64,000 bases of DNA from Myxosarcina sp. GA_180221_E-2-1-MAG-40_15 (GTDB lineage Bacteria; Cyanobacteriota; Cyanobacteriia; Cyanobacteriales; Xenococcaceae): NCBI GenBank assembly GCA_020692205.1, contig JAIMKV010000013.1, forward strand, positions 1-64,000, given 5' to 3'. Of this stretch, positions 1 through 64,000 are shown in pieces. Within the stretch, counting starts at the first letter, position 1, and every line of letters starts with the position of its first letter. A model generated the notes under the pieces. That model was not told the origin of the DNA, made no database searches, and was given only the letters and a program-made list of their open reading frames with translations. Position numbers and translations under genes: made by a program.

Positions 1-44
1 CTTTTTTCTTCTCTCACCAAAAATTGTCCGAACTATTGAAATAA

Positions 45-881
45 TTAGGCAGATTTAAAATTAGTTACCTTCTCGACTAAATTGAGAACATCATAACGAC
101 TGAGTTTTGGTTTACCTAGTGCAATCGCGTCTAAAGTACCTTGGGCTAATATATAAGGAATCTGGCAAAACCCCAGAGCAGGACTACCTTTGGGCAAAGC
201 TTCAACATATAAATTAGCCTGCTTTAATTGGCGACGAGCATAGTCTTGAACATCTGTATTTGTCCATCCTTCAGGAATAAAGCTAACCCCTCTTTGGAAA
301 TCTTCCCTTTGGTTACGAATAATATTCACTGCCTGTAAACCTCGTCCAAAAGCGATCGCGTATTGGCGATTAGTTTTAGTATCATCGTACCAAGCCCATA
401 AATCCGATAGTAATAAACCTACTGCTCCTGCTACGCTAAAGGTATAGCGATCCAAATCGGCTTCGGTACTAATTGTCCAGTTGTGTTCTGCCCAATATGC
501 CATTCGATCTGCCATCGCTGCGGTGGCATCCCAAATCCGTGGCGCGATTGTTTCAGGGGCAAGACTTGCCCACTCGCCAATAGATAAACTAACCTCTGGC
601 AAAACGTTATTATAACAAGCTAAATCGGCGCCAATACGCGCATAAGCTTCCATATCGGTTACTTCTTGCATTCTTTGGCTAATACCGCGCAGCAGTTCGG
701 CTTTGGTATGATTGTCAAGTTCTGGAGTGTCTTCTATTTCATCAATTGCACGCATACAAAGATAAGCAGATGCAACGGCATCCTTTAGCTCTCCTGGCAA
801 GCGGACAATAGGAATGTAAAATGTCCTACTAGTTTGTTTTAGGGTTTCTAATGCCCTGTTCTGCAAATTCATTAGAGCCAT
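45..881 (-). CDS. Squalene/phytoene synthase family protein
   Basis: All-alpha prenyl-diphosphate condensing family (squalene, dehydrosqualene and phytoene synthases), 278 aa, a normal family length. The first Asp-rich motif is intact (DEIED, residues 47-51). The second, usually DxxED, reads NIIRNQRED (186-194), so its first Asp is Asn190. This motif binds Mg-diphosphate, so the substitution may alter activity. The standard cyanobacterial phytoene synthase CrtB is longer, so this is probably a paralogue of unknown product. The first Met has only 2 nt between GAGGAG and the ATG; Met4 (starting at 872) is an equally plausible start. No pathway partner sits beside it. Confidence 0.8.
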   Translation of the reverse strand: MALMNLQNRALETLKQTSRTFYIPIVRLPGELKDAVASAYLCMRAIDEIEDTPELDNHTKAELLRGISQRMQEVTDMEAYARIGADLACYNNVLPEVSLSIGEWASLAPETIAPRIWDATAAMADRMAYWAEHNWTISTEADLDRYTFSVAGAVGLLLSDLWAWYDDTKTNRQYAIAFGRGLQAVNIIRNQREDFQRGVSFIPEGWTNTDVQDYARRQLKQANLYVEALPKGSPALGFCQIPYILAQGTLDAIALGKPKLSRYDVLNLVEKVTNFKSA

Positions 882-1156
882 TACTCCTCACACTGACCAA
901 CAATCGCAATAATCTTTGTCGTTTGCCCAAATCTGGAGATTGAACGACAATGATGATTGTGACTTATCGAAAAGCATACACTGAAATTTTGATTTCTAGA
1001 TGAGAAGAGCCGAAACTTTTTGGGTTAATGGTAAATTGTCGATGGTTAATGCTTGATAACTAGTTGCTATTTTACCTAGTTCACAGATGTGGGAAAGTCT
1101 ATTTATGAGAAGATATAAAATCTAATTAAATCATTGATGAAAATTTTTTTTTAATT

Positions 1157-1474
1157 ATGTCTAATACCTATAGCGTTGAAATAAACCATCAGGGTAAAAC
1201 TCAAACTATTCAAGTTGCAGAATCGCAAAATATTTTAGAGGCCGCAACGATTGCTGGTATTGACCTACCTTATTCTTGTAGTGCTGGGGTTTGTACTACC
1301 TGTGCTGCCCAAATTCTTGCTGGAGAAGTAGAACAAAGTGAAGGAATGGGCGTGTCTCCTGAACTACAGGCAGAGGGATACGCTTTGTTGTGTGTTGCAT
1401 ACCCCCGCTCTGATATCAAGCTAGAGTCGGGTAAAGAAGATATTGTTTATGCCAGACAATTTGGTAATCAGTAA
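1157..1474 (+). CDS. Plant-type [2Fe-2S] ferredoxin
   Basis: Soluble one-electron carrier of 105 aa. Cluster ligands are Cys41, Cys46, Cys49 and Cys79, the plant-type spacing C-x4-C-x2-C-x29-C, within CSAGVCTTC and LLCVAYP. The loop reads CSAGVC rather than the CRAGAC typical of the main photosynthetic ferredoxin PetF, and the C-terminus is slightly extended. From memory this matches the minor cyanobacterial ferredoxin represented by Slr1828 of Synechocystis, whose partners differ from PetF. It is monocistronic and followed by a strong hairpin. Confidence 0.9.
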   Translation: MSNTYSVEINHQGKTQTIQVAESQNILEAATIAGIDLPYSCSAGVCTTCAAQILAGEVEQSEGMGVSPELQAEGYALLCVAYPRSDIKLESGKEDIVYARQFGNQ

Positions 1475-1513
1475 TTCATGATTTAAACTTTTGATTTATA
1501 CAAGACTGAAAAA

Positions 1514-1546
1514 CCAAAAACATTACGTATCCAGCAATGTTTTTGG
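1514..1546 (+). terminator. Hairpin downstream of the ferredoxin gene
   Basis: Perfect 11-bp inverted repeat, CCAAAAACATT (1514-1524) and AATGTTTTTGG (1536-1546), with an 11-nt loop, 40 nt after the ferredoxin stop codon. The right arm carries a T-run, consistent with an intrinsic terminator. Confidence 0.6.
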
Positions 1547-1623
1547 TCATTGCGATCGCATTTTTCTGTATAGTCCACTAAAATTTTGGCGATCGCTTTC
1601 TAGATTTGAGTAGGTATAATTTT

Positions 1624-2377
1624 TCAAGAATCGAGAGGACTTATTACTCCTCTACCGCCACGATTCAAAACATGAGCATAAATCACGGTTGTTTTGACGA
1701 GCGACCCCCCTAAAGGGTTCAGCAGTTGCTTCAACGGGGGGAACCCCCGCAACGCACTGCTTCACCGCGTCGGCGATAGACGCAAGGGAATGCACGAGTT
1801 TTGACATCTTTATGTCCTAGCAATTCTTGCACTGTCCGAATGTCATAGCCATTTTGTAGCAAATGCTTAGCAAAACTATGACGGAATGTATGACAAGCGA
1901 TCTTTTTCTCAATTTTTGTAGCTCGAACAGCTTGTTTTAAAGCTTTTTGCAAACTACTCTCGTGTAAATGATGGCGACGAACTTCTCCACTACGTGGGTC
2001 TTGAGAGATGCTAACAGAACGGAACACAAACTGCCAAACTTCTTCTTTTGTAAGAACTGTTGGTAAGTATTTGGTTTTCTTCGCTCGTACTGCATTTACC
2101 TTTAAGTCTAATTCTTGTCGTAATACTTCTTTATATAAAAATAAAATGGCATGAAGTGCCTGATTTTGCGTAGATGCTGCCACTTTTCGATTGACAGCTA
2201 AATCTGTTAAAAAAGCTTCGATTTCCTTTCCTCCCATATCTTTGGGATGCTGTTTATTATGAAAAAGATGTAGTGTTTAATCCAATTAATATAAGTTTTT
2301 TCGGTTTGGTAAGAATAATGCTTAAGCCGAATAGTATCTCTTACCTGTTCTAACAGTTTTTCAGGACGTTGTTCCAT
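1624..2377 (-). pseudogene. intI: Integron-type integrase (IntI) pseudogene
   Basis: Tyrosine recombinase of the integron integrase type, broken in three places. The start (ATG at 2377) opens with MEQRPEKLLEQVRD and RLKHYSYQTEKTY, then loses frame near 2260 by about one nucleotide before [17 protein letters not shown]. About 100 residues are missing between LTKEEV and WQFVF, removing the first catalytic Arg. The catalytic HTFRH and LLGHKDV boxes survive. After HKDVK a 99-bp element interrupts the gene; beyond it the same frame resumes with TTVIYAHVLNRGG and ends ISPLDS-stop at 1624, so the catalytic Tyr was there originally. The tract [18 protein letters not shown] is characteristic of IntI rather than XerC/D. 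Repaired length is about 215 aa against about 320 for the family. Certainly non-functional. Confidence 0.88.
1699..1797. mobile_element. 99-bp MITE-like repeat inserted in intI
   Basis: Small GC-rich insertion flanked by 8-bp direct repeats GTTTTGAC (1691-1698 and 1798-1805). Removing the element plus one repeat restores the integrase reading frame exactly, which shows insertion with target duplication. Inside is an imperfect hairpin: GCAGT (1722-1726) pairs with ACTGC (1756-1760), and a C/G-run stem brackets AA at 1742-1743. There is no coding capacity, so any mobility must be supplied in trans. I saw no second complete copy in the window. Confidence 0.75.
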
Positions 2378-2387
2378 GATGAATTAT

Positions 2388-2402
2388 ACGGAATAATTCC
2401 GT
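2388..2402. promoter_or_regulatory. 15-bp palindrome upstream of the intI remnant
   Basis: ACGGAATAATTCCGT is a perfect 7-bp inverted repeat around a central A, ending 10 bp before the intI start codon. Its position suits an operator for the integrase gene or part of the attI/promoter region, but it does not fit the LexA consensus. Function is inferred from position only. Confidence 0.35.
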
Positions 2403-2460
2403 TTAATACTCTGTATAAGAATGTTATACGTAAAGATTCTAGTTAGTCGAAACAAGTTGT

Positions 2461-2562
2461 GTGCCAGCCAAAGGTGGTCCCGGTCCATTCTACGAGAAGA
2501 TGGGTTTTGTTCACACCGGAAAAGAAGAGGACGGCGAACTTGTGATGCGACGTGAATTGTGA
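2461..2562 (+). pseudogene. C-terminal remnant of a GNAT acetyltransferase
   Basis: An open frame of 33 residues plus stop reads like the last part of a GNAT N-acetyltransferase: VPAKGGPGPFYEK, then MGFVHTGKEEDGELVMRREL. The FYEKxGF...TGxxxDGExVM pattern is the usual terminal beta strand and acetyl-CoA end of the fold. In the same frame a stop lies at 2440-2442, so the N-terminal 120 or more residues are absent. It is the first item after the integrase on the cassette strand, and acetyltransferases are common integron cargo. Non-functional remnant. Confidence 0.6.
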
Positions 2563-2668
2563 TCTAGAAATGGTAGGTGGGTAGCGAGCCGCCCAACAAT
2601 TCAAATGCAGGCAGACGGTTGAAAGAAGCTGTTTTCAGCTAGCTGGTAATCTCGGCAAACAACCAGCA

Positions 2669-2854
2669 ATGCCTTGTTCTGCGATCGCGCAAATCGGAGA
2701 ATTTCTGCCGACTGAATTAGTGTTTGCCTGGGCAAGAAGTCCTGACGTACCAATGATTTTGGGTCAAACTAACTTTTTTCTGGAATTTGATGTTTGCTTT
2801 TACCGTTCTACGTTGGAATTTGAAGTTAAACCAAAATCCCAGACAGCCAGCTAA
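2669..2854 (+). CDS. Short cassette ORF, retropepsin-like C-terminal segment
   Basis: 61-aa frame. Its second half (PMILGQTNFFLEFDVCFYRS) resembles the C-terminal strand region of the small retroviral-type aspartyl-protease-like proteins common in bacteria, but no catalytic DTG/DSG is present. It is therefore either a fragment or a short cassette protein. The stop codon TAA (2852-2854) falls inside the 5' end of the following attC-like site, as in many integron cassettes. No clear ribosome-binding site precedes ATG 2669. Confidence 0.4.
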   Translation: MPCSAIAQIGEFLPTELVFAWARSPDVPMILGQTNFFLEFDVCFYRSTLEFEVKPKSQTAS

Positions 2855-2935
2855 CAAACCCGTTGCACACCGACCATATCGGGTTGATTTATTGATCCCA
2901 GAGCTGATAGCAGCGGGTGAAGTGGGTCGTTATGC
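2849..2935 (+). other. attC-like recombination site 1
   Basis: An 87-bp imperfect inverted repeat between the short ORF and the HIT gene. The left end has AGCTAAC (2849-2855) followed by CCCGTTGCACACCGACC (2859-2875). The right end is GCAGCGGGTGAAGTGGGTC then GTTATGC (2929-2935). The reverse complement of the right arm aligns to the left arm with small bulges, as expected of a folded attC. A second site with the same 17-mer lies at 3959-4046. Orientation, core site on the right, matches rightward cassettes. Confidence 0.65.
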
Positions 2936-2981
2936 GGACAAAGTCCAATGAATTAGAGCTATACAGATATTTGAGAGTGCT

Positions 2982-3335
2982 ATGGATTGGTACTGCGAAA
3001 ACATTATTCAAGGAAATCTAGATGTAGAAAAAGTCCGTGAGACTGACTTAATAATTGCTTTTAAACACACCAAACCTTTCTGGGAGCATCACATTGTTAT
3101 TGTGCCCAAAAAACATATAGAATCCTTAGCTGAATCGGAGGCTGCTGACGCAGACTTAATTTGCGAAATCATGCACGTATTACACGAGCTAGCTAGTGAG
3201 TTCAAAGCCAAGTGGGGTGGCTGTCATATTGAAACAAATGTGGGAACATATCAATCAACAAAGCACCTTCATTGGTACATTCACTCGGGAAAGCGTATAC
3301 GCGATCAAGACGGAAACCTTATTGAGCTTCCATAA
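2982..3335 (+). CDS. HIT-family (histidine triad) protein
   Basis: 117-aa single-domain HIT protein; the family hydrolyses or transfers nucleoside-phosphate bonds. The triad region is KHLHWYIHSG: His95 and His97 (the nucleophile position) are present, but the third His of HxHxH is Tyr99, with another His at 101. The conserved early part (FKHTKPFWEHHIVIVPKKHI) is complete. It lies between an attC-like site and the toxin-antitoxin pair, so it is probably the cargo of its own cassette. ATG 2982 is 47 nt after the cassette core site. Confidence 0.85.
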   Translation: MDWYCENIIQGNLDVEKVRETDLIIAFKHTKPFWEHHIVIVPKKHIESLAESEAADADLICEIMHVLHELASEFKAKWGGCHIETNVGTYQSTKHLHWYIHSGKRIRDQDGNLIELP

Positions 3336-3437
3336 CATAGTTTTGAGCCTAACCAAAGTCTGGGAGTCACAATCTATCTGAGCATCGGATAAAATTGAGG
3401 AACTATATGAAATTGCGGTATTTACTGTTACTGAACT

Positions 3438-3668
3438 ATGACTGAACTGCTTCGACAGATGATCGCCCAAATTGAAAAACTCCCAGCCGATCAGCAAGAT
3501 GTGATCGCGGCTCGATTTTTGGCGGAATTGCAAGATGAACAAAAATGGGAAACGCGCTTTGCTGCCACAACAGATGATCAATGGGATCAGATGGCTGCAA
3601 TGGTGCGTCAAGAGATTACAGAAGGTAGAACTGTTCCACTTGATGAAGTTTTTCCAACGCAAAAATGA
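3438..3668 (+). CDS. Antitoxin of a RelE/ParE-type toxin-antitoxin pair
   Basis: 76-aa acidic protein beginning MTELLRQMIAQIEKLPADQQ, then an acidic region (LAELQDEQKWETRF). This resembles the short antitoxins that precede RelE/ParE-like toxins in cyanobacteria. Its stop overlaps the toxin start (ATGA at 3665-3668), indicating translational coupling. It is expected to neutralise the toxin and repress the operon. Such modules are frequent in sedentary integrons, where they stabilise the array. Confidence 0.75.
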   Translation: MTELLRQMIAQIEKLPADQQDVIAARFLAELQDEQKWETRFAATTDDQWDQMAAMVRQEITEGRTVPLDEVFPTQK

Positions 3669-3934
3669 AATCAAGTGGAACAAAGTCATTTCGCAAGCGG
3701 CTAGATGATCTTCCCACATCAGTTCAGGAGCAAGCTGATAAAGCTTACGCTCTTTGGCAAGAAAACCCTTATCATCCAAGTCTTCAATTCAAGCGAGTCA
3801 GTCAGAAACAACCGATTTATTCTGCTCGTGTCAGCATCAACTATCGTGTTTTGGGTTTGCTGGAAGCCGACCATATTTATTGGTATTGGATTGGCGCACA
3901 TGATGAGTATGATGAATTGCTGAAACGGATGTAG
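3665..3934 (+). CDS. RelE/ParE-superfamily toxin
   Basis: 89-aa basic protein with the fold pattern of RelE/ParE toxins: an N-terminal helix region (FRKRLDDLPTSVQEQADKAY), central strands (YSARVSINYRVLGLL) and the C-terminal WYWIGAHDEYDELL. RelE-type members cleave mRNA on the ribosome and ParE-type members inhibit gyrase; the sequence does not tell which. Its stop lies 27 nt before the second attC-like site, so the two genes form one cassette. Confidence 0.8.
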   Translation: MKSSGTKSFRKRLDDLPTSVQEQADKAYALWQENPYHPSLQFKRVSQKQPIYSARVSINYRVLGLLEADHIYWYWIGAHDEYDELLKRM

Positions 3935-3958
3935 TTTGAGGCGATCGATGGAGAAGCC

Positions 3959-4046
3959 GCATGACAACCCCGTTGCACACCGACCGCCGAGAGGTTATCG
4001 GTTGGAGTTCAAGGTTATCTGCGGCGGGTAATGGGTAACGTTAGCA
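3959..4046 (+). other. attC-like recombination site 2
   Basis: An 88-bp imperfect inverted repeat after the toxin gene: GCATGAC (3959-3965), CCCGTTGCACACCGACC (3969-3985), a right arm TGCGGCGGGTAATGGGTAAC, and core GTTAGCA (4040-4046). Spacing from the left box to the shared 17-mer is identical to that in site 1. It ends 7 bp before the lepB stop codon, marking the distal edge of the array. Confidence 0.65.
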
Positions 4047-4052
4047 ATTACA

Positions 4053-4622
4053 CTATCCCACTATCCCAATGCGATTTAGAGGCCAAAAACGGAATACAGC
4101 ATGACCAATGACGTTTTCTGCCGGCAAAAAGCCCCAAATATGGGAATCATTGCTATTGTTGCGGTTGTCTCCCATCACAAATAGCTGTCCTTCTGGTACG
4201 GTAACGGGCATTAGCTCATATTTGGGGGGAGCAGCAATGTAATTTTCGGCTAGAGGTTGATCGTTTACGTAGACCAGACCATCCTTAACTGCTAATGTTT
4301 CCCCTTCTGTGGCGATCGCTCTTTTAATAAATGCCTGGTTTTTTTCGTAACCTAATATTCTTAATTGGGCTGGTGGTTGAAACACAATAATGTCTCCCCT
4401 GTTTGGAGGATGAAACTTATACGCTACTTTTTCTACGACCAAGCGATCGCCAGTTGCTAAAGTAGGAAACATTGACTCTGAAGGAATATAGCGGGGTTCG
4501 GCAATAAAAACACGGATTATCAAGGCTAAAATCAGAGCAATAAGAACCGTAGTGCTATTTTCTTTAATTTTGTGCCATAATTCAGCTTTATTTTCCGAAT
4601 TATCAGGTTTAGTTACAGACAT
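4053..4622 (-). CDS. lepB: Type I signal peptidase
   Basis: Membrane-anchored serine protease that removes signal peptides from exported proteins. 189 aa with one N-terminal transmembrane segment (about 26-41). The catalytic Ser50 lies in PSESMFPTL and the catalytic Lys100 in FIKRAIATEGE; the C-terminal box GDNRNNSNDSHIWGFLP is complete. The stop codon is immediately beside the last attC-like site of the neighbouring integron relic. Transcription comes from the right, with heptamer repeats upstream. Confidence 0.95.
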   Translation of the reverse strand: MSVTKPDNSENKAELWHKIKENSTTVLIALILALIIRVFIAEPRYIPSESMFPTLATGDRLVVEKVAYKFHPPNRGDIIVFQPPAQLRILGYEKNQAFIKRAIATEGETLAVKDGLVYVNDQPLAENYIAAPPKYELMPVTVPEGQLFVMGDNRNNSNDSHIWGFLPAENVIGHAVFRFWPLNRIGIVG

Positions 4623-4695
4623 AAATAATTAATAGTTGTAAAACTTACGCACTAAGTTATTAGCAGTTATTAGCGAGAATTGAGCAATGGTAACA

Positions 4696-4728
4696 ACTTA
4701 GAGCTTAGAGCTTAGAGCTTGGAGCTAG
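4696..4728. repeat. Short tandem heptamer repeat (GAGCTTA)n
   Basis: About four tandem copies of GAGCTTA or near variants in the gap between lepB and the next gene. It belongs to the AGCTT-type heptamer family seen in other gaps of this window. Confidence 0.7.
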
Positions 4729-4763
4729 AAACAGTATTACACTAAATCGATCCCGAAATATAT

Positions 4764-5453
4764 ATGGCAATGCTTTCGATTGATACTATTGTCGTGCCTC
4801 AAGGCGCAGAATATCAGGCAGTTTGTCGCGGTTTACAGCAGGCTAATGCCAACATTCAGGCGATCGCTATTCCGATTGGCACTAAAAATGCACGCCAAGT
4901 TTTAGCCAGTTATACGCAGCAATTAAGTCAGGCTCAAAAAGTTTTGATTGTAGGCTTGGGTGGCAGTCTTACCCCAGCTTACGCAGTAGGAGATCGGGTG
5001 CTGATTCACAGCTGCTGGGATTTGAACCGCAACTGTCTCAATCTAGAATCTAAATTCATGAGGATCATTCAAAGCAAAATATCAATTGATGCCGTTGCTG
5101 GATTAACTAGCGATCGCATCATCGCTCTAGCTCAAGAAAAACTTAAGCTCGCTCAACAATATCCCGCCAGCATTGTCGATATGGAAGGTTACGGCTACAT
5201 CAGCGAGTTACAACAACAGGGAATAACTGTGGCAATGTTGCGAGTAGTCAGTGATGATTTGCGGGGAGATATCCCCCAGTTAAGTAACGCTATTGATAGC
5301 GCAGGCAACCTCAAGCCTGTGACCACGGCGATCGCATTTTTGCAGCAGCCTATTGCTGCTTTAAGGTTAATTCAAGGTTCTTTAACTGGATTAAAAGTTT
5401 TGGAGTTAACTACCGCTCAACTATTTACCAACAAAAAACTAGCGTTCTCCTGA
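4764..5453 (+). CDS. Nucleoside phosphorylase/nucleosidase-like protein
   Basis: 229-aa protein of the PNP/UDP phosphorylase superfamily. The glycine-rich VLIVGLGGSL strand is present, as is IVDMEGYGY, equivalent to the VDMEGAA ribose-binding motif of MTA/SAH nucleosidases. C-terminal RVVSDDLRGD corresponds to the catalytic-Asp loop (SDxA/SDD). The substrate cannot be told from sequence. It runs convergently into rel, and the two reading frames overlap by 15 bp at their 3' ends (5439-5453). Confidence 0.7.
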   Translation: MAMLSIDTIVVPQGAEYQAVCRGLQQANANIQAIAIPIGTKNARQVLASYTQQLSQAQKVLIVGLGGSLTPAYAVGDRVLIHSCWDLNRNCLNLESKFMRIIQSKISIDAVAGLTSDRIIALAQEKLKLAQQYPASIVDMEGYGYISELQQQGITVAMLRVVSDDLRGDIPQLSNAIDSAGNLKPVTTAIAFLQQPIAALRLIQGSLTGLKVLELTTAQLFTNKKLAFS

Positions 5454-7685
5454 ATTCATCACCCGGCGGATATTAAGAATATCACTCATGCTGCTGATTC
5501 TTTGAAAGACATACTCTAACTGCTGGCGATCCCTAATATCCAAACTCAAGGAAATTAGAGCGGGTTTGTTGCGATGAGTTTTGACTCCTGCATTACGCAC
5601 GTTAATACCGCGATCGCTCAAGCGCGCTAGGATATCTTTAAACACCCCAACTCGATCCATCGCTTCAATCTGAATATCTATAGGATAGGTAAAAGCTTTA
5701 CCGTCTTCATCATCATTCCAACTAACTGGAATAATTCTTTCTCCTGGAACTTTCTCAACATTATGACAGCCTTGGCTGTGAATTGAAATTCCTCTAGAGC
5801 TTAAAGTTACCGCACCAATAATTGATTCCCCAGGCAAAGGTTTGCAGCAACCTGCTAAGTGATAGAGCATTCCCTCTACGCCAATTATGGGAGACTTGCA
5901 ACTACTTTGCTGTTTAACACTGCCTTGGAGTTGGGACGATTCTATTGCTTCGGCTTCAACTGGTACTTCTTCTACTGGCTGTTGCTCTTTGACTACATCT
6001 CGCAAACGGTTTACTACATGATTTTGAGTGATTTCACCATATCCCAAAGCTGCTAGCAAGTCATCTACCGAGTGATAATTACAACGCTGTGTCACTATCT
6101 GCATCGGCTCAGACTTGAGTAAAGAGTCAAAACCACTTTTACCCATTTCTTTTTCTAATAGCTCTTTACCCCGGGCAATATTTTCGTCCCGATGGGATAG
6201 CTTGTACCATTGTCGAATGCGATTGCGAGCGGTAGGAGATACCACAAAGTTGAGCCAGTCCAAACTTGGATGACTATTTTTTTGCGTAACAATCTCGACG
6301 ATGTCGCCATTTTCTAAAGGTTTTGACAACACCGACCAGCGACCATTTACCCTCGCACCCTTCATGTGATTACCAATTTCACTATGAATACGATAGGCAA
6401 AATCTACAGGAGTTGCTCCTTGAGCTAAAGCAACTACATCACCGTCAGGAGTAAAGACATAAACATCATCCTCAAATAAATTATCTTTGACGCTCTCCAT
6501 GTATTCTTGAGCATCACTGAGGTCTTTTTGCCACTCTAATAGCTGTCGCAGCCAGGTAAATTTCTGATCTTCTGAAGAAGCTGGCTCGATCTCGCTGGCT
6601 CCTGTTTCTTTATACTTCCAATGAGCTGCAATACCATATTCAGCAATATGATGCATTTCCAGCGTCCGAATTTGAATTTCAATCGGACGACCATTAGAAC
6701 CAACTACGGTAGTGTGCAAAGATTGATAACGATTAGGCTTCGGCAAGCCAATATAGTCTTTAAAACGGCCCGGAATTGGTTTAAAGGCATCATGAACTAC
6801 TGCCAAGGCACGATAACACTCTTCGTTAGTCTCAACAATAATTCTAAAGGCAGCAATGTCATAAATTTGACTAAATTCTTTTTGCTGTCGCTGCATTTTT
6901 TGATAAATGCCATAGAGATGCTTAGGTCTTCCTGTTAACTCGACCACATTAACTTTTAAATGCTGTAAGCGCGATCGCAAAGTGTCGGTAACTTGAGCAA
7001 TTCTAGCTTCGCGATCTGTCCTTCTCTCAGCAATTAAGGTCTTAATTTCGTCATAGGCTTCTGGTTCTAGATATTTAAAGCATAAATCTTCTAGTTCCCA
7101 CTTAATGCGACCAATACCTAGTCGATTCGCTAGAGGAGCAAAAATTTCTCTAGTTTCTTGGCTGATGCGGCGTTGTTTTTCTGGTTTAAGATGGTCTAGC
7201 GTCCGCATATTGTGCAGCCGATCTGCTAGCTTTACCACGATTACGCGAATATCTGTCGCCATTGCCAAGAACATGCGGCGAAAGTTTTCCGCTTGACGCT
7301 CGGTGGTACTAGAAAAATTAAATTTAGATAGTTTAGTTACTCCTTCTACTAATAGGCGCACCTGCACTCCAAACATTTCTTCGATTTCTGCTGAGGTAAC
7401 TTCAGTGTCTTCTACCACATCGTGCAAAAAACCCGCAGCAATAGTTACGCTATCTCCCCCCAAATCTCGCAACAAGCTGGCAACAGCTATAGGGTGAGCA
7501 ATATATGGCTCTCCTGACTTACGAGTTTGACCTTCATGTAGCTGATAGGCAAAATTGAATGCACGGCAAATTAGAGTAGCATCAGCTTCTGGCTGTTCTG
7601 ATTGCTGATTAATCAAGCATTCTTTTAACCAGCGAGGAAGTTTAACTTCTTTGGCGCGACTTTCTATGATAGAGATAGCGGTCAT
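5439..7685 (-). CDS. rel: Bifunctional (p)ppGpp synthetase/hydrolase (Rel/SpoT)
   Basis: Stringent-response enzyme that makes and degrades (p)ppGpp. 748 aa, full length. Domain order: HD hydrolase (HEGQTRKSGEPYIAHP, FLHDVVEDT), synthetase (GRFKDYIGLPKPNRYQSLHT), TGS (DDVYVFTPDGDVVALAQGA) and a C-terminal ACT domain (VGVFKDILARLSDRGINVRN). The RFKD signature in the synthetase is the RxKD form of bifunctional enzymes, so it probably has both activities. As the only such gene here it is likely the main Rel of the organism. Confidence 0.95.
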   Translation of the reverse strand: MTAISIIESRAKEVKLPRWLKECLINQQSEQPEADATLICRAFNFAYQLHEGQTRKSGEPYIAHPIAVASLLRDLGGDSVTIAAGFLHDVVEDTEVTSAEIEEMFGVQVRLLVEGVTKLSKFNFSSTTERQAENFRRMFLAMATDIRVIVVKLADRLHNMRTLDHLKPEKQRRISQETREIFAPLANRLGIGRIKWELEDLCFKYLEPEAYDEIKTLIAERRTDREARIAQVTDTLRSRLQHLKVNVVELTGRPKHLYGIYQKMQRQQKEFSQIYDIAAFRIIVETNEECYRALAVVHDAFKPIPGRFKDYIGLPKPNRYQSLHTTVVGSNGRPIEIQIRTLEMHHIAEYGIAAHWKYKETGASEIEPASSEDQKFTWLRQLLEWQKDLSDAQEYMESVKDNLFEDDVYVFTPDGDVVALAQGATPVDFAYRIHSEIGNHMKGARVNGRWSVLSKPLENGDIVEIVTQKNSHPSLDWLNFVVSPTARNRIRQWYKLSHRDENIARGKELLEKEMGKSGFDSLLKSEPMQIVTQRCNYHSVDDLLAALGYGEITQNHVVNRLRDVVKEQQPVEEVPVEAEAIESSQLQGSVKQQSSCKSPIIGVEGMLYHLAGCCKPLPGESIIGAVTLSSRGISIHSQGCHNVEKVPGERIIPVSWNDDEDGKAFTYPIDIQIEAMDRVGVFKDILARLSDRGINVRNAGVKTHRNKPALISLSLDIRDRQQLEYVFQRISSMSDILNIRRVMNSGER

Positions 7686-8039
7686 AGATCTAAAAAAATA
7701 TTTGGTAAATGTGGAAGATTAGAGATTACTCCGCCCTATGATGACGAAAAACGCCTCAGTCGTTGCACAAAACCCGTAGAAAAATCCTTAAATTAGTGCT
7801 ACTTATTTTAAGTGCTTGGGCATTCTTTAACTTTGGTTAAAATGGCTAAATTGTGAGTCAGATGCCCTAAATTAGACCATAATCTAATTTTGTATTCAAA
7901 TTTAAGTATTAATGTATAAAATCACCCTATTTTTCAAGCCCAAAATCTCATTTTTCTAAGTTGTCTTTACCTCTGGCATAGCCAAAAAGTCAAGCCTATT
8001 TAGTACAATTTTATCTGGTTAATTTATTTTAACTCAATC
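7686..8039. other. 354-bp AT-rich gap, divergent promoters expected
   Basis: Upstream region shared by rel (leftward) and the PatD-like gene (rightward). I found no ORF above 15 codons, no RNA gene and no clear operator. The 13-mer AGAGATTACTCCG near 7720 recurs at the foot of a hairpin near 36538. Confidence 0.5.
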
Positions 8040-8411
8040 ATGTTATCTGCATCACATAATCGAGCATATCAAGAATTCGTGACTTTATTAACCAAATTGA
8101 ACAGCCTGTTGCCGAACCAAAATTGCGAATTCGTGCCGCCTCAAATAAAACCAGAATTTCACAGGCTAACCAAATGGTTTAATCAAAACATTGCCAACCT
8201 TAGTAGCGAAGATTTAGAACAGGCGATCGCACCTCGCTGGCAGTCGGTACAAACCGAAATTAAACGCGAGTTTAAATTGTTAACCACGGATATGTTGTTT
8301 TTGGCTTCTGCACGTAGTAATCCTAGCCAAACTAAGAGGCTCAAAAGCATCAGCGATCGCCTGCATAAGTTAACTGGTTATTGTCAAATAATGTTGCATG
8401 ATGTCAACTGA
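8040..8411 (+). CDS. PatD-like conserved cyanobacterial protein
   Basis: 123-aa soluble helical protein. Its pattern (AYQEFVTLLTKLNSLLP, then DLEQAIAPRWQSVQTEIKRE, then LLTTDMLFLASAR) matches my recollection of the PatD family, named after a heterocyst-frequency regulator of Anabaena. Homologues also occur in strains without heterocysts, where the role is unknown. Its identity rests on pattern recognition. Confidence 0.55.
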   Translation: MLSASHNRAYQEFVTLLTKLNSLLPNQNCEFVPPQIKPEFHRLTKWFNQNIANLSSEDLEQAIAPRWQSVQTEIKREFKLLTTDMLFLASARSNPSQTKRLKSISDRLHKLTGYCQIMLHDVN

Positions 8412-8486
8412 AATTTAGATAGATACGTTATAGCTTAAGTAAGCTCAAAGAAAAGACAGGCAGCAATATAGACTCATGATAATATT

Positions 8487-9371
8487 TTGCCAATAATTAA
8501 ATTGGAGTCAGAATCAAGAGTGAGTCAATTACTAATACGTTTAGCAATTGGTGCTATCTTCGCCGTCTTTGGGATGTTTAACTATTTCACCAATGTCAGT
8601 GAAAATCCGATTACAGGAGAGAAACAGAGAGTGCAGCTTTCTCCCCAACAAGAAATAATTATTGGTCGTCAGTCTGCACCTAAAATGGCAGCACAACACG
8701 GCAATTTATATCCCGATCGCGCTCTACAAGATTATATCGATGGGGTAGGCAATAAAGTAGTTCAAAGGTCAACAGCCCAAAATTCTCCCTATCCTTTTGA
8801 GTTTCATCTATTACGCGATCCTCAAACAGTTAATGCTTTTGCCCTTCCAGGAGGACAAGTATTTATTACCGCCGCTTTATTGAGTAAGCTAAATTCAGAA
8901 GCTCAGTTAGCGGGGGTTTTGGGTCATGAGGTTGGTCACGTGATTGGCAGACATGGTGCAGAACATTTAGCCAAGCAACAGTTGGGTAGTGCCTTAGTTA
9001 ACGCGGTGGGGATTGCCGCCAGCGATCGCCCCGAAAATAGTCGCCAGGCAGCTATCCTCGCTCAAGCGGTAAATCAGATGGTCAATCTTAAATATGGCAG
9101 AGACGATGAGTTAGAAAGCGATCTTTTAGGATTTCAGTTTATGACTGAAGCAGGTTATAACCCAGTAGGGATTGTCGAGTTAATGAAAATCCTGAATTCA
9201 GCTAGCTCTGGTGCAGGCGGACAACCAGAGTTTATGAGTACTCACCCTAATCCTGCCAATCGAATTGAGCAACTCATTGCTCTAATTAACCAAGAGTATC
9301 CCAACGGTATTCCAGGTCAACTAGAAGAAGGCAAAGATCGCTTTACTCAAATAGTAAATAGTCGTTTTTAA
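8487..9371 (+). CDS. M48-family zinc metalloprotease, membrane-anchored
   Basis: 294 aa. An N-terminal hydrophobic segment (about residues 14-33) is followed by the zinc site GHEVGHVIGRHGAEH and the downstream third ligand in DDELESDLLGF. This is the single-chain M48 (BepA/LoiP-like) layout, so a role in envelope protein quality control is likely. The frame opens with TTG at 8487; GTG at 8520 is an alternative. No ATG is available before the membrane segment. Confidence 0.85.
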   Translation: MPIIKLESESRVSQLLIRLAIGAIFAVFGMFNYFTNVSENPITGEKQRVQLSPQQEIIIGRQSAPKMAAQHGNLYPDRALQDYIDGVGNKVVQRSTAQNSPYPFEFHLLRDPQTVNAFALPGGQVFITAALLSKLNSEAQLAGVLGHEVGHVIGRHGAEHLAKQQLGSALVNAVGIAASDRPENSRQAAILAQAVNQMVNLKYGRDDELESDLLGFQFMTEAGYNPVGIVELMKILNSASSGAGGQPEFMSTHPNPANRIEQLIALINQEYPNGIPGQLEEGKDRFTQIVNSRF

Positions 9372-9427
9372 TTAAATCGTGTTTAGTTATCGTAAGAAAA
9401 GCTAATTTACATTGAACGTCAATAATT

Positions 9428-9967
9428 ATGGATCTAACTACTCTTTATTGGATTGTGCTGGCTTTAATGGGGATAGGAGTAATTGGCGCAATTATTCCCG
9501 GACTTCCTGGTGGCAGCATTATTTTGGTTGCCATTTTAATTTGGAGTATTGCTACTGATTTTGCGGGAATTGGCTGGCCGATGATGGTAATTTTTGGGGT
9601 TTTAATTCTTAGTTCGGCAGTAGAATATCTGGCTTTGTATTTTGGGGTAAAACAGTCTGGGGCAAGCAAATGGAGCCAGTATGGTGCGATCGCTGGTATG
9701 ATCTTGGGATTTGTGGGTTTGTTGCCCGCTTTACCCCTTGGGGGGCCTTTGTTTGGCGTATTGTTTGGGGCAATATTGGGAGCATTTGTCGGGGAATACC
9801 TCTATCGCCATGATCTTGATTCTGCTGCCCGAATGCAGCAGGCATTAAAAGCTAGCGCAGGTGTTGTGGTTGCGTCTTTAGTTGGCAATATAATTGAAGC
9901 ATTGTTAGCCGCCTTGGCCGTGGCAATATTTATTTATTCCACCTGGTCTTTTGTATTTATTAATTAA
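9428..9967 (+). CDS. DUF456 family membrane protein
   Basis: 179-aa hydrophobic protein with four or five membrane spans and repeated Gly/Pro-rich turns (GAIIPGLPGGSIILV and ALPLGGPLFGVLFGAILGAFVGE), the hallmark of DUF456. Function is unknown. It follows the M48 protease gene by 56 bp in the same direction and may be co-transcribed. Confidence 0.8.
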   Translation: MDLTTLYWIVLALMGIGVIGAIIPGLPGGSIILVAILIWSIATDFAGIGWPMMVIFGVLILSSAVEYLALYFGVKQSGASKWSQYGAIAGMILGFVGLLPALPLGGPLFGVLFGAILGAFVGEYLYRHDLDSAARMQQALKASAGVVVASLVGNIIEALLAALAVAIFIYSTWSFVFIN

Positions 9968-10078
9968 TACTTAGCAGTCAACAGAAATAAAATAAAGCTC
10001 ATCTAATGTCGGTCTGGTTACAAAACTAGTTAATCTGATTCAATAATCAGCTTAGAGTTAAAGTTACTAAAAAATATC

Positions 10079-10100
10079 TCAAAAGCTAAAAGCTAAAAAC
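10079..10100. repeat. AGCTAAA heptamer repeat
   Basis: Two to three tandem copies of AAAGCTA in the gap before ndbB; same family as the other heptamer tracts. Confidence 0.55.
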
Positions 10101-10208
10101 CAATTGACAAACAACGTAGTATCTTAACTTTTCACAAATTTTATAGACCCGTTAGAATTAACTATAAGTTAAGCCAAGTAGGCAGCTACTAGGTATGAAA
10201 ATAATCTT

Positions 10209-11399
10209 ATGAGCGAAAAATTACGTATTTGTATTGTTGGTGGCGGTTTTGGTGGTTTGTATACTGCCCTGCGCCTCAGCGAGTTTCCTTGGAAAAGCGA
10301 AGACCAACCAGAAATAACTCTGGTCGATCAAAGCGATCGCTTTTTGTTCTCCCCATTGTTATATGAATTAATTACCGAAGAGATGCAGAGTTGGGAGATT
10401 GCGCCACCGTTTGTCGAATTATTGGCAAATACGGGGATAGTTTTTCAGCAGGGTAGCGTCACCAAGATTGATATCGAAGCCAAACAGGTTACCTTACAAG
10501 ACGATACACAAATTGATTATGACAAGTTAGTTCTTTCTACTGGGGGCAGAACTCCCGTAGATAATGTGCCTGGGGCTAAAGAATACGCTCTACCATTTCG
10601 CTCTTTAAACCATGCTTATCGTCTACAAGAAGAATTGAGACTGCTCGAAGCAGCTAATTTAGATCGGATTAGAGTCGCCATAATAGGTGGTGGCTACAGT
10701 GGCGTAGAGTTAGCCTGTAAGCTGGCAGATCGCTTAGGTGAAAAAGGGAGAATTCGCATTATAGATCGCGGAACTCAAATTCTCGAAGATAGCTCTCAGT
10801 TTAATCGTGAAACCGCGATTAAAGCTCTGGAAAAAAACCAAATTTGGCAGGATTTAGAAACAGAAGTTGAACGAGTCGAGTCTGACAGCATTACTCTAAT
10901 TTATAAGGGACAAACCGATACAATTCCCGTAGATTTAGTTTTATGGACCGTAGGCAATCAGGTTTCTGAGTTAATTCAAAACCTTCCTTTAGCCCAAAAT
11001 GCTCAAGGACAATTAGAAATTGAACCAACCCTATTGGTTAAAGGCAGAGAAGATATATTTGCTTTAGGCGATGCTGCTAATAGTTACGATAGCAACGGCA
11101 ATTCGCTGCCAGCTACAGCACAGGTAGCTTATCAACAGTCTGATTATTGTGCTTGGAATCTTTGGGCAGCCGCTACTAATCGCCCTTTATTGCCGTTCCG
11201 TTATCAACCTTTAGGCGAAATGATGACCTTGGGGACAGACAACGCTACTATAACTAGTCTAGGGCTGAAATTAAATGGTCCGATGGCTTATGTTGCCCGT
11301 CGCTTGATCTATCTCTATCGTTTGCCCACTTTAAAGCATCAGTTAACCGTAGGATTTAATTGGATGACGCAGCCAATAGTAGAACTGCTTTCTCAGTAG
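10209..11399 (+). CDS. ndbB: NdbB-type NAD(P)H:quinone oxidoreductase
   Basis: 396-aa two-dinucleotide-fold flavoprotein of the type II NADH dehydrogenase family. The FAD site is VGGGFGGLYTA near the N-terminus, the NAD(P)H site is IIGGGYSGVELA near residue 160, and the FAD ribityl-binding IFALGDAAN motif sits in the C-terminal half. Overall features resemble cyanobacterial NdbB (Slr1743), related to plant NDC1, which reduces demethylphylloquinone in vitamin K1 synthesis. Assignment among NdbA, NdbB and NdbC is from memory of the sequences. Confidence 0.75.
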   Translation: MSEKLRICIVGGGFGGLYTALRLSEFPWKSEDQPEITLVDQSDRFLFSPLLYELITEEMQSWEIAPPFVELLANTGIVFQQGSVTKIDIEAKQVTLQDDTQIDYDKLVLSTGGRTPVDNVPGAKEYALPFRSLNHAYRLQEELRLLEAANLDRIRVAIIGGGYSGVELACKLADRLGEKGRIRIIDRGTQILEDSSQFNRETAIKALEKNQIWQDLETEVERVESDSITLIYKGQTDTIPVDLVLWTVGNQVSELIQNLPLAQNAQGQLEIEPTLLVKGREDIFALGDAANSYDSNGNSLPATAQVAYQQSDYCAWNLWAAATNRPLLPFRYQPLGEMMTLGTDNATITSLGLKLNGPMAYVARRLIYLYRLPTLKHQLTVGFNWMTQPIVELLSQ

Positions 11400-11480
11400 A
11401 TATTGTTGTAGTGTTAGGTAGAGTTTACCAAAATAAGCCCCGCTCAACGAAAGGATCATACCATTTGCCCGTTCAAGACT

Positions 11481-12689
11481 ATGCTCAATTTCTCTAAGGC
11501 GGAGATTAAGTTTTTTCCACCGCAGCAAAACCCTCTGCTTACCCGCTTAATCCAGAGTATTGCTTATTTGTTGGTTTACTTTGTCTACAAAATTAGAGTA
11601 GTAATTGAGGAAGATGATGTAGCTAAGGTAAAAGCGATCGCCGATAGCCGCGTAGTCTATCTGCCCAATCATTCCACCTTAGATGATGGTTTGGTTCTGT
11701 TCCTCTTGTCGGCACGGATTGGGCAACTATTTCACTATGTTGTGGCTTATGAGGCTTTCCAAGGCTTGATTGGCAAGCTGTTGCAGACAGTAGGAGCTTA
11801 TTCAATTCGACGCGGAGTTGGCGATCGCTATAGCATTATCCAAACCCTCGATCTACTTCGGCAACCTCAATGCAAGCTGGTAATTTTTCCTGAAGGAGGC
11901 TGTTCTTATCAAAATGATACCGTGATGTCTTTCCGTTCTGGCGCAATTGAACTATCTTTCAAAGTGATGGAGAAATTATTGAAACAAGATGGTGTTGTTC
12001 CTAATTTTTATCTAGTTCCGGTAAGCCTCAAGTATCTTTATTCTAATAACACAGACACCCAGCTAGAACAAGCCTTGAGTCGCCTCGAAACAGCTTTATC
12101 CCTGAAACCAACTCAAGATGACTATTATTTACGTTTAAGAAAAATAGCTACTCAAGTATTGGAAAATTTGGAAGCTGAGTATCATCAAATCCCGATTGAT
12201 TTGACTAATTTAAATCAACGAATCAAGCATCTAAAACAGCGAATGCTGGCTTATTGTGAAGAAAAACTAGACATAGTTCCTCAAGAACGTCTCCCTGAGC
12301 GCGAAAGAGTTTACAAAATTCAGTCTGTCTTAAGTTCACTTTCAGTTTCAGCCAAGACGCTAAACCCAAATTACCAACATATTTATCAAACTACGGTTCG
12401 CCTGCTCAATTTTGATGCTATTTACGATGGTTATGTAGCAGAAAAACCGACTCCTGAAAGATTTTTTGCTACTATTGACCGTTTAGAACGGGAGGTGTTT
12501 AACATCGACCGACCAAAACTAAAAGGACGGCGACAGGCGATCATCAAAATAGGTACACCAATTAATCTTAAAGATCATTGGCAAATCGAGCCGAATAATT
12601 CTTTCAAGTCTCCATCTTCTTCTCGTCAAAAAGTAATCGATGATTTGACTCAAGCAGCACAACAAGAAGTTCAAGCCAACTTAGATTAA
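11481..12689 (+). CDS. 1-acylglycerol-3-phosphate acyltransferase-like protein
   Basis: 402 aa. The N-terminal half holds the PlsC domain with NHSTLDD (HxxxxD catalytic dyad), the substrate box IRRGVGDR and FPEGG. The C-terminal half (about 220-400) is an extension not found in standard PlsC and contains predicted helices (IDLTNLNQRIKHLKQRM). It therefore probably acylates a lysophospholipid or another acceptor, with the extension adding specificity. It is followed at 36 bp by a HAD gene on the same strand. Confidence 0.75.
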   Translation: MLNFSKAEIKFFPPQQNPLLTRLIQSIAYLLVYFVYKIRVVIEEDDVAKVKAIADSRVVYLPNHSTLDDGLVLFLLSARIGQLFHYVVAYEAFQGLIGKLLQTVGAYSIRRGVGDRYSIIQTLDLLRQPQCKLVIFPEGGCSYQNDTVMSFRSGAIELSFKVMEKLLKQDGVVPNFYLVPVSLKYLYSNNTDTQLEQALSRLETALSLKPTQDDYYLRLRKIATQVLENLEAEYHQIPIDLTNLNQRIKHLKQRMLAYCEEKLDIVPQERLPERERVYKIQSVLSSLSVSAKTLNPNYQHIYQTTVRLLNFDAIYDGYVAEKPTPERFFATIDRLEREVFNIDRPKLKGRRQAIIKIGTPINLKDHWQIEPNNSFKSPSSSRQKVIDDLTQAAQQEVQANLD

Positions 12690-12724
12690 TCTTTCTAGAT
12701 TCCCATCTTTATTTTTAGTCAACC

Positions 12725-13453
12725 ATGCCCAAGATAATCTCTCAAATCACCACAGATAATAATGTACCCAAAGTTATTTTTCTAGATGCTATGGGTACAT
12801 TATTTGCGCTCAAAAGAAGCGTCGGAGAAATATATCAAGAGTATGCTGCTAAATATGGTGTTAAAGCAGATGCAAAACTAATTGAAAAAGCTTTCATCAA
12901 AAGTTTTAAATCTGCTCCTCCTTTAGCGTTTTTAGCCACGGAATTAACCCAAATTAAAAAACAAGAGTTTGCTTGGTGGAAAAATGTAGTTAAAACAACT
13001 TTTTCACAGCTTAGCTTATTAGAAAAATTCAGTAATTTCACGGTTTTTTTTGCCGAAATTTATACCCATTTTGCGACTAAAGATCCGTGGTGTGTTTTTC
13101 CCGATACAATTGATAGCCTGGAGAAATGGAGTAACCAAGGTGTCCAGCTAGGAGTTATTTCCAATTTCGACACCCGTTTAATAAAAGTATTGAATGTTTT
13201 AGATTTAGAGCAGTTTTTTATTAGTATTACTATTTCTTCAGTTGCGGGATTTGCCAAACCAGATCAAAATATCTTTAAGATTGCTTTAGATAAACACGGA
13301 TTTGCGGCTCAGCAAGCATGGCATATTGGAGATAGTTTAACTGAAGATTATCAAGGTGCGAAAAATGCGGGAATCAACTCATTTTGGTTGAACCGCGGTA
13401 TGTCTTCATTGAATGTTGAAAATCAGCTACCCAATTTAAGTAGTCTGGGATAA
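12725..13453 (+). CDS. HAD-superfamily (subfamily IA) hydrolase-like protein
   Basis: 242 aa with the four HAD motifs in order: FLDAMGTLF (nucleophile Asp21), GVISNFDTR, KPDQNIFKIAL and HIGDSLTEDYQGAKNAG. Motif I is normally DxDGT; here the second Asp is Met23, as in some dehalogenase-like or phosphonatase-like branches, so simple phosphatase chemistry is doubtful. Substrate unknown. Probably co-transcribed with the acyltransferase upstream. Confidence 0.8.
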   Translation: MPKIISQITTDNNVPKVIFLDAMGTLFALKRSVGEIYQEYAAKYGVKADAKLIEKAFIKSFKSAPPLAFLATELTQIKKQEFAWWKNVVKTTFSQLSLLEKFSNFTVFFAEIYTHFATKDPWCVFPDTIDSLEKWSNQGVQLGVISNFDTRLIKVLNVLDLEQFFISITISSVAGFAKPDQNIFKIALDKHGFAAQQAWHIGDSLTEDYQGAKNAGINSFWLNRGMSSLNVENQLPNLSSLG

Positions 13454-13520
13454 ACTTGTCTTTATACGTTGCTTTATATATACACTTTTACAGAGTTTAA
13501 AGAAATGGGGGATACAGGCT

Positions 13521-14405
13521 TTGGACACAGCTAATCAGCAGAGAATTCTGGGATATTTTATCGAAGAAGCAAAAGAACATCTTCAAACTTTGGAGCAAGG
13601 GATTCTACAGCTAGCTATATCGGTACAGGATACGGAAACTGTCAACGAGATGTTCAGAGCTGCTCACTCTGTTAAAGGTGGTGCTGCAATGTTAGGCTAC
13701 ACCAGTATTCAAAAAACTGCTCATCGTTTAGAAGATTCGTTTAAAATACTCAAAGACAATCCTGTTGATGTCGATCAAAAATTAGAAACACTTTTTCTCA
13801 ACGGCTACGATCATCTGCAAGACTTAATCGAACGTTTGGAAAATTCTGCTAATTTTAATGATAGTGATGCCGTTGAAATTCTACAGCAAGCGGAATCCAA
13901 CTTTGCCATTTTAGATCAATACCTCCAACAACTATTATCTGGTGGTTCGGGTCAAGTTAATCTGAGTGGACGGGTAACAACAATACTCAAACAAATGCTT
14001 CAGATATTTAAGCAGCCTGATAGTCCAGAAAGCCGTCAGAAGCTGCATATATGCTGTAGAAATCTAAGTGAAATAGCTCCCGAAGAAGCCAATTGGCAAC
14101 AGTTGTTAGCCACGACTCAAAAAGCAATTACCAACAAAAAATATCCTTACAGCACTATTGCCCAGATAGTTATTAAAGAAATTAAGCAAGCTGGAGATTA
14201 TTTAAATACGGGTCAAGCTCAGAAGTTAGTTGCTAGCCGTAACCTCCAACAGTTAGCGGCTACTGCTGGGGGTACTGCTAGCAGTACTTCTGGCGGTATG
14301 GTGAGCATACCTAGAGATCCTCAAGGGGCAGCATTAGCTTTGATGAAAACTTTTAATAAGCAGCAAATTACGCAAATATTTCAAATTATTAAGAGCCGTA
14401 TTTAA
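13521..14405 (+). CDS. Hpt-domain phosphotransfer protein
   Basis: 294 aa. The N-terminal domain (1-110) is a histidine phosphotransfer domain with phospho-acceptor His49 in FRAAHSVKGGAAMLG. There is no kinase catalytic domain or receiver. The rest is helical and of unknown function, with a Gly/Ser/Thr-rich stretch near 250-265. It may relay phosphate between a hybrid kinase and a receiver encoded elsewhere. Start is TTG at 13521; the ATG at 13505 is out of frame. Confidence 0.8.
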   Translation: MDTANQQRILGYFIEEAKEHLQTLEQGILQLAISVQDTETVNEMFRAAHSVKGGAAMLGYTSIQKTAHRLEDSFKILKDNPVDVDQKLETLFLNGYDHLQDLIERLENSANFNDSDAVEILQQAESNFAILDQYLQQLLSGGSGQVNLSGRVTTILKQMLQIFKQPDSPESRQKLHICCRNLSEIAPEEANWQQLLATTQKAITNKKYPYSTIAQIVIKEIKQAGDYLNTGQAQKLVASRNLQQLAATAGGTASSTSGGMVSIPRDPQGAALALMKTFNKQQITQIFQIIKSRI

Positions 14406-14497
14406 GCGCATCTTTTACGACTTGCGACTTAAATTTGCCCAACTAATATGTGTCATAATAAATGCTTATGAGGTAAATTTTTGAGAAAATATTAGTC

Positions 14498-14776
14498 GTG
14501 TTTCAATTTGCTATTCATTCTGCAAATCTCTTTCAATCACTACTGCTTCAACTTCGTCTGGTGGGAGCTTTTTCAGTATTAGGTCTTTGTAGTTGGAGTT
14601 TGATTAGCTGCATCATGGATGTAATAACTCAGGCAAAAAAAATGCACCAAATCCCCTGTAGCAAGTGCCGTTTTTTTACTGGAGACTACCGCCTCAAATG
14701 TACGGTGAATCCATCTGTAGCTAATACTGAGCAAGCTATTGACTGTGGCGATTATCGAGAATCCCAGAATAGTTAG
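14498..14776 (+). CDS. Conserved cyanobacterial Cys-motif protein
   Basis: 92 aa with a GTG start. An N-terminal hydrophobic segment (about 17-40) precedes a conserved block CSKCRFFTGDYRLKCTVNP and a later Cys in IDCGDYR, four Cys in total, which could bind a metal. I recognise the block as conserved in cyanobacteria but know no function. Confidence 0.65.
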   Translation: MFQFAIHSANLFQSLLLQLRLVGAFSVLGLCSWSLISCIMDVITQAKKMHQIPCSKCRFFTGDYRLKCTVNPSVANTEQAIDCGDYRESQNS

Positions 14777-14780
14777 TGTT

Positions 14781-14811
14781 GATCAAAATCAAATTATTGC
14801 ATTGTTTGATC
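14781..14811. terminator. Weak hairpin between convergent genes
   Basis: GATCAAA (14781-14787) and TTTGATC (14805-14811) form a 7-bp stem around a 17-nt loop between the end of the Cys-motif gene and the end of the RNase III-like gene. Short stem, so only a possible terminator. Confidence 0.3.
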
Positions 14812-15767
14812 TATTCTAGGTTGCCCATTAGTTCAGCATATTTTTCTCTGCCTTGATTGTATCTATTGCTAGGATAGCCCATCATTTTATGGATAATCCA
14901 CTTTTGGGGTTTGCCGTCTTTGAGCAGTAAAGCGATCGCCTGTCGCATAATTTCATCATCATCTAGACAGTGTTTGGCAAAATAGCCGCTGGTTTGACGG
15001 AAGCTACTCTTACTGTTTTTGTCCTCAAAGTGAAGATATATTTGTGCCAGCAAAATTTTGTAGGACTTAGGTTGTGCTTGGTGGGGAAAAGTTTCTTCCC
15101 AGAACGATTGGGATTGTTTTAAATATTTACTTTGGCTGTCGGCAGCAGTAATATTTCGTGCCAAAGATTTGAGGATGCTAGGGTTAGCTTGAAGAATCTG
15201 ATGATACAAATAATCAATCGCCACTCCTTGGAGTAAGGTTTCTCCTAAAAACTGTAGGTGTTTATCAGAAGCAGAATGTTCTAATTCTGGCTTTAAGTAA
15301 CGCCCGAGCAATGGCACAATTAAACGTTTGTGCAGCCAATTTCGTGCTTGAGCAAAACCGCGATCAATATATATGGCGCCAACTAAGGCTTTAAACGCTT
15401 GCTCAAAAGGATTACTCTGCTTTACCCGCAAACGATGCCGTTCTTCTTTTAAACCAAGAAAGGGGTAGGCTTCTCCCAGCTGCAAATCGTACCAAAGATT
15501 AGTTAGTCTGTCTGATTCAGTCAGCTTATCGCGTAGGGCTTTCTGTTTTCCCACCTGGAAATGAGAAAAATGTTGATAGATATAATCAACTAAAACTAAA
15601 TTAAGAATTGCTTCGCCTAGAAATTCTAAACGCTGATTATTGATTTCTGGCTCATTGATCTGTTTAGCGTAAGAGGGATGTAGCAAAGCAAGACGAAGAG
15701 TTTGATCGTATTTGAAGTTGATGCCAATTTGGTTTTCGACTCGTGATGCTTCCCAATTACTACTCAT
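14811..15767 (-). CDS. RNase III-like double-domain protein, active site eroded
   Basis: 318 aa from Met at 15767, preferred because AGGA lies upstream; the frame extends to 15830. The N-terminal domain has the RNase III signature RLEFLGEAILNL and NPFEQAFKALVGAIYID. Aligned to E. coli RNase III, catalytic E38, D45, D114 and E117 are Gln, Glu, Gln and Lys. A second, weaker copy follows (HLQFLGETLLQGVAIDYLYH). No dsRNA-binding domain is seen. It is probably an RNA-binding or structural derivative without nuclease activity, comparable to the plant organelle protein RNC1, which has two inactive RNase III domains. Confidence 0.75.
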   Translation of the reverse strand: MSSNWEASRVENQIGINFKYDQTLRLALLHPSYAKQINEPEINNQRLEFLGEAILNLVLVDYIYQHFSHFQVGKQKALRDKLTESDRLTNLWYDLQLGEAYPFLGLKEERHRLRVKQSNPFEQAFKALVGAIYIDRGFAQARNWLHKRLIVPLLGRYLKPELEHSASDKHLQFLGETLLQGVAIDYLYHQILQANPSILKSLARNITAADSQSKYLKQSQSFWEETFPHQAQPKSYKILLAQIYLHFEDKNSKSSFRQTSGYFAKHCLDDDEIMRQAIALLLKDGKPQKWIIHKMMGYPSNRYNQGREKYAELMGNLE

Positions 15768-15941
15768 TAGCTGGAATTTCCTAGAATTGAATGCTGTTGT
15801 TGCAATGATCATTGCGCCCATAACGATCATACCTAGATATCTACCGCTATTGGCAAAACTATAGAATAAGGCTCTTGAAAAAACGATGAGCCACGGTTAT
15901 TTGACCTAACTAAATACGCTTCTCAAGCTATAATGAGCCAA

Positions 15942-18428
15942 CTATTTAAGGCGCGTTAACAACAAACCTTCGCCATTACCCAGATTTAGTTGAGTCAGAT
16001 CTTCAGCTTCTAGATTAGGAGTTGCGATCGCGATCTTCCATTGGGCTAAATCAGTTTTTAAGATTTCTGCTGCGTCTAGCTTAATTGCATCTCCTTCAAA
16101 ATTAGCAATTATTGCTACTGCTGGTTCTGTTTTAGAGTTATGACGAATGCCGTAGATTACCGTTCTCTCGCGATCATCAATTTTGTCGAAAGTATCGATT
16201 GGCAAAATATTCTGAGCTAACCAGGGATGTTGATGACGAAACTCTCTAGTAGTTAAATTAAATTTAGCCCTTAAGCTATCAACTTTGGACTGATAGTTAG
16301 AGATGTTACAGACTTGATAGCAATCTTCCATAAACATCAGAGCAAATCTTTTGAGACGATCTTCATCTAGTTTTTTTAGAAACCGTACCATTCCTCCTCG
16401 CATCAATTCGCCTAAAGGAGGTAATTCTTCGATACAGTGGGTATCGGGGGCAGTACAGGCACGTAAAACCTCTACTACTTCTGCTAGATTACAATCTTGC
16501 TGAATCATCGCCTGGTGTAGGGCTGTGCCAAACTGTTTAAGCTGCTTGAGTTGCTTAAATCCCATAGTTTTCAGGCGAGGAAAACAGTGGGCTTGTCGAT
16601 ACAAATTAGAATTGATTTGCCAATCTAAGAACCCTACTTCTTCAGATACAACCTTAACCCCATACTGTTCATCAGTGTTGCGGAAAAACAGCCAAGGAGC
16701 GTGCATGGTAGCGTTAATAAAGTCCATTGGTAAACCAGGACTAAAACAGTTGACCCAAAGAGTCACCGCAGGATTATCATAGGCATTGTGCAGTACATCA
16801 GGTAAAGATTTTCCTAAATGCCAATTAATTGCTTCAGTCGCATCAATCTGATTGCCGCGCCTGACGGTATCGTGGTTGCCACAGCCAGTAATCCAATGGT
16901 CACCCATAGTCATCACTTCCATTACCCGTGACCATTTCTTGTCCCAAAAGCCTTTAAGACTGGGAGTGTTATGCGCAAAAATCAACGGTCCCCATTGATA
17001 AGATTCTGGCTTAAGTTCGATCAATTCGCGGTAGGTGGATTTTTCCTCCCAACCTTCTTCTGGCCACGGACGACCATCCTCAAAAATGGTAAATAAAAGT
17101 CGCTGGTGACCCTTGATTTCTTGAACAATGTTGCTCATTTCGAGTAGATAGGCATCATCCTGTTCGACTCTGCCAGAGAGGGGATTAAAAAAGCGGAAAT
17201 CCTGACCGCCATCAATTCGGATTCCGTCTGCACCTGTGTTGATTTTGCGTCGCTGCATTTCCAAGAGGATTGCCCGCACCATTGGTAATTGATGGTTGAG
17301 ATCCTGACCATACATATTTGGACCTTTGAGAAACTCGCGGGCGATCAATAATTCGCTTTGGTTATCTCCATGTCCATAAACTAAGTCATAAATTAGCTGG
17401 ATTGGATGAGTCGGAAAATTATGTAGGGTGGCAATAAAATCTACTACTTCATCGGGGCGCAAAGAACCAAGTAAGGCGGGGTTAGTAGTGCTAGAGCCTA
17501 AAATTGGTACGTCATAACCCCAATCTTGAGTATTTGGTTTGAATAATTCAATTTCAACTATATCGTCTTCTTCAGCAATAAAGGCAAAAAACTCGCTTTC
17601 TGGGCTGTATTCGTCGCGATATTCAATTGTGGGTTCGGTTGGTAACAGTTCGATCGCATCATAACCAAGATAATTTTGTTCGCTGGGAGTTAAAGGCAGT
17701 TCTTGCTTAATCTTGGTCGCAATTTCGTGATAAATGCGGGTTAGTCCTTCAATTGTGCCTTCAGCCGAGGCAGTTCCCACATGAATCTGAAGTATGTTTC
17801 TGGGATCGCTAACGCGAGGAATTTTAATTTTGGGGTCGTTAGATTTAGCAGTACGCTCCAAATAGTCCAAATCGGCTCTATTTGCTTGCAGACTGTCCAT
17901 ATCGTACAGCTCGGCAGGGGCAAAAATACCGTAGGGCAGAGAATACGGAACCAAGTCGCGAATTGTCCGCAGTTGTTCGGCGCGATCGACATAGCGTAAC
18001 CAATAAAAAGAACCAGCTCTGGCTCTATTTCCTGGCTGCATTCCTGCTACCACGCCCCAAATAAATTCTCCCTGCTGTTCTAAGTGTAGGCGATCGCGCT
18101 TAAATTTAAGACTTTGTTCCTTTTCTTGCCAGTCAATTGGCTCTAAAGGAGTAAAAACTTCTAAATAGATTTCTCTCTCATGTAACACATCCCTAATTAG
18201 CCCTGGCACCCAAAAACCAATTTCGGTTAATCCATCAGGTCGGTAATATGCCCCTAATTTCCGAGCGATCGCTTTAGTTTGTTCTAGATATGTATTGGTC
18301 GAACTTTCTATTCCTGATGCCCAAGCTAGCAATTTTCCTGTAGCTTCGGGAACTAACCTAATTGATGTGTCTACTTCTACTTTCACGCAATTTTCTCTTG
18401 ATGTGGATGTTTGCTTCCCTTTGTTCAT
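15942..18428 (-). CDS. gghA: Glucosylglycerol hydrolase (GH13-like)
   Basis: About 828 aa from ATG 18428; the frame continues to a TTG at 18455. Remote GH13 fold: DLVYGHGDN (region I), DGIRIDGGQDF (region II with nucleophile Asp), FTIFEDGRPW (region III with acid Glu) and GCGNHDT (region IV). This matches the cyanobacterial GghA type, which breaks the compatible solute glucosylglycerol into glucose and glycerol when salinity falls. The divergent neighbour is ggpS, which makes the same solute and supports the assignment. Confidence 0.85.
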   Translation of the reverse strand: MNKGKQTSTSRENCVKVEVDTSIRLVPEATGKLLAWASGIESSTNTYLEQTKAIARKLGAYYRPDGLTEIGFWVPGLIRDVLHEREIYLEVFTPLEPIDWQEKEQSLKFKRDRLHLEQQGEFIWGVVAGMQPGNRARAGSFYWLRYVDRAEQLRTIRDLVPYSLPYGIFAPAELYDMDSLQANRADLDYLERTAKSNDPKIKIPRVSDPRNILQIHVGTASAEGTIEGLTRIYHEIATKIKQELPLTPSEQNYLGYDAIELLPTEPTIEYRDEYSPESEFFAFIAEEDDIVEIELFKPNTQDWGYDVPILGSSTTNPALLGSLRPDEVVDFIATLHNFPTHPIQLIYDLVYGHGDNQSELLIAREFLKGPNMYGQDLNHQLPMVRAILLEMQRRKINTGADGIRIDGGQDFRFFNPLSGRVEQDDAYLLEMSNIVQEIKGHQRLLFTIFEDGRPWPEEGWEEKSTYRELIELKPESYQWGPLIFAHNTPSLKGFWDKKWSRVMEVMTMGDHWITGCGNHDTVRRGNQIDATEAINWHLGKSLPDVLHNAYDNPAVTLWVNCFSPGLPMDFINATMHAPWLFFRNTDEQYGVKVVSEEVGFLDWQINSNLYRQAHCFPRLKTMGFKQLKQLKQFGTALHQAMIQQDCNLAEVVEVLRACTAPDTHCIEELPPLGELMRGGMVRFLKKLDEDRLKRFALMFMEDCYQVCNISNYQSKVDSLRAKFNLTTREFRHQHPWLAQNILPIDTFDKIDDRERTVIYGIRHNSKTEPAVAIIANFEGDAIKLDAAEILKTDLAQWKIAIATPNLEAEDLTQLNLGNGEGLLLTRLK

Positions 18429-18455
18429 TTTGATGGATGGAAGACTACACGGCAA

Positions 18456-19068
18456 CTGTTTAGCTCAACTTGTTAAATTTCCTTAAACTTGAACGGAAAT
18501 AATTTGACTAAAGCCTCATTAGATCGCTCAAATAAGTATACATTTTGGTTCATGGCGACAATTGGTGTAGGATTCAGTATATGTTGTTTCAATATTTTAT
18601 TTATTGGCAAAAAAAATTGATGATTTCTCAACGCATTCATTAACACAGGGTGATTTATTATAGTCGAGCTAGATCAATCATTAAAATCAAACTTTAGTTA
18701 GCCCGAATAAATCTCACTGCTTAAAATGAATTGTAGTTGGCAATAGGCACAAAATTTCCCCTTGAGAATTTAGTAAAAACTGCTAACAACAATAAATAAT
18801 CTTGAACAAATAACCTTTGGTTTTAGTAACTACTTAATCTAAAATCAAATTCTTTTAACTAAGATAAAGGTGTTTAATTCCCAATCAAAAAAAGTAACTA
18901 ATGCGAAAATAATCACGAGATCTGTTTAGTTGCAGCTTTAATCTATGAACGCTGATCAAACCTAAGCTGTTCACCTTTTTAGATAAGCTGACTTCGATTT
19001 GATCTGGCACCATCAATTAGCAAAATCACCAAGTAGTTCTGCAATCAATAACCAATAATCCAATAATT
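18456..19068. other. 613-bp AT-rich divergent regulatory region gghA/ggpS
   Basis: No ORF above about 22 codons and no RNA gene recognised. It must hold the promoters of gghA (leftward) and ggpS (rightward). No operator could be picked out by eye. Confidence 0.5.
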
Positions 19069-20589
19069 ATGAAATCATCTTTAGTTATCCTCTATCATCG
19101 TGAACCCCATGACGAAGTGATCAAAGATGGCAAAATCCATTATGTACCGAAAAAAAGTCCCAACGGAATAGTTCCAACTCTCAAAAGCTTCTTTGCTGAT
19201 GTCAATCAAGGAACTTGGATCGCCTGGAAACAAGTAAATGAATCACAAAAAGATCGCTTTGAAGAACGTGTAAGCATCGAAGGAGAAGCAAACTATAATG
19301 TACGGCGGATTCCTTTAGATGACGAACAGGTCAAACAGTTTTATCACATTACTTCCAAAGAAGCTTTTTGGCCAATTCTTCATTCATTTCCTTATCATTT
19401 CACTTCGGAAACCGCAGAATGGGAGAACTTTAAAAACATCAATCGTCTGTTCGCCGAAGCTGCCTGTGAAGAAGCAGCAGAAGATGCCCTAATTTGGATT
19501 CATGACTATAATTTGTGGTTAGCACCGCGCTATATTCGAGAACAAAAGCCCGATGCTCGAATTGCTTTTTTCCACCATACTCCATTTCCTTCAGTAGACA
19601 TATTTAATATTTTGCCTTGGCGTGATGAAATCATTGAGAGTTTACTCTCTTGCGATATCGTCGGATTTCATGTCCCTCGTTACTCAGAAAACTTTGTCAA
19701 CGTTGCCCGCAGCTTAAAACCTGTCGAGGTGTTAAAGCAAGAAGCTGTTGATGGACATATGACCCCTGTAGGAATCGCTCTGGCTGAACCAGAAATGACG
19801 ACCCAACTACGTTACAAAGGACAAATTGTTAACATCGATGCTTTTCCAGTGGGGACAAACCCTCAATTCATTCACTCGATTCTGGACAAGACAGAAACCA
19901 AAAACAGAATATACCAGATTAAACAAGAGCTTTCGGGCAAAAAACTAATTATCGCTGCTGGACGTGTTGACTATGTAAAAGGTAATGAAGAGAAACTAGC
20001 TGCCTACGGTCGCTTGTTAGAACGCCGTCCCGATTTACACAAAAAAGTTAGCTTTGTCATGACCTGTGTACCTGCTGCTGCTGGTATGAGAGTTTATGAA
20101 ACCGCTCAAAGCACTATCGAGCAGTTAGTCGGTCAAATTAATGGTCGCTATGGCACACTAGACTGGATGCCAATTAGGTTGTATACTCAGCCGATGTCAT
20201 TACCCCATCTATACGCTTACTATAAAGCTGCTGAAATTTGTTGGACAACTCCTCTGAGAGATGGTTTGAACCTGGTGGCAAAGGAATACATCGTAGCTCA
20301 TGAAGGACAAGACGGTGTTTTGGTGTTATCAGAATTTGTCGGTGCGGCAGTAGAGTTGCCAGAAGCTATCTTAACTAATCCTTATTCTTTGGAGGGGATG
20401 GATCGCGCGATTGAACAGGCTCTAGTCATGTCGGAAGCAGAACAAAAAGAACGGATGTCAAAAATGTACCAAACTGTCACTACTTATGACGTTAAATACT
20501 GGGCGGATCGCTTGTTGGGTAAATTCAAAGATTTGAAGCACGAAACTATTGCCTCAGAGACAGAGACAGAGACATTGAGAACGATGTAG
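19069..20589 (+). CDS. ggpS: Glucosylglycerol-phosphate synthase
   Basis: 506-aa GT20-family enzyme, related to trehalose-6-phosphate synthase, that joins ADP-glucose and glycerol-3-phosphate, the first step of osmolyte glucosylglycerol synthesis. Visible family features are WIHDYNLWLAPRYIRE, FFHHTPFPSVDIF, AAGRVDYVKGNEEK and the C-terminal TTPLRDGLNLVAKEYI. The N-terminus lacks the glucose-phosphate loop pattern of OtsA. In cyanobacteria GgpS is salt-induced and salt-activated. The phosphatase ggpP is not in this window. Confidence 0.9.
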   Translation: MKSSLVILYHREPHDEVIKDGKIHYVPKKSPNGIVPTLKSFFADVNQGTWIAWKQVNESQKDRFEERVSIEGEANYNVRRIPLDDEQVKQFYHITSKEAFWPILHSFPYHFTSETAEWENFKNINRLFAEAACEEAAEDALIWIHDYNLWLAPRYIREQKPDARIAFFHHTPFPSVDIFNILPWRDEIIESLLSCDIVGFHVPRYSENFVNVARSLKPVEVLKQEAVDGHMTPVGIALAEPEMTTQLRYKGQIVNIDAFPVGTNPQFIHSILDKTETKNRIYQIKQELSGKKLIIAAGRVDYVKGNEEKLAAYGRLLERRPDLHKKVSFVMTCVPAAAGMRVYETAQSTIEQLVGQINGRYGTLDWMPIRLYTQPMSLPHLYAYYKAAEICWTTPLRDGLNLVAKEYIVAHEGQDGVLVLSEFVGAAVELPEAILTNPYSLEGMDRAIEQALVMSEAEQKERMSKMYQTVTTYDVKYWADRLLGKFKDLKHETIASETETETLRTM

Positions 20590-20621
20590 CCAAAAACAAG
20601 CTATGTCATTGGCTTAACAGC

Positions 20622-20654
20622 GATTAATGACCCCATAACTAGTCGGTCATAATC
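20622..20654. terminator. Hairpin between convergent ggpS and lipA
   Basis: GATTAATGACC (20622-20632) pairs with GGTCATAATC (20645-20654), a 10-bp stem with one bulged A and a 12-nt loop, centred between the two stop codons. No strong T-run. Confidence 0.4.
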
Positions 20655-20659
20655 AGTAA

Positions 20660-21574
20660 TCAATCTTCCCCTGCATGATATGAACTTCTGACCAAAGGTG
20701 CAGAACGCACATGAGCAAAACCTAGATTTTTAGCGATCGCGCCTAAACGGGTAAATTCCTCAGGAGTCCAATATTTTTGTACGGGAAGATGAGCCAAAGA
20801 AGGACGCATATACTGACCAAGGGTAAGGCGATCGCAATTAATTTTTCTCAAATCTTGCAAAGCTTGAATTATTTCGGCTTCTGTCTCGCCTAAACCCAGC
20901 ATCAAGCCTGATTTAGTGGGTATAGTGGGATCTATTTCTTTGACCAAACGCAAAACATTGAGTGAGCGATCGTATTTTGCCCCCCTTCTGACTGGTGCCT
21001 GCAAGCGTTGAACAGTTTCTAAATTATGGTTATAGCAAGCGGGTTTTGCTGCAACCACCGTAGCAATTCTCTGCTTTTGACTCGTAACTGCGTCTTTACC
21101 ACTCCAAAAATCGGGGGTCAAAACTTCGATCTTAGTTTGAGGATTTGCCATGCGGATTGCTGTCATTACTTGAACAAACCACGCTGCACCACCGTCATTG
21201 AGATCGTCTCTAGCTACAGAAGTTAGCACCACATAACGCAAGTTCAATAAACTAACTGCATCAGCTACCTTTTGGGGTTCGTTTGGATCTAAAGTCATCG
21301 GTGCATGACCTTTCTCTACCTGACAAAAAGCACAGGCACGAGTACAGGTTTGTCCCATCAAGAGGAAAGTTGCTGTCTGGTTAGCATAACATTCGCCTCG
21401 ATTGGGACATCTTCCTTCTTCACAGATAGTATGAATATTTCTTTGTTTAATAATTCGCTGCACCGTAGATAGGTCACTTGCCTTGCCTATAGGTCGTTTT
21501 AACCAGGATGGTAAAGAAGTAACCTCTGTACGCCAGCTATGTTTAGTTGAGTATGATGGTTGAGATTGATTCAT
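20660..21574 (-). CDS. lipA: Lipoyl synthase
   Basis: 304-aa radical-SAM enzyme that inserts two sulfurs into octanoyl-protein to give lipoate. The auxiliary cluster motif [12 protein letters not shown] (C-x4-C-x5-C) and the radical-SAM motif CTRACAFC (C-x3-C-x2-C) are both intact, with the C-terminal RSSYHAGE containing the third-site Ser ligand. It is monocistronic. Cyanobacteria often have two LipA copies; only one is here. Confidence 0.95.
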
Positions 21575-21753
21575 AATGCCTTACGATCGGCAATACTACT
21601 GAAACAGGATACAAAAATAATTACCATTTGAATGTTTTTTACTGTTATTTTAGTAATTTAAAAGGGAACTCTAAATTTGTAAACCATAAACTAACTGCCA
21701 AAACCAGTCTAGTAGATCTTAGGCATGAGGAGTTAGTCGCTCAGGAGTAAATC

Positions 21754-22314
21754 GTGTCAACCCACAAAATTCTAGTCATTGACGACAGCAAAGTCATCAG
21801 AATGCGAGTCAAAGATATGTTGCCAGAAGGTAACTTTGACATTATTGAGGCCAAAGATGGACTTGAAGGATTTAATTTGATTAGAACTGAAAATCCTAAT
21901 TTAATTATGCTGGATTTTCTCTTGCCAAAAATGAGTGGGTGGGAAGTATATCAAGAGATTCAAAAACAACAAAAATTTCGTTCTATTCCTTTGGTTCTAA
22001 TGTCTGGACGTAAGGAAGAAGTAACCGATAAAATAACTGAGCCTTTTGAACATTTTTCTTTTGTCGAGAAACCTTTTGATCGCGAACAGCTAGTAGACGC
22101 GATTCGTGATGCGATGATGAAGGCCAAAAAACAGCCTCAACCTAACGCTGCTGACTTGCTTACGGCAGAGAGTGAAACTACTGCTAATGTTTCTGCTTTA
22201 ACCGCTGAAATTGAGCAATTGAAGCAAAAAGTTGCTCAGCTAGAACGAGAATCAGCACAGATTAAAAAACAGTTCAATCAATTAGTTAGTTTCATTAAGC
22301 AAAAGCTTAAATAA
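21754..22314 (+). CDS. Response regulator with C-terminal coiled coil
   Basis: 186 aa. The receiver domain fills residues 4-125, with acidic pocket IDD (10-11), phospho-acceptor Asp54 in IMLDFLLPKMSG, and Lys106 in FVEKPFD. The C-terminus (about 150-185) is a heptad-rich coiled coil (LTAEIEQLKQKVAQLERE) with no DNA-binding domain, so output is probably by protein interaction. GTG start at 21754 with AGGAG about 7 nt upstream. Confidence 0.85.
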   Translation: MSTHKILVIDDSKVIRMRVKDMLPEGNFDIIEAKDGLEGFNLIRTENPNLIMLDFLLPKMSGWEVYQEIQKQQKFRSIPLVLMSGRKEEVTDKITEPFEHFSFVEKPFDREQLVDAIRDAMMKAKKQPQPNAADLLTAESETTANVSALTAEIEQLKQKVAQLERESAQIKKQFNQLVSFIKQKLK

Positions 22315-22625
22315 ATTAAATCAATCAGTTAAGCGAAACCTTACTTTGGTCAGAGACACCACAGAGCTTTTCTTTCATTGCAGAACCTGAAAGGCTCAGT
22401 TTATAGTCACCTAAAGCAGTTTTGAACTGATGCTTAAAGCACCAGCGATCGCTTATCAATCAGATCTGCCATCAAGGGGTAAACTTAACTAAAATTAGCC
22501 AGATTCTAGTTTAATAACAGAATTTAGCAATTTCGGTTCAGTAAATCTCATCATAAATTACGCTGTTAAGATTCAAGATCCTGTTAAAGTTATCTGTACT
22601 AATTAGTCAAATTCTGTTGCAGTTA
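22315..22625. other. 311-bp gap with no recognised feature
   Basis: AT-rich, one HIP1 site near 22447, no ORF or RNA gene seen. Confidence 0.4.
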
Positions 22626-22805
22626 ATGAATACTCAAGTCGGTTTTGTACTTAAAATAATCTTATTCTCTACAGGACTGTCTTTGCTAATCAAGTATGGA
22701 GGACAGTATTTACTACTTAAACCGACAACAAGTACTGCATTGACGATCGTGTTAACGCCATCTTTAGTTTTTGGCTTGATTTTAGGCTGGCGGTACTACA
22801 AATAA
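22626..22805 (+). CDS. Small membrane protein, unknown
   Basis: 59 aa from ATG 22626; the frame can start at TTG 22617. Two hydrophobic segments (about 6-22 and 34-52) are separated by a short polar loop and end GWRYYK, a two-span hairpin. It looks like the small uncharacterised membrane proteins common in cyanobacteria. No motif identifies a role. Confidence 0.5.
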   Translation: MNTQVGFVLKIILFSTGLSLLIKYGGQYLLLKPTTSTALTIVLTPSLVFGLILGWRYYK

Positions 22806-22975
22806 ACTATCGTATCTATTGCCTGAGCAGGTAAAAGTAAACTAAAAATAGGGAGTAACGAGAACAACTTGCGTTGATTGGTCTGTTTAATCAAAGATTA
22901 TACCGAAAATAATAAAGCAGGTTAATCTATAGAGCAGCTTGGTTTCTAGTATTCCCCCAGAAGGAGTTGCAAAAG

Positions 22976-24067
22976 GTGAATTTTGGTGCATGGATTGGTT
23001 TAATTGTTTTCTTTATTTCTCTATATGTCTTATGGCAAATTAAGCAGCTATTGCTATTGCTATTTACGGCAATTGTCTTGGCAACTTCCCTCAATATTTT
23101 GGTCAAAAGTTTTCAAAAGCGGGGAGTAAAACGGATCAATGCCGTTTTTTTGTCGATGTTCTCCCTGATTGCGGTATTGATTGGCTGTATGTGGATCGTT
23201 GTTCCACCTTTTATCGATCAGTTTCAAGCTTTAGCACAATTAGTTCCTCAAGGAATTGAAAGATTAAATAGCTGGATCGATTTATTATCTACAAGACTCG
23301 ATCCTAGAATAATTAGTTTTTTACCAGATCCTGATGAGTTGACTCGACAGTTGCAGCCCTTCGTGAAACAGTTTTTGGGTGGGGGGTTAACAATTTTTTA
23401 CAATTCTCTGGGAGTTGTGTTGGGTACATTGTTATTGCTGGCAATTACGCTGATGCTGTTAGCCGATCCTATTCCCTATCGTCAGGGATTTAAGCGATTG
23501 TTTCCTGCCTTTTATCGTCGCCGAGTCGAAGAGATCTTAGATCTTTGTACTCAAGGTCTTGAAGGCTGGTTGGTGGGAATTTTATTTAATATGGTGGTGA
23601 TTGCCGTTTTAAGCTTTATCGGCTTACTGATTTTAGGCATTCCTTTAGCTTTGTCTCAAGCAATGCTGGCAGGGGTAATGACTTTTATTCCTAATTTAGG
23701 TCCTACCTTGAGCGTGATTTCTCCTATGGCGATCGCTTTAATCGAAGCTCCTTGGAAAACTATAGCGGTTTTAATACTTTATATAATTATTCAACAGGTC
23801 GAAAGCAATATTTTAACTCCTATTGTTATGGCACAGCAGGTATCTTTACTACCTGCGCTCACCCTACTGTCTCAATTATTTTTCGCTACTTTTTTTGGGT
23901 TTCTGGGTTTGTTTCTGTCTCTACCTCTAACTGTAGTCGGTCAAATCTGGTTTAAAGAAATACTTATTAAGGATGTTTTAGATCATTGGCATGATTCTGT
24001 TGCAGCAAATCGACGTACAGAAAAGTCAATCCAGATCAAAGAAGTGGCGCAAGCCGAAGAAAAGTAG
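22976..24067 (+). CDS. AI-2E-type (PerM) transporter family protein
   Basis: Polytopic protein of 363 aa with about eight membrane segments. The region after mid-protein (GVMTFIPNLGPTLSVI, then ILYIIIQQVESNILTPIVM) is the diagnostic AI-2E transporter signature. GTG at 22976 is preferred because AAGGAG (22961-22966) is 9 nt upstream, whereas TTG at 22967 abuts it. Substrate unknown; a role in AI-2 export is not established for cyanobacteria. Confidence 0.85.
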   Translation: MNFGAWIGLIVFFISLYVLWQIKQLLLLLFTAIVLATSLNILVKSFQKRGVKRINAVFLSMFSLIAVLIGCMWIVVPPFIDQFQALAQLVPQGIERLNSWIDLLSTRLDPRIISFLPDPDELTRQLQPFVKQFLGGGLTIFYNSLGVVLGTLLLLAITLMLLADPIPYRQGFKRLFPAFYRRRVEEILDLCTQGLEGWLVGILFNMVVIAVLSFIGLLILGIPLALSQAMLAGVMTFIPNLGPTLSVISPMAIALIEAPWKTIAVLILYIIIQQVESNILTPIVMAQQVSLLPALTLLSQLFFATFFGFLGLFLSLPLTVVGQIWFKEILIKDVLDHWHDSVAANRRTEKSIQIKEVAQAEEK

Positions 24068-24101
24068 TAAGTAATGATCAATGGTCGATGAATAAATAAC
24101 T

Positions 24102-25307
24102 ATGCGGACGATCGCCGAAATCAACGATAAAATTATTCGTGGTCGAGCTGTTGCCTGGACAGTACAAGAGGTTAAGGCAAAGGTGGGCGAGCTTGGGGTA
24201 ACTGAGATAGCTAAACAAGTAGATATTGTTACCACTGGAACATTTGAACCCATGGAGTCTTCTGGGGCAATTATCAACCTGGGGCATACCGATCCACCGA
24301 TTAAAATTCGTCAGTGTTGGCTAGATGGTATCGCTGCCTATGCTGCTTTTGGCGCAGTGGATCTTTACCTAGGAGCAACGGCAACGGCCGATTATAATCT
24401 TCAAGAAACCGATCTTAATCTACGCGAAGGAATTGGTGGAGAAAAAGGTGGTGGTCATGTTATTGAAGACTTGATTGCGGGTAAACCAGTTCAGCTTAAG
24501 GCGATTGGGCAAAAAACCGATTGCTATCCTCGCGCGATTTGGGAAAATACCATTACCAAAGACAAAATCAATCAATTCTATTTATTTAACCCCCGTAATC
24601 TCTACCAAAACTTTATTGTGGGAGTTAACGGAGGCGATCGCACTTTGTATACTTATCTTGGAGTTTTACAGCCCCGATTAGGCAACGCAGTTTATTCTAA
24701 TCCTGGGGCAATTTCTCCTCTGCTCAACGATCCAGACTTGGCTTCGGTAGGCATTGGCAGCAAAATCTTTTTGGGGGGTGGGATAGGCTATATTGCCTGG
24801 GAAGGAACACAACATTTCCCACTCCAAAAACGCTTACCAAATCGCACCCCTATCGGTCCTGCTGCTACGGTAGCCTTGATTGGCGATGCCAAACAGATGA
24901 ATGCTGACTGGGTGCGAGGATGCTACTTCAAAAACTATGGTCCTTCTCTGATGCTAGGGGTGGGAATAGCTTTGCCAGTAACCCAAGAAGAGGTAATTCA
25001 ACATTGCTCGGTGGCAGACCAAAATATTGTTGCCCCTGTAATTGATTTTTCCATTCCCCGCCGAGTTCGCCCTACCTTTGGCTTGGTCAGCTACGAACAG
25101 CTACAAAAAGGTTATGTAATTATTGATGGTAAGTCGGTCAGGGTTGCTTCCTTAGCCAGCAAATATCGTTCACTCAAAGTAGCCCAAGAGTTGAAGCAGT
25201 GGATCGAAACAGGCAAATTTACTTTAACCGAACCAGTCGCTCCTTTGCCTAGCGATCGCGCTTTCATGCCTCAAGATACCAATAGATCAATCATATCTTT
25301 AGAATAA
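24102..25307 (+). CDS. COG1900/DUF39 homocysteine-biosynthesis protein
   Basis: 401 aa. This family includes archaeal aspartate-semialdehyde sulfurtransferase, which makes homocysteine directly from aspartate semialdehyde and a sulfur donor. The two candidate catalytic cysteines are present: Cys72 in KIRQCWLDG and Cys141 in QKTDCYPR, with Gly-rich GIGGEKGGGHV between them. The C-terminal CBS or ferredoxin partner domains of some archaeal systems are absent. It lies 35 bp after the AI-2E-type gene, possibly co-transcribed. Confidence 0.8.
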   Translation: MRTIAEINDKIIRGRAVAWTVQEVKAKVGELGVTEIAKQVDIVTTGTFEPMESSGAIINLGHTDPPIKIRQCWLDGIAAYAAFGAVDLYLGATATADYNLQETDLNLREGIGGEKGGGHVIEDLIAGKPVQLKAIGQKTDCYPRAIWENTITKDKINQFYLFNPRNLYQNFIVGVNGGDRTLYTYLGVLQPRLGNAVYSNPGAISPLLNDPDLASVGIGSKIFLGGGIGYIAWEGTQHFPLQKRLPNRTPIGPAATVALIGDAKQMNADWVRGCYFKNYGPSLMLGVGIALPVTQEEVIQHCSVADQNIVAPVIDFSIPRRVRPTFGLVSYEQLQKGYVIIDGKSVRVASLASKYRSLKVAQELKQWIETGKFTLTEPVAPLPSDRAFMPQDTNRSIISLE

Positions 25308-25363
25308 TTAAATTCGCTCCATCAAACCCTGAAGACGAAAGTATCCAGAAGCAGGTAAGTCAA

Positions 25364-26203
25364 TTACTGGCTCTGTTTTTTCTTAGGTAAAATAGGCCGA
25401 GCAGTAGCACTAGATCGATTGGGACGAGCAGACTTAAGCTGAATTTTCTTCGGATCTTTTTTGAATTTAGGCTTGCGTTTGGTGGCAAAACCGAGATCCG
25501 TCCCTTCTTCAATAATTAAATCTTCACCCTCAAGGCGAACTTTTAAATCCCAAAAACGTTTTAGAGGTTTTTCGCTGAGAACTCCTTTTAACTTTAGTTT
25601 GAAAAACTTAGGCTTATCTCCTTCTTTACGAGGAAATTGCTTAATTTTGACAATGATAGTTTTTTCTTCTGTAGAGTAAAAAATTACTTCCCCCCGAATT
25701 GAGAAATAACCGTGATCCGTTGTCTCACCTGAGATCTCTTCTCCAGCAGAATCTTGACTCAAAGTCTCTGGTTCCCATACTCCGACAATTTGAGCATGGA
25801 GACGGTCTTCCTGCATTTTGGTTCTGGGGTATACTACCCACAAGTGTTCTTGTTCTAAGTCAAGATGATTTTTAATCAAGCTAATGATCCGACCAAGCAA
25901 AACCGCTTCTATTTCTGCTCCATCAGTAGTTAATAGGGTGCCTTGAGTCATTTGTTCGGCACTTTGCTGATATTTAGCTTGAATTAAGCCGATAGCGCGA
26001 TATTGTCGTGGATGAGAAGGAGCGGGAATTGGCTGCTTTCTTTCTGGAGTAATCTGGGATTGGGCGTTAGATGAGACAGAATCTTGAGATTGATTAGACA
26101 TGGTAGATTCAGCCGATTGATAGACAGCAGTGGAAGGTTGATTGGGTGGTTTAGAATTGTATTGAACCGAATTCATAAAAGATATCTGATAGCGCAGAAT
26201 CAT
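25364..26203 (-). CDS. Conserved cyanobacterial hypothetical protein
   Basis: 279 aa. The N-terminal 65 residues are Ser/Gln/Pro-rich and probably disordered. A folded core follows (YRAIGLIQAKYQQSAEQMTQ, ending near residue 235), and a Lys/Arg-rich tail ends the protein (KRKPKFKKDPKKIQ, PKKKQSQ), suggesting nucleic-acid or membrane binding. I know no function. Met10 (26176) is an alternative start. Confidence 0.6.
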   Translation of the reverse strand: MILRYQISFMNSVQYNSKPPNQPSTAVYQSAESTMSNQSQDSVSSNAQSQITPERKQPIPAPSHPRQYRAIGLIQAKYQQSAEQMTQGTLLTTDGAEIEAVLLGRIISLIKNHLDLEQEHLWVVYPRTKMQEDRLHAQIVGVWEPETLSQDSAGEEISGETTDHGYFSIRGEVIFYSTEEKTIIVKIKQFPRKEGDKPKFFKLKLKGVLSEKPLKRFWDLKVRLEGEDLIIEEGTDLGFATKRKPKFKKDPKKIQLKSARPNRSSATARPILPKKKQSQ

Positions 26204-26404
26204 TAAATGTAAGAGAGATCAAATTGTAAAAGAGATCATATTTTATACTCTCACGTAATTTAAAATAACCAGTAGTTTTTATATGTCTAAATAAAGCTTG
26301 AGTAGTTGGCTTGAGTGTTTAGAGTAAACAATACTGAAGTAGATACGATGACCACCGCAAACAAATCAAGTATAATCTGCTGATCGTAATTTGGTGATAA
26401 GAGC

Positions 26405-27265
26405 ATGAATAAAAAGCGCAGTCGTTGGATTTATCTCGTCTTGGGGATAATGTTATTTTCCTTAATAACTGTTTCGGCTCTTCCTTTGGTGGGTAGCGTG
26501 GTTGAAGGACAACAATTTACTAAAAATGTCAACAATGAGGTAATTACATTTTCGCAACAAGAATTGACTAGGCTTGAAGCCGAAGCCTCTGGTTATCAAA
26601 AAGTTTTGGAACGTGAACCTGATAACGAGACTGCATTAAACGGCTTGCTCAAAATTAGCTTACAGCAAAAAGATCTTCCAAGCGCGATCGCACCTTTAGC
26701 AAAATTAGCCAAACTTCATCCAGAGCAAACAGAATATACGACTCTATTGGCTCAGGCAAAGCAACAAATTGAAGATTATGAAGGAGCAGCAGCAGCCTAT
26801 AATGAGGTTTTGACCGCACATCCTGGAGATATTTATGCTTTAGGCGGCATAACCAATTTGTATTTAATACAGGAGCTACCAGAAAGAGCGATCGCCCTAT
26901 TGAAACAGACCATCAAGCTAGCTGACCAAGATAATAGTCCCTTGGCTGCCTCAATCAATCGAGAAGCCGTAGAACTACTACTAGGAGAACTATATGCTAA
27001 CCAGGCACGATATGAAGAAGCGATCGCTCTCTACGATGAATTAGCCCAAGCAGATCCAGATGATTTTCGCCCGATCCTAGCCAAAGCTCTAGTTTTGGAG
27101 CAAAAAGGCGATTTGAGCGCAGCTCAACCAATTCTTACCAAAGCTTATGTCGCTGCACCAGAAAAATATAAAGATCAAATTGGCAAGGAAATGGAACGGC
27201 TAGTTCAAAGCATTAAAGCAGCTAAGAAGCTCGAAACAGCGAAGCAGGATATAGTTAAAGATTAA
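26405..27265 (+). CDS. Membrane-anchored TPR protein
   Basis: 286 aa. One N-terminal membrane segment (about 8-27) is followed by at least four tetratricopeptide repeats (for example YEGAAAAYNEVLTAHPGDIYAL and YEEAIALYDELAQADPDDFRP), so it is probably a scaffold on the periplasmic or cytoplasmic membrane face. It sits 25 bp before the plsC-like gene on the same strand. Confidence 0.8.
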   Translation: MNKKRSRWIYLVLGIMLFSLITVSALPLVGSVVEGQQFTKNVNNEVITFSQQELTRLEAEASGYQKVLEREPDNETALNGLLKISLQQKDLPSAIAPLAKLAKLHPEQTEYTTLLAQAKQQIEDYEGAAAAYNEVLTAHPGDIYALGGITNLYLIQELPERAIALLKQTIKLADQDNSPLAASINREAVELLLGELYANQARYEEAIALYDELAQADPDDFRPILAKALVLEQKGDLSAAQPILTKAYVAAPEKYKDQIGKEMERLVQSIKAAKKLETAKQDIVKD

Positions 27266-27290
27266 CAAGTTATTTATTGAGCTAAGTCTT

Positions 27291-27929
27291 GTGGAAGGCA
27301 AACGAGAGTCATTCGCTGGTTGGGCATCCTATCATCTTTTAAAGTGGTCGGTGGTCAGTCCTGCACTGCATACTTATTTTCGGATTAAGATCCAAGGAGC
27401 GGAAAAAGTACCTCAGTCTGGGGGATTAATCGCTGTTAGCAACCATGCTAGCTATTTCGATCCGCCAATTCTATCTAACTGTGTTGGTCGTCCTGTGGCA
27501 TTTATGGCAAAGGAAGAGTTGTTTAAAATTCCCGTGCTTAAGCAGGGAATCAAGCTCTATGGAGCATATCCAGTCAAACGCAGTACAGGCGATCGCGCAG
27601 CCCTCCGCGCAGCTATAGCAGCCATTGAGTCAGGTTGGGTAGCAGCGGTTTTTTTACAAGGTACTCGTTCGGCAGATGCTCAAATTACCGCCCCTAAATT
27701 GGGTGCAGCCTGGATTGCCGCTAAGACTCAAGTTCCTCTACTACCTGTGAGTCTTTGGGGTACAGAAAAAATTATCTCTCAAGGCTCATCTTTTCCTCAA
27801 CCCGTAGCGTTAACCGTCCGCATTGGCGATGTAATTGCGCCTCCGCCTTCAACTAAAAAAGAAGATTTACAGGCTGTCACCGATCAATGTGCCAGCGTGA
27901 TCAATTCTTTGCACGCTCTGGGAAGATAA
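27291..27929 (+). CDS. plsC: 1-acyl-sn-glycerol-3-phosphate acyltransferase
   Basis: 212 aa, GTG start. PlsC domain with the catalytic motif NHASYFDPP (HxxxxD), a substrate region ending GAYPVKRS, and a third motif that reads FLQGTRS instead of FPEGTRS, so the conserved Glu that contacts the substrate phosphate is Gln. It should acylate lysophosphatidate to phosphatidate in membrane lipid synthesis, but the substitution may change acceptor choice. A second, larger PlsC-like gene lies at 11481-12689. Confidence 0.85.
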   Translation: MEGKRESFAGWASYHLLKWSVVSPALHTYFRIKIQGAEKVPQSGGLIAVSNHASYFDPPILSNCVGRPVAFMAKEELFKIPVLKQGIKLYGAYPVKRSTGDRAALRAAIAAIESGWVAAVFLQGTRSADAQITAPKLGAAWIAAKTQVPLLPVSLWGTEKIISQGSSFPQPVALTVRIGDVIAPPPSTKKEDLQAVTDQCASVINSLHALGR

Positions 27930-28014
27930 TACTCACAGATGAACGTAGATAATTTCTCGTCATCTCAAGCAACTTTTAATTTTGTTGTCATGCTGTTGAA
28001 AGCAACGCAAGTTT

Positions 28015-28461
28015 ATGTTGAATTTTAAATACTCAAGTTTAATTAATGCACCTGTAGAGACAGTCTGGCAGTTTCACGAACGTCCTGATATTCTTGATCT
28101 GTTGACTCCTCCCTGGCAGCCAGTAAAAATTATTCGCCGTCAAGGAGGTTTGGATGTAGGGGCAAAGTCCGAATTCCGTTTATCTTTGGCGGGAATTCCT
28201 GTGCGCTGGATCGCGACTCATACCGAATGTGTACCTAATCGTCTGTTTGTCGATGAGCAAACTGATGGACCAATGAAGTCTTGGGTACATCGTCATGAAT
28301 TTCAGGCAGAAAACGGCAAGACCAAATTAACCGATGCAATCGCCTATAAAATTCCTGGAGGTTGGTTAGCGGAATTACTCTTAGGCTGGTGGGTAGATGC
28401 CCGACTCAAAGATATGTTTCGCTATCGTCATCAAGTGACTAAAACTAACTGTGAAGTTTAA
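28015..28461 (+). CDS. SRPBCC (START-like) ligand-binding protein
   Basis: 148 aa. Opens with YSSLINAPVETVWQFHERPD, the polyketide-cyclase/Bet v1-like start, and ends with the long C-terminal helix before RYRHQVTKTN. The fold binds hydrophobic ligands. Function in cyanobacteria unknown. Confidence 0.75.
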   Translation: MLNFKYSSLINAPVETVWQFHERPDILDLLTPPWQPVKIIRRQGGLDVGAKSEFRLSLAGIPVRWIATHTECVPNRLFVDEQTDGPMKSWVHRHEFQAENGKTKLTDAIAYKIPGGWLAELLLGWWVDARLKDMFRYRHQVTKTNCEV

Positions 28462-28505
28462 AATATAATATACTCGATTTAGTTGAGCTTTCGTTCCTGC
28501 TTGAG

Positions 28506-30827
28506 CTAATATCTAGAACTTCTGACTTCATCTAAAAGCATCCGTCTTTCAGCGCGAGCGATCGCTCGATAAGTTCGACCTACTGCTTCTGGTTCAACCG
28601 AAATAGTATCTACTCCCCATTGAATAAGCTGATCAATCAGACTAGGATGTTCGACTGGTGCTTGACCACAAACACAGCATTCAATGTTGTTAGCTTTGGC
28701 AGTTTTAATAATTTCAGCGATCGCTTTTTGCATAGCGGGATGGTTAGCATTTAAGCCGCGATCGCTAAATTGAGCCTGTTCTCGATTCACCCCTAAAAAT
28801 AGTTGAGTCAAATCGTTAGTCCCGATAGCGATGCCTTGAACACCGGCGCGGACATATTCGGGTAATAACATGATTACTGACGGTACTTCAGCCATGATCC
28901 ACACTTGAAAGGAACTTTGAGCAGTCAAACCAGCATTTTCGAGCCGACGATAGCAAAATTTGAATTCTTCCACGCTACGAACAAAGGGCAAAATTAAATT
29001 TAAATTAGCATAGCCTTCTGCTGTAATGTTCTTTAAAGCTTTTAGCTCTAAATCAAACAAAGTAGGATCGCTTAAATAGCCGTAAGTGCCTCTACTCCTT
29101 GAGACTGGATTAAGTGATTCTTCAGCGTAGCAATCGAGGGAACGATAAAACACAGGACGAGGGGTAAACGCTGCGGTAAACTGACGCAGAGAATTAGTTA
29201 GGGTTGCCACAAACTCTCTTTGAAAAGGCTCTTGCCATCGAGCAAAAGTTTGAGATGCTAGTAGCTCTGCTAACATCAATTCTGAGCGTAATAGTCCGAC
29301 TCCATCTATAGGTAGGTGCGACGCGACAGCAATGCTTGCTGGTTGAAACAGATTCACCATTAATTTAGTGGCGATGGGATCAGTGGGGGATGGTGTATGA
29401 GAATTAGAAGCTGGGCGAAATTGTGCTTGCTGATGCTTAGTTGCAGGATAGACTTTACCATTATCACCATCAAGTAATACGGTGACTGCGTTTTGGATAA
29501 TTTTAGTTGCGTCTGTAACGTTGACTACGGCAGGAATATGCAGTTCTCTGGCGATTATAGCACCGTGGCTATTTTTTCCCCCCATTTCAGTGATAATTCC
29601 TCCTGCCTGCTTAATCAAAGATATATGTTGGGGGTTAATTATTTTAGTGACTAAAATTGAGCCAGCAGGAATTGGCTGATGATGAGTCTGAAAATCTTTG
29701 ACCACTACCACTTCTGACTGCACCTTACCCGAAGCAGCCGCCACACCAATTAACAGGGGTTGAACTGATAATGATGGAGTTAGATCTTCAGTGATCGCAG
29801 CAGTAGAAATTAGCTGATTGTTGAATCGAGTAAAGTAAAAATTGGGGGTGGTAGATTTTGACTGCGGAATGTGATTCGCTACAAGCTCTACTTTGTTTGA
29901 TTTAGGGATGTCTGGCTTAAATGCAGTCCAAGCCAAATATTTAATTTGTGGCTGTTGTTCAAGAATGTCTTGAGTTAACTGAAACAAAAGCGCGATCGCT
30001 TCGGGATCTAATACATAAGTCTCGGCTAAGTCTTCTCCAGGAATATATGCTTCGATACAATCGATTGATGGCGTGTTCAAATCGATGCTTTTTGGTCGAT
30101 AAGCATAGTTTTTGTGACCCAGGTGTAGCGACAAAATATAGCCAGTATGGCGATCTAGACAATATTCGTCTGGTTCAACATCTCCTTGAAGTAAACTTGG
30201 TTCTAAACCCCAGCTAGCTTTGATTTGCACTCCAGCCTCACTTACCTCAATAATGCCTGAAGCGTAGGCAGCTTTTAAGGGTCTAACTAAAATGGATAAA
30301 TTAACCTGATCGCTAGTTAAACCTAACTTTTGCCAATACAATAGACTGCTAGCGATAAATAATTCTGACCAAACTAGCTTAATAGCTGTAGCTAAGGCTT
30401 CTGGAGTCTGATTACAGGTGTGCGATCGCCATAAACTGCTAATCGAGTGGGGTTGACCACCGGGAATAGTAATAAACGGTTCGAGAATTAAAAGATCAGA
30501 GTTTAGCTGCTGTACTGCCTGCTCTATTTCTGCTTGCCAGGTTGGGTTCAATAAAGCTTGATTGACTATCTGACGACTACGAATGGCGACTGACTGTAAA
30601 GTTTGATAGTCGTCTAGAGCCAGTTTTTTCCAGTGGTTGTTAGGATTTACTGCTGACAATTCAGCTTTTAAATCAGCTAAAAACTGCTGTAATAAATTAT
30701 TGCCTAACACAAATCCAGGCAAAACTGGACACTCGTGTTGAAGTAATTGGCTGAGAATAAATAATTTATCCCCAACCAAAAATTGTTCTGAATACTGAAT
30801 TTGTGACAGCCAATAAATATAGTTCAC
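28506..30827 (-). CDS. PEP synthase/PPDK-like protein with altered ATP domain
   Basis: 773 aa, related to phosphoenolpyruvate synthase. The swivelling phospho-His domain has GGKNSHGAIIARELHIP with His421. The PEP/pyruvate barrel keeps GLLRSELMLAE and the catalytic VCGQAPVEHP. The N-terminal nucleotide-binding domain is recognisable but lacks the usual SVRSSAxxED motif (the region reads LEPFITIPGGQPHS), so ATP use is doubtful. It may act as a PEP-binding protein or use another phospho-donor. Its start is 4 bp after the stop of the ParA gene, which is upstream in the same operon. Confidence 0.75.
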   Translation of the reverse strand: MNYIYWLSQIQYSEQFLVGDKLFILSQLLQHECPVLPGFVLGNNLLQQFLADLKAELSAVNPNNHWKKLALDDYQTLQSVAIRSRQIVNQALLNPTWQAEIEQAVQQLNSDLLILEPFITIPGGQPHSISSLWRSHTCNQTPEALATAIKLVWSELFIASSLLYWQKLGLTSDQVNLSILVRPLKAAYASGIIEVSEAGVQIKASWGLEPSLLQGDVEPDEYCLDRHTGYILSLHLGHKNYAYRPKSIDLNTPSIDCIEAYIPGEDLAETYVLDPEAIALLFQLTQDILEQQPQIKYLAWTAFKPDIPKSNKVELVANHIPQSKSTTPNFYFTRFNNQLISTAAITEDLTPSLSVQPLLIGVAAASGKVQSEVVVVKDFQTHHQPIPAGSILVTKIINPQHISLIKQAGGIITEMGGKNSHGAIIARELHIPAVVNVTDATKIIQNAVTVLLDGDNGKVYPATKHQQAQFRPASNSHTPSPTDPIATKLMVNLFQPASIAVASHLPIDGVGLLRSELMLAELLASQTFARWQEPFQREFVATLTNSLRQFTAAFTPRPVFYRSLDCYAEESLNPVSRSRGTYGYLSDPTLFDLELKALKNITAEGYANLNLILPFVRSVEEFKFCYRRLENAGLTAQSSFQVWIMAEVPSVIMLLPEYVRAGVQGIAIGTNDLTQLFLGVNREQAQFSDRGLNANHPAMQKAIAEIIKTAKANNIECCVCGQAPVEHPSLIDQLIQWGVDTISVEPEAVGRTYRAIARAERRMLLDEVRSSRY

Positions 30828-30831
30828 TGTT

Positions 30832-31746
30832 TTACGTCACAGCAACTAATTCTTGTTGTTTAACTGAACTTTTAGTAAGTATTTCATCGCTCAACTTCAT
30901 AAATGCTTTTGACCCTCCAGAATTAGGCATTGCTATGGACACAGGCGTAAATAGATCGACTGCTTTGGCAACATTGACATCCATCGGGATTGACTGATTA
31001 AACAACTGTTCGGGAACAAAGTCATCTTGGACTCGCTTCATTACTTGCTTATAATACCTACCCATTAGCCCTCCAGCAGAGAGAATAAAGACAATTCCGA
31101 GTAAGCTGACATCTAAAGGCTGAGTATCGGCATGGCTTTTTCTGAGCTTAGCAATTCTTCTTTCTAATAGTTGAATTCCGACCAAAGAAAGAGGTTCGGG
31201 ACGAGCAGGTAAGAGATAAAAATTACTAGCAGCAATACCGCTGCGAGTTAACAAATTATAACCAGGGGCGCAGTCTAAGATAATAAAGTCGTAGTTATCT
31301 AACACTGGTTCTAAAATCTGTTTGATCAATATCCTTTCAAAATTATCCCAAACTTTTTGAAACTCTTGTTCCTCGCTTTCCAGTGCTTGTTGATGCAGCA
31401 TTTCTGAGATTTGATACTCATCATAAAGCTCAATGTCTCCTGGAAGTAATTCTAAACCATCGATGCCGCAGATATTAGGCACAATAATATCCTGAATATC
31501 TAACTTGCTCCAGGGATTGGGATTAATCACATTATCAAGTAGATAGCTTAGGGTATGTTTTTTCTTACGTAACTTAGCGAAATCATGGGGCGAGATTAAA
31601 CTTAAGGTGGCGCTGATTTGTGAATCTAAATCTAAAACCAATACACGTTTGTTGTGTTTTTTGGCTAAACAGGTAGCCAGATTAACAGTTAGAGTAGTTT
31701 TACCTACTCCACCTTTCATGTTGACGGTGCTGATAATAGTTCCCAT
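30832..31746 (-). CDS. ParA/Soj-family ATPase
   Basis: 304 aa. Deviant Walker A KGGVGKTT near residue 12, the ParA switch motif DLDSQISAT, and Walker B FIILDCAPG. No N-terminal HTH and no adjacent parB, so it is an orphan ParA-type ATPase that may position a protein complex rather than a chromosome. It is the first gene of an operon with the PEP-synthase-like gene (4-bp gap). Confidence 0.85.
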   Translation of the reverse strand: MGTIISTVNMKGGVGKTTLTVNLATCLAKKHNKRVLVLDLDSQISATLSLISPHDFAKLRKKKHTLSYLLDNVINPNPWSKLDIQDIIVPNICGIDGLELLPGDIELYDEYQISEMLHQQALESEEQEFQKVWDNFERILIKQILEPVLDNYDFIILDCAPGYNLLTRSGIAASNFYLLPARPEPLSLVGIQLLERRIAKLRKSHADTQPLDVSLLGIVFILSAGGLMGRYYKQVMKRVQDDFVPEQLFNQSIPMDVNVAKAVDLFTPVSIAMPNSGGSKAFMKLSDEILTKSSVKQQELVAVT

Positions 31747-31942
31747 GTTTTGAAATTCCTAACTGTTCTTGTTAACGTTAGTGCGTCATTCTAGATTGTG
31801 GCAAGAATAAATCACCATATTTTCTAAAGTTTTTTTAATTAGTTGAACTCAGCTTAGGTTAATCGCCTATGTACTGTCGTTACACTCTGTAGCAATTTAG
31901 AATAATGATTGTAATTTTAACCCTCCAGCTCGCTCTAGAAGA

Positions 31943-34576
31943 ATGAAAAAAATGCTTGCCAACTGGCGCACGTCTTCATGGTTAGCTAGTAGTTCTCTAG
32001 ATACTCGCTATGCTCTGATCGAAGCTTGTTTAATTGGACTATTATCCGCTTTGGCTGCGGTACTGTTGAAGCAGGGGATTAACTGGCTTGGCGGATGGCG
32101 GGTTCAGACGGCCAATCTAGTTGGGGCAAAGCTAGTCCTGCCTTTAATGGGGTTAGTTATGGGTACTCTCTCGGGGGTCGTGATTCAGCTTTTATCGCCT
32201 GGGGCAGCAGGTGGCGGTATTCCTCAAGTTAAGGCGGCTTTAGCTAAATATCCGATTGTCTTGGATCTTCGCACTGCTCTAGTCAAAACTTTAGCAACCA
32301 TTTTAGTTGTCGGAGCGGGTTTTACGGTGGGTCGTCGTGGTCCTACAGTACATATTGGAGCAGCTTTGGGAGCGCAGGTTAGTCGTTGGATTCCCAACTC
32401 TCCGACTAATCGTCGTCAGATGATTGCCGCAGGGGCAGCCGCGGGTTTAGCAGCCAGCTTTAATACTCCTATTGCCGGGGTACTATTTGTCGTCGAAGAA
32501 TTGATGCGGGATATTTCTGGCTTGACTCTAGAAACGGCGATCGCCGCCTCATTTACGGGGGCGGTTGTCTCTCGCATCTTTAGCACTACCGATATTCATG
32601 TTCCCCTAGCGGTGATTGATTCGACGCGTCAGGGCAGCTTTGCTATTCCTGAAATTCCGTTTTATATTTTTCTGGGGATCTCAGCGGGAATATTGGGTGG
32701 AGTTTTTAATCGTTCCATTATTCAGGGAATGAAATTTAGTCGTGGCTTACCCTTCCCCATACCGCTCCGTATTGGTTTGGCAGGATTGATTTCGGGAACT
32801 GTCATTGCTTGGCTACCACCTTTTTTTCAAGACAACGCGGGGCTGAGAGAACTCTTGATTGCCGGACAGTTCTCTTGGCAAACTACTGCGGTAGTATTTG
32901 TAGCTCAATTTTGTTTGACCATCCTGGCATATAGTTCGGGTGCGCCAGGAGGTTTGTTTGCTCCTGCTTTGGTCTTAGGTTCTGCTTTAGGATACCTAGT
33001 TGGGATTGGGGAGGTAGCTTTAATTAATTCAGAATCTCCCTATACTTTTGCTTTTGCCGGAATGGGAGCGTTTTTTACGGCAGTGGTTAGAGTTCCGATC
33101 ACGGCAATTGTAATCATTTTTGAGATGACGGCGGACTTTAATTTAGTTTTGCCTCTAATGATTACTTGCGCGATCGCTTATATTGTTGCCGAAAGCGTTT
33201 CTCAAGGTTCTTTGTATGAGCATTTGCTCGAAGCTAGCGGGATTGAACTCACCGAAGAAAATCCCCAAAATGACTTTATGTCACAGTTAACCGCAGATGA
33301 TGTCATGGAGTCACGGGTTGAAACATTGCCCAGCAACCTGCCTTTATCAGATTTAGTTAAAGCCATGTCGCGATCGCATCATCGTGGTTTTCCCGTGGTA
33401 GAAGACGGTAGGCTGGTGGGAATTATTACTCAGTCGGATATTTCCAGCGACAGCAAAGCGACGAACGCGGTGACAAACGCTGTGTTGCTCAAGGATATTA
33501 TGACTCCTCAGCCAATCTCAGTCTGTCCTGATACTTCTTTAGCAGACGTTTTATACTTGTTAGATCGCTACCAGCTATCTCGTTTACCCGTTACTGAAGG
33601 CTCTAAACTGTTGGGAATTATTACTCGCAGCGACATTATTAAAGCCGAAGCAAAACAGTTAAATTGTGATCATCAGCCCCAAGCCAGGTTTGAACCTTCT
33701 TATCTGGTGTACCAAAGTCGTTCTCCCGCTACGGGAAGAGGACGCATCTTATTACCTCTGGCTAATCCCGAACATACCGATGCTTTATTGACCATAGCGG
33801 GGGCGATCGCCCTTGAGCATCAGTATGAAATTGAATGTCTGCGAATTATCTGTGTTCCCAATCATATCTATCCTGCCCAAGCTGAGGTAGAAACTGGCTC
33901 AGAGCGTCAATTAATGCAGCAGTTAGAAACCTGGGGCAAAGCATCAAAGATTAAAGTTCATACGCAAATTCGGATCGCCACCGATGTTAGTGAAGCGATT
34001 TTAGAAACGATTGCCAGAGAGCATATCGATTTGCTGATCATGGGTTGGAAAGGCAAAAGCTCTAGTCTAGACTCAATTTTTAGTAATATAGTCGACTCTT
34101 TAATTCAGCAAGCTCCCTGTGATTTGATGCTGGTAAAGCTTGGTTCGGCGGCTCATGCTTTTCCCCAGCAGCTTCATCTACGACACAAATGGTTAATTCC
34201 GACTACAGGTGGCGATCGCATTAATAAACTGTTGACTATCTTACCTGCTTTGGCTAATTTAAGTCGCATTCCGCCCAAAATACAGCTTTGCCAAGTATCA
34301 AAACCCGACAAATCGCCGCATTTTACCCCAGATTTTACCCAAGCTGCTGCTTTACTCAATAGCACCATGAGTTGCCCTATTATGCCGCTGCTGATTCCTG
34401 CTTATTCGGTATCACAAGCCATTATCGAATTGACCCAACGTCGAAAATATGGCTTGGTAGTTTTAGGTGCGAGCAACGAAGGGCTATTGCAAAACGTGGT
34501 TAAGGGCAATATTCCCGAAGCGATCGCGCATAATGCTAACAGCACAGTAATTATTTTTCGTAGTTCAGCAAAATAA
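31943..34576 (+). CDS. ClC-family chloride channel/transporter with CBS and USP domains
   Basis: 877 aa. The N-terminal ClC membrane domain (about 1-425) has GGGIPQVKA and GRRGPTVHIGA (130-140). Two CBS domains (about 430-570) are followed by one or two universal-stress-protein-like domains (590-877; DLLIMGWKGKSS, LVVLGASNEG). In the canonical GREGP motif the gating Glu (E148 of E. coli ClC) is Arg132 here, so proton-coupled exchange is unlikely and a channel or other coupling is plausible. The CBS-USP tail suggests control by adenine nucleotides. Confidence 0.85.
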   Translation: MKKMLANWRTSSWLASSSLDTRYALIEACLIGLLSALAAVLLKQGINWLGGWRVQTANLVGAKLVLPLMGLVMGTLSGVVIQLLSPGAAGGGIPQVKAALAKYPIVLDLRTALVKTLATILVVGAGFTVGRRGPTVHIGAALGAQVSRWIPNSPTNRRQMIAAGAAAGLAASFNTPIAGVLFVVEELMRDISGLTLETAIAASFTGAVVSRIFSTTDIHVPLAVIDSTRQGSFAIPEIPFYIFLGISAGILGGVFNRSIIQGMKFSRGLPFPIPLRIGLAGLISGTVIAWLPPFFQDNAGLRELLIAGQFSWQTTAVVFVAQFCLTILAYSSGAPGGLFAPALVLGSALGYLVGIGEVALINSESPYTFAFAGMGAFFTAVVRVPITAIVIIFEMTADFNLVLPLMITCAIAYIVAESVSQGSLYEHLLEASGIELTEENPQNDFMSQLTADDVMESRVETLPSNLPLSDLVKAMSRSHHRGFPVVEDGRLVGIITQSDISSDSKATNAVTNAVLLKDIMTPQPISVCPDTSLADVLYLLDRYQLSRLPVTEGSKLLGIITRSDIIKAEAKQLNCDHQPQARFEPSYLVYQSRSPATGRGRILLPLANPEHTDALLTIAGAIALEHQYEIECLRIICVPNHIYPAQAEVETGSERQLMQQLETWGKASKIKVHTQIRIATDVSEAILETIAREHIDLLIMGWKGKSSSLDSIFSNIVDSLIQQAPCDLMLVKLGSAAHAFPQQLHLRHKWLIPTTGGDRINKLLTILPALANLSRIPPKIQLCQVSKPDKSPHFTPDFTQAAALLNSTMSCPIMPLLIPAYSVSQAIIELTQRRKYGLVVLGASNEGLLQNVVKGNIPEAIAHNANSTVIIFRSSAK

Positions 34577-34842
34577 AGTTATCGATAATACAGATAGTTA
34601 TTGGCGGTTAGGACAACATATAAACGGGTTAAATAAAAACGTTAACAAGCTCCAGATTGTCTTAACATTTACGATCAAGAAATGACAGTGATTAAGGCGC
34701 AATAGTTAAGGGTTCTTGATCTTTATGTTGCGTACTTTGACATTTTTTTCAAATCGCCAAAATCTTACTTATAGTGGAGATATATGAACAAATTAAGTTT
34801 TAAATATCTTTTTGTTTAATTATATTACGGTAAATAAAAATT

Positions 34843-35061
34843 ATGAATGTCAATAGTTCCTGCCCCTGCTGCTCCCAATCAATGCTGCTGCATCTAAGTA
34901 GTCGTCATAGTTACTGGTTTTGCTCGCATTGCCGCTTAGAAATGTCCAATTCCGATGACCAGACTAGTCATCAGAAAGGTAAAGTTGCTAGGTTAAATTC
35001 AGCTTCTCTCCAAACTGCGATCGCTCCTTTAAAATCTGAACGGCCAGTAGCCGTAGTTTAA
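34843..35061 (+). CDS. Small zinc-ribbon-like cyanobacterial protein
   Basis: 72 aa with two Cys pairs, CPCC (8-11) and FCSHC (32-36), separated by a patch ending SYWFCSHCRLEM, a C4 zinc-ribbon pattern. The C-terminal half is low complexity. Small proteins with this pattern recur in cyanobacteria; function unknown. Confidence 0.65.
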   Translation: MNVNSSCPCCSQSMLLHLSSRHSYWFCSHCRLEMSNSDDQTSHQKGKVARLNSASLQTAIAPLKSERPVAVV

Positions 35062-35086
35062 AACAAGCTTAAGCTACTTTTAACGA

Positions 35087-35109
35087 GCTAAAAGCTAATA
35101 GCTTTTAGC
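35087..35109. terminator. Perfect hairpin of the heptamer-repeat family
   Basis: GCTAAAAGCTA (35087-35097) and TAGCTTTTAGC (35099-35109) are exact reverse complements around one A, placed between the convergent zinc-ribbon gene and aroA. It probably serves as a two-way terminator and is built from the AGCTTTT/AGCTAAA heptamer seen elsewhere. Confidence 0.55.
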
Positions 35110-35126
35110 CTAACCTAAAACTAAAC

Positions 35127-36485
35127 TTAATTTAAAATCTGCATCAGAGTGCTAACAAAATTAGGATAGGAAATAGAGGCGGCTTCGGCGCGATGAACTG
35201 TAGTTTGCCCGCTGGCATTTAGGGCGGCGATCGCTAAACTCATTGCAATACGATGATCGGTAAAACTATCTAATTCTGCTCCCCTTAGGTCGTTTCCCCC
35301 CACAATCTCTAACCCATCGTCAAGTTCAGTAATATTTGCCCCCATTTTGCCCAATTCAGTTGCCATTACCGCCAGGCGATCGCTTTCTTTAACTCTTAAT
35401 TCTGCTGCATCTTTAATTACGGTTTTGCCCCGAGCAAATGCAGCCGCAACTGCCAAGATGGGTATTTCATCGATCAGTCGCGGAATTAAGTCTCCAGCAA
35501 TCTCACAGGCTTGAAGCTGACTATGTTTTACCCTCAGATCAGCCACAGGCTCTCCTGCAACAACGCGCTCGTTCTCCCGCGTAATATCTGCCTCCATCAT
35601 CGCTAAAGCTTCTAAGATTCCCGTGCGAGTCGGATTTACGCCTACGTTGGCAATTAATAAATCTGAGCCAGGCACAATTGCTGCGGCCACTAACCAAAAA
35701 GCAGCAGAACTGATATCTCCTGGAACAATTACCTGTTGTCCTCGTAAAGTAGGTTGTCCCGTTAAGGTAACGCTGTTGGTGGCAGCATCAATATCTAAAG
35801 TTGCGCCAAAAGCCCTAAGCATTCTTTCACTATGATCTCGAGATAAAGCGGGTTCGGTTACGGTAGTTTTGCCGTCTACCATTAAACCCGCCAGTAAGAT
35901 ACAGGATTTGACCTGTGCCGAAGCAATGGGAGAATAATAGTGGATTGATGTGAGCTGCTGTCCTTTCACGGCTAACGGAGCAAGAGAATTATCTTTTCTG
36001 CCCCAGATCTCTGCTCCCATTTGCATTAGCGGTTTAACTACCCGCGACATCGGACGCGATCGCAATGAGCTATCTCCCGTTACCATAAACAGGCGATGAG
36101 GATGGGATGCCAACAAGCCTAACATTAACCGCATAGTTGTCCCCGAATTACCTGCATCAAGAAGATCTTGGGGTTCTTGTAGATTGCCCAAACCAACTCC
36201 TTGTACCGTTATCTGTTGGGAATTTAACTCAGATATTTCTGCCCCCATTGCCCGAAAACAGGCTGCGGTGCTGCGGGGATCTTCTCCCAATAACAAACCT
36301 TTGATCGTGGTTGTACCTTCGGCGATCGCACCCAGCATTAAAGCACGATGAGAAATTGACTTATCCCCTGGAATAGCAATACTTCCCTTGACTGCATTTC
36401 CTAAACTGCTGGGATTAATTAATAATTTCTGAGATTCCGCGTCGTTTTGAAGACTGACAATAGGGGGCATGGGGTGATCAGACAA
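35127..36485 (-). CDS. aroA: 3-phosphoshikimate 1-carboxyvinyltransferase (EPSP synthase)
   Basis: 452 aa. Sixth step of the shikimate pathway. Active-site segments present: [37 protein letters not shown] and RVKESDRLA. About 30 residues precede the first conserved strand, longer than usual; an inner Met6 (PPIVSLQN...) is possible. It is alone in its direction between the Crp-type regulator and the zinc-ribbon gene. Confidence 0.95.
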
Positions 36486-36841
36486 TTAGTTCCGTAGCTA
36501 ATGTTATCAGAATTTTTCTCTCTTCAGAAATCGAGTCAGAGATTACTCCGTCGTCTTACGGCGGAGCCTGCTCTGACCGTTGGTCAATCAAGTTTCGGCA
36601 TCAGGATTGATCAGTTTGAGGGTGTAGAGTATTGAAAGTATAACGTACAAAATAATACTGTTCGTAGCTATTAGCTTTTAGCTATTAGCTCTTAGCTTCT
36701 TGTCGCATTCTATCTTTGATTTAACAAAATATAATCATGTCAAAAAATCACATTGTATGCTAAAGCCCTAAAGGGTTCCCTACGGTCTCAAAGCTTGAGC
36801 CAGAATGAGGTACTCATCTTGCGATCATTCCTAGAATAAGG
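36486..36841. repeat. 356-bp gap with hairpin and heptamer repeats
   Basis: No gene. It holds a hairpin CAGAG...CTCCGTCGT/ACGGCGGAG...CTCTG (36537-36575), a run of TAGCTATTAGCTTTT heptamers (36665-36699), and CCCTAAAGGGTTC (36766-36778), a 13-mer also present inside the 99-bp element in intI. It therefore looks like a landing zone of small repeats. Confidence 0.55.
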
Positions 36842-37420
36842 CTAGATTGTTCCCCAATGGCGAATTACGAAAGTATTGCGTTCTGGACGACTGAGAAAGC
36901 CTTCTTGTTCTAATTGATTAATAATCTTGGTGACAGTAACTCTGGTGGCGCCAATTATTTCAGCTAAATCTTGATGAGTTAGACGAAGATTGATTATTTG
37001 ACCAATTTCTAATTTCTGACCAAATTTATGACCTAACCAAACTAAAATTCGGCGCAAACGCTTACCTACATTATCCGAACGAAGAATGTAGAGTATTTCT
37101 TCTGTTTGTTGAATGTGACGCTGGATCAAATTTGTAATTCGATGGGTTTGGTTAAGGGGAATACATAGTGCTTCCACATGGGTTAAACATTCAATCTTAT
37201 AAGGATAGATTAGGGATAAAGGTTGTCCGATTAGATCATCTCTGCCCCAATATCCCAAAGTTATGGGCGTTCCTTCTTGGGTATAGGTAGAAGACTTAAC
37301 AACCCCATATTGCAGCAACCAGTAAAAATTGGCTTGAATGAGAATCAATTCGCCTGGAGCAAAAGTTTGACTTTTCACCTGATGGTACAGGTTGTTTTGC
37401 GGCAGAGCATTGATCATCAT
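36842..37420 (-). CDS. Crp/Fnr-family transcription regulator
   Basis: 192 aa. An N-terminal cupin-like sensor region with GELILIQANFYWLLQYGVV is shortened relative to Crp. The C-terminal winged helix-turn-helix is complete (LTHQDLAEIIGATRVTVTKIINQLEQEGFL). The cAMP-binding residues of Crp are not apparent. It resembles the smaller Crp-type regulators of cyanobacteria such as the NtcA/CysR group but cannot be named. Tandem 11-bp repeats lie just upstream. Confidence 0.8.
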   Translation of the reverse strand: MMINALPQNNLYHQVKSQTFAPGELILIQANFYWLLQYGVVKSSTYTQEGTPITLGYWGRDDLIGQPLSLIYPYKIECLTHVEALCIPLNQTHRITNLIQRHIQQTEEILYILRSDNVGKRLRRILVWLGHKFGQKLEIGQIINLRLTHQDLAEIIGATRVTVTKIINQLEQEGFLSRPERNTFVIRHWGTI

Positions 37421-37423
37421 GAT

Positions 37424-37445
37424 TATATTAGTACTATATTAGTAC
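37424..37445. promoter_or_regulatory. Two tandem 11-bp direct repeats before the Crp-type gene
   Basis: TATATTAGTAC occurs twice head to tail (37424-37434 and 37435-37445), ending 3 bp before the start codon of the regulator on the minus strand. The 11-bp period places both copies on one DNA face, as for an operator. Autoregulation is only inferred. Confidence 0.4.
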
Positions 37446-37494
37446 CTATGGCGTGAGCAACTGCCCTGAATCATAATCAAAACTGACGAAGAAA

Positions 37495-39174
37495 TCAATC
37501 ATTAGCTTGGGAAAAGCTATAAATTGTCTGACTTTCGATCGCCTTACACAGTGCAGAAGGCTTTTCAAGCAAACTATGACTTTGACGATCTAGCTTAACT
37601 TGTAACCCAGACATCGGATCGTCTCCAGGAGCGAGCAAAAATTCCAACCGGCTAATTTCTTGCCAATTAGCTAAATTATCTAAAATCTTGACTACTCCAG
37701 CTAAATAAGGATGATTGCAGTCTTGAAACCAGTCGACAGCAGCTAAATTAGGTTGGTCGAAACCAAGGTGGAAAATTAAACTAGAGTTGCTAAAAAGAGC
37801 GATCGCAATTGGTCTGGCTTCTTCCTGTACCAGAAAGTCATGTTCTTGAGCCAGATAGCGAATCTTATCAAGCTTCTCATACTGAGCTTCGGGGGATATT
37901 GTCTCTTCCTGCCAAGAAATGGCTACGGTGATTAAATAGGTTTGTAACAGCAAATGACCCAGCTTTCTGGCTTTGGTCGCTAAATATTGAGAGTTATAGT
38001 CAGTCGCTTCAATCAGTAGCGGTAGGCGATCGACTATTTCTAAGCCATAGCCTTTTAAACCAGCTATTTTGCGCGGATTGTTCGTAATTAAGCGAATTTG
38101 TTTAACACTGAGATCGTTGAGAATCTGCGCTCCCATGCCGTAATCGCGCAAGTCAGCTGGGAAACCTAATCTTTCATTGGCTTCTACCGTGTCTAAGCCC
38201 ATGTCTTGTAAAGTATAAGCCTTGAGTTTATTAACTAGACCGATACCTCTTCCTTCTTGACGAAGATAGACTACGACTCCCAAACCATGAGCTTCGATCA
38301 TTTTTAACGCTGCCTGTAGCTGCATCCGACAGTCACAGCGCATTGAACCTAAAGCGTCTCCCGTGAGACATTCAGAGTGCATCCTTACCAGAGCGGGTTT
38401 GGCAGCTAGCTCACCAAGATCTCCTTTGACAATTGCCAAATGCTCGGTGTTGTCTAAGGTATTGCGATAGGCATAAATTTGAAACTCACCAAACTGACTG
38501 GGAAACTGACAAACGGTTTCGCGATAGACAAAGCGATCGTGCTGGAGACGATAGCTGATTAAATCGGCAATACTAATTAATTTTAAGTCGTGTTTCTGGG
38601 CATATTGGACTAGTTGCGGTAGTCGCGCCATCGAACCATCGGGGTTTTGAATTTCACAGATTACCCCAGCTGGATATAGCCCCGCTAAACGAGGTAAATC
38701 CACTCCAGCTTCGGTATGTCCTGCCCGTTTCAAAACTCCACCCATTCTGGCTCGCAGCGGAAAAATATGCCCAGGGCGCACCAAATCTTCGGGGATACTG
38801 GCAGGATTAATTGCTACTTGAATCGTCCGGGCGCGATCGTCGGCAGAAATTCCCGTACTGACTCCTAGCTTAGGAGAGGCATCAATACTAACGGTAAAAG
38901 CGGTTTGATTGCTATCGGTGTTCTTGCTCACCATTAAAGGTAAGTCTAAGGCATCAAGGCGATCGCCCGTCATTGCCAAACAAATTAATCCTCTAGCCTC
39001 CACCGCCATAAAGTTAATCATGCTGGGAGTCGCAAATTGAGCCGCACAGATCAGATCGCCTTCATTTTCTCGGTTTTCATCGTCGACAACAACTATGGAG
39101 CGACCTGCTTTAATATCAGCTAATGCTGAATCGATCGAGTCAAAAGTGACAGAACTGCTTCGAGGTGTATCCAC
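37495..39174 (-). CDS. ribBA: Bifunctional DHBP synthase/GTP cyclohydrolase II
   Basis: 559 aa. The N-terminal half is 3,4-dihydroxy-2-butanone-4-phosphate synthase (DDENRENEGDLICAAQ, GHIFPLRA, HTEAGVDL). The next section is GTP cyclohydrolase II (HSECLTGDALGSMRCDCRMQ with zinc Cys, RQEGRGIGL). Both enzymes start riboflavin synthesis. A C-terminal extension of about 150 residues (from about 410) has no recognised motif; similar tails occur in cyanobacterial RibBA. No riboswitch was seen upstream. Confidence 0.95.
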   Translation of the reverse strand: MDTPRSSSVTFDSIDSALADIKAGRSIVVVDDENRENEGDLICAAQFATPSMINFMAVEARGLICLAMTGDRLDALDLPLMVSKNTDSNQTAFTVSIDASPKLGVSTGISADDRARTIQVAINPASIPEDLVRPGHIFPLRARMGGVLKRAGHTEAGVDLPRLAGLYPAGVICEIQNPDGSMARLPQLVQYAQKHDLKLISIADLISYRLQHDRFVYRETVCQFPSQFGEFQIYAYRNTLDNTEHLAIVKGDLGELAAKPALVRMHSECLTGDALGSMRCDCRMQLQAALKMIEAHGLGVVVYLRQEGRGIGLVNKLKAYTLQDMGLDTVEANERLGFPADLRDYGMGAQILNDLSVKQIRLITNNPRKIAGLKGYGLEIVDRLPLLIEATDYNSQYLATKARKLGHLLLQTYLITVAISWQEETISPEAQYEKLDKIRYLAQEHDFLVQEEARPIAIALFSNSSLIFHLGFDQPNLAAVDWFQDCNHPYLAGVVKILDNLANWQEISRLEFLLAPGDDPMSGLQVKLDRQSHSLLEKPSALCKAIESQTIYSFSQAND

Positions 39175-39505
39175 TATAAAAATTTAGCTATGAGTTAGAT
39201 TACTGAAAAAATTCATCTAGGTTATTAAGTAATTTTAACTTTATTCGATCTTACTTAGCTTTGATTCTGATTCCGATCTGGAGTCGCTTATTTGACCTGC
39301 AATATTCTATTTTCTTAAAGTTTGTTGATTTATCTTACAAATCAGTCGATTGAGAATAAACTAAGTTTAAATAAAGTACATAAAGTCGCTACATTTCAAC
39401 CAGATTTTGATTATCAATAGGTTTTCCGTATTGCTTTTTATATTAATCAGCAGTCTAGTTAATCGTTTCTCCTAAGCTAATGTAATTCTAGAGAGTATTT
39501 TTTAT
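39175..39505. other. 331-bp divergent gap ribBA / GH57
   Basis: AT-rich, no ORF or RNA gene seen; should hold promoters in both directions. Confidence 0.4.
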
Positions 39506-42085
39506 ATGGTTTCTACTGCACCAGTTAGTTCATCTGTAAACTCAATCATTAAGACCAAAGTAAAGCCCGATCCCCTCAAAACAGCCCAAGGCGTATATAT
39601 TACTGTCCATGGTCACTTCTACCAACCACCGCGAGAGAATCCATATCTCAACACGATCGAAAGACAACCCAGCGCGCACCCATATCATGACTGGAATGAG
39701 CGCATTCATCATGAATGTTATCGCCCCAACGCTTTTGCTCGTATCCTGAATCACAATCAGGAGTTAGTGGGGATCGTTAATAATTTTGAGTATCTCAGTT
39801 TTAATATTGGCGCCACCTTGATGTCGTGGCTAGAACAATATGATCCCGCTGTTTATCAGCGAATATTAGAGGCAGATCGGATCAGTAGTCAGAGATTGAA
39901 CGGACATGGTAACGCGATCGCCCAGGTATATAATCATATTATTCTGCCTTTAGCTAACCAGCAGGATAAGATTACGCAAATTCGCTGGGGCAAAGCAGAT
40001 TTTCAGCATCGTTTTAAACGCGATCCTGAAGGGATGTGGTTAGCGGAAACAGCCGTAGACTATCCTACTTTAGAGGCTTTAATCGAAGAAGAGATTAAGT
40101 TTATTGTTCTGGCTCCTTCCCAAGCCGAAAAATGCCGAGAAATGTCAACAGAAAGCGAACCAACCCCAAAATGGCATCAGGTGGGCGGACAGCAAATTGA
40201 TCCCACTCGTCCCTATCGCTGTTTTGTCGATAGCGATCGCTACATTGACATTTTCTTTTATGATGGCCCGATCTCTCGCGACATGGGCTTTAATGATGTT
40301 TTAGAAACCTCTGATAATTTTGCCAATCGGCTAGAACAGGCAGTTAAAGGCGATTCTCGTCCCTCTCAGCTGATTAGCGTTGCTACTGATGGTGAGACTT
40401 TCGGACATCACAAAGGCGGTACAGAAAAGTGTATAGCTTATGCTTTGAGTGAACAGTTTGCCAACCAGGGTTGGACAGTAACTAACTACGCTCACTATCT
40501 CAGTATCTGTCCTCCGACTTGGGAAGTAGAGTTAAAACCCGTTACTGCCTGGAGTTGCGACCACGGAGTCGCTCGCTGGCAAGACGACTGTGGTTGTGCT
40601 AGCGGTGGAGGTTGGCATCAAAAATGGCGTAAACCGCTGCGAGAATCTCTAAATTGGCTGCGCGATCGCTTAATTACGATTTACGAAGAGATGGGTAATC
40701 AATTCTTCGATGATCCCTGGTTAGCCCGTAATGAATATATTCAAGTTTTGCGCGATCGCTCAAAACATAACGTCAGTAGTTTTTTACAAAGGCATCAGGC
40801 AAAAGAATTATCGGCGAGTGAAAAGATCGATGCTCTGCGTCTTTTAGAAATGCAGCGTCATGCCCTCTTGATGTATACCAGCTGCGGTTGGTTTTTTGAA
40901 GAAATTTCTCGTCCAGAAGGAGTACAAATTCTGCGTTATGCTGCCCGAGCAATGGAATTGGCAGGGGCAGTAGCAGGGGTTCACCTCAAGCAGAAGTTTA
41001 TCGGTTATCTAGCCCAAGCCCCCAGTAATGTAGCTAGCTTTGGTAACGGGAAAAAGGTGTTTCAAGAGTTGGTTGCCCCTGCGGAGGTTAGTCTACATCA
41101 GGTAGCGGCTCACTATGCGATTAGCTCTTTGTTCGATAATTATCCTCATCAAGAACGGATCTACTGCTATGAGGTAGAGCAACTAGATTATCAAAAACAG
41201 CAGCTGGGGACTTTGACTCTTTCTGTCGGACAAATTAAATTGACCTCAGAAATTACCTGGGAAACTAAGCATTTTGTCTTTGCAGTACTGCATTTAGGTG
41301 GATGGGATTTTCACTGCTGCATTACGGGTTTTGATGGTCGTTTAGCTTATGCGCAATTGAAGCAACAGTTATTTACCGATATTAAACAAGCTAGCGCCGC
41401 CCAAGTTATCTTAACCATGAATCGTTCCATGGGAGAACACTCATTTAATCTACAACATCTGTTTGCTGAAGAAAGACAACGGATCGTCAGGCTGTTAACG
41501 GCTCAAACTAAAAAACATTTGGATCAGCTCTATACTCAGGTGTATCGCGAGAACTACAGTATGCTAGCAGCTTTTCAAAGGGAAGAAATGCCCGTACCTC
41601 AAGAATTGAAGGTAGCGGCAGAGGTAGCTCTATCTTTTCGCTGTTTAGAAACTGCCGGTAATTTAGAAAAAGCGATCGAAGAACCTGCTGCGATCGATAG
41701 CTGTCTGGCAGAATTAACTGCTACGGCTACTGAGGCTAACTATCTTGAATGTTGGCTAAATATACCTGAAGTCAAAGTAATTTTAGAACAGACAATTGTG
41801 CGTTTATTGTGGCAGTTGCTTTATGATGGCAACCCCCTGACTTTATCAGCAGATGCTGCTCGAATAAAATGTGCGATCGCTCTAGGAAATCAGCTACGCC
41901 TCGGCTTGGCACTAGACAAAGCACAGGAGGTATATTTCAACTGTCTTCATCAATATATCTTGCCTAATTGCTTAATCAATTCCAATAGTCGGGATCGAGA
42001 TAGCTGTCGTTGGGATATTACGCAACTTAAACCCTTACTCGAATTAGGACAAAGCCTAGCGATTGATGTTAGTAGTTGGAGCTAA
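39506..42085 (+). CDS. GH57-family glycoside hydrolase with DUF3536
   Basis: 859 aa. N-terminal GH57 domain: HGHFYQPPRENPY, the nucleophile segment GMWLAETAVD (Glu181) and ATDGETFGHHKGG (Asp295). The C-terminal half corresponds to DUF3536, common in cyanobacterial GH57 proteins. It probably acts on alpha-glucans (amylase or 4-alpha-glucanotransferase type); activity cannot be fixed by eye. It lies near glgB, fitting glycogen metabolism. Confidence 0.85.
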   Translation: MVSTAPVSSSVNSIIKTKVKPDPLKTAQGVYITVHGHFYQPPRENPYLNTIERQPSAHPYHDWNERIHHECYRPNAFARILNHNQELVGIVNNFEYLSFNIGATLMSWLEQYDPAVYQRILEADRISSQRLNGHGNAIAQVYNHIILPLANQQDKITQIRWGKADFQHRFKRDPEGMWLAETAVDYPTLEALIEEEIKFIVLAPSQAEKCREMSTESEPTPKWHQVGGQQIDPTRPYRCFVDSDRYIDIFFYDGPISRDMGFNDVLETSDNFANRLEQAVKGDSRPSQLISVATDGETFGHHKGGTEKCIAYALSEQFANQGWTVTNYAHYLSICPPTWEVELKPVTAWSCDHGVARWQDDCGCASGGGWHQKWRKPLRESLNWLRDRLITIYEEMGNQFFDDPWLARNEYIQVLRDRSKHNVSSFLQRHQAKELSASEKIDALRLLEMQRHALLMYTSCGWFFEEISRPEGVQILRYAARAMELAGAVAGVHLKQKFIGYLAQAPSNVASFGNGKKVFQELVAPAEVSLHQVAAHYAISSLFDNYPHQERIYCYEVEQLDYQKQQLGTLTLSVGQIKLTSEITWETKHFVFAVLHLGGWDFHCCITGFDGRLAYAQLKQQLFTDIKQASAAQVILTMNRSMGEHSFNLQHLFAEERQRIVRLLTAQTKKHLDQLYTQVYRENYSMLAAFQREEMPVPQELKVAAEVALSFRCLETAGNLEKAIEEPAAIDSCLAELTATATEANYLECWLNIPEVKVILEQTIVRLLWQLLYDGNPLTLSADAARIKCAIALGNQLRLGLALDKAQEVYFNCLHQYILPNCLINSNSRDRDSCRWDITQLKPLLELGQSLAIDVSSWS

Positions 42086-42120
42086 CAATTATTCGCTTGG
42101 ATTATAAACTACCTGGTAAA

Positions 42121-42159
42121 TAATCTTGCGAGTAGCAGGGTTTGCTACTCGCAAGATTA
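42121..42159. terminator. Perfect 17-bp terminator hairpin
   Basis: TAATCTTGCGAGTAGCA (42121-42137) and its exact reverse complement (42143-42159) around loop GGGTT, between the convergent GH57 and small hypothetical genes. Very stable; likely a two-way terminator. Confidence 0.8.
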
Positions 42160-42178
42160 GGTTTCTACTAACTAAATC

Positions 42179-42421
42179 TTAGCTGTCCAATAGATCTTTA
42201 GCCTGTCGATAAACCAGTCTTTCTGATTCTGTTGCCGCAGCCAAAGATTCGGCGTGGATTTGTTCTAGACTAGCAATATAGCTTTGCTTTTGACTAAGAA
42301 CTCGGCTTGTTTTAGAAGCAGTAATCATAGCAAGCTGCGCTCTAAGGGGAAGTTGACGAAAAATAGCTAAACGTTGTTCTAGAGATGACAATTGGTATCG
42401 CCCAAGAAGATCTAAGACCAC
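42179..42421 (-). CDS. Small hypothetical protein, helical
   Basis: 80 aa, GTG start. Predicted mostly helical (YQLSSLEQRLAIFRQLPLRA, then ASLEQIHAESLAAATESE), with no membrane span or known domain. It ends 20 nt beyond the strong hairpin that separates it from GH57. No convincing ribosome-binding site, so moderate confidence. Confidence 0.5.
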   Translation of the reverse strand: MVLDLLGRYQLSSLEQRLAIFRQLPLRAQLAMITASKTSRVLSQKQSYIASLEQIHAESLAAATESERLVYRQAKDLLDS

Positions 42422-42531
42422 TATAATTAATCAACAATCCTGGGCAAATCTATCTCTAGTTTATATATGCATCTAAAGTAACCTAAAATTAAGATCATGT
42501 TAGTAAATGTAGTTACTATATAAACTAAAAA

Positions 42532-42840
42532 TTGATTATTTCTCAGCTAAATGCCAGAAAAATTACCATTCTAGTTATCTTAGTTAACTGGTTACAACCA
42601 AGTATATGTCTTGCCTTACCGCCCAGAGAAGACATACCAGAAGAAGTGCTGCGGACTGAAATCATCCTCGAAGGGCGATCGCCTATAGACGGAAAACCTT
42701 TGTCTGCTAGTGAATATGAAGAGCTTGAGGCACAGTTAGCTCAAACCCGCTTTAGCCCCCAAATTGACCCACAAATTCAGCAACTCATCTTTTTGTTACA
42801 GATTAGAAAATTAATCAAAACTATAATTCCTTTTTATTAA
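42532..42840 (+). CDS. Small exported cyanobacterial protein
   Basis: 102 aa from a TTG start. The N-terminus (ARKITILVILVNWLQPSICLA) is a signal peptide with likely cleavage before LPPRED. The mature part has a conserved block (IILEGRSPIDGKPLSASEYEEL) that I recognise as recurrent in cyanobacteria. Periplasmic or lumenal; function unknown. Confidence 0.65.
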   Translation: MIISQLNARKITILVILVNWLQPSICLALPPREDIPEEVLRTEIILEGRSPIDGKPLSASEYEELEAQLAQTRFSPQIDPQIQQLIFLLQIRKLIKTIIPFY

Positions 42841-43025
42841 TCCGCTTTACCTAAAAATCAATAATTTCTTTATATTGTGCTTAAAAATAGTTAAAGTATT
42901 TATACAAACACTTTAAGAAAATCAATCAAACGAATTTGCTGGTTTAATTAGCTTTAGCTAAATACTTACTCAGCATTTCTTTTAACAAATTTACTGCTAA
43001 TACGTACCTGAATATTGATACTTTG

Positions 43026-45320
43026 ATGTCTTTAACCATTGCTCCAGAACAAGTCAATCAGATCGTTCACAATCTTCACCATAATCCATTTGAAGTTTTA
43101 GGTCGCCATCCTTATGAAGAGAATGGCAAGGTTCAAAGTTGGGTAATTCGCGCCTATCTCCCTGATGCCTCAGCTGCATGGGTAGTGTGTCCCGAAGAAA
43201 GAATTGAGTATCCGATGCAGTCCATGCACAACCCTCATTTTTTTGTTTGTGTAGTTCACAACTCTAAGTTAGCCAATTATCAACTTCGGATTAAAGAAGG
43301 AAATAGCGAAAGAGTAATTTACGACCCCTATGCTTTTCCCTCGCCTAAATTAACCGATCTAGATATTCATTTGTTTGCTGAAGGCAACCATCATCGTATT
43401 TACGAAAAGCTGGGCGCGCATCCTATCGAGATAGATGGTGTTACAGGGGTGTATTTTGCTATTTGGGCGCCTAATGCTCGCAATGTCTCAGTATTAGGAG
43501 ACTTTAATAGCTGGGATGGCAGAAGTCACCAAATGCGTAAAGGCAGCAGTGGTATTTGGGAATTGTTTGTGCCTGGACTAACTTTTGGTGCAACATATAA
43601 GTACGAAGTCAAAAATTGGGAAGGGCATATTTACGAAAAATCTGATCCTTATGGTTTTCAACAAGAGGTTAGACCAAAAACGGCCTCGATTGTTGCTGAC
43701 CTCAATAGTTATCAGTGGAACGATGCCGAGTGGATGGAACAGCGTCGTAATAGCGATCCTTTAGCTAAACCGATATCTGTATACGAACTTCATTTAGGCT
43801 CTTGGCTACATGCTTCTGCCAATGAACCGACCCAATTACTATCTGGCCTAGCTGAACCTGTCATTGCTACAGAATGGAAACAGGAAGCTCGTTTCTTGAG
43901 CTATTACGAATTAGCCGATAAGCTGATTCCCTATGTCAAAGAACTAGGCTATACCCACATTGAAGTGCTGCCCATTGCCGAACATCCTTTCGATGGTTCA
44001 TGGGGATATCAGGTTACGGGATATTATGCCCCCACCTCTCGTTATGGCAACCCTGAAGACTTGATGTATTTGATCGACCAATGCCATCAAAATGGTTTGG
44101 GAGTAATCGTCGATTGGGTTCCTGGTCATTTTCCTAAAGATGGTCATGGTTTGGCCTTTTTTGATGGGAGTCACCTTTATGAACACGCCGATCCTCGCAA
44201 GGGCGAACATAAAGAATGGGGAACCTTAGTTTTTAACTACAATCGCAATGAAGTCCGCAACTTTTTGGTAGCCAATGCTTTGTTTTGGTTCGATAAATAT
44301 CACATCGATGGTATTCGGGTAGATGCTGTAGCTTCCATGCTCTATCTCAACTACTGTCGTGAAGATGGAGAATGGGTGGCTAACGACTATGGTGGTTGTG
44401 AAAATATTGAAGCAGCCAACTTTTTACGTCAGGTTAATAGTATCCTGTTTAGCTACTTTCCTGGAGTGCTGTCTATTGCCGAAGAATCAACTTCTTGGCC
44501 GATGGTATCTTGGCCAACCTATACTGGTGGCTTAGGCTTCAACATGAAGTGGAACATGGGCTGGATGCACGATATGTTGGATTACTTCAACATGGATCCT
44601 TGGTTCCGTCAATTTCATCAAAATAATCTTACCTTCAGTATGTGGTATCACCATAGTGAAAACTATATGCTGGCTCTATCACACGATGAGATCGTTCATG
44701 GTAAGAGTAATATTATCGGCAAGATGCCAGGAGATGAATGGCAGAAGTTTGCCAACGTTCGCTGTCTGTTTGGCTATATGTTTACTCATCCTGGCAAAAA
44801 AACCATGTTTATGAGTATGGAGTTTGCCCAGTGGAGTGAGTGGAATGTCTGGACAGATCTTGATTGGGATTTGCTGCAATACCATAACCACAAAACCTTA
44901 AAACAGTTCTTTGCCGATCTCAACCAGGTTTACAAGAGCGAACCCGCGCTATATAGCCAAGATTTTGAAGAAGAAGGTTTTGAATGGATTGACTGTAGCG
45001 ATAATCGTCATAGCGTCATCGCATTTATCCGTCGAGGAAAAGATCCTCATCAGTTGGTAATTGCTGTTTGTAACTTTACTCCCCAACCTCATAGTCACTA
45101 TCGCATTGGTGTTCCAGAACAAGGTTTTTATACCGAAATCTTTAATAGTGATGCTCGCAAGTATGGCGGCAGTAACATGGGGAACTTAGGCGGCAAATGG
45201 ACTGATGAATGGTCATTTCACAATCATTCTTATTCTTTAGATTTATGTTTACCTCCTTTGGGAGTCTTAATTCTAAAAATAGATCGTCAGAAAACTCAGG
45301 CAATTTTGGCAGGTAATTAA
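43026..45320 (+). CDS. glgB: 1,4-alpha-glucan (glycogen) branching enzyme
   Basis: 764 aa from ATG 43026 (a TTG codon lies directly before). It creates alpha-1,6 branches in glycogen. An N-terminal CBM48 pair ([26 protein letters not shown]) precedes the GH13 barrel: [13 protein letters not shown], nucleophile Asp433 in [10 protein letters not shown], acid Glu486 in EESTSWP, and [11 protein letters not shown]. The C-terminal beta domain is complete. Confidence 0.95.
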
Positions 45321-45336
45321 AGTAATTTTAATACGT

Positions 45337-45364
45337 GTTGGGTTAGTAATTAGGCTAATCCAAC
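45337..45364. terminator. Hairpin between convergent glgB and the MFS gene
   Basis: GTTGGGTTAG (45337-45346) and CTAATCCAAC (45355-45364) pair fully with one G-U around an 8-nt loop, between two convergent stop codons. Confidence 0.6.
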
Positions 45365-45382
45365 CTAATGGCTATGAAGATG

Positions 45383-46555
45383 TCACACTGCTCTGGCTCT
45401 AACTAATTGCCACCAGCAAAACCAGCCAAAGATTAGAAATAAACAACCCGCTACAATTAATCCAGTAAATAAATCATACCGCGAGGCGATCGCCCCAATC
45501 ACAGGGGCAACAAGAGCAAAACCAATCCGAAACACCAGACTATTAATGGAAAGTATAGTTGCTCTGACGGAGGATGATATTTGTCGGTTAATTGCGTTGA
45601 AAATTAAGGGTGAAGATAAACCCCGCACCAAATAAAGGATCACAATAAAAACTATCCCCCAAACTTGGTTGATACTGCCCAGACAAATATAAGCAACTCC
45701 TAAGATGAGGATCAATCCCAAAGTAGCTTTTTTGATCCCCAAAATACGCTGTAGGTGATGGACATTTACCGAAGCCACGCTCATACTTAGATGAAAGATT
45801 GCCCAAGCCCAGCCAAAAAATTGAATTGGCAGATTTAATTGTTTTAAGTAATCTTGTGACAACCAGACAATCAGAAAACTAGCACTAGAAAAAGTACCGC
45901 TTAATAGTATTAGCCATCGAAGCTGGGGGCGTTTAGCAACATCAACAATAATGTTTTTTAGCTGTTTTAACTTTTGTGTTTGGCCGAGGATTTGATGTTT
46001 TGGCTCAACCAAGGTTAATGCCAAACCAAAGTACATGATCAAACAAACCGTTTGTAAATAAAAAGGATAGACTAAATTAGCTGAAGCGATCGCTGCACCA
46101 ATTATACCGCACACTGCTTCACTAATTCCCGCGATCGCCACTAATCTTCCTTCCCATACCTGATAGTATTTTTCTCTACCTAACTGTAATAAGGTATCGT
46201 AGCCGAGGGCGGTATTTGCCCCAGAAATAAGACTTCCTGCCACTCCTGCTAAAATTTCGGCGATCGCAAATTGATTAAAAGAAGTTCCCACACAATAAAT
46301 CAGCCAGCTAGCAATCCAAAACCCACTACCAAGAACTAGACAGGCTTTTCTACCCGAAAGATCCGCTAGGTATCCTGATGGCACTTCTAGCACCAAAACT
46401 GACAGAGATAAGATAGTTTTCAGCAGGACAATTTGTTCTATATCAAGTCCGTAATTTTCATAAAATAAAACAATAGTCGGAATTGGAAACCAAGCAAAAG
46501 CTAATCCTTGGAGAATATATAGCTTAATTGGATTTGAGGCGATAGATTTTTCCAA
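45383..46555 (-). CDS. Major facilitator superfamily transporter
   Basis: 390 aa with about 12 membrane spans. The loop between spans 2 and 3 reads GYLADLSGRKACLVLG, the MFS signature. No substrate-specific motif stands out; its layout is close to the drug/metabolite efflux group. It lies just downstream of ureE in the same direction (30-bp gap) and could be part of the urease operon. Confidence 0.85.
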   Translation of the reverse strand: MEKSIASNPIKLYILQGLAFAWFPIPTIVLFYENYGLDIEQIVLLKTILSLSVLVLEVPSGYLADLSGRKACLVLGSGFWIASWLIYCVGTSFNQFAIAEILAGVAGSLISGANTALGYDTLLQLGREKYYQVWEGRLVAIAGISEAVCGIIGAAIASANLVYPFYLQTVCLIMYFGLALTLVEPKHQILGQTQKLKQLKNIIVDVAKRPQLRWLILLSGTFSSASFLIVWLSQDYLKQLNLPIQFFGWAWAIFHLSMSVASVNVHHLQRILGIKKATLGLILILGVAYICLGSINQVWGIVFIVILYLVRGLSSPLIFNAINRQISSSVRATILSINSLVFRIGFALVAPVIGAIASRYDLFTGLIVAGCLFLIFGWFCWWQLVRARAV

Positions 46556-46584
46556 GTAATAATTAAATTAATTGAAGCTGCTTT

Positions 46585-47085
46585 TTAGTGACTGTGGTGC
46601 AAGAAAGCCAATTCTTGGTTGTCAGATTGCCTTTGATAGTTAATTTGTAGCCCAGGAATATTTAATTGATTAATTAGCTTTTCGAGAATTAATTTATCTG
46701 TAATTAGCTGCACATATATCTTATTTTCCTGCATCGTGATTGGATAATGATGGTTGCCTAAAATATGACCCAGGTAAACTAATTTAGTGTAAGCAACACT
46801 CGAATCTATGGTCAACAAATCTAAGACTAACAATTCTTGTTCTTGGACGTGAATTAATAACAGTTGATCTGAATCAGTTTTAAAGATGTCTCCTGAACGC
46901 AAAGCGCGATCGCGACTTTTAATTATCCCTACTGCTATCCCAGAATTAGTATGAGCATGAATTCGACCCTTATGGCGATCGCTTTCTCGTAAGCTTACTG
47001 CTAAACAAGTTTCGATGGTAATTAATTCAGCTAAATCTGAACTATCTTGAATATTTCCGATATATGTTTGAGCTACTTCTGTCAT
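46585..47085 (-). CDS. ureE: Urease accessory protein UreE
   Basis: 166-aa nickel-delivery chaperone. The N-terminal domain contains RHKGRIHAHTNSG. The metal-binding C-terminal part has HILGNHHYP and a His-containing end (FLHHSH). It starts 5 bp after the ureD stop, so it is in the same transcript. Confidence 0.9.
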   Translation of the reverse strand: MTEVAQTYIGNIQDSSDLAELITIETCLAVSLRESDRHKGRIHAHTNSGIAVGIIKSRDRALRSGDIFKTDSDQLLLIHVQEQELLVLDLLTIDSSVAYTKLVYLGHILGNHHYPITMQENKIYVQLITDKLILEKLINQLNIPGLQINYQRQSDNQELAFLHHSH

Positions 47086-47090
47086 CTTGA

Positions 47091-47945
47091 TTATTTAGCA
47101 ATATAAGGTAGAGCGGATTGATTAGTTATGGTTCGGATGCAATTAAGCGCATCAGTAAAATATGTTTTTAGTTTAATAGTTTTATTGCTTAAGGCGCGAA
47201 TTAAAATACCGTTATTTGTCGGTAAAATTGTTGTAGCTACTTCGATGTTTTGAGAGTTGATTGATTTTAGATCTTCTAATTGTTGCGTAATTAACTGTAA
47301 ATCAATATTGGGTAATATGGCGATCGCGTTACCAATAATCGGTAAAGACGCAAAAAGTTTATGGTCTTTAAATTTATTTTGCTTACCTTCTAAACGCATC
47401 GCATCAGTAAACAATAACTTGCCCGTTAAATTACTAACCTGGAGGCGATTGAAGTAATAGTTAAAATCATAATATTCCCCTCTAGCTAGTCTACCTGGTA
47501 AGATAATTTCACTGAAGAAAAGTTTTGCTGTTGGGTGAAGCTGAATAACTGTATTTTGTTCTAAAACTGAATCTGTATAGAGAATAATCGGTTCTAGAAC
47601 TAACTCTAAATTAGCATCAGCAGCAACAGTAATTTGATAATTCACCACTGCCTTAGTATCAATTTTTGGCATAGGATGCACTTTAGTTGCAGCCTGATCC
47701 GTAAGATATAAACTAGTATCAGATTCAAGCTGCAAAGCCAAATTTAATTTATCGCCAGCAAGTAAACCAGGTGAAGTATTAATTAAATAATGATAAGCTC
47801 GATTGGAGTTGACTCCTTCCAAACGAAAGGTTGAAGATAGACGCAAGGGATAAGTTGTATATTGATGCCAACAAACTGTTTGACCAGCTTGATCGCACCG
47901 CAGTTTTAACTCTAAATTATTTTGATATTTAATACCTGTTTTCAT
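47091..47945 (-). CDS. ureD: Urease accessory protein UreD
   Basis: 284 aa. Part of the UreD-UreF-UreG complex that carries nickel to apo-urease. Typical segments are GLLAGDKLNLALQLE, LYLTDQAATKVHPM and GRLARGEYYDF. It lies between ureG and ureE in one transcription unit. Confidence 0.9.
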   Translation of the reverse strand: MKTGIKYQNNLELKLRCDQAGQTVCWHQYTTYPLRLSSTFRLEGVNSNRAYHYLINTSPGLLAGDKLNLALQLESDTSLYLTDQAATKVHPMPKIDTKAVVNYQITVAADANLELVLEPIILYTDSVLEQNTVIQLHPTAKLFFSEIILPGRLARGEYYDFNYYFNRLQVSNLTGKLLFTDAMRLEGKQNKFKDHKLFASLPIIGNAIAILPNIDLQLITQQLEDLKSINSQNIEVATTILPTNNGILIRALSNKTIKLKTYFTDALNCIRTITNQSALPYIAK

Positions 47946-47973
47946 TCCTTACCACTAACTTGAAGGCAGATTA

Positions 47974-48597
47974 TTAATAATTCGCCCCTACGTGAAATAA
48001 AACCGTTGCTAAAATAAAACTTTTAACTTGTTCCAAACCTTCTTTGGTTTTACAGTTAGTGTAGGCAATGGGTTTTCCTCTGCGGTGTTGTGGTGCTTGC
48101 TGACGGATTAAATCCAAATTAGCACCAACATAGGGAGCAAGATCAATTTTATTAATCACCACTAGATCTGCCTGAATAAAACCTGGGCCATTTTTGCGCG
48201 GAATATCATCCCCTGCCCCCACATCAATCACAAAGATATAGGAATCAACCAAGTCATAGCTAAAGGTAGAAGCCAGATTATCCCCACCACTTTCAATAAA
48301 AATCAAGTCAAGTTGAGGATAAAGTAATTCTAGGTCTTTTACCGCTAACAAATTCATGGTGGGATCTTCTCGAATAGCCGTGTGGGGGCAGCTACCAGTT
48401 TCTACGCCAATAATTCTCTCTGGTGCGATCAACCCTTTACCTTTCAAACGATCCGCATCTTCGGTAGTCAATAAATCGTTAGTCACCACTGCAACTTCAA
48501 TACCCTGCTGAGTTAGCATCGGGATTAAACACTCTAGTAATGCAGTTTTACCGCTACCTACGGGGCCACCTATTCCTAATCGGGCAACATTTTTCAT
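47974..48597 (-). CDS. ureG: Urease accessory GTPase UreG
   Basis: 207-aa SIMIBI GTPase powering nickel insertion. P-loop [11 protein letters not shown], the metal-binding CPH in [24 protein letters not shown], and the guanine-specificity motif VINKIDL. Full length. It is separated from ureB by 66 bp, where ureC would be expected in many operons. Confidence 0.95.
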
Positions 48598-48663
48598 TGA
48601 ACATGAACATTATGAAAGATCATCATTTACTACTTCTGTACGAACCAAGCAGTGCCTTGCACT

Positions 48664-48969
48664 TCAAAGTTTTCCTTCAACTAAGCCATTAAAACCGTAA
48701 ATTTCTCTGGTTCCAGCGATCGCAACTAAGGTGACTGTCTTTTCATCCCCTGGTTCAAATCTAACGGCTGTACCAGCGGGAATATCTAGGCGCATCCCTT
48801 TGGTAGCCTCACGCTCAAACTGTAGTGCAGCATTAACCTCAAAAAAATGAAAATGCGAACCGATTTGAATTGGGCGATCGCCCGTATTGGCCACCTCAAG
48901 TTCTAAAGTTTCGCGATTAACATTTAATTCAATTGTCCCTGGTTGGGTAATTATCTCACCTGGAATCAT
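48664..48969 (-). CDS. ureB: Urease beta subunit
   Basis: 101-aa structural subunit. Typical start [11 protein letters not shown], then [13 protein letters not shown] and [12 protein letters not shown]. It lies 14 bp downstream of ureA. Confidence 0.95.
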
Positions 48970-48983
48970 AATTTGATTACTGA

Positions 48984-49286
48984 TTACTGAATTGGGTTGT
49001 GTACCGTGACTAGTTTCGTGCCATCAGGAAAAGTAGCCTCTACCTGTACTTCGTGAATCATTTCGGCAATACCTTCCATTACCTCATTGCGACTAAGTAT
49101 TGTCGTTCCATAACTCATCAATTCAGCCACAGATCTTCCTTCTCTGGCACCCTCTAAAATAGCAGAGGAAATATAGGCTACTGCTTCAGGATAGTTTAAT
49201 TTTAAACCTTTATTTTTACGCCGTTCGGCGAGTAATCCTACAGTAAAAATAGTTAACTTATCTTGTTCTTGGGGTGATAGCTGCAT
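48984..49286 (-). CDS. ureA: Urease gamma subunit
   Basis: 100-aa structural subunit: [30 protein letters not shown] and the C-terminal [18 protein letters not shown]. First gene of the leftward urease cluster. The catalytic subunit gene ureC is not in the window. Confidence 0.95.
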
Positions 49287-49669
49287 TTCTATAATTTAAT
49301 CGAACAACGAACAACTGGGAGTAGTTAGTTTTATATCCTACAGTTACAGGCTGCTTCAAGCTGCAAAATCTAAGATTTTAATCATAAATGTTTGTTCTTT
49401 GATCCAGTCTCAATTAGTCAGAGATACTTAACTTAATATTTCTTCCCCAATAACAAACAAATAATAAACATCGTGTTGCAGGCTACAAAACCTAGAGAGA
49501 TTTACAGTGCAACAGTTATAGCCATATATTATCAATGGCAATGATTTGTTTAGTGTCGATAGAATAAATAAAATTAAAATCACAACAGCTTTAACCAAGC
49601 ACCAAGCGTGATAACTTCCGCCAACATTGCCCTGGCTGCATCACTTAAAGCGATCGCTTCTTTAGAATC
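49287..49669. other. 383-bp divergent gap ureA / DUF6391
   Basis: Upstream of ureA and the DUF6391 gene. I looked for an NtcA box (GTA-N8-TAC) and found no exact match. A 21-codon frame (GTG near 49610) ends overlapping the DUF6391 start codon but resembles no known protein. Confidence 0.4.
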
Positions 49670-50305
49670 ATGAACGATGCCACTTACGCCGACGCAAAAT
49701 TTGATTTTCCTGATGTTTATCCCCACCAAGATGCCGAATTATTAGCACAGTTTGGCTTTATTCCTGGCTTAAAAGAGTTTTTGACCATCCGTCAGGTACA
49801 CGCCTTAGAACACGCTACTGTCTGGATGTTAAGCGGGACGATTAATTCCCATCCCAGAACTAAGTTATCTACTAGCTATTTATCCGCCGATAACGAGACT
49901 ATCGGCGGGTTGTCTACAGAAAAAGGATTCTATCTTTACGGTGAAATCGATCCGCTCAACTTAAGACGGGCAGTTAATTTAGCGTTGGCTCGTTTACAAC
50001 AAGGAGAGTGGAATTTAGCGCTCCATCCTCGCTGTGGCACTAATTCATCTGTAGCAGCAATACTGACCGCAGGAATGGCAATTACAGCGCATTTTACCCT
50101 GCCGCGATCGCCCATACACCAAATTATGGGCATGGGATTAGCTGCCCTTACCGCCAACTATCTCGCCGCCGATCTTGGCATCTACGTCCAAAAATACATT
50201 ACTACGGCAATTCCTTTTAATCTTAAGCTGGAAAAAATTACTAAAATAACTGATAAATCAGGAAATTCAGGTTATTTCGTGAGAATCAAGTGGATTAGCA
50301 ACTAA
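49670..50305 (+). CDS. DUF6391 family cyanobacterial protein
   Basis: 211 aa. A conserved VHALEHATVWML block near residue 44, LHPRCGTNSS near residue 117, then two hydrophobic segments (about 125-175), so it is probably membrane-bound. The His-rich HALEHAT motif could bind metal. Function unknown. Confidence 0.7.
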   Translation: MNDATYADAKFDFPDVYPHQDAELLAQFGFIPGLKEFLTIRQVHALEHATVWMLSGTINSHPRTKLSTSYLSADNETIGGLSTEKGFYLYGEIDPLNLRRAVNLALARLQQGEWNLALHPRCGTNSSVAAILTAGMAITAHFTLPRSPIHQIMGMGLAALTANYLAADLGIYVQKYITTAIPFNLKLEKITKITDKSGNSGYFVRIKWISN

Positions 50306-50330
50306 TTATTTTTTTGCCTCGGCCTTGCTT

Positions 50331-51320
50331 TTAGATCCCTGCGTGTCCTAAAGCAATACCGGTAAACAGCATACCAAAGACTAAGAAAGGTTGTGCGCTG
50401 GCTTGATACTTAACATCGTTTGCTAAAGGATCGCGGAGAAAATACATATCCTGAAACACGATTTGCGGAATAACTAAGAGGAAAACAATAGTAGCGTAGA
50501 GATTTTCCTGAATTGCGACTAAATAGCCACTGATGCCGATTTGGAAAACGTCGATCGCAATAACGCAAATCCAAGCAGCAGTAGTCACGCCAAACATTAC
50601 AGGAAGAGATTTTAACCCCAAAGCGCGATCGCCTTCTACACTTTTGAAGTCGTTAACAATAGCAATTCCCAACCCAGCACAGCTATAAATCAAGGTCAGA
50701 ATCACGATCGTCCAGTTCAAATCACCAAACAAAGCGTGACCAGTCCACCAGGGTAAAGCGATGTAGCTAGAACCCAAAGCATAAGTACCTAACCAACCAT
50801 TTTGCTTGAGTTTTAACGGCGGTGCAGAGTAAATGTACGCTACAAAAGAACCACCCAAGGCAATACAAAAAATAGTCGGGAAATCATGACCCACTGCCCA
50901 ATCCAAAGTATAAGCCAATGCCAATCCTGCAACCAGCAAAACCACAATCTGCGTCTTTACCTGTGGTAGAGAAATCGCTCCAGAAGGTATTGGCCGGTAG
51001 GGTTCGTTAATGGCATCAATTTCGCGATCGTAAAGTTCGTTGACGGTTTGAGTATAACCCGTCATCAAAGGCCCTGAAAGTAACATACAGGCTGCTGCTA
51101 GTAAGACATTTCCCAGCGTCCAGGTATAGTTGCCTGAAGAAGCTGCACCACAAATTACACCCCAAATCAGCGGAATCCAGGTGATCGGTTTCATTAGCTG
51201 CAACCTTATTTTCCAAAGAGCAGTTTCTCCTGAGGCTGCACCTTTCATCCCTAACAATTGACGAGTCTTAGAATTGCCTGAGTTATCAGGTTTATCTGGA
51301 TTAGTTGTGGTATCAGACAT
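50331..51320 (-). CDS. chlG: Chlorophyll synthase
   Basis: 329-aa UbiA-family prenyltransferase that attaches phytyl or geranylgeranyl to chlorophyllide. The first Asp-rich site is NELYDREIDAINEPYRPIPSG and the second is NDFKSVEGDRALGLKSL; about eight membrane spans. Full length. Convergent with the DUF6391 gene. Confidence 0.95.
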   Translation of the reverse strand: MSDTTTNPDKPDNSGNSKTRQLLGMKGAASGETALWKIRLQLMKPITWIPLIWGVICGAASSGNYTWTLGNVLLAAACMLLSGPLMTGYTQTVNELYDREIDAINEPYRPIPSGAISLPQVKTQIVVLLVAGLALAYTLDWAVGHDFPTIFCIALGGSFVAYIYSAPPLKLKQNGWLGTYALGSSYIALPWWTGHALFGDLNWTIVILTLIYSCAGLGIAIVNDFKSVEGDRALGLKSLPVMFGVTTAAWICVIAIDVFQIGISGYLVAIQENLYATIVFLLVIPQIVFQDMYFLRDPLANDVKYQASAQPFLVFGMLFTGIALGHAGI

Positions 51321-51370
51321 GGTGATATTAAACGCTTGGTGTGAATCAGCTTAGTTAATCTTAAACGTTT

Positions 51371-51402
51371 TTTAGCTCTTAGCTTTTAGCTCTTAGCTAA
51401 AA
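51371..51402. repeat. Heptamer repeat tract with terminal hairpin
   Basis: Tandem TTAGCTC/TTAGCTT units. The outer TTTTTAGCT and AGCTAAAAA are reverse complements, so the tract can fold into a hairpin. It lies upstream of chlG. Confidence 0.65.
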
Positions 51403-51444
51403 ATTATCCATAAGCAAGAAGGACATCTTACTACTCATGCTTAC

Positions 51445-52539
51445 CTATCCCACCGTTACTTCCAAGTAACCATTGGCAAATTTTGCACCAGTCACCGAAC
51501 TACCGCGCCAGGCAGGAGGTAGGGTAATATTGCGTCTTTGATCTCCAGCCTCAATGGTAATTTCAGGACCATATTGAGTTAGCTTGACATCTTTTTTGTC
51601 AAGTCCTGGGAGAAAAACCCTAATTTTGCGTTCTGAGATGACAAACTCAGTTGCTTGAGGTATGTCAACGTCTACCATAGCTGGTAGTCCATCTATCAAA
51701 GGCTGCCAGTTAGCACCGTCGTATTTAGGCACAGAAATAACTTTCAAGGGAGCAAATTCAGTCGTTATCGAGTCTATAGCCTCTGCTTGAGTGACTAGAA
51801 TTCCAGCAACACCCAAATTAACTTGTTGGGCGCTTCCCCAGAGATATTTTGCCGTTGCTATTGCTGCGGGGTCTGGAGTAGTTACTAGATAAGCAAAAAC
51901 GTTGCCCTTGCTCAAGGCTGCTGTGCCTTCTTCTAGCATCTGAGTTGCAGGGTTATTAGTATTTCCTGAAATGTCGTTAGCTGTCCAGGATGTATTTAGT
52001 ACGGCGCTGGTTATTGGCTGAACAAAAGGAGATAGAGTTTTCACAATATCCGATTCAGCAAAAATGCCGCGAAAGCGACGAAAATACCAGCTTAAGATCT
52101 CTGGCATGCCTAACATTCTGAGGGTGTCGATTCCTCCCGTACCATCATAAACAATTACGTCGTATCGATCGCTTTGGTAATATTCGCGGATTGTGTTGAG
52201 AGCTAATGCTCGATCCATTCCTGGTAAAATACCTAACTCTTGACCATACACCTGTTTAAGAATTGGCGATCGCAAATATTGGGCTTCTAGTTGCTTAACC
52301 TGTTCCCAGCTATTTTCTAACAAAACAGCAGAATTTAGTTGCATGGCGGCAAAATTAACGTCAATTTCCTGCGGTTCAGCAGTGGGAGTTACTCCCAATG
52401 CCATACCCAAAGCAGGACTAGAATCCTGAGCGAGCAAGAGAACTTTTTTGCCTTCTGTAGCTAGCTTTTTGGCAGTTGCGATCGCGCTGATGGTGCGACC
52501 CGTACCGCCTTTCCCCAAAAAGGTGACGATCAAGGACAT
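51445..52539 (-). CDS. ArsA/GET3-like ATPase with HSP20-like tail
   Basis: 364 aa. Deviant Walker A is GKGGTGRT (residues 9-16): signature Lys10 is kept but the P-loop Lys is Arg15. The body has VIVYDGTGG (Walker B-like). The C-terminal 75 residues (RKIRVFLPGLDKKDVKLTQY...) form the HSP20-like ArsA domain found in cyanobacteria and chloroplasts. A role in arsenic export is unlikely; a targeting or chaperone role is more plausible. Confidence 0.8.
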   Translation of the reverse strand: MSLIVTFLGKGGTGRTISAIATAKKLATEGKKVLLLAQDSSPALGMALGVTPTAEPQEIDVNFAAMQLNSAVLLENSWEQVKQLEAQYLRSPILKQVYGQELGILPGMDRALALNTIREYYQSDRYDVIVYDGTGGIDTLRMLGMPEILSWYFRRFRGIFAESDIVKTLSPFVQPITSAVLNTSWTANDISGNTNNPATQMLEEGTAALSKGNVFAYLVTTPDPAAIATAKYLWGSAQQVNLGVAGILVTQAEAIDSITTEFAPLKVISVPKYDGANWQPLIDGLPAMVDVDIPQATEFVISERKIRVFLPGLDKKDVKLTQYGPEITIEAGDQRRNITLPPAWRGSSVTGAKFANGYLEVTVG

Positions 52540-52579
52540 ATTTAAAAATTTAGTCTGATATGGATTTAATTTATTATGG

Positions 52580-52774
52580 CTAGTTTACGGGCTTAATTTC
52601 ATCCTCAAAAAACCAAGTAGAGCTGCGGTCTTCAAATTGGACAACTACGCCAACCCCACTGCCATCGGTCATTCTATATCCTTTAATTGTGCCTACTTTA
52701 CCTAATGTTCCCGCGACGTTTCTATTTACTCGATCTTTGATTCGATAAACTTTTACTTTTTGCCCGATTTCCAT
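52580..52774 (-). CDS. petP: Cytochrome b6f-associated subunit PetP (DUF2862)
   Basis: 64 aa from ATG 52774; the frame extends to 52813 but the conserved protein starts MEIGQKVKVYRIKDR. An SH3-like small protein with GTIKGYRMTDGSGVGVVVQ and WFFEDEI, as in Synechocystis Ssr2998, which associates with cytochrome b6f and tunes electron flow. It lies 40 bp upstream of the ArsA-like gene in the same direction. Confidence 0.8.
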   Translation of the reverse strand: MEIGQKVKVYRIKDRVNRNVAGTLGKVGTIKGYRMTDGSGVGVVVQFEDRSSTWFFEDEIKPVN

Positions 52775-53069
52775 TGCTGTCAATTTATGCTGAATTATAA
52801 TGAGCCATCTCACAGTTTAAAGCAAAATCTCCCTTCTTTGAAGCGAGGCAGCAGAGGCGGATGCGACTTGCTTGCCAAGGGAGCTACTGAACCTTAATAA
52901 CTGCAAGTCAGAGGTACTCAAAGATCGCATTAGAGATATTGCCATCTACTAGTAGTTGAGTTTATAGTTACTGTCTAAATCAAGCAAAACTAAAAAACTC
53001 ATTATCATTTTCTTGGCTACTTTTGACTACAATACGTCCCATAAGTAAAACTCAGAAAATAATCACTAT

Positions 53070-53876
53070 ATGGTGACATTAATTCCTAAAAATCTGCAAA
53101 ATCGCGAATTATCTTGGTATCGCGAATTATTCATTGTTTTAATGCGGCGTAACTTAAAAAGAAGATATCGGGGGTCTTTTTTAGGTATCTACTGGTCTTT
53201 ATTAAATCCTCTGGTAATGACAGCTCTGTATACGGCAATTTTTGGCACTACTTTTGCCCAATACTATAATAACTCTGCTCTCAATTACGTCTTAGCTGCC
53301 TTTACTGGTTTAATAGTTATTAATTTCTTTTCTGCTTCCACAGCTCAAGCACTTGCTAGTGTAGTAGAAAACGGCGGCATAGTTAATAAAATTCGCTTAC
53401 CATTATTTATTTTTCCTCTGTCTACTATTGGGGCTAATGTCTTTCAATTACTCATGGGTGCTTTTCCTTTACTGGCTTTAATTACCCTGATTATTTCTAA
53501 AAGCCCAATTAATGTAGTTGCTTTACTGTTGCCTATAATCGGTCTAGTTTTAGTTTGCACGGGAATTGGCATGTTAATGAGCGCGCTCTATGTATTTTTC
53601 CGTGACTTATCGTATTTTTATGAGTTACTGACCTTTTTATTGTGGATTAGCTCACCAATTTTTTATCCAGTTGACATTGTTCCTCAAGCTGTCAGCAGAT
53701 TTTTAATTTTAAATCCGATCCTACCGATTATTGAAAGTATTCGTCAGATTTCTCTTTCTGGCGATTTACCCGACTTGACTTTGATTGCTCACAGTTTAAG
53801 CAGTGGTCTAATTGTTCTAGTTATCGGGGCATTTGCTTTTGCTAATTGGCGTTCTCAATTTATGGATCTACTATAA
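53070..53876 (+). CDS. ABC-2 permease, polysaccharide export type
   Basis: 268 aa with six membrane segments. Starts FIVLMRRNLKRRYRGSFLGIYWSLLNPL, the Wzm/KpsM/TagG pattern. With the adjacent ATPase it should export a lipid-linked or membrane-bound glycan such as O-antigen or capsule. Confidence 0.85.
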   Translation: MVTLIPKNLQNRELSWYRELFIVLMRRNLKRRYRGSFLGIYWSLLNPLVMTALYTAIFGTTFAQYYNNSALNYVLAAFTGLIVINFFSASTAQALASVVENGGIVNKIRLPLFIFPLSTIGANVFQLLMGAFPLLALITLIISKSPINVVALLLPIIGLVLVCTGIGMLMSALYVFFRDLSYFYELLTFLLWISSPIFYPVDIVPQAVSRFLILNPILPIIESIRQISLSGDLPDLTLIAHSLSSGLIVLVIGAFAFANWRSQFMDLL

Positions 53877-53891
53877 GAAATAAATTAAATA

Positions 53892-54686
53892 ATGCAAGAA
53901 TCAATTAGATTAGACGAGGTATCTTTGTGGCGCAGAACTCAAGAAGAGTTCTCCTACGATCTTAAAAGAACGTTGCTTTCTCTCTTGGAAGGTAAATATC
54001 GTCATCCAGCTAAAAAAATTGTTTTAGATAATATTAGCCTGACTATTGAGCGTGGAGAGAAGATTGGCATTATTGGAGCTAATGGTTCGGGCAAATCTAC
54101 TATGCTTAAGCTAATTTCGGGCATCCTCCAGCCTACCTCTGGCATAGTCAGGGTCAAAGGGAAAATTGCCCCCTTAATCGAACTTGGTGCAGGGTTTGAC
54201 AGTGAACTAGCGGTGCTAGATAACATTATTCTCTACGGAGTAATGTTGGGCTATTCCCAAGCAGAAATGAAATCCCGAGTCAAATCTATCTTAGAATTTG
54301 CCGAATTGGAAAACTATGCTTTGGTACCTGTTAAAGGATTGTCTTCAGGGATGACTGCCCGTTTGGGATTTGCGATCGCCACTGACGTAAAACCAGACAT
54401 TCTGATTTTGGATGAAGTACTCTCTGTAGGAGATGTCAGCTTTAAAAACAAGTGTAGCCAAAGAATGGAAGAATTTTGGCAAGATCACGTTACCGTGCTG
54501 CTTGTTTCTCACTCGATGGAATTGATTCGCAAAAATTGCCACAAAACTATTTGGATGGAACAGGGACAAATCAGAATGATTGGCACAGCTAAAAATGTAG
54601 TTAATGAGTACTTAAAATGTGTTGCTCCTCATGAATTGGCTCAAGCTCAATCAACAACGACTCAGGTTGAATCAGTGCAGTATTAA
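53892..54686 (+). CDS. ABC ATPase of polysaccharide exporter (Wzt/KpsT-like)
   Basis: 264 aa. Walker A GANGSGKST, signature LSSGMTARLG, Walker B ILILDEVL, plus VSHSMELIRKNC. The N-terminal ASLWRRTxEE-type extension is typical of Wzt, but the long C-terminal glycan-binding domain of some Wzt proteins is absent. It lies 15 bp after the permease. Confidence 0.9.
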   Translation: MQESIRLDEVSLWRRTQEEFSYDLKRTLLSLLEGKYRHPAKKIVLDNISLTIERGEKIGIIGANGSGKSTMLKLISGILQPTSGIVRVKGKIAPLIELGAGFDSELAVLDNIILYGVMLGYSQAEMKSRVKSILEFAELENYALVPVKGLSSGMTARLGFAIATDVKPDILILDEVLSVGDVSFKNKCSQRMEEFWQDHVTVLLVSHSMELIRKNCHKTIWMEQGQIRMIGTAKNVVNEYLKCVAPHELAQAQSTTTQVESVQY

Positions 54687-54777
54687 GCGCGATGTAAGTA
54701 AACACTTAAGATCTATAACTCAAGCTAAACTATTACAATAAATGTATAAAATATAGACAAAACATTTTTTAGATAGT

Positions 54778-55797
54778 ATGGCTGCTGCCGTTTTAATCAA
54801 AAACCTCCAAAAAAGCTATGGCGATGTCCAGGCGGTAAAGGACATTTCTTTTACCGTTGAGCCAGGCGAGATCTTTGGTCTATTAGGTCCAAACGGTGCG
54901 GGTAAAACCACCACGATTCGCTGTTTGTGTACTCTGGCGAAACCTGACCAGGGCAAAATTGAGGTGGGGGGAATTAGTGCGATCGCCTCGCCCAAAGCAG
55001 TAAGGCAAAGACTGGGTTATGTAGCTCAGGAAGTAGCGATCGATAAGGTTTTGACAGGAAGAGAATTATTAAAGCTACAGGCCGCACTCTATCATCTACC
55101 TAAATCCATGATTGGCGATCGCATCGAGCAGCTAATCGAGGTGTTAGGACTCCAAGAATATGCTGACAAGAAAACAGGCACGTATTCTGGCGGGATTCGC
55201 AAACGTCTAGATTTAGCAGCAGGATTGCTACACCAGCCTGAAGTATTAGTTTTAGATGAGCCTACCGTCGGTCTAGATATTGAAAGTCGGATGGTAGTGT
55301 GGCAGTTTTTACAAGAGTTGCGAGCAGCAGGGACAACCGTACTAATTACCAGCCATTATCTACAAGAAATTGATGCTCTAGCCGATCGCTTGGCAATTAT
55401 TGATCGGGGGGTAGTAATTGCCGAAGGAACACCATCAGAACTAAAAGACAAGCTAGGGGGCGATCGGGTGACTTTACGCATTCGAGAATTTACCTCGGAA
55501 GAAGAAGCAGATCAAGCCAAGCATATTTTAGAATCTTTACCCTTTGTTGAAGAAGTAATTATTAATTCTGTTCAGGGCAATTCTCTTAACTTAATTGTCA
55601 AATCTGGACAGAGTTCACTCAGTAAAATTGAGCAGTCTTTGGCAGAAGTCGAGCTACCAACTTTTAGTCTGGCGCAGTCTCGCCCCAGCCTGGATGATGT
55701 ATATCTGGCAGCAACAGGGCGAACCATCATGGATGCAGAATTAGCAGCAGCTAGCACTAGAGACTTGAAAAAAGAGCAAAAACAGCAAATGAAATAA
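54778..55797 (+). CDS. ABC-2 type ATPase, DrrA-like
   Basis: 339 aa. Walker A GPNGAGKTT, signature YSGGIRKRLDLA, Walker B VLVLDEPT, and the C-terminal DrrA-type extension (about 225-310). The partner is the following permease at 55903. Such pairs move lipids, drugs or polyketides; cargo unknown. Confidence 0.9.
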   Translation: MAAAVLIKNLQKSYGDVQAVKDISFTVEPGEIFGLLGPNGAGKTTTIRCLCTLAKPDQGKIEVGGISAIASPKAVRQRLGYVAQEVAIDKVLTGRELLKLQAALYHLPKSMIGDRIEQLIEVLGLQEYADKKTGTYSGGIRKRLDLAAGLLHQPEVLVLDEPTVGLDIESRMVVWQFLQELRAAGTTVLITSHYLQEIDALADRLAIIDRGVVIAEGTPSELKDKLGGDRVTLRIREFTSEEEADQAKHILESLPFVEEVIINSVQGNSLNLIVKSGQSSLSKIEQSLAEVELPTFSLAQSRPSLDDVYLAATGRTIMDAELAAASTRDLKKEQKQQMK

Positions 55798-55838
55798 TCG
55801 TTGTTTATTAATCAGCAAGATTTTTAATTGGTCTGCTC

Positions 55839-55864
55839 GTAGCTTTTAGCTATTAGCTTTTAAG
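55839..55864. repeat. TAGCTTTT/TAGCTAT heptamer tract
   Basis: About three tandem heptamers in the 105-bp gap between the two genes of the second ABC exporter. Confidence 0.65.
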
Positions 55865-55902
55865 ATAAGTTAGTCTCCCACAATTCATTAGCATCAATAA
55901 TT

Positions 55903-56799
55903 ATGAGTCAATCTATCTCTAGTAGCAAAATTAAGTCGGCTTTAGCACCTAATATTAGTATCAGCAGACAAAATAGTGAGTCAAGTAATTCTCTGGGTAA
56001 TTTTATTCAGGAAACATTAGCTCTGACCAAACGTCTATTTATTCAACTGCAACGTCGTCCTTCGACTTTGGTGGCGGGCGTGATTCAACCGTTTATGTGG
56101 CTAATTCTATTTGGCGCATTGTTTAGCAAAGCACCGGCAAACTTATTTGGTAACGACTTAAGCTATGCCAAATTTCTGGCACCAGGATTAATTGTCTTTG
56201 CAGCTTTCTCTGGGGCATTAAATGCAGGATTACCCGTAATGTTTGACCGGGAATTTGGTTTTTTAAACCGTTTACTCGTTGCGCCATTATCTTCCCGTTA
56301 TTCAATTGTTGCAGCTTCAACAATTTATATTATCGCTTTAAGCTTTATCCAAACCGCAGTGATTGTCCTGGCTAGTGCTATTTTAGGTGCAGGATTACCA
56401 GGAATTGTCGGCATAAGTGCGATCGCGCTAATAGTTTTTTTAATTGTCTTAGGAGTTACAGCCTTAAGTCTAGGCTTGGCTTTTGCTTTACCTGGTCATA
56501 TTGAACTAATTGCCGTGATTTTTGTGACTAACTTGCCTCTGCTATTCGCTAGTACTGCCCTAGCACCGCTTAGCTTTATGGCTGGCTGGCTACAGGTAAT
56601 TGCTAGTCTTAATCCGTTGACCTATGCGATCGAACCCATTCGCTATATTTATGGTCATGGAGATTGGGCAATTAATAGTATTGTTATGAATACTCCCTGG
56701 TTCGGATTTAGTTTTGGTGCTGTTATCCTAGTATTACTGGCTTTTGATGCTCTAGTCTTATTAGCAATTCAGCCATTATTACGTCGCCGTTTTGCCTAA
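55903..56799 (+). CDS. ABC-2 type permease, DrrB-like
   Basis: 298 aa. A hydrophilic N-terminal 30 residues, then six membrane spans with FIQLQRRPSTLVAGVIQPFMW, FDREFGFLNRLLVAPLSS and SFMAGWLQVIASLNPLTYAIEP, all typical of ABC-2 efflux permeases. Works with the ATPase at 54778-55797. Confidence 0.9.
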   Translation: MSQSISSSKIKSALAPNISISRQNSESSNSLGNFIQETLALTKRLFIQLQRRPSTLVAGVIQPFMWLILFGALFSKAPANLFGNDLSYAKFLAPGLIVFAAFSGALNAGLPVMFDREFGFLNRLLVAPLSSRYSIVAASTIYIIALSFIQTAVIVLASAILGAGLPGIVGISAIALIVFLIVLGVTALSLGLAFALPGHIELIAVIFVTNLPLLFASTALAPLSFMAGWLQVIASLNPLTYAIEPIRYIYGHGDWAINSIVMNTPWFGFSFGAVILVLLAFDALVLLAIQPLLRRRFA

Positions 56800-56833
56800 A
56801 AAATAACTTTAATTTTTATGATGAGGTGTAATT

Positions 56834-57196
56834 ATGTTTAAACTTAATCGTCGCAAGCAACTTAGTCTAAGTCTCTCTCTGGGGATGGCTTTGAGCTTAA
56901 TAGCAGGATTCAGTTCATCTGCTGTGGCTCAAACTCGAACTGATGAACAGGGTTATCAATCAAATGAAAAAGACCCGCTTTATGGCGATGCACCTGCGGG
57001 ATTAAACCCTTTAGATTTAATGCACCGCGCCCAGCAATTAAATGGCCCTAGCGCCGCCGAGTTTAATCAACAGTCTCAAGTGCAGATCAATAATTCAGTA
57101 TCCGATTTTAAGCGTCTTCAACAGCAAAAAATCTTGGAACAGCAGCAATCGACACCAACTACAGAACCAGTGGAAGCGGTGGAGACAGTAGAATAA
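56834..57196 (+). CDS. Small secreted hypothetical protein
   Basis: 120 aa. A signal peptide (residues 1-33, likely cleavage after SSAVA) precedes a hydrophilic Gln-rich mature part (RLQQQKILEQQQS) of low complexity. No domain known. It lies 34 bp after the permease gene and may be co-expressed with the exporter. Confidence 0.65.
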   Translation: MFKLNRRKQLSLSLSLGMALSLIAGFSSSAVAQTRTDEQGYQSNEKDPLYGDAPAGLNPLDLMHRAQQLNGPSAAEFNQQSQVQINNSVSDFKRLQQQKILEQQQSTPTTEPVEAVETVE

Positions 57197-57317
57197 GTAA
57201 ATAATAAGATTAGTTGCGATCGCAACTACCGAAAATCTCGATGATTTTGGTGGGCAAAAAATTCAAGTAATTCGCGATCGTACTATTGAACTAAAGGCAG
57301 TATTTTTATGCCAAAAT

Positions 57318-57346
57318 TAGCTGAAAGCTAAAAGCTAAAAGCTATT
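57318..57346. repeat. AGCTAAAA heptamer tract
   Basis: Three tandem AAAGCTA units ending 2 bp before ATG 57349, so it occupies the place of the ribosome-binding site of the next gene. Confidence 0.7.
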
Positions 57347-57348
57347 CC

Positions 57349-58947
57349 ATGAGTAACAGAGACTTATTTGCTCGCGAAGCCTTGGCGCAGATTCCCAAAA
57401 TTCTGACTCTTTTAGATCGCAATCCTCACAGTCCCACCTATGGTTGTTTTGATCGCACTTTTTGGCAATATAAGGTGATTGATTTCCCAGCGGGAATGTC
57501 TCAAGAGTTCGTTTATCCGTTGGCGTTGGCGCATCATTGCGATCTGCCAGGAAATATTTATTACCAGCAGCCTATGATTAAAGAGTGGGTTAAAGCAGGA
57601 ATTAACTACGCTTGTTGGAGTAGTCATGCTAATGGTTCCTGTGATGATTACTTCCCCTATGAAAGAGCAGCAGGCGCAGCCGCTTTTTCTTTGCTTGCCT
57701 GTCTCGAAAGCACTAGCCTAATGAGCTTGGAGCATTCTGAAGCAGTTCTGGATTTTTTCCGCAGACGAGCAGACTGGCTAGCGAAACATCAAGAAAGCGG
57801 ACGGCTAACAAATCATCAGGCTTTAATCGTGCTTTGTCTGGAGTTGGTCGGTAAACTACTTAAAACAGATCGCTGGGATGATAGTAAGCAAGAACGTTTA
57901 GAACAGGTATTGTCCTGGCAAAATCCTGAAGGTTGGTTTATTGAGTATGAAGGTTGCGATCCTGGATACCATACTCTGACTATTTCTTGTTTAGCGCGGG
58001 TGTATGAATTAAACAAGAGTGAGAGGTTAAAAAACGCGATCGCCTCAGCCGTAAAGTTAGCGGCGGAGTTTGTGCATCCCGATGGTTCTTATGGTGGAGA
58101 GTATACCAGTCGTAATACTTATAACTTTTTCCCTCATGGTTTTGAACTAGTAGGTAAGTGGCTACCAGTCGCTTTAAATATTAATGACCGCTTTTTACAG
58201 GGATTAGCTAATGGTTTAGGTTCTTGCTATGCCGACGATCGCATTATTGGACATCATACCTGGAACTATTTTTTAGCCTGGCGTGACTTTATCTCTAGTC
58301 GCCCTCCGCTACAGCCTCGAACTCCTGGCAGGATTCATTTAAAACAAGGGGGTATTTTAATTGATCGCCGCCACAATACAGAACTATATTTAGCGCTCAA
58401 CAAAGGTGGTGTGTTTAAGTTATTCCGCGATAACAAGCTGGTTGCTTCTGATACGCAGTTTTCTTTACTCGTGCAAGATGGCAACAAACGGAGAAACGCC
58501 GTGGGGCATTTGGTAGATAATTACCAAGTTCACCTTGGGGCCGATCAAATTGCGATCGCGGGTAATCTTGGCTGGGCGAAACAAAAGCAGATGAACCCGA
58601 AAAACTTAATTATGCTGCGGGTAGTAATGTTATCTTTAGGACGTTATTTTCCGAATTTAATTCGGCGTATTTTACAAAAAATTCTGATTACAGGCAAACA
58701 AAAAACTCCGTTTAGCTTCTCTCGTCGCTTAGCTTGGCAAAACGGGCATTGGCAGATTGAAGATCGCCTGACTGCTGAGTCTTGGGATAATGTGGTGACA
58801 GCAGATATCGGTTGCGATCGCACTTCAATCTATGTTGTAATGAGTCGTACTTTTCAACCAGGACAACTACAACCTGCTTGGGATTTGAGCGATCGGCTCA
58901 GAAACCTTAATTATGGAGAGTCGCTTAATTTAACCAGAGATCTGTAG
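57349..58947 (+). CDS. Large protein with alpha-toroid-like features, unknown
   Basis: 532 aa. The N-terminal half (to about 320) is helix-rich, with aromatic clusters (WQNPEGWFIEYEG, YHTLTISCLARVYEL) like the alpha/alpha-barrels of polysaccharide lyases and heparinase II/III-type proteins. The C-terminal half is beta-rich (RIHLKQGGILIDRRHNTEL). No confident catalytic motif, and no signal peptide. It follows two ABC exporters, suggesting a role in surface-glycan trimming or modification. Function not identified. Confidence 0.7.
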   Translation: MSNRDLFAREALAQIPKILTLLDRNPHSPTYGCFDRTFWQYKVIDFPAGMSQEFVYPLALAHHCDLPGNIYYQQPMIKEWVKAGINYACWSSHANGSCDDYFPYERAAGAAAFSLLACLESTSLMSLEHSEAVLDFFRRRADWLAKHQESGRLTNHQALIVLCLELVGKLLKTDRWDDSKQERLEQVLSWQNPEGWFIEYEGCDPGYHTLTISCLARVYELNKSERLKNAIASAVKLAAEFVHPDGSYGGEYTSRNTYNFFPHGFELVGKWLPVALNINDRFLQGLANGLGSCYADDRIIGHHTWNYFLAWRDFISSRPPLQPRTPGRIHLKQGGILIDRRHNTELYLALNKGGVFKLFRDNKLVASDTQFSLLVQDGNKRRNAVGHLVDNYQVHLGADQIAIAGNLGWAKQKQMNPKNLIMLRVVMLSLGRYFPNLIRRILQKILITGKQKTPFSFSRRLAWQNGHWQIEDRLTAESWDNVVTADIGCDRTSIYVVMSRTFQPGQLQPAWDLSDRLRNLNYGESLNLTRDL

Positions 58948-59000
58948 CTCTAACACCAAATATATCAAGTGAACGATAGATTAGGACGTTAGTTGTAAAA

Positions 59001-59018
59001 CTAGCTTTTAGCTTTTGA
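59001..59018. repeat. AGCTTTT heptamer pair
   Basis: Two tandem AGCTTTT units in the gap before the peptidase-like gene. Confidence 0.5.
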
Positions 59019-59088
59019 TTGACGTGTATTAACCTTTGCTTCGACTGCTATAAATAATCAAACTTATAAAAATGCCTATTACGCAACA

Positions 59089-59607
59089 ATGTCTCCTCAA
59101 CTTCTGCTAACATCCTTTCAAACATGGCTACCTCATCAAAAATCGAATTCTGCTGATGACTTGTTAAAAATAATCCAAAAGCAACCAGTCTATGCTCATC
59201 TTTGCCATTTTCTTAGAAAGCTTCCTGTCAATACAGAATTAGCTGCTCAGCAGGTCATTAAATCGATTAAAACCCAAAATCCTCAAGGTATTATTTGTTG
59301 TGGAATGGCGGAATCTAGAGATGAATTAACTCTAGAATCTAATGCCAGATGTGACAAAGATTGCCTTGTTACTAATGTTCAATTAGATAATCTAGTAACT
59401 TGTTTAAATAATACTAAAATTAGTCATGATGCTGGTAACTTTGTCTGTGAAGGTTTATATTATCAAGTACTAAGATATCTCTACACTGAAAAGACTGACA
59501 TCCCCTGTATTTTTGTACATATTCCTGTTCTTAATCCTAATAACAAAGAAAATATTCAACAAGACTTTATTAAAATAGTTCGTTTGATAAAGTCTGCTAA
59601 GAATTGA
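59089..59607 (+). CDS. Pyroglutamyl-peptidase-I-like (C15) protein
   Basis: 172 aa, about 30 short of the standard length. The catalytic triad of family C15 is visible: Glu83 in RDELTLES, Cys120 in SHDAGNFVCEGLYYQ, and His144 in CIFVHIPVL. It therefore probably removes N-terminal pyroglutamate or a related group. The shortened N-terminus and an inserted Cys-rich patch (RCDKDC) are unusual. Confidence 0.75.
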   Translation: MSPQLLLTSFQTWLPHQKSNSADDLLKIIQKQPVYAHLCHFLRKLPVNTELAAQQVIKSIKTQNPQGIICCGMAESRDELTLESNARCDKDCLVTNVQLDNLVTCLNNTKISHDAGNFVCEGLYYQVLRYLYTEKTDIPCIFVHIPVLNPNNKENIQQDFIKIVRLIKSAKN

Positions 59608-59803
59608 AATATTAGCGTTTTTTAGACAAAAAAATAGAGTCAACTTTGAACATATAAATAAAAGTTCTGCACCCTAGCCGACGCAATAATCAAATAAATT
59701 ATTTTGCACTTCAATACGACTTTCTTCTGCAGTTAGGCATAGCCTCTTTTATATGGTCAAGCTTTGACTCAATAAGATAAATTATTTTGGGTTTCAAATT
59801 ATT

Positions 59804-59914
59804 TTAATTTTCTCTTTGATCTTTATTTGTTTGGATAAAAAGAATTAGCAGGAAGACGGTAGGAACTAAAACAAATAGGATTGTAGCTACAAATCCCAAA
59901 TCATTAACTTCCAT
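59804..59914 (-). CDS. psbM: Photosystem II reaction center protein M
   Basis: 36-aa single-span protein at the PSII dimer interface. The translation from ATG 59914 begins [20 protein letters not shown] and ends [11 protein letters not shown], which matches PsbM in length, the MEVNxLG start and the FVLVPTVFL membrane core. A GGAG sits 10 nt upstream. It is too short for common ORF cut-offs and easily missed. On the same strand as the ferredoxin gene upstream. Confidence 0.95.
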
Positions 59915-60007
59915 ATAATAGCAGCTCCTAAGTAAGTAATTATTAAAACAACATTCACATCTAGAATATCATTACTTAGGGAATAGCTGCATAGACAATG
60001 TTTATTT

Positions 60008-60322
60008 TTATTTCTTCTTAGAAGGCTTAGGTTTGGTGATTATAGTGACTGGACCATTGACTAGAGTTTGACAAGCTAAACGATAGTTATCAGGCTTTTT
60101 CTTTAATCTGCGCTTTTCAAAATCTGTTTTAGGAGATAAATTCTCCATGCCTTCAGCAACTTCAACAATACAAGTCGCACATTGCCCATAACCACCACAA
60201 TTTCTGAGCTTACCTCCTAAGGTGTAAATATCAACTCGATTTTGAAGAGCTTTCTCGCGTAAATTTGATCCCTGTGCAGCGATCACTTCTTGATTTTCCT
60301 TGGCAAAGGTAATTGTCGTCAT
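60008..60322 (-). CDS. [2Fe-2S] ferredoxin, C-x5-C-x2-C type
   Basis: 104 aa. Cluster ligands are Cys42, Cys48, Cys51 and Cys84 ([17 protein letters not shown]), spacing unlike plant-type PetF. The C-terminus is Lys-rich (KPKPSKKK). Ferredoxins of this type lie near PSII genes in other cyanobacteria, for example slr0148 in Synechocystis, from memory. psbM follows downstream on the same strand (gap 93 bp), so a link to photosystem assembly or regulation is possible. Confidence 0.85.
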
Positions 60323-60434
60323 AGAAATTTTCTCGTGCTAAATCCTGCTTACTATAATATTAAGAATTCATAAAAAATCATACATTGATTTTAATACTTA
60401 TGGGGTTTTCAAGAGTATTGTTTACAAGGTGCAA

Positions 60435-61223
60435 TCAGTCAGGAATAATTGGGAAACAATCTTGATGCCAATGCCAGAAATTAATTTGCTTAAAGGGTAT
60501 CGAAGTTTTAACTGCCATTGTTGCTATATAGCTTGTGGCAGGAATACAGGAGTAGATTGACCAGCTGCTTACCGCTGCTTTACTTCCTTTGATTGCCAGG
60601 AGGCGTGGAGATTGAACGCAGTCGAGAATTATATCGACATTGGCTAATGAACCTGCTAGACCCGTACCTATCGCTTTTAAGTAAGCTTCTTTTGCAGTCC
60701 ACAACTTAAAAAATACTTCAGATTTCTGCGAATCTTCAACATTATTAATTAATCTATATTCTCGCTCAGAAAAAAAACGCTGGGCAATTTTAACTGCATC
60801 TGGCATTTCTCTGATGTATTCAAGATCTACTCCAATAGGATGATGATAGGTAAAGCCGTAAAGGGCATATGCTCCAGAGTGAGAAAGATTAAATTTTAGA
60901 GGACTATCTTGTTTGCATCCTGTTAATTGAGGCTTACCGCAATTGCCATATTTAAATTCTAAATCATGGGGACTTATTTGCAGATAATTACTTAACAACT
61001 TTCTTAAAATACCTCGGGCCGCAATAAATCTTCTTTTATGCGGGACAAAGCGAAATTTATTTGCTCGCTCTATTTCATCAGGCGATAAAAAAGTAGTCAA
61101 CTGATCAATTACTACGGTAGGTAAATCAAGGCTAGCGCGCCAAATATGAACCTGACCTTCTTCCAGCATTGGTTGACTTTGAGAAAATTGCCAAACTATT
61201 TTTTGACGATTGTGATCTCTCAT
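60435..61223 (-). CDS. hetI: 4'-phosphopantetheinyl transferase (Sfp/HetI type)
   Basis: 262 aa. Transfers phosphopantetheine from CoA to carrier proteins. Motifs: FNLSHSGAYALYG, the Mg-binding IGVDLEYI, and FFKLWTAKEAYLKAIG. In cyanobacteria one Sfp-type enzyme usually serves fatty-acid and natural-product carriers. Its start overlaps the stop of ridA (ATGA, 61220-61223), so the two are translationally coupled. Confidence 0.9.
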   Translation of the reverse strand: MRDHNRQKIVWQFSQSQPMLEEGQVHIWRASLDLPTVVIDQLTTFLSPDEIERANKFRFVPHKRRFIAARGILRKLLSNYLQISPHDLEFKYGNCGKPQLTGCKQDSPLKFNLSHSGAYALYGFTYHHPIGVDLEYIREMPDAVKIAQRFFSEREYRLINNVEDSQKSEVFFKLWTAKEAYLKAIGTGLAGSLANVDIILDCVQSPRLLAIKGSKAAVSSWSIYSCIPATSYIATMAVKTSIPFKQINFWHWHQDCFPIIPD

Positions 61224-61621
61224 GTTGAATAACTATCTCTGATCGCAACCCCTGTTACCTTAATTTTTCCACCAAAAGGTAAAGCAGCGGCCTGATAAAT
61301 GGTTCTAGCAGGCTTCCGTTCAGATGCGAAATAGCTGGAAAACAATTGATTGACTATTGATATATCTTGTAAATCAATAAACGCTAGGTCGATAAACACG
61401 ATTTCTTGAAGAGTAAAACCCGCAGCTGTAATTGCTGCGAAAAAATTACCAAAGGCACACTCTGCTTCTTCTAAAATTGTACCTGGAATATATTTTCCTG
61501 AATTATCTACCGACAGCTGTCCACTTACATAACAAATATTATTAACCACTACAGCATGGCTAATAGGCGCATCCCACTGTGGCAAATCTTCCCCTTTAGT
61601 TATAAATCGGCGTGAACTCAT
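61220..61621 (-). CDS. RidA/YjgF-family protein
   Basis: 133 aa. Members deaminate reactive enamine/imine intermediates. Typical segments: ISHAVVVNNICYVSGQL, FIDLAFIDLQDISIVNQLF and RKPARTIYQAAALPFGGKIKVT with the conserved Arg. It is translated just ahead of the phosphopantetheinyl transferase. Confidence 0.85.
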   Translation of the reverse strand: MSSRRFITKGEDLPQWDAPISHAVVVNNICYVSGQLSVDNSGKYIPGTILEEAECAFGNFFAAITAAGFTLQEIVFIDLAFIDLQDISIVNQLFSSYFASERKPARTIYQAAALPFGGKIKVTGVAIRDSYST

Positions 61622-61666
61622 AAATTTAAATTAAATAAGGCAGTTGCTTTTGATATTAGTATTTGT

Positions 61667-62935
61667 TTAATTCATTTTGTAATTTGCTTTAGCCTTGATC
61701 AAAAGATGTTGATCATCTGCTACTTCTGTCCAACAGCTTGCGCCTAATTGTTCTAATGTTAAAAGACAAGCATATTTAAGCTCAAAAATTGGCGTATTTA
61801 GAGCTTCTTTAAGCAGGGGAATAGCTTGAGTGGCCTGAAGATTTCCTAAAGCGATCGCTGCCGCGGCGCGAGATTTTTGAAACTGAGGAGATGTATTGTG
61901 CAAAGCCTGAACGATTAAATCGTAACTAGGCTGGTGATTGAGTAAACCTAATAATTTAATCACATGAAAATGTGCGCCATAGTCATTATGCGCTTCCTCG
62001 GCATAAGTCTGTAATAGTGCTGTCGTTGACTCGTTTGGATAAATTTCAAGCAGGGTTTTGCCTGCTAAATAGCAACGTCCAAAGTCTGTATGGTAAAGTT
62101 CTCTGATCAAGAATTCTATAGATGGTGCTTGGTCGTATTCGTGTACCATTTCAATGTCTTGGGGGCGATCGCAAATTATGCGATCCAAGCTAGGTTCAAT
62201 CTCGGCAAAACTAATTTTATTGGTAGCTAAACCCTTGGCTGCCAATAGCCTGATACCACGTAGGCGAAAGACTACAGAAATTGGTGCTTTGGCAATTGCC
62301 GAAATTGCTGGGTAATACTCCGCGTCAATTAAATCTTGAATGCAGGCGCGTCTGGCATTGATGTTACTATGCTGGAGAAACTCAGCTACGCGATCCATCT
62401 GACTAAGGTTGCCAGTTAAGCGAGCTATAGAGGCGATCGCCGCGCTGGCGATCGCTTCATCAGGATCATTAGTAAAAGGCTCTATTTTGGCTATAGCTGG
62501 TTTATAATCAAAGTTGGCTAGAGTATGGATAATCACGCGATAGGTTTGATTGGGTTTGGTTAGTAGTTCGGCGATCGCTTCTAGGATAGATTCATCTTCT
62601 GTACCGATTTCGCCAATTGCCCAGACTGCATTTTCTACTGTTAGTGGATCTTCGTCTGCTAAACAAGACTTGAGTACTGGCATTGCTTGAACTGCTTTTA
62701 ACCGTCCTAAACTTTCTACTGCTTTACGTCTGGCGATGCGATTTTCTAAGGCAGGATCGGGATCTTTAATTGCTTCAATGAGGGCATTGATCGCTCTTTC
62801 GGTAGGAAAGTTAATTAGGTGTGCTGCGCCTACATAACGTTCGGATGTTCCATCCTCGGTATTTAAAGGCTTTTTCAACAGCGCGATCGCCTGATCTTCA
62901 GTTAAGTTAAATATATTAGAAAATCTGTTATCCAT
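61667..62935 (-). CDS. cpeY: Phycoerythrin bilin lyase CpeY
   Basis: 422 aa with HEAT/PBS-lyase repeats (for example AENAVWAIGEIGTEDES-type units). It opens NRFSNIFNLTEDQAIALLKK and contains RVIIHTLANFDYKPA and HNDYGAHFHVIKLLG, a combination I recognise from CpeY, which attaches phycoerythrobilin to the phycoerythrin alpha subunit. Its presence implies the strain makes phycoerythrin. Divergent from the small protein at 63099. Confidence 0.8.
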   Translation of the reverse strand: MDNRFSNIFNLTEDQAIALLKKPLNTEDGTSERYVGAAHLINFPTERAINALIEAIKDPDPALENRIARRKAVESLGRLKAVQAMPVLKSCLADEDPLTVENAVWAIGEIGTEDESILEAIAELLTKPNQTYRVIIHTLANFDYKPAIAKIEPFTNDPDEAIASAAIASIARLTGNLSQMDRVAEFLQHSNINARRACIQDLIDAEYYPAISAIAKAPISVVFRLRGIRLLAAKGLATNKISFAEIEPSLDRIICDRPQDIEMVHEYDQAPSIEFLIRELYHTDFGRCYLAGKTLLEIYPNESTTALLQTYAEEAHNDYGAHFHVIKLLGLLNHQPSYDLIVQALHNTSPQFQKSRAAAAIALGNLQATQAIPLLKEALNTPIFELKYACLLTLEQLGASCWTEVADDQHLLIKAKANYKMN

Positions 62936-63098
62936 TACTTTAATAAATTTAATAATCGATTCTAATTAATAAATAGTTTATAACTTTCTGTCTGGGTTAA
63001 TCTTGGGTAGTTTACTGTTAGCAAACAATCTGAGAAAATTAACCCCATAAGTTCAGGATCAAATACTAAACTCAGTTAGTTTAAGAAACATTAAGAAT

Positions 63099-63317
63099 AT
63101 GGCGAAAACTCCCGTAACGGCAGCAGATTTAGCTGAACTGATTAACGAATTTGAAAAATATCGCGAACGTTTGGTTAACGAAACTATGGAAGCCGCCAAA
63201 AAAGCTAAGCTATCCAAAAAAGCAACTATGGCTAAATTAGAACCACAGCTTGCCGACATTGATGCCAAACTGCAACGAATCAGAGAACAACAGGCTAACC
63301 TGACTGCGAGTGATTAA
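63099..63317 (+). CDS. Small charged coiled-coil protein, unknown
   Basis: 72 aa. Strongly charged and helical throughout (LAELINEFEKYRERLVNETM, then MAKLEPQLADIDAKLQRIRE); no membrane span. It ends exactly one base before the next gene starts (TAA then ATG), so the two are coupled. Its place between cpeY and another bilin-lyase-like gene suggests a phycobilisome-related job, but I do not know its function. Confidence 0.65.
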   Translation: MAKTPVTAADLAELINEFEKYRERLVNETMEAAKKAKLSKKATMAKLEPQLADIDAKLQRIREQQANLTASD

Positions 63318-64000
63318 ATGACTGAGATGTCTGATGCAATTAAAAATGGCGAAACACTGTTACTTTCTCATCAAGAAACCGAGCAACTCTTATCAAGAGT
63401 GAATCAAGAAATTGCTCGTGATACTTTTGATCATCAAGATCGACAGTTAATTTGGCAGATGGTGCAATGTTTAGGGGATACTAGAGGGCTAGTTAGATTG
63501 GGCTTTGCTGAGGCATTAGGAGCGGTAGGCAAATCTGCGGTAGATCCTCTAATTGAGGCTCTATTGCATCATTCTAATGTAGTTGTTAGAAGAGCAGCAG
63601 GAAAAACTTTGACGTTAATTGAAGATCCTCAAGCTGTTCCTCATTTAATTTACGCGCTGCTTAACGATGAAGATACAGTAGTCCAAGCATCCGCTATTGG
63701 CGCACTCGCTCGTACAGGAGAAGCCTCGGTAACGCCATTATTAGGGGTATTAGCCTCACCTGATTCGAGTGAGAGTAACAAAGGTCATGCAGCTTGGGCA
63801 TTAGCGTTTATTGGCGCAAAAGCTAAGCATAAACTATACGCTGCATATGCCTCAGATTCACCTGAAGTTAGAGCAGCAGTGGTAGGCGCGATCTCTAAGG
63901 TGGCGGAAGAAGATCGCGATGATCTCCAAGCACTACATCTATTGATTAGCTCTTTGCAAGATACCGCAGTTAATGTTCGTAGTGAAGCCGCAGCTGTATT
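63318..64000 (+). CDS. HEAT-repeat bilin-lyase-like protein, 3' end outside window
   Basis: Open for 227 codons to the window edge. PBS-lyase HEAT repeats are evident (RLGFAEALGAVGKSAVDPLI; VVRRAAGKTLTLIEDPQAV; GHAAWALAFIGAKAKHKLY). The long N-terminus before the first repeat (ETEQLLSRVNQEIARDTFD) argues against the short chaperone CpeZ and fits better a CpeF/MpeV-type phycoerythrin lyase, but this is tentative. Partial. Confidence 0.7.
   Translation, partial: MTEMSDAIKNGETLLLSHQETEQLLSRVNQEIARDTFDHQDRQLIWQMVQCLGDTRGLVRLGFAEALGAVGKSAVDPLIEALLHHSNVVVRRAAGKTLTLIEDPQAVPHLIYALLNDEDTVVQASAIGALARTGEASVTPLLGVLASPDSSESNKGHAAWALAFIGAKAKHKLYAAYASDSPEVRAAVVGAISKVAEEDRDDLQALHLLISSLQDTAVNVRSEAAAV

Follow-up and report, generated by a model that had tools for sequence, protein, structure and literature searches.

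Arginine at the external gate position of a cyanobacterial CLC-CBS-USP clade: candidate proton-uncoupled chloride conduits

The window, a 64,000-nucleotide stretch of DNA from Myxosarcina sp., encodes a CLC-CBS-USP protein that bears arginine (Arg132) where the Escherichia coli exchanger ClC-ec1 has its external gating glutamate, E148. The same substitution was found in 57 distinct proteins, which together form a single clade. By analogy with characterised CLC proteins, we consider it probable, though far from certain, that the window protein is a naturally evolved, channel-like pathway or fast uniporter for Cl-, uncoupled from protons and convergent with the mammalian CLC-K channels.

The features of the protein are listed in Table 1. 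Its reading frame was confirmed to be uninterrupted. The Voltage_CLC domain (PF00654) covers residues 73-416 and matches positions 1-345 of the 346-position profile with 315 bits against a cut-off of 24.8 (E 7e-94). It is followed by two CBS stretches and a Usp domain (PF00582, 74 bits against a cut-off of 24), and Pfam thus bears out the CBS plus USP domains claimed in a preliminary description of this DNA. The C-terminal unit, for which Pfam gave no report, is probably a second USP-like domain, as predicted from the AlphaFold model. This model has a mean pLDDT of 88 and superposes on ClC-ec1 structures with a Z score of 52.2 to both 1ots_B and 6lsc (for 6lsc, rmsd 2.3 over 409 residues); the CLC fold is therefore present in the predicted model. 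The NCBIfam equivalog cut-offs for ClcA and ClcB were not reached (282.3 of 350, 255.7 of 482 and 112.8 of 425 bits).

Table 1. Features of the CLC-CBS-USP gene and protein, with window coordinates
Feature	Coordinates	Strand	Evidence or remark
CLC-CBS-USP protein, 877 aa	31943..34576	+	Open reading frame, Pfam, AlphaFold model
Lys43 at the place of ClC-ec1 D54	32069..32071	+	Offset from 1kpl alignment
GGGIP filter motif; Gly91 (32213-32215) replaces SerC (S107 of ClC-ec1)	32210..32224	+	
Arg132, codon CGT, external gate position (E148 of ClC-ec1)	32336..32338	+	HMMER alignment, codon, clade of 57
Glu186, inner proton glutamate (E203 of ClC-ec1), kept	32498..32500	+	
Tyr330 at F348 barrier position	32930..32932	+	
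GGLFAP filter motif (GxFxP), kept	32948..32965	+	
Tyr425, inner gate tyrosine (Y445 of ClC-ec1), kept	33215..33217	+	
CBS pair, about residues 448-573	33284..33661	+	Pfam; strands and helices in AlphaFold model
Universal stress protein domain, residues 600-732	33740..34138	+	Pfam
USP nucleotide loop region, residues 701-715	34043-34087	+	Third Gly replaced by Ser in window
Predicted second USP-like domain, about residues 749-873	34187..34561	+	Alternating strands and helices in model; GxSxEG...GN motif conserved

The HMMER alignment of the window protein to 1kpl passes without a gap through GRRGP of the query and GREGP of the structure. Arg132 is therefore the counterpart of E148, and the other ClC-ec1 residue numbers used below are offsets from this alignment. 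Together with the CGT codon, the gap-free match upholds the earlier claim that arginine stands in place of Glu148. The external gating glutamate, which is a hallmark of exchangers, is truly missing, as it is from channels of the CLC-K kind. Glutamate was not the right norm for comparison, however, since within the cyanobacterial family glutamine is the usual residue.

Such a motif could also come from a sequencing error, a mis-annotation or a decaying gene, and at least two Arg-type copies are indeed broken. One of them (L014/L037, G010:C260) has two in-frame TAA stops near the N-terminus; in the other (L186, G166:C1:381744-384334), the CLC gene, with gate motif GRRGP, is split into two overlapping ORFs, which reflects a frameshift or an assembly fault. 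There is nevertheless hardly any chance that Arg132 itself has such an origin, and this reading was refuted by the 57 distinct carriers (44 at 90% identity), 56 of which are longer than 800 aa. All six arginine codons are used at the gate in 56 rows (L037, with its in-frame stops, is not counted), and dN/dS lies between 0.02 and 0.16 in the eight pairs for which a ratio was obtained, with synonymous change above one per site in five of them.

A survey of cyanobacterial CLCs, proposed as a check in the preliminary description, was run on several samples. In the 214 distinct family proteins from all sources in which the gate could be read, its residue is Gln in 133, Arg in 57 and Glu in 24. Glutamate is thus the exception in the cyanobacterial CLC-CBS-USP family, and arginine defines a clade; the preliminary description had noticed neither. 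The pattern was unchanged after collapse at 98% identity (206 proteins) and at 90% (172 proteins: 107 Gln, 44 Arg and 21 Glu). The 214 proteins correspond to 216 tree rows, as two genes are each represented twice, by L194 and L054 and by L224 and L053. Among the 60 relatives searched, 57 had a match at E 1e-30, including two (G032 and G056) with a distant paralogue alone, at 28-30% identity. When 291 genomes were drawn evenly across the phylum, 104 had a match at E 1e-70, and in ten of these the match was weak (32-40% identity); of 100 regions taken from this draw, 97 had a readable gate (58 Gln, 29 Arg, 10 Glu). This draw comprised 107 match rows, from which six weak ones (32-33% identity, family f47, which is under-sampled) were left out, while the two G166 pieces were counted as one region. 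Of 145 rows, eight that lacked the gate region (L031, L040, L060, L062, L063, L183, L184 and L186) were left out, as was L004, a copy of the window. In the class set, consisting of 80 regions outside the window's order that were chosen among the class-search matches listed, 67 had Gln, 13 Glu and none Arg. In the drawn genomes, arginine is thus confined to the window's order and to one clade.

Several further observations were made in the course of this survey. A record titled as a Chloroflexaceae MAG carries an Arg-type gene that falls within the Arg clade (L050), and is probably a misassigned bin. Glu-type and Gln-type copies coexist in three genomes, G245 (L157, L175), G375 (L233, L213) and G394 (L224, L225), and G111 has two Glu-type copies. 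Among the 60 of 688 records listed in a plasmid search, two were cyanobacterial, with 49% and 48% identity. A loose DNA pattern for GRRGP, applied to 291 class genomes, was discarded because a reversed control matched about equally freely.

In a tree built without the gate and filter columns, all 57 Arg rows form one clade with SH-aLRT support of 100. When the tree was rooted on a short Glu-type row, parsimony gave Glu as ancestral, with three gains of Gln and two reversions to Glu; this Glu/Gln history is uncertain, as support is weak (76) for the deep branch that subtends most Gln rows and the rows used for rooting sit on long branches. The tree carries a long-branch warning, and no single branch separates the outgroup L188-L190 from the other rows. 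By the same parsimony, Arg was gained once, from Gln. The codons of Glu (GAR), Gln (CAR) and Arg (CGN) are single-base neighbours in the genetic code. Inside the Arg clade, identity in the CLC domain goes down to 50%, and the arginine has therefore been held over a long divergence.

A second change accompanies the arginine, which the preliminary description had not noticed. The filter serine (SerC) is Gly in 56 of the 57 Arg proteins, in two of the 133 Gln proteins (L172 and L209) and in none of the 24 Glu proteins; the one Arg protein with Ser is L193. Because each residue changed essentially once, their pairing is a single historical event. As a statistical correlation it was rejected as proof, the tree holding one independent pair.

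Published work on ClC-ec1 offers a basis for interpreting both changes. In that work, E148A abolished H+ transport and lowered Cl- throughput to about a quarter, S107G doubled the Cl- rate and cut H+ coupling threefold, and the triple mutant S107G/F348A/E148A was about 25 times faster than E148A; the CLC-K channels are described there as having Val at the gate and SerC flipped out (PMC6019066). Uncoupling, conductance, direction and regulation of the window protein were inferred as follows. The external proton-coupled gate would have been lost by natural substitution from Glu through Gln to Arg, and with the gate lost the 2 Cl-/H+ exchange cycle should not run, a loss of coupling that the E148A data predict (PMC6019066) and that lends partial support to the interpretation in the preliminary description. 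The most likely mode would be a passive Cl- conduit, channel-like, or a fast uniporter. At the outer site, the fixed positive charge may draw anions, with which a glutamate would instead compete, and replacement of the filter serine by Gly may lower the inner barrier. The cytosolic CBS and USP domains might then set opening via the nucleotide level. Driven by the inside-negative membrane potential, passive Cl- exit would need no proton coupling and have no proton cost, which would suit alkaline or saline habitats. The effect of arginine is extrapolated here from Ala mutants and CLC-K, and its guanidinium group could also bind an anion tightly and slow or block the flow.

Other positions in the family also vary. 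The D54 position is Lys in 57 of 57 Arg, 60 of 66 Gln and 3 of 10 Glu rows; in the class set, where the link is weaker, it is Lys in 58 of 67 Gln and 8 of 13 Glu rows. In simulations of ClC-ec1, D54 stabilises the protonated gate glutamate, and an A399-A432 cross-link was reported to inhibit this protein (PMC7274781). The F348 position is Ala in 10 of the 57 Arg-type proteins. Further Arg-clade-specific sites correspond, in offset numbering, to ClC-ec1 A192, R205, P206, M360, A399, I402 and L406; others are 23, 25, 61, 197 and 438, plus a gap at 506.

The residues involved in proton movement are nearly all kept. The inner proton glutamate of exchangers (Gluin) is present in 57 of 57 Arg-type proteins, as are the phenylalanines equivalent to F190 and F199, and F357 is retained in 52 and Y445 in 54; the window protein itself has all three phenylalanines. 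This speaks against the channel reading, as a pure channel would not obviously need these residues, and so do the bulky Tyr and Leu at the F348 and I356 barrier sites of the window protein. Signs of a lowered barrier between the central and inner sites, as in CLC-K channels, are therefore mixed in this protein, whose SerC position is Gly. The conserved proton-path residues would also suit a protein that is still a Cl-/H+ exchanger and moves protons via Gluin and another group, or via the arginine itself, and H+ pumping has been described as independent of a titratable residue at Gluin (PMC7253180). We regard such an exchanger as very unlikely, given that E148A abolishes H+ transport in ClC-ec1 (PMC6019066) and that no conserved new acid is found in the outer-gate segment. 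Another glutamate acting as the external gate, which according to the preliminary description would overturn its claim, was looked for over residues 18-439 and none was found. Just two acidic positions, E197 and E438, combine at least 85% conservation in the Arg clade with rarity outside it; in the AlphaFold model, E197 opens the helix that follows the inner glutamate, and E438 comes behind the last membrane helix. From CLC topology, we take neither to be at the outer gate.

The nucleotide loop of USP domains has the motif G-2x-G-9x-G. Its third glycine is replaced by Ser714 in the window protein but present in 41 of the 57 Arg-type and 119 of the 133 Gln-type proteins; the loop glycines are retained in most family members. 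This retention and the long conserved cytosolic domains would fit a protein in which the arginine plugs the outer site, leaving a closed or anion-binding Cl- sensor that signals through CBS and USP without transport. The fixed cation at the outer site, with Lys43 and its equivalents in 57 of 57, points the same way. A sensor of this kind nevertheless seems to us rather improbable, as the pore-lining residues, Gluin, GxFxP and the inner tyrosine are strongly conserved, and replacement of SerC by Gly speeds Cl- flow in ClC-ec1 (PMC6019066). The channel-like Cl- conduit or fast uniporter is retained as the preferred reading.

The genome of the window encodes two other CLC proteins, with gate motifs GPESP (L002) and GPEAP (L003). 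Both have glutamate, and the Arg protein is therefore its only CLC-CBS-USP-type member. At the filter position, L002 lacks Ser (QVLGQDF) and recalls the AtCLCe type described in PMC4746265. Comparison of gene neighbours is weak, many loci having just 1.5-3 kb of flank. The EPSP synthase downstream in the window recurs in six loci including the window, five of them Arg-type; the ParA-like and PEP-utilising neighbours are absent from the 22 largest neighbour clusters. A 72-aa Cys-rich ORF (CPCC, CSHC) downstream of the CLC gene, at 34844-35062 (+), occurs in 12 loci including the window, all Arg-type, and its Pfam matches, several of them to zinc-binding families, were all sub-threshold. In 42 loci (36 Gln, 2 Glu and 4 Arg; for example L167), the CLC gene is preceded on the same strand, at a distance of about 170 bp, by a gene encoding about 437 aa. 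This upstream gene, presumably PmbA/TldD-like, gave no functional lead.

At two Arg-type loci of genus g15 (L109 and L110), an opposite-strand ORF of 81 aa with Cys27, Cys55, Cys81 and several Trp ends within a few bases of the end of the Arg-type gene, in convergent orientation; it was not seen under the same filter in L033 and L112 of that genus. In Synechocystis, NirP1 is described with Cys at 27, 55 and 81, and the nirP1 transcript runs antisense to sll1864 and overlaps it (PMC10907346). Judged by its sequence, the 81-aa ORF fits this published description. As it is convergent with the Arg-type gene in the way nirP1 is with sll1864, sll1864 is probably the Arg-type orthologue of the window protein. 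The gene is listed as a candidate chloride exporter whose mRNA rises transiently after salt shock, the protein not being detected (PMC8670252), and its mRNA is also raised under ammonium stress (PMC10094980).

The overlap of sll1864 with the transcript of nirP1, a regulator of nitrite reductase (PMC10907346), could also suggest that the pathway, though uncoupled, carries not Cl- but an anion such as nitrate, bicarbonate or sulfate, as a uniporter or an exchanger. The SerC position sets the Cl-/NO3- preference in plant CLCs (PMC7733266, PMC4746265), and it is Gly here. The nitrate-type residue given for plants is Pro, however, and not Gly (PMC7733266). We hold this alternative to be unlikely, although it deserves some weight; the 22 largest neighbour clusters, none of which was formally annotated, did not point to a transporter for nitrate or carbon.

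To our knowledge, the characterised prokaryotic Cl- CLCs are exchangers. The transition from exchanger to channel has been studied mostly by mutagenesis. Beyond the proposed Cl- conduit of the window itself, cyanobacteria may, with a chance that we put a little below even, own a clade of true prokaryotic CLC Cl- channels derived stepwise from exchangers, with the gate arginine attracting anions and the CBS-USP region acting as a nucleotide switch. The route would have led from Glu through Gln to Arg at the gate, with Gly taking the place of Ser in the filter and, in part of the clade, Ala that of Phe or Tyr at the barrier; it would have converged on the CLC-K solution and on the engineered fast mutant of ClC-ec1. 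The gate residues suggest that the usual form of proton coupling is lacking in most of the cyanobacterial CLC-CBS-USP proteins sampled. This is relevant to how cyanobacteria export chloride and acclimate to salt, a field in which several candidates for the Cl- exporter are under discussion (PMC8670252). In the literature searched, mostly open-access, none of the matches listed was found to describe cyanobacterial CLCs with a Gln or Arg gate; likewise, no paper on Arg at the CLC gate position was found among the matches listed, none of which was on CLC by title.

Compared with known systems, the window protein resembles ClC-ec1 (ClcA of E. coli, a Cl-/H+ exchanger) in fold (Z 52.2), in sequence (31% identity) and in GxFxP, Gluin and the inner tyrosine. 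It differs in having Arg for E148, Gly for S107 and Lys for D54, in its long CBS-USP tail and in a ClcA score below the NCBIfam cut-off (282 of 350 bits). Mammalian CLC-K channels are not known to have USP domains. They share with the window protein the natural loss of the gate glutamate and a SerC out of the pore, flipped in CLC-K and replaced by Gly here, but have Val at the gate and Thr at the F348 position where the window protein has Arg and Tyr (PMC6019066). Natural loss of the gate glutamate is thus already known in CLC-K (PMC6019066), and it is reported for the plant CLC-G subfamily, for which the authors infer channel activity (PMC7733266); CLC-G belongs to a eukaryotic branch, and the likeness considered here is that of the gate substitution. 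Synechocystis Sll0855 (PDB 3nd0), a slow Cl-/H+ antiporter, is also a cyanobacterial CLC and superposes with Z 50.6; it is an antiporter by its PDB title, and its solved chain, at 466 residues, is too short to include a CBS-USP tail. For Sll1864, the passages cited above give annotation and expression only, and the likeness rests on the nirP1 neighbour. The closest engineered parallel is S107G/F348A/E148A, whose three sites are all changed in ten natural Arg-type proteins and two of which are changed in the window protein, with Arg rather than Ala at the gate and, in the window, Tyr at F348. One family thus holds a natural series, with Glu, Gln or Arg at the gate, Ser or Gly in the filter and Tyr, Phe or Ala at the barrier, which allows a side-by-side comparison.
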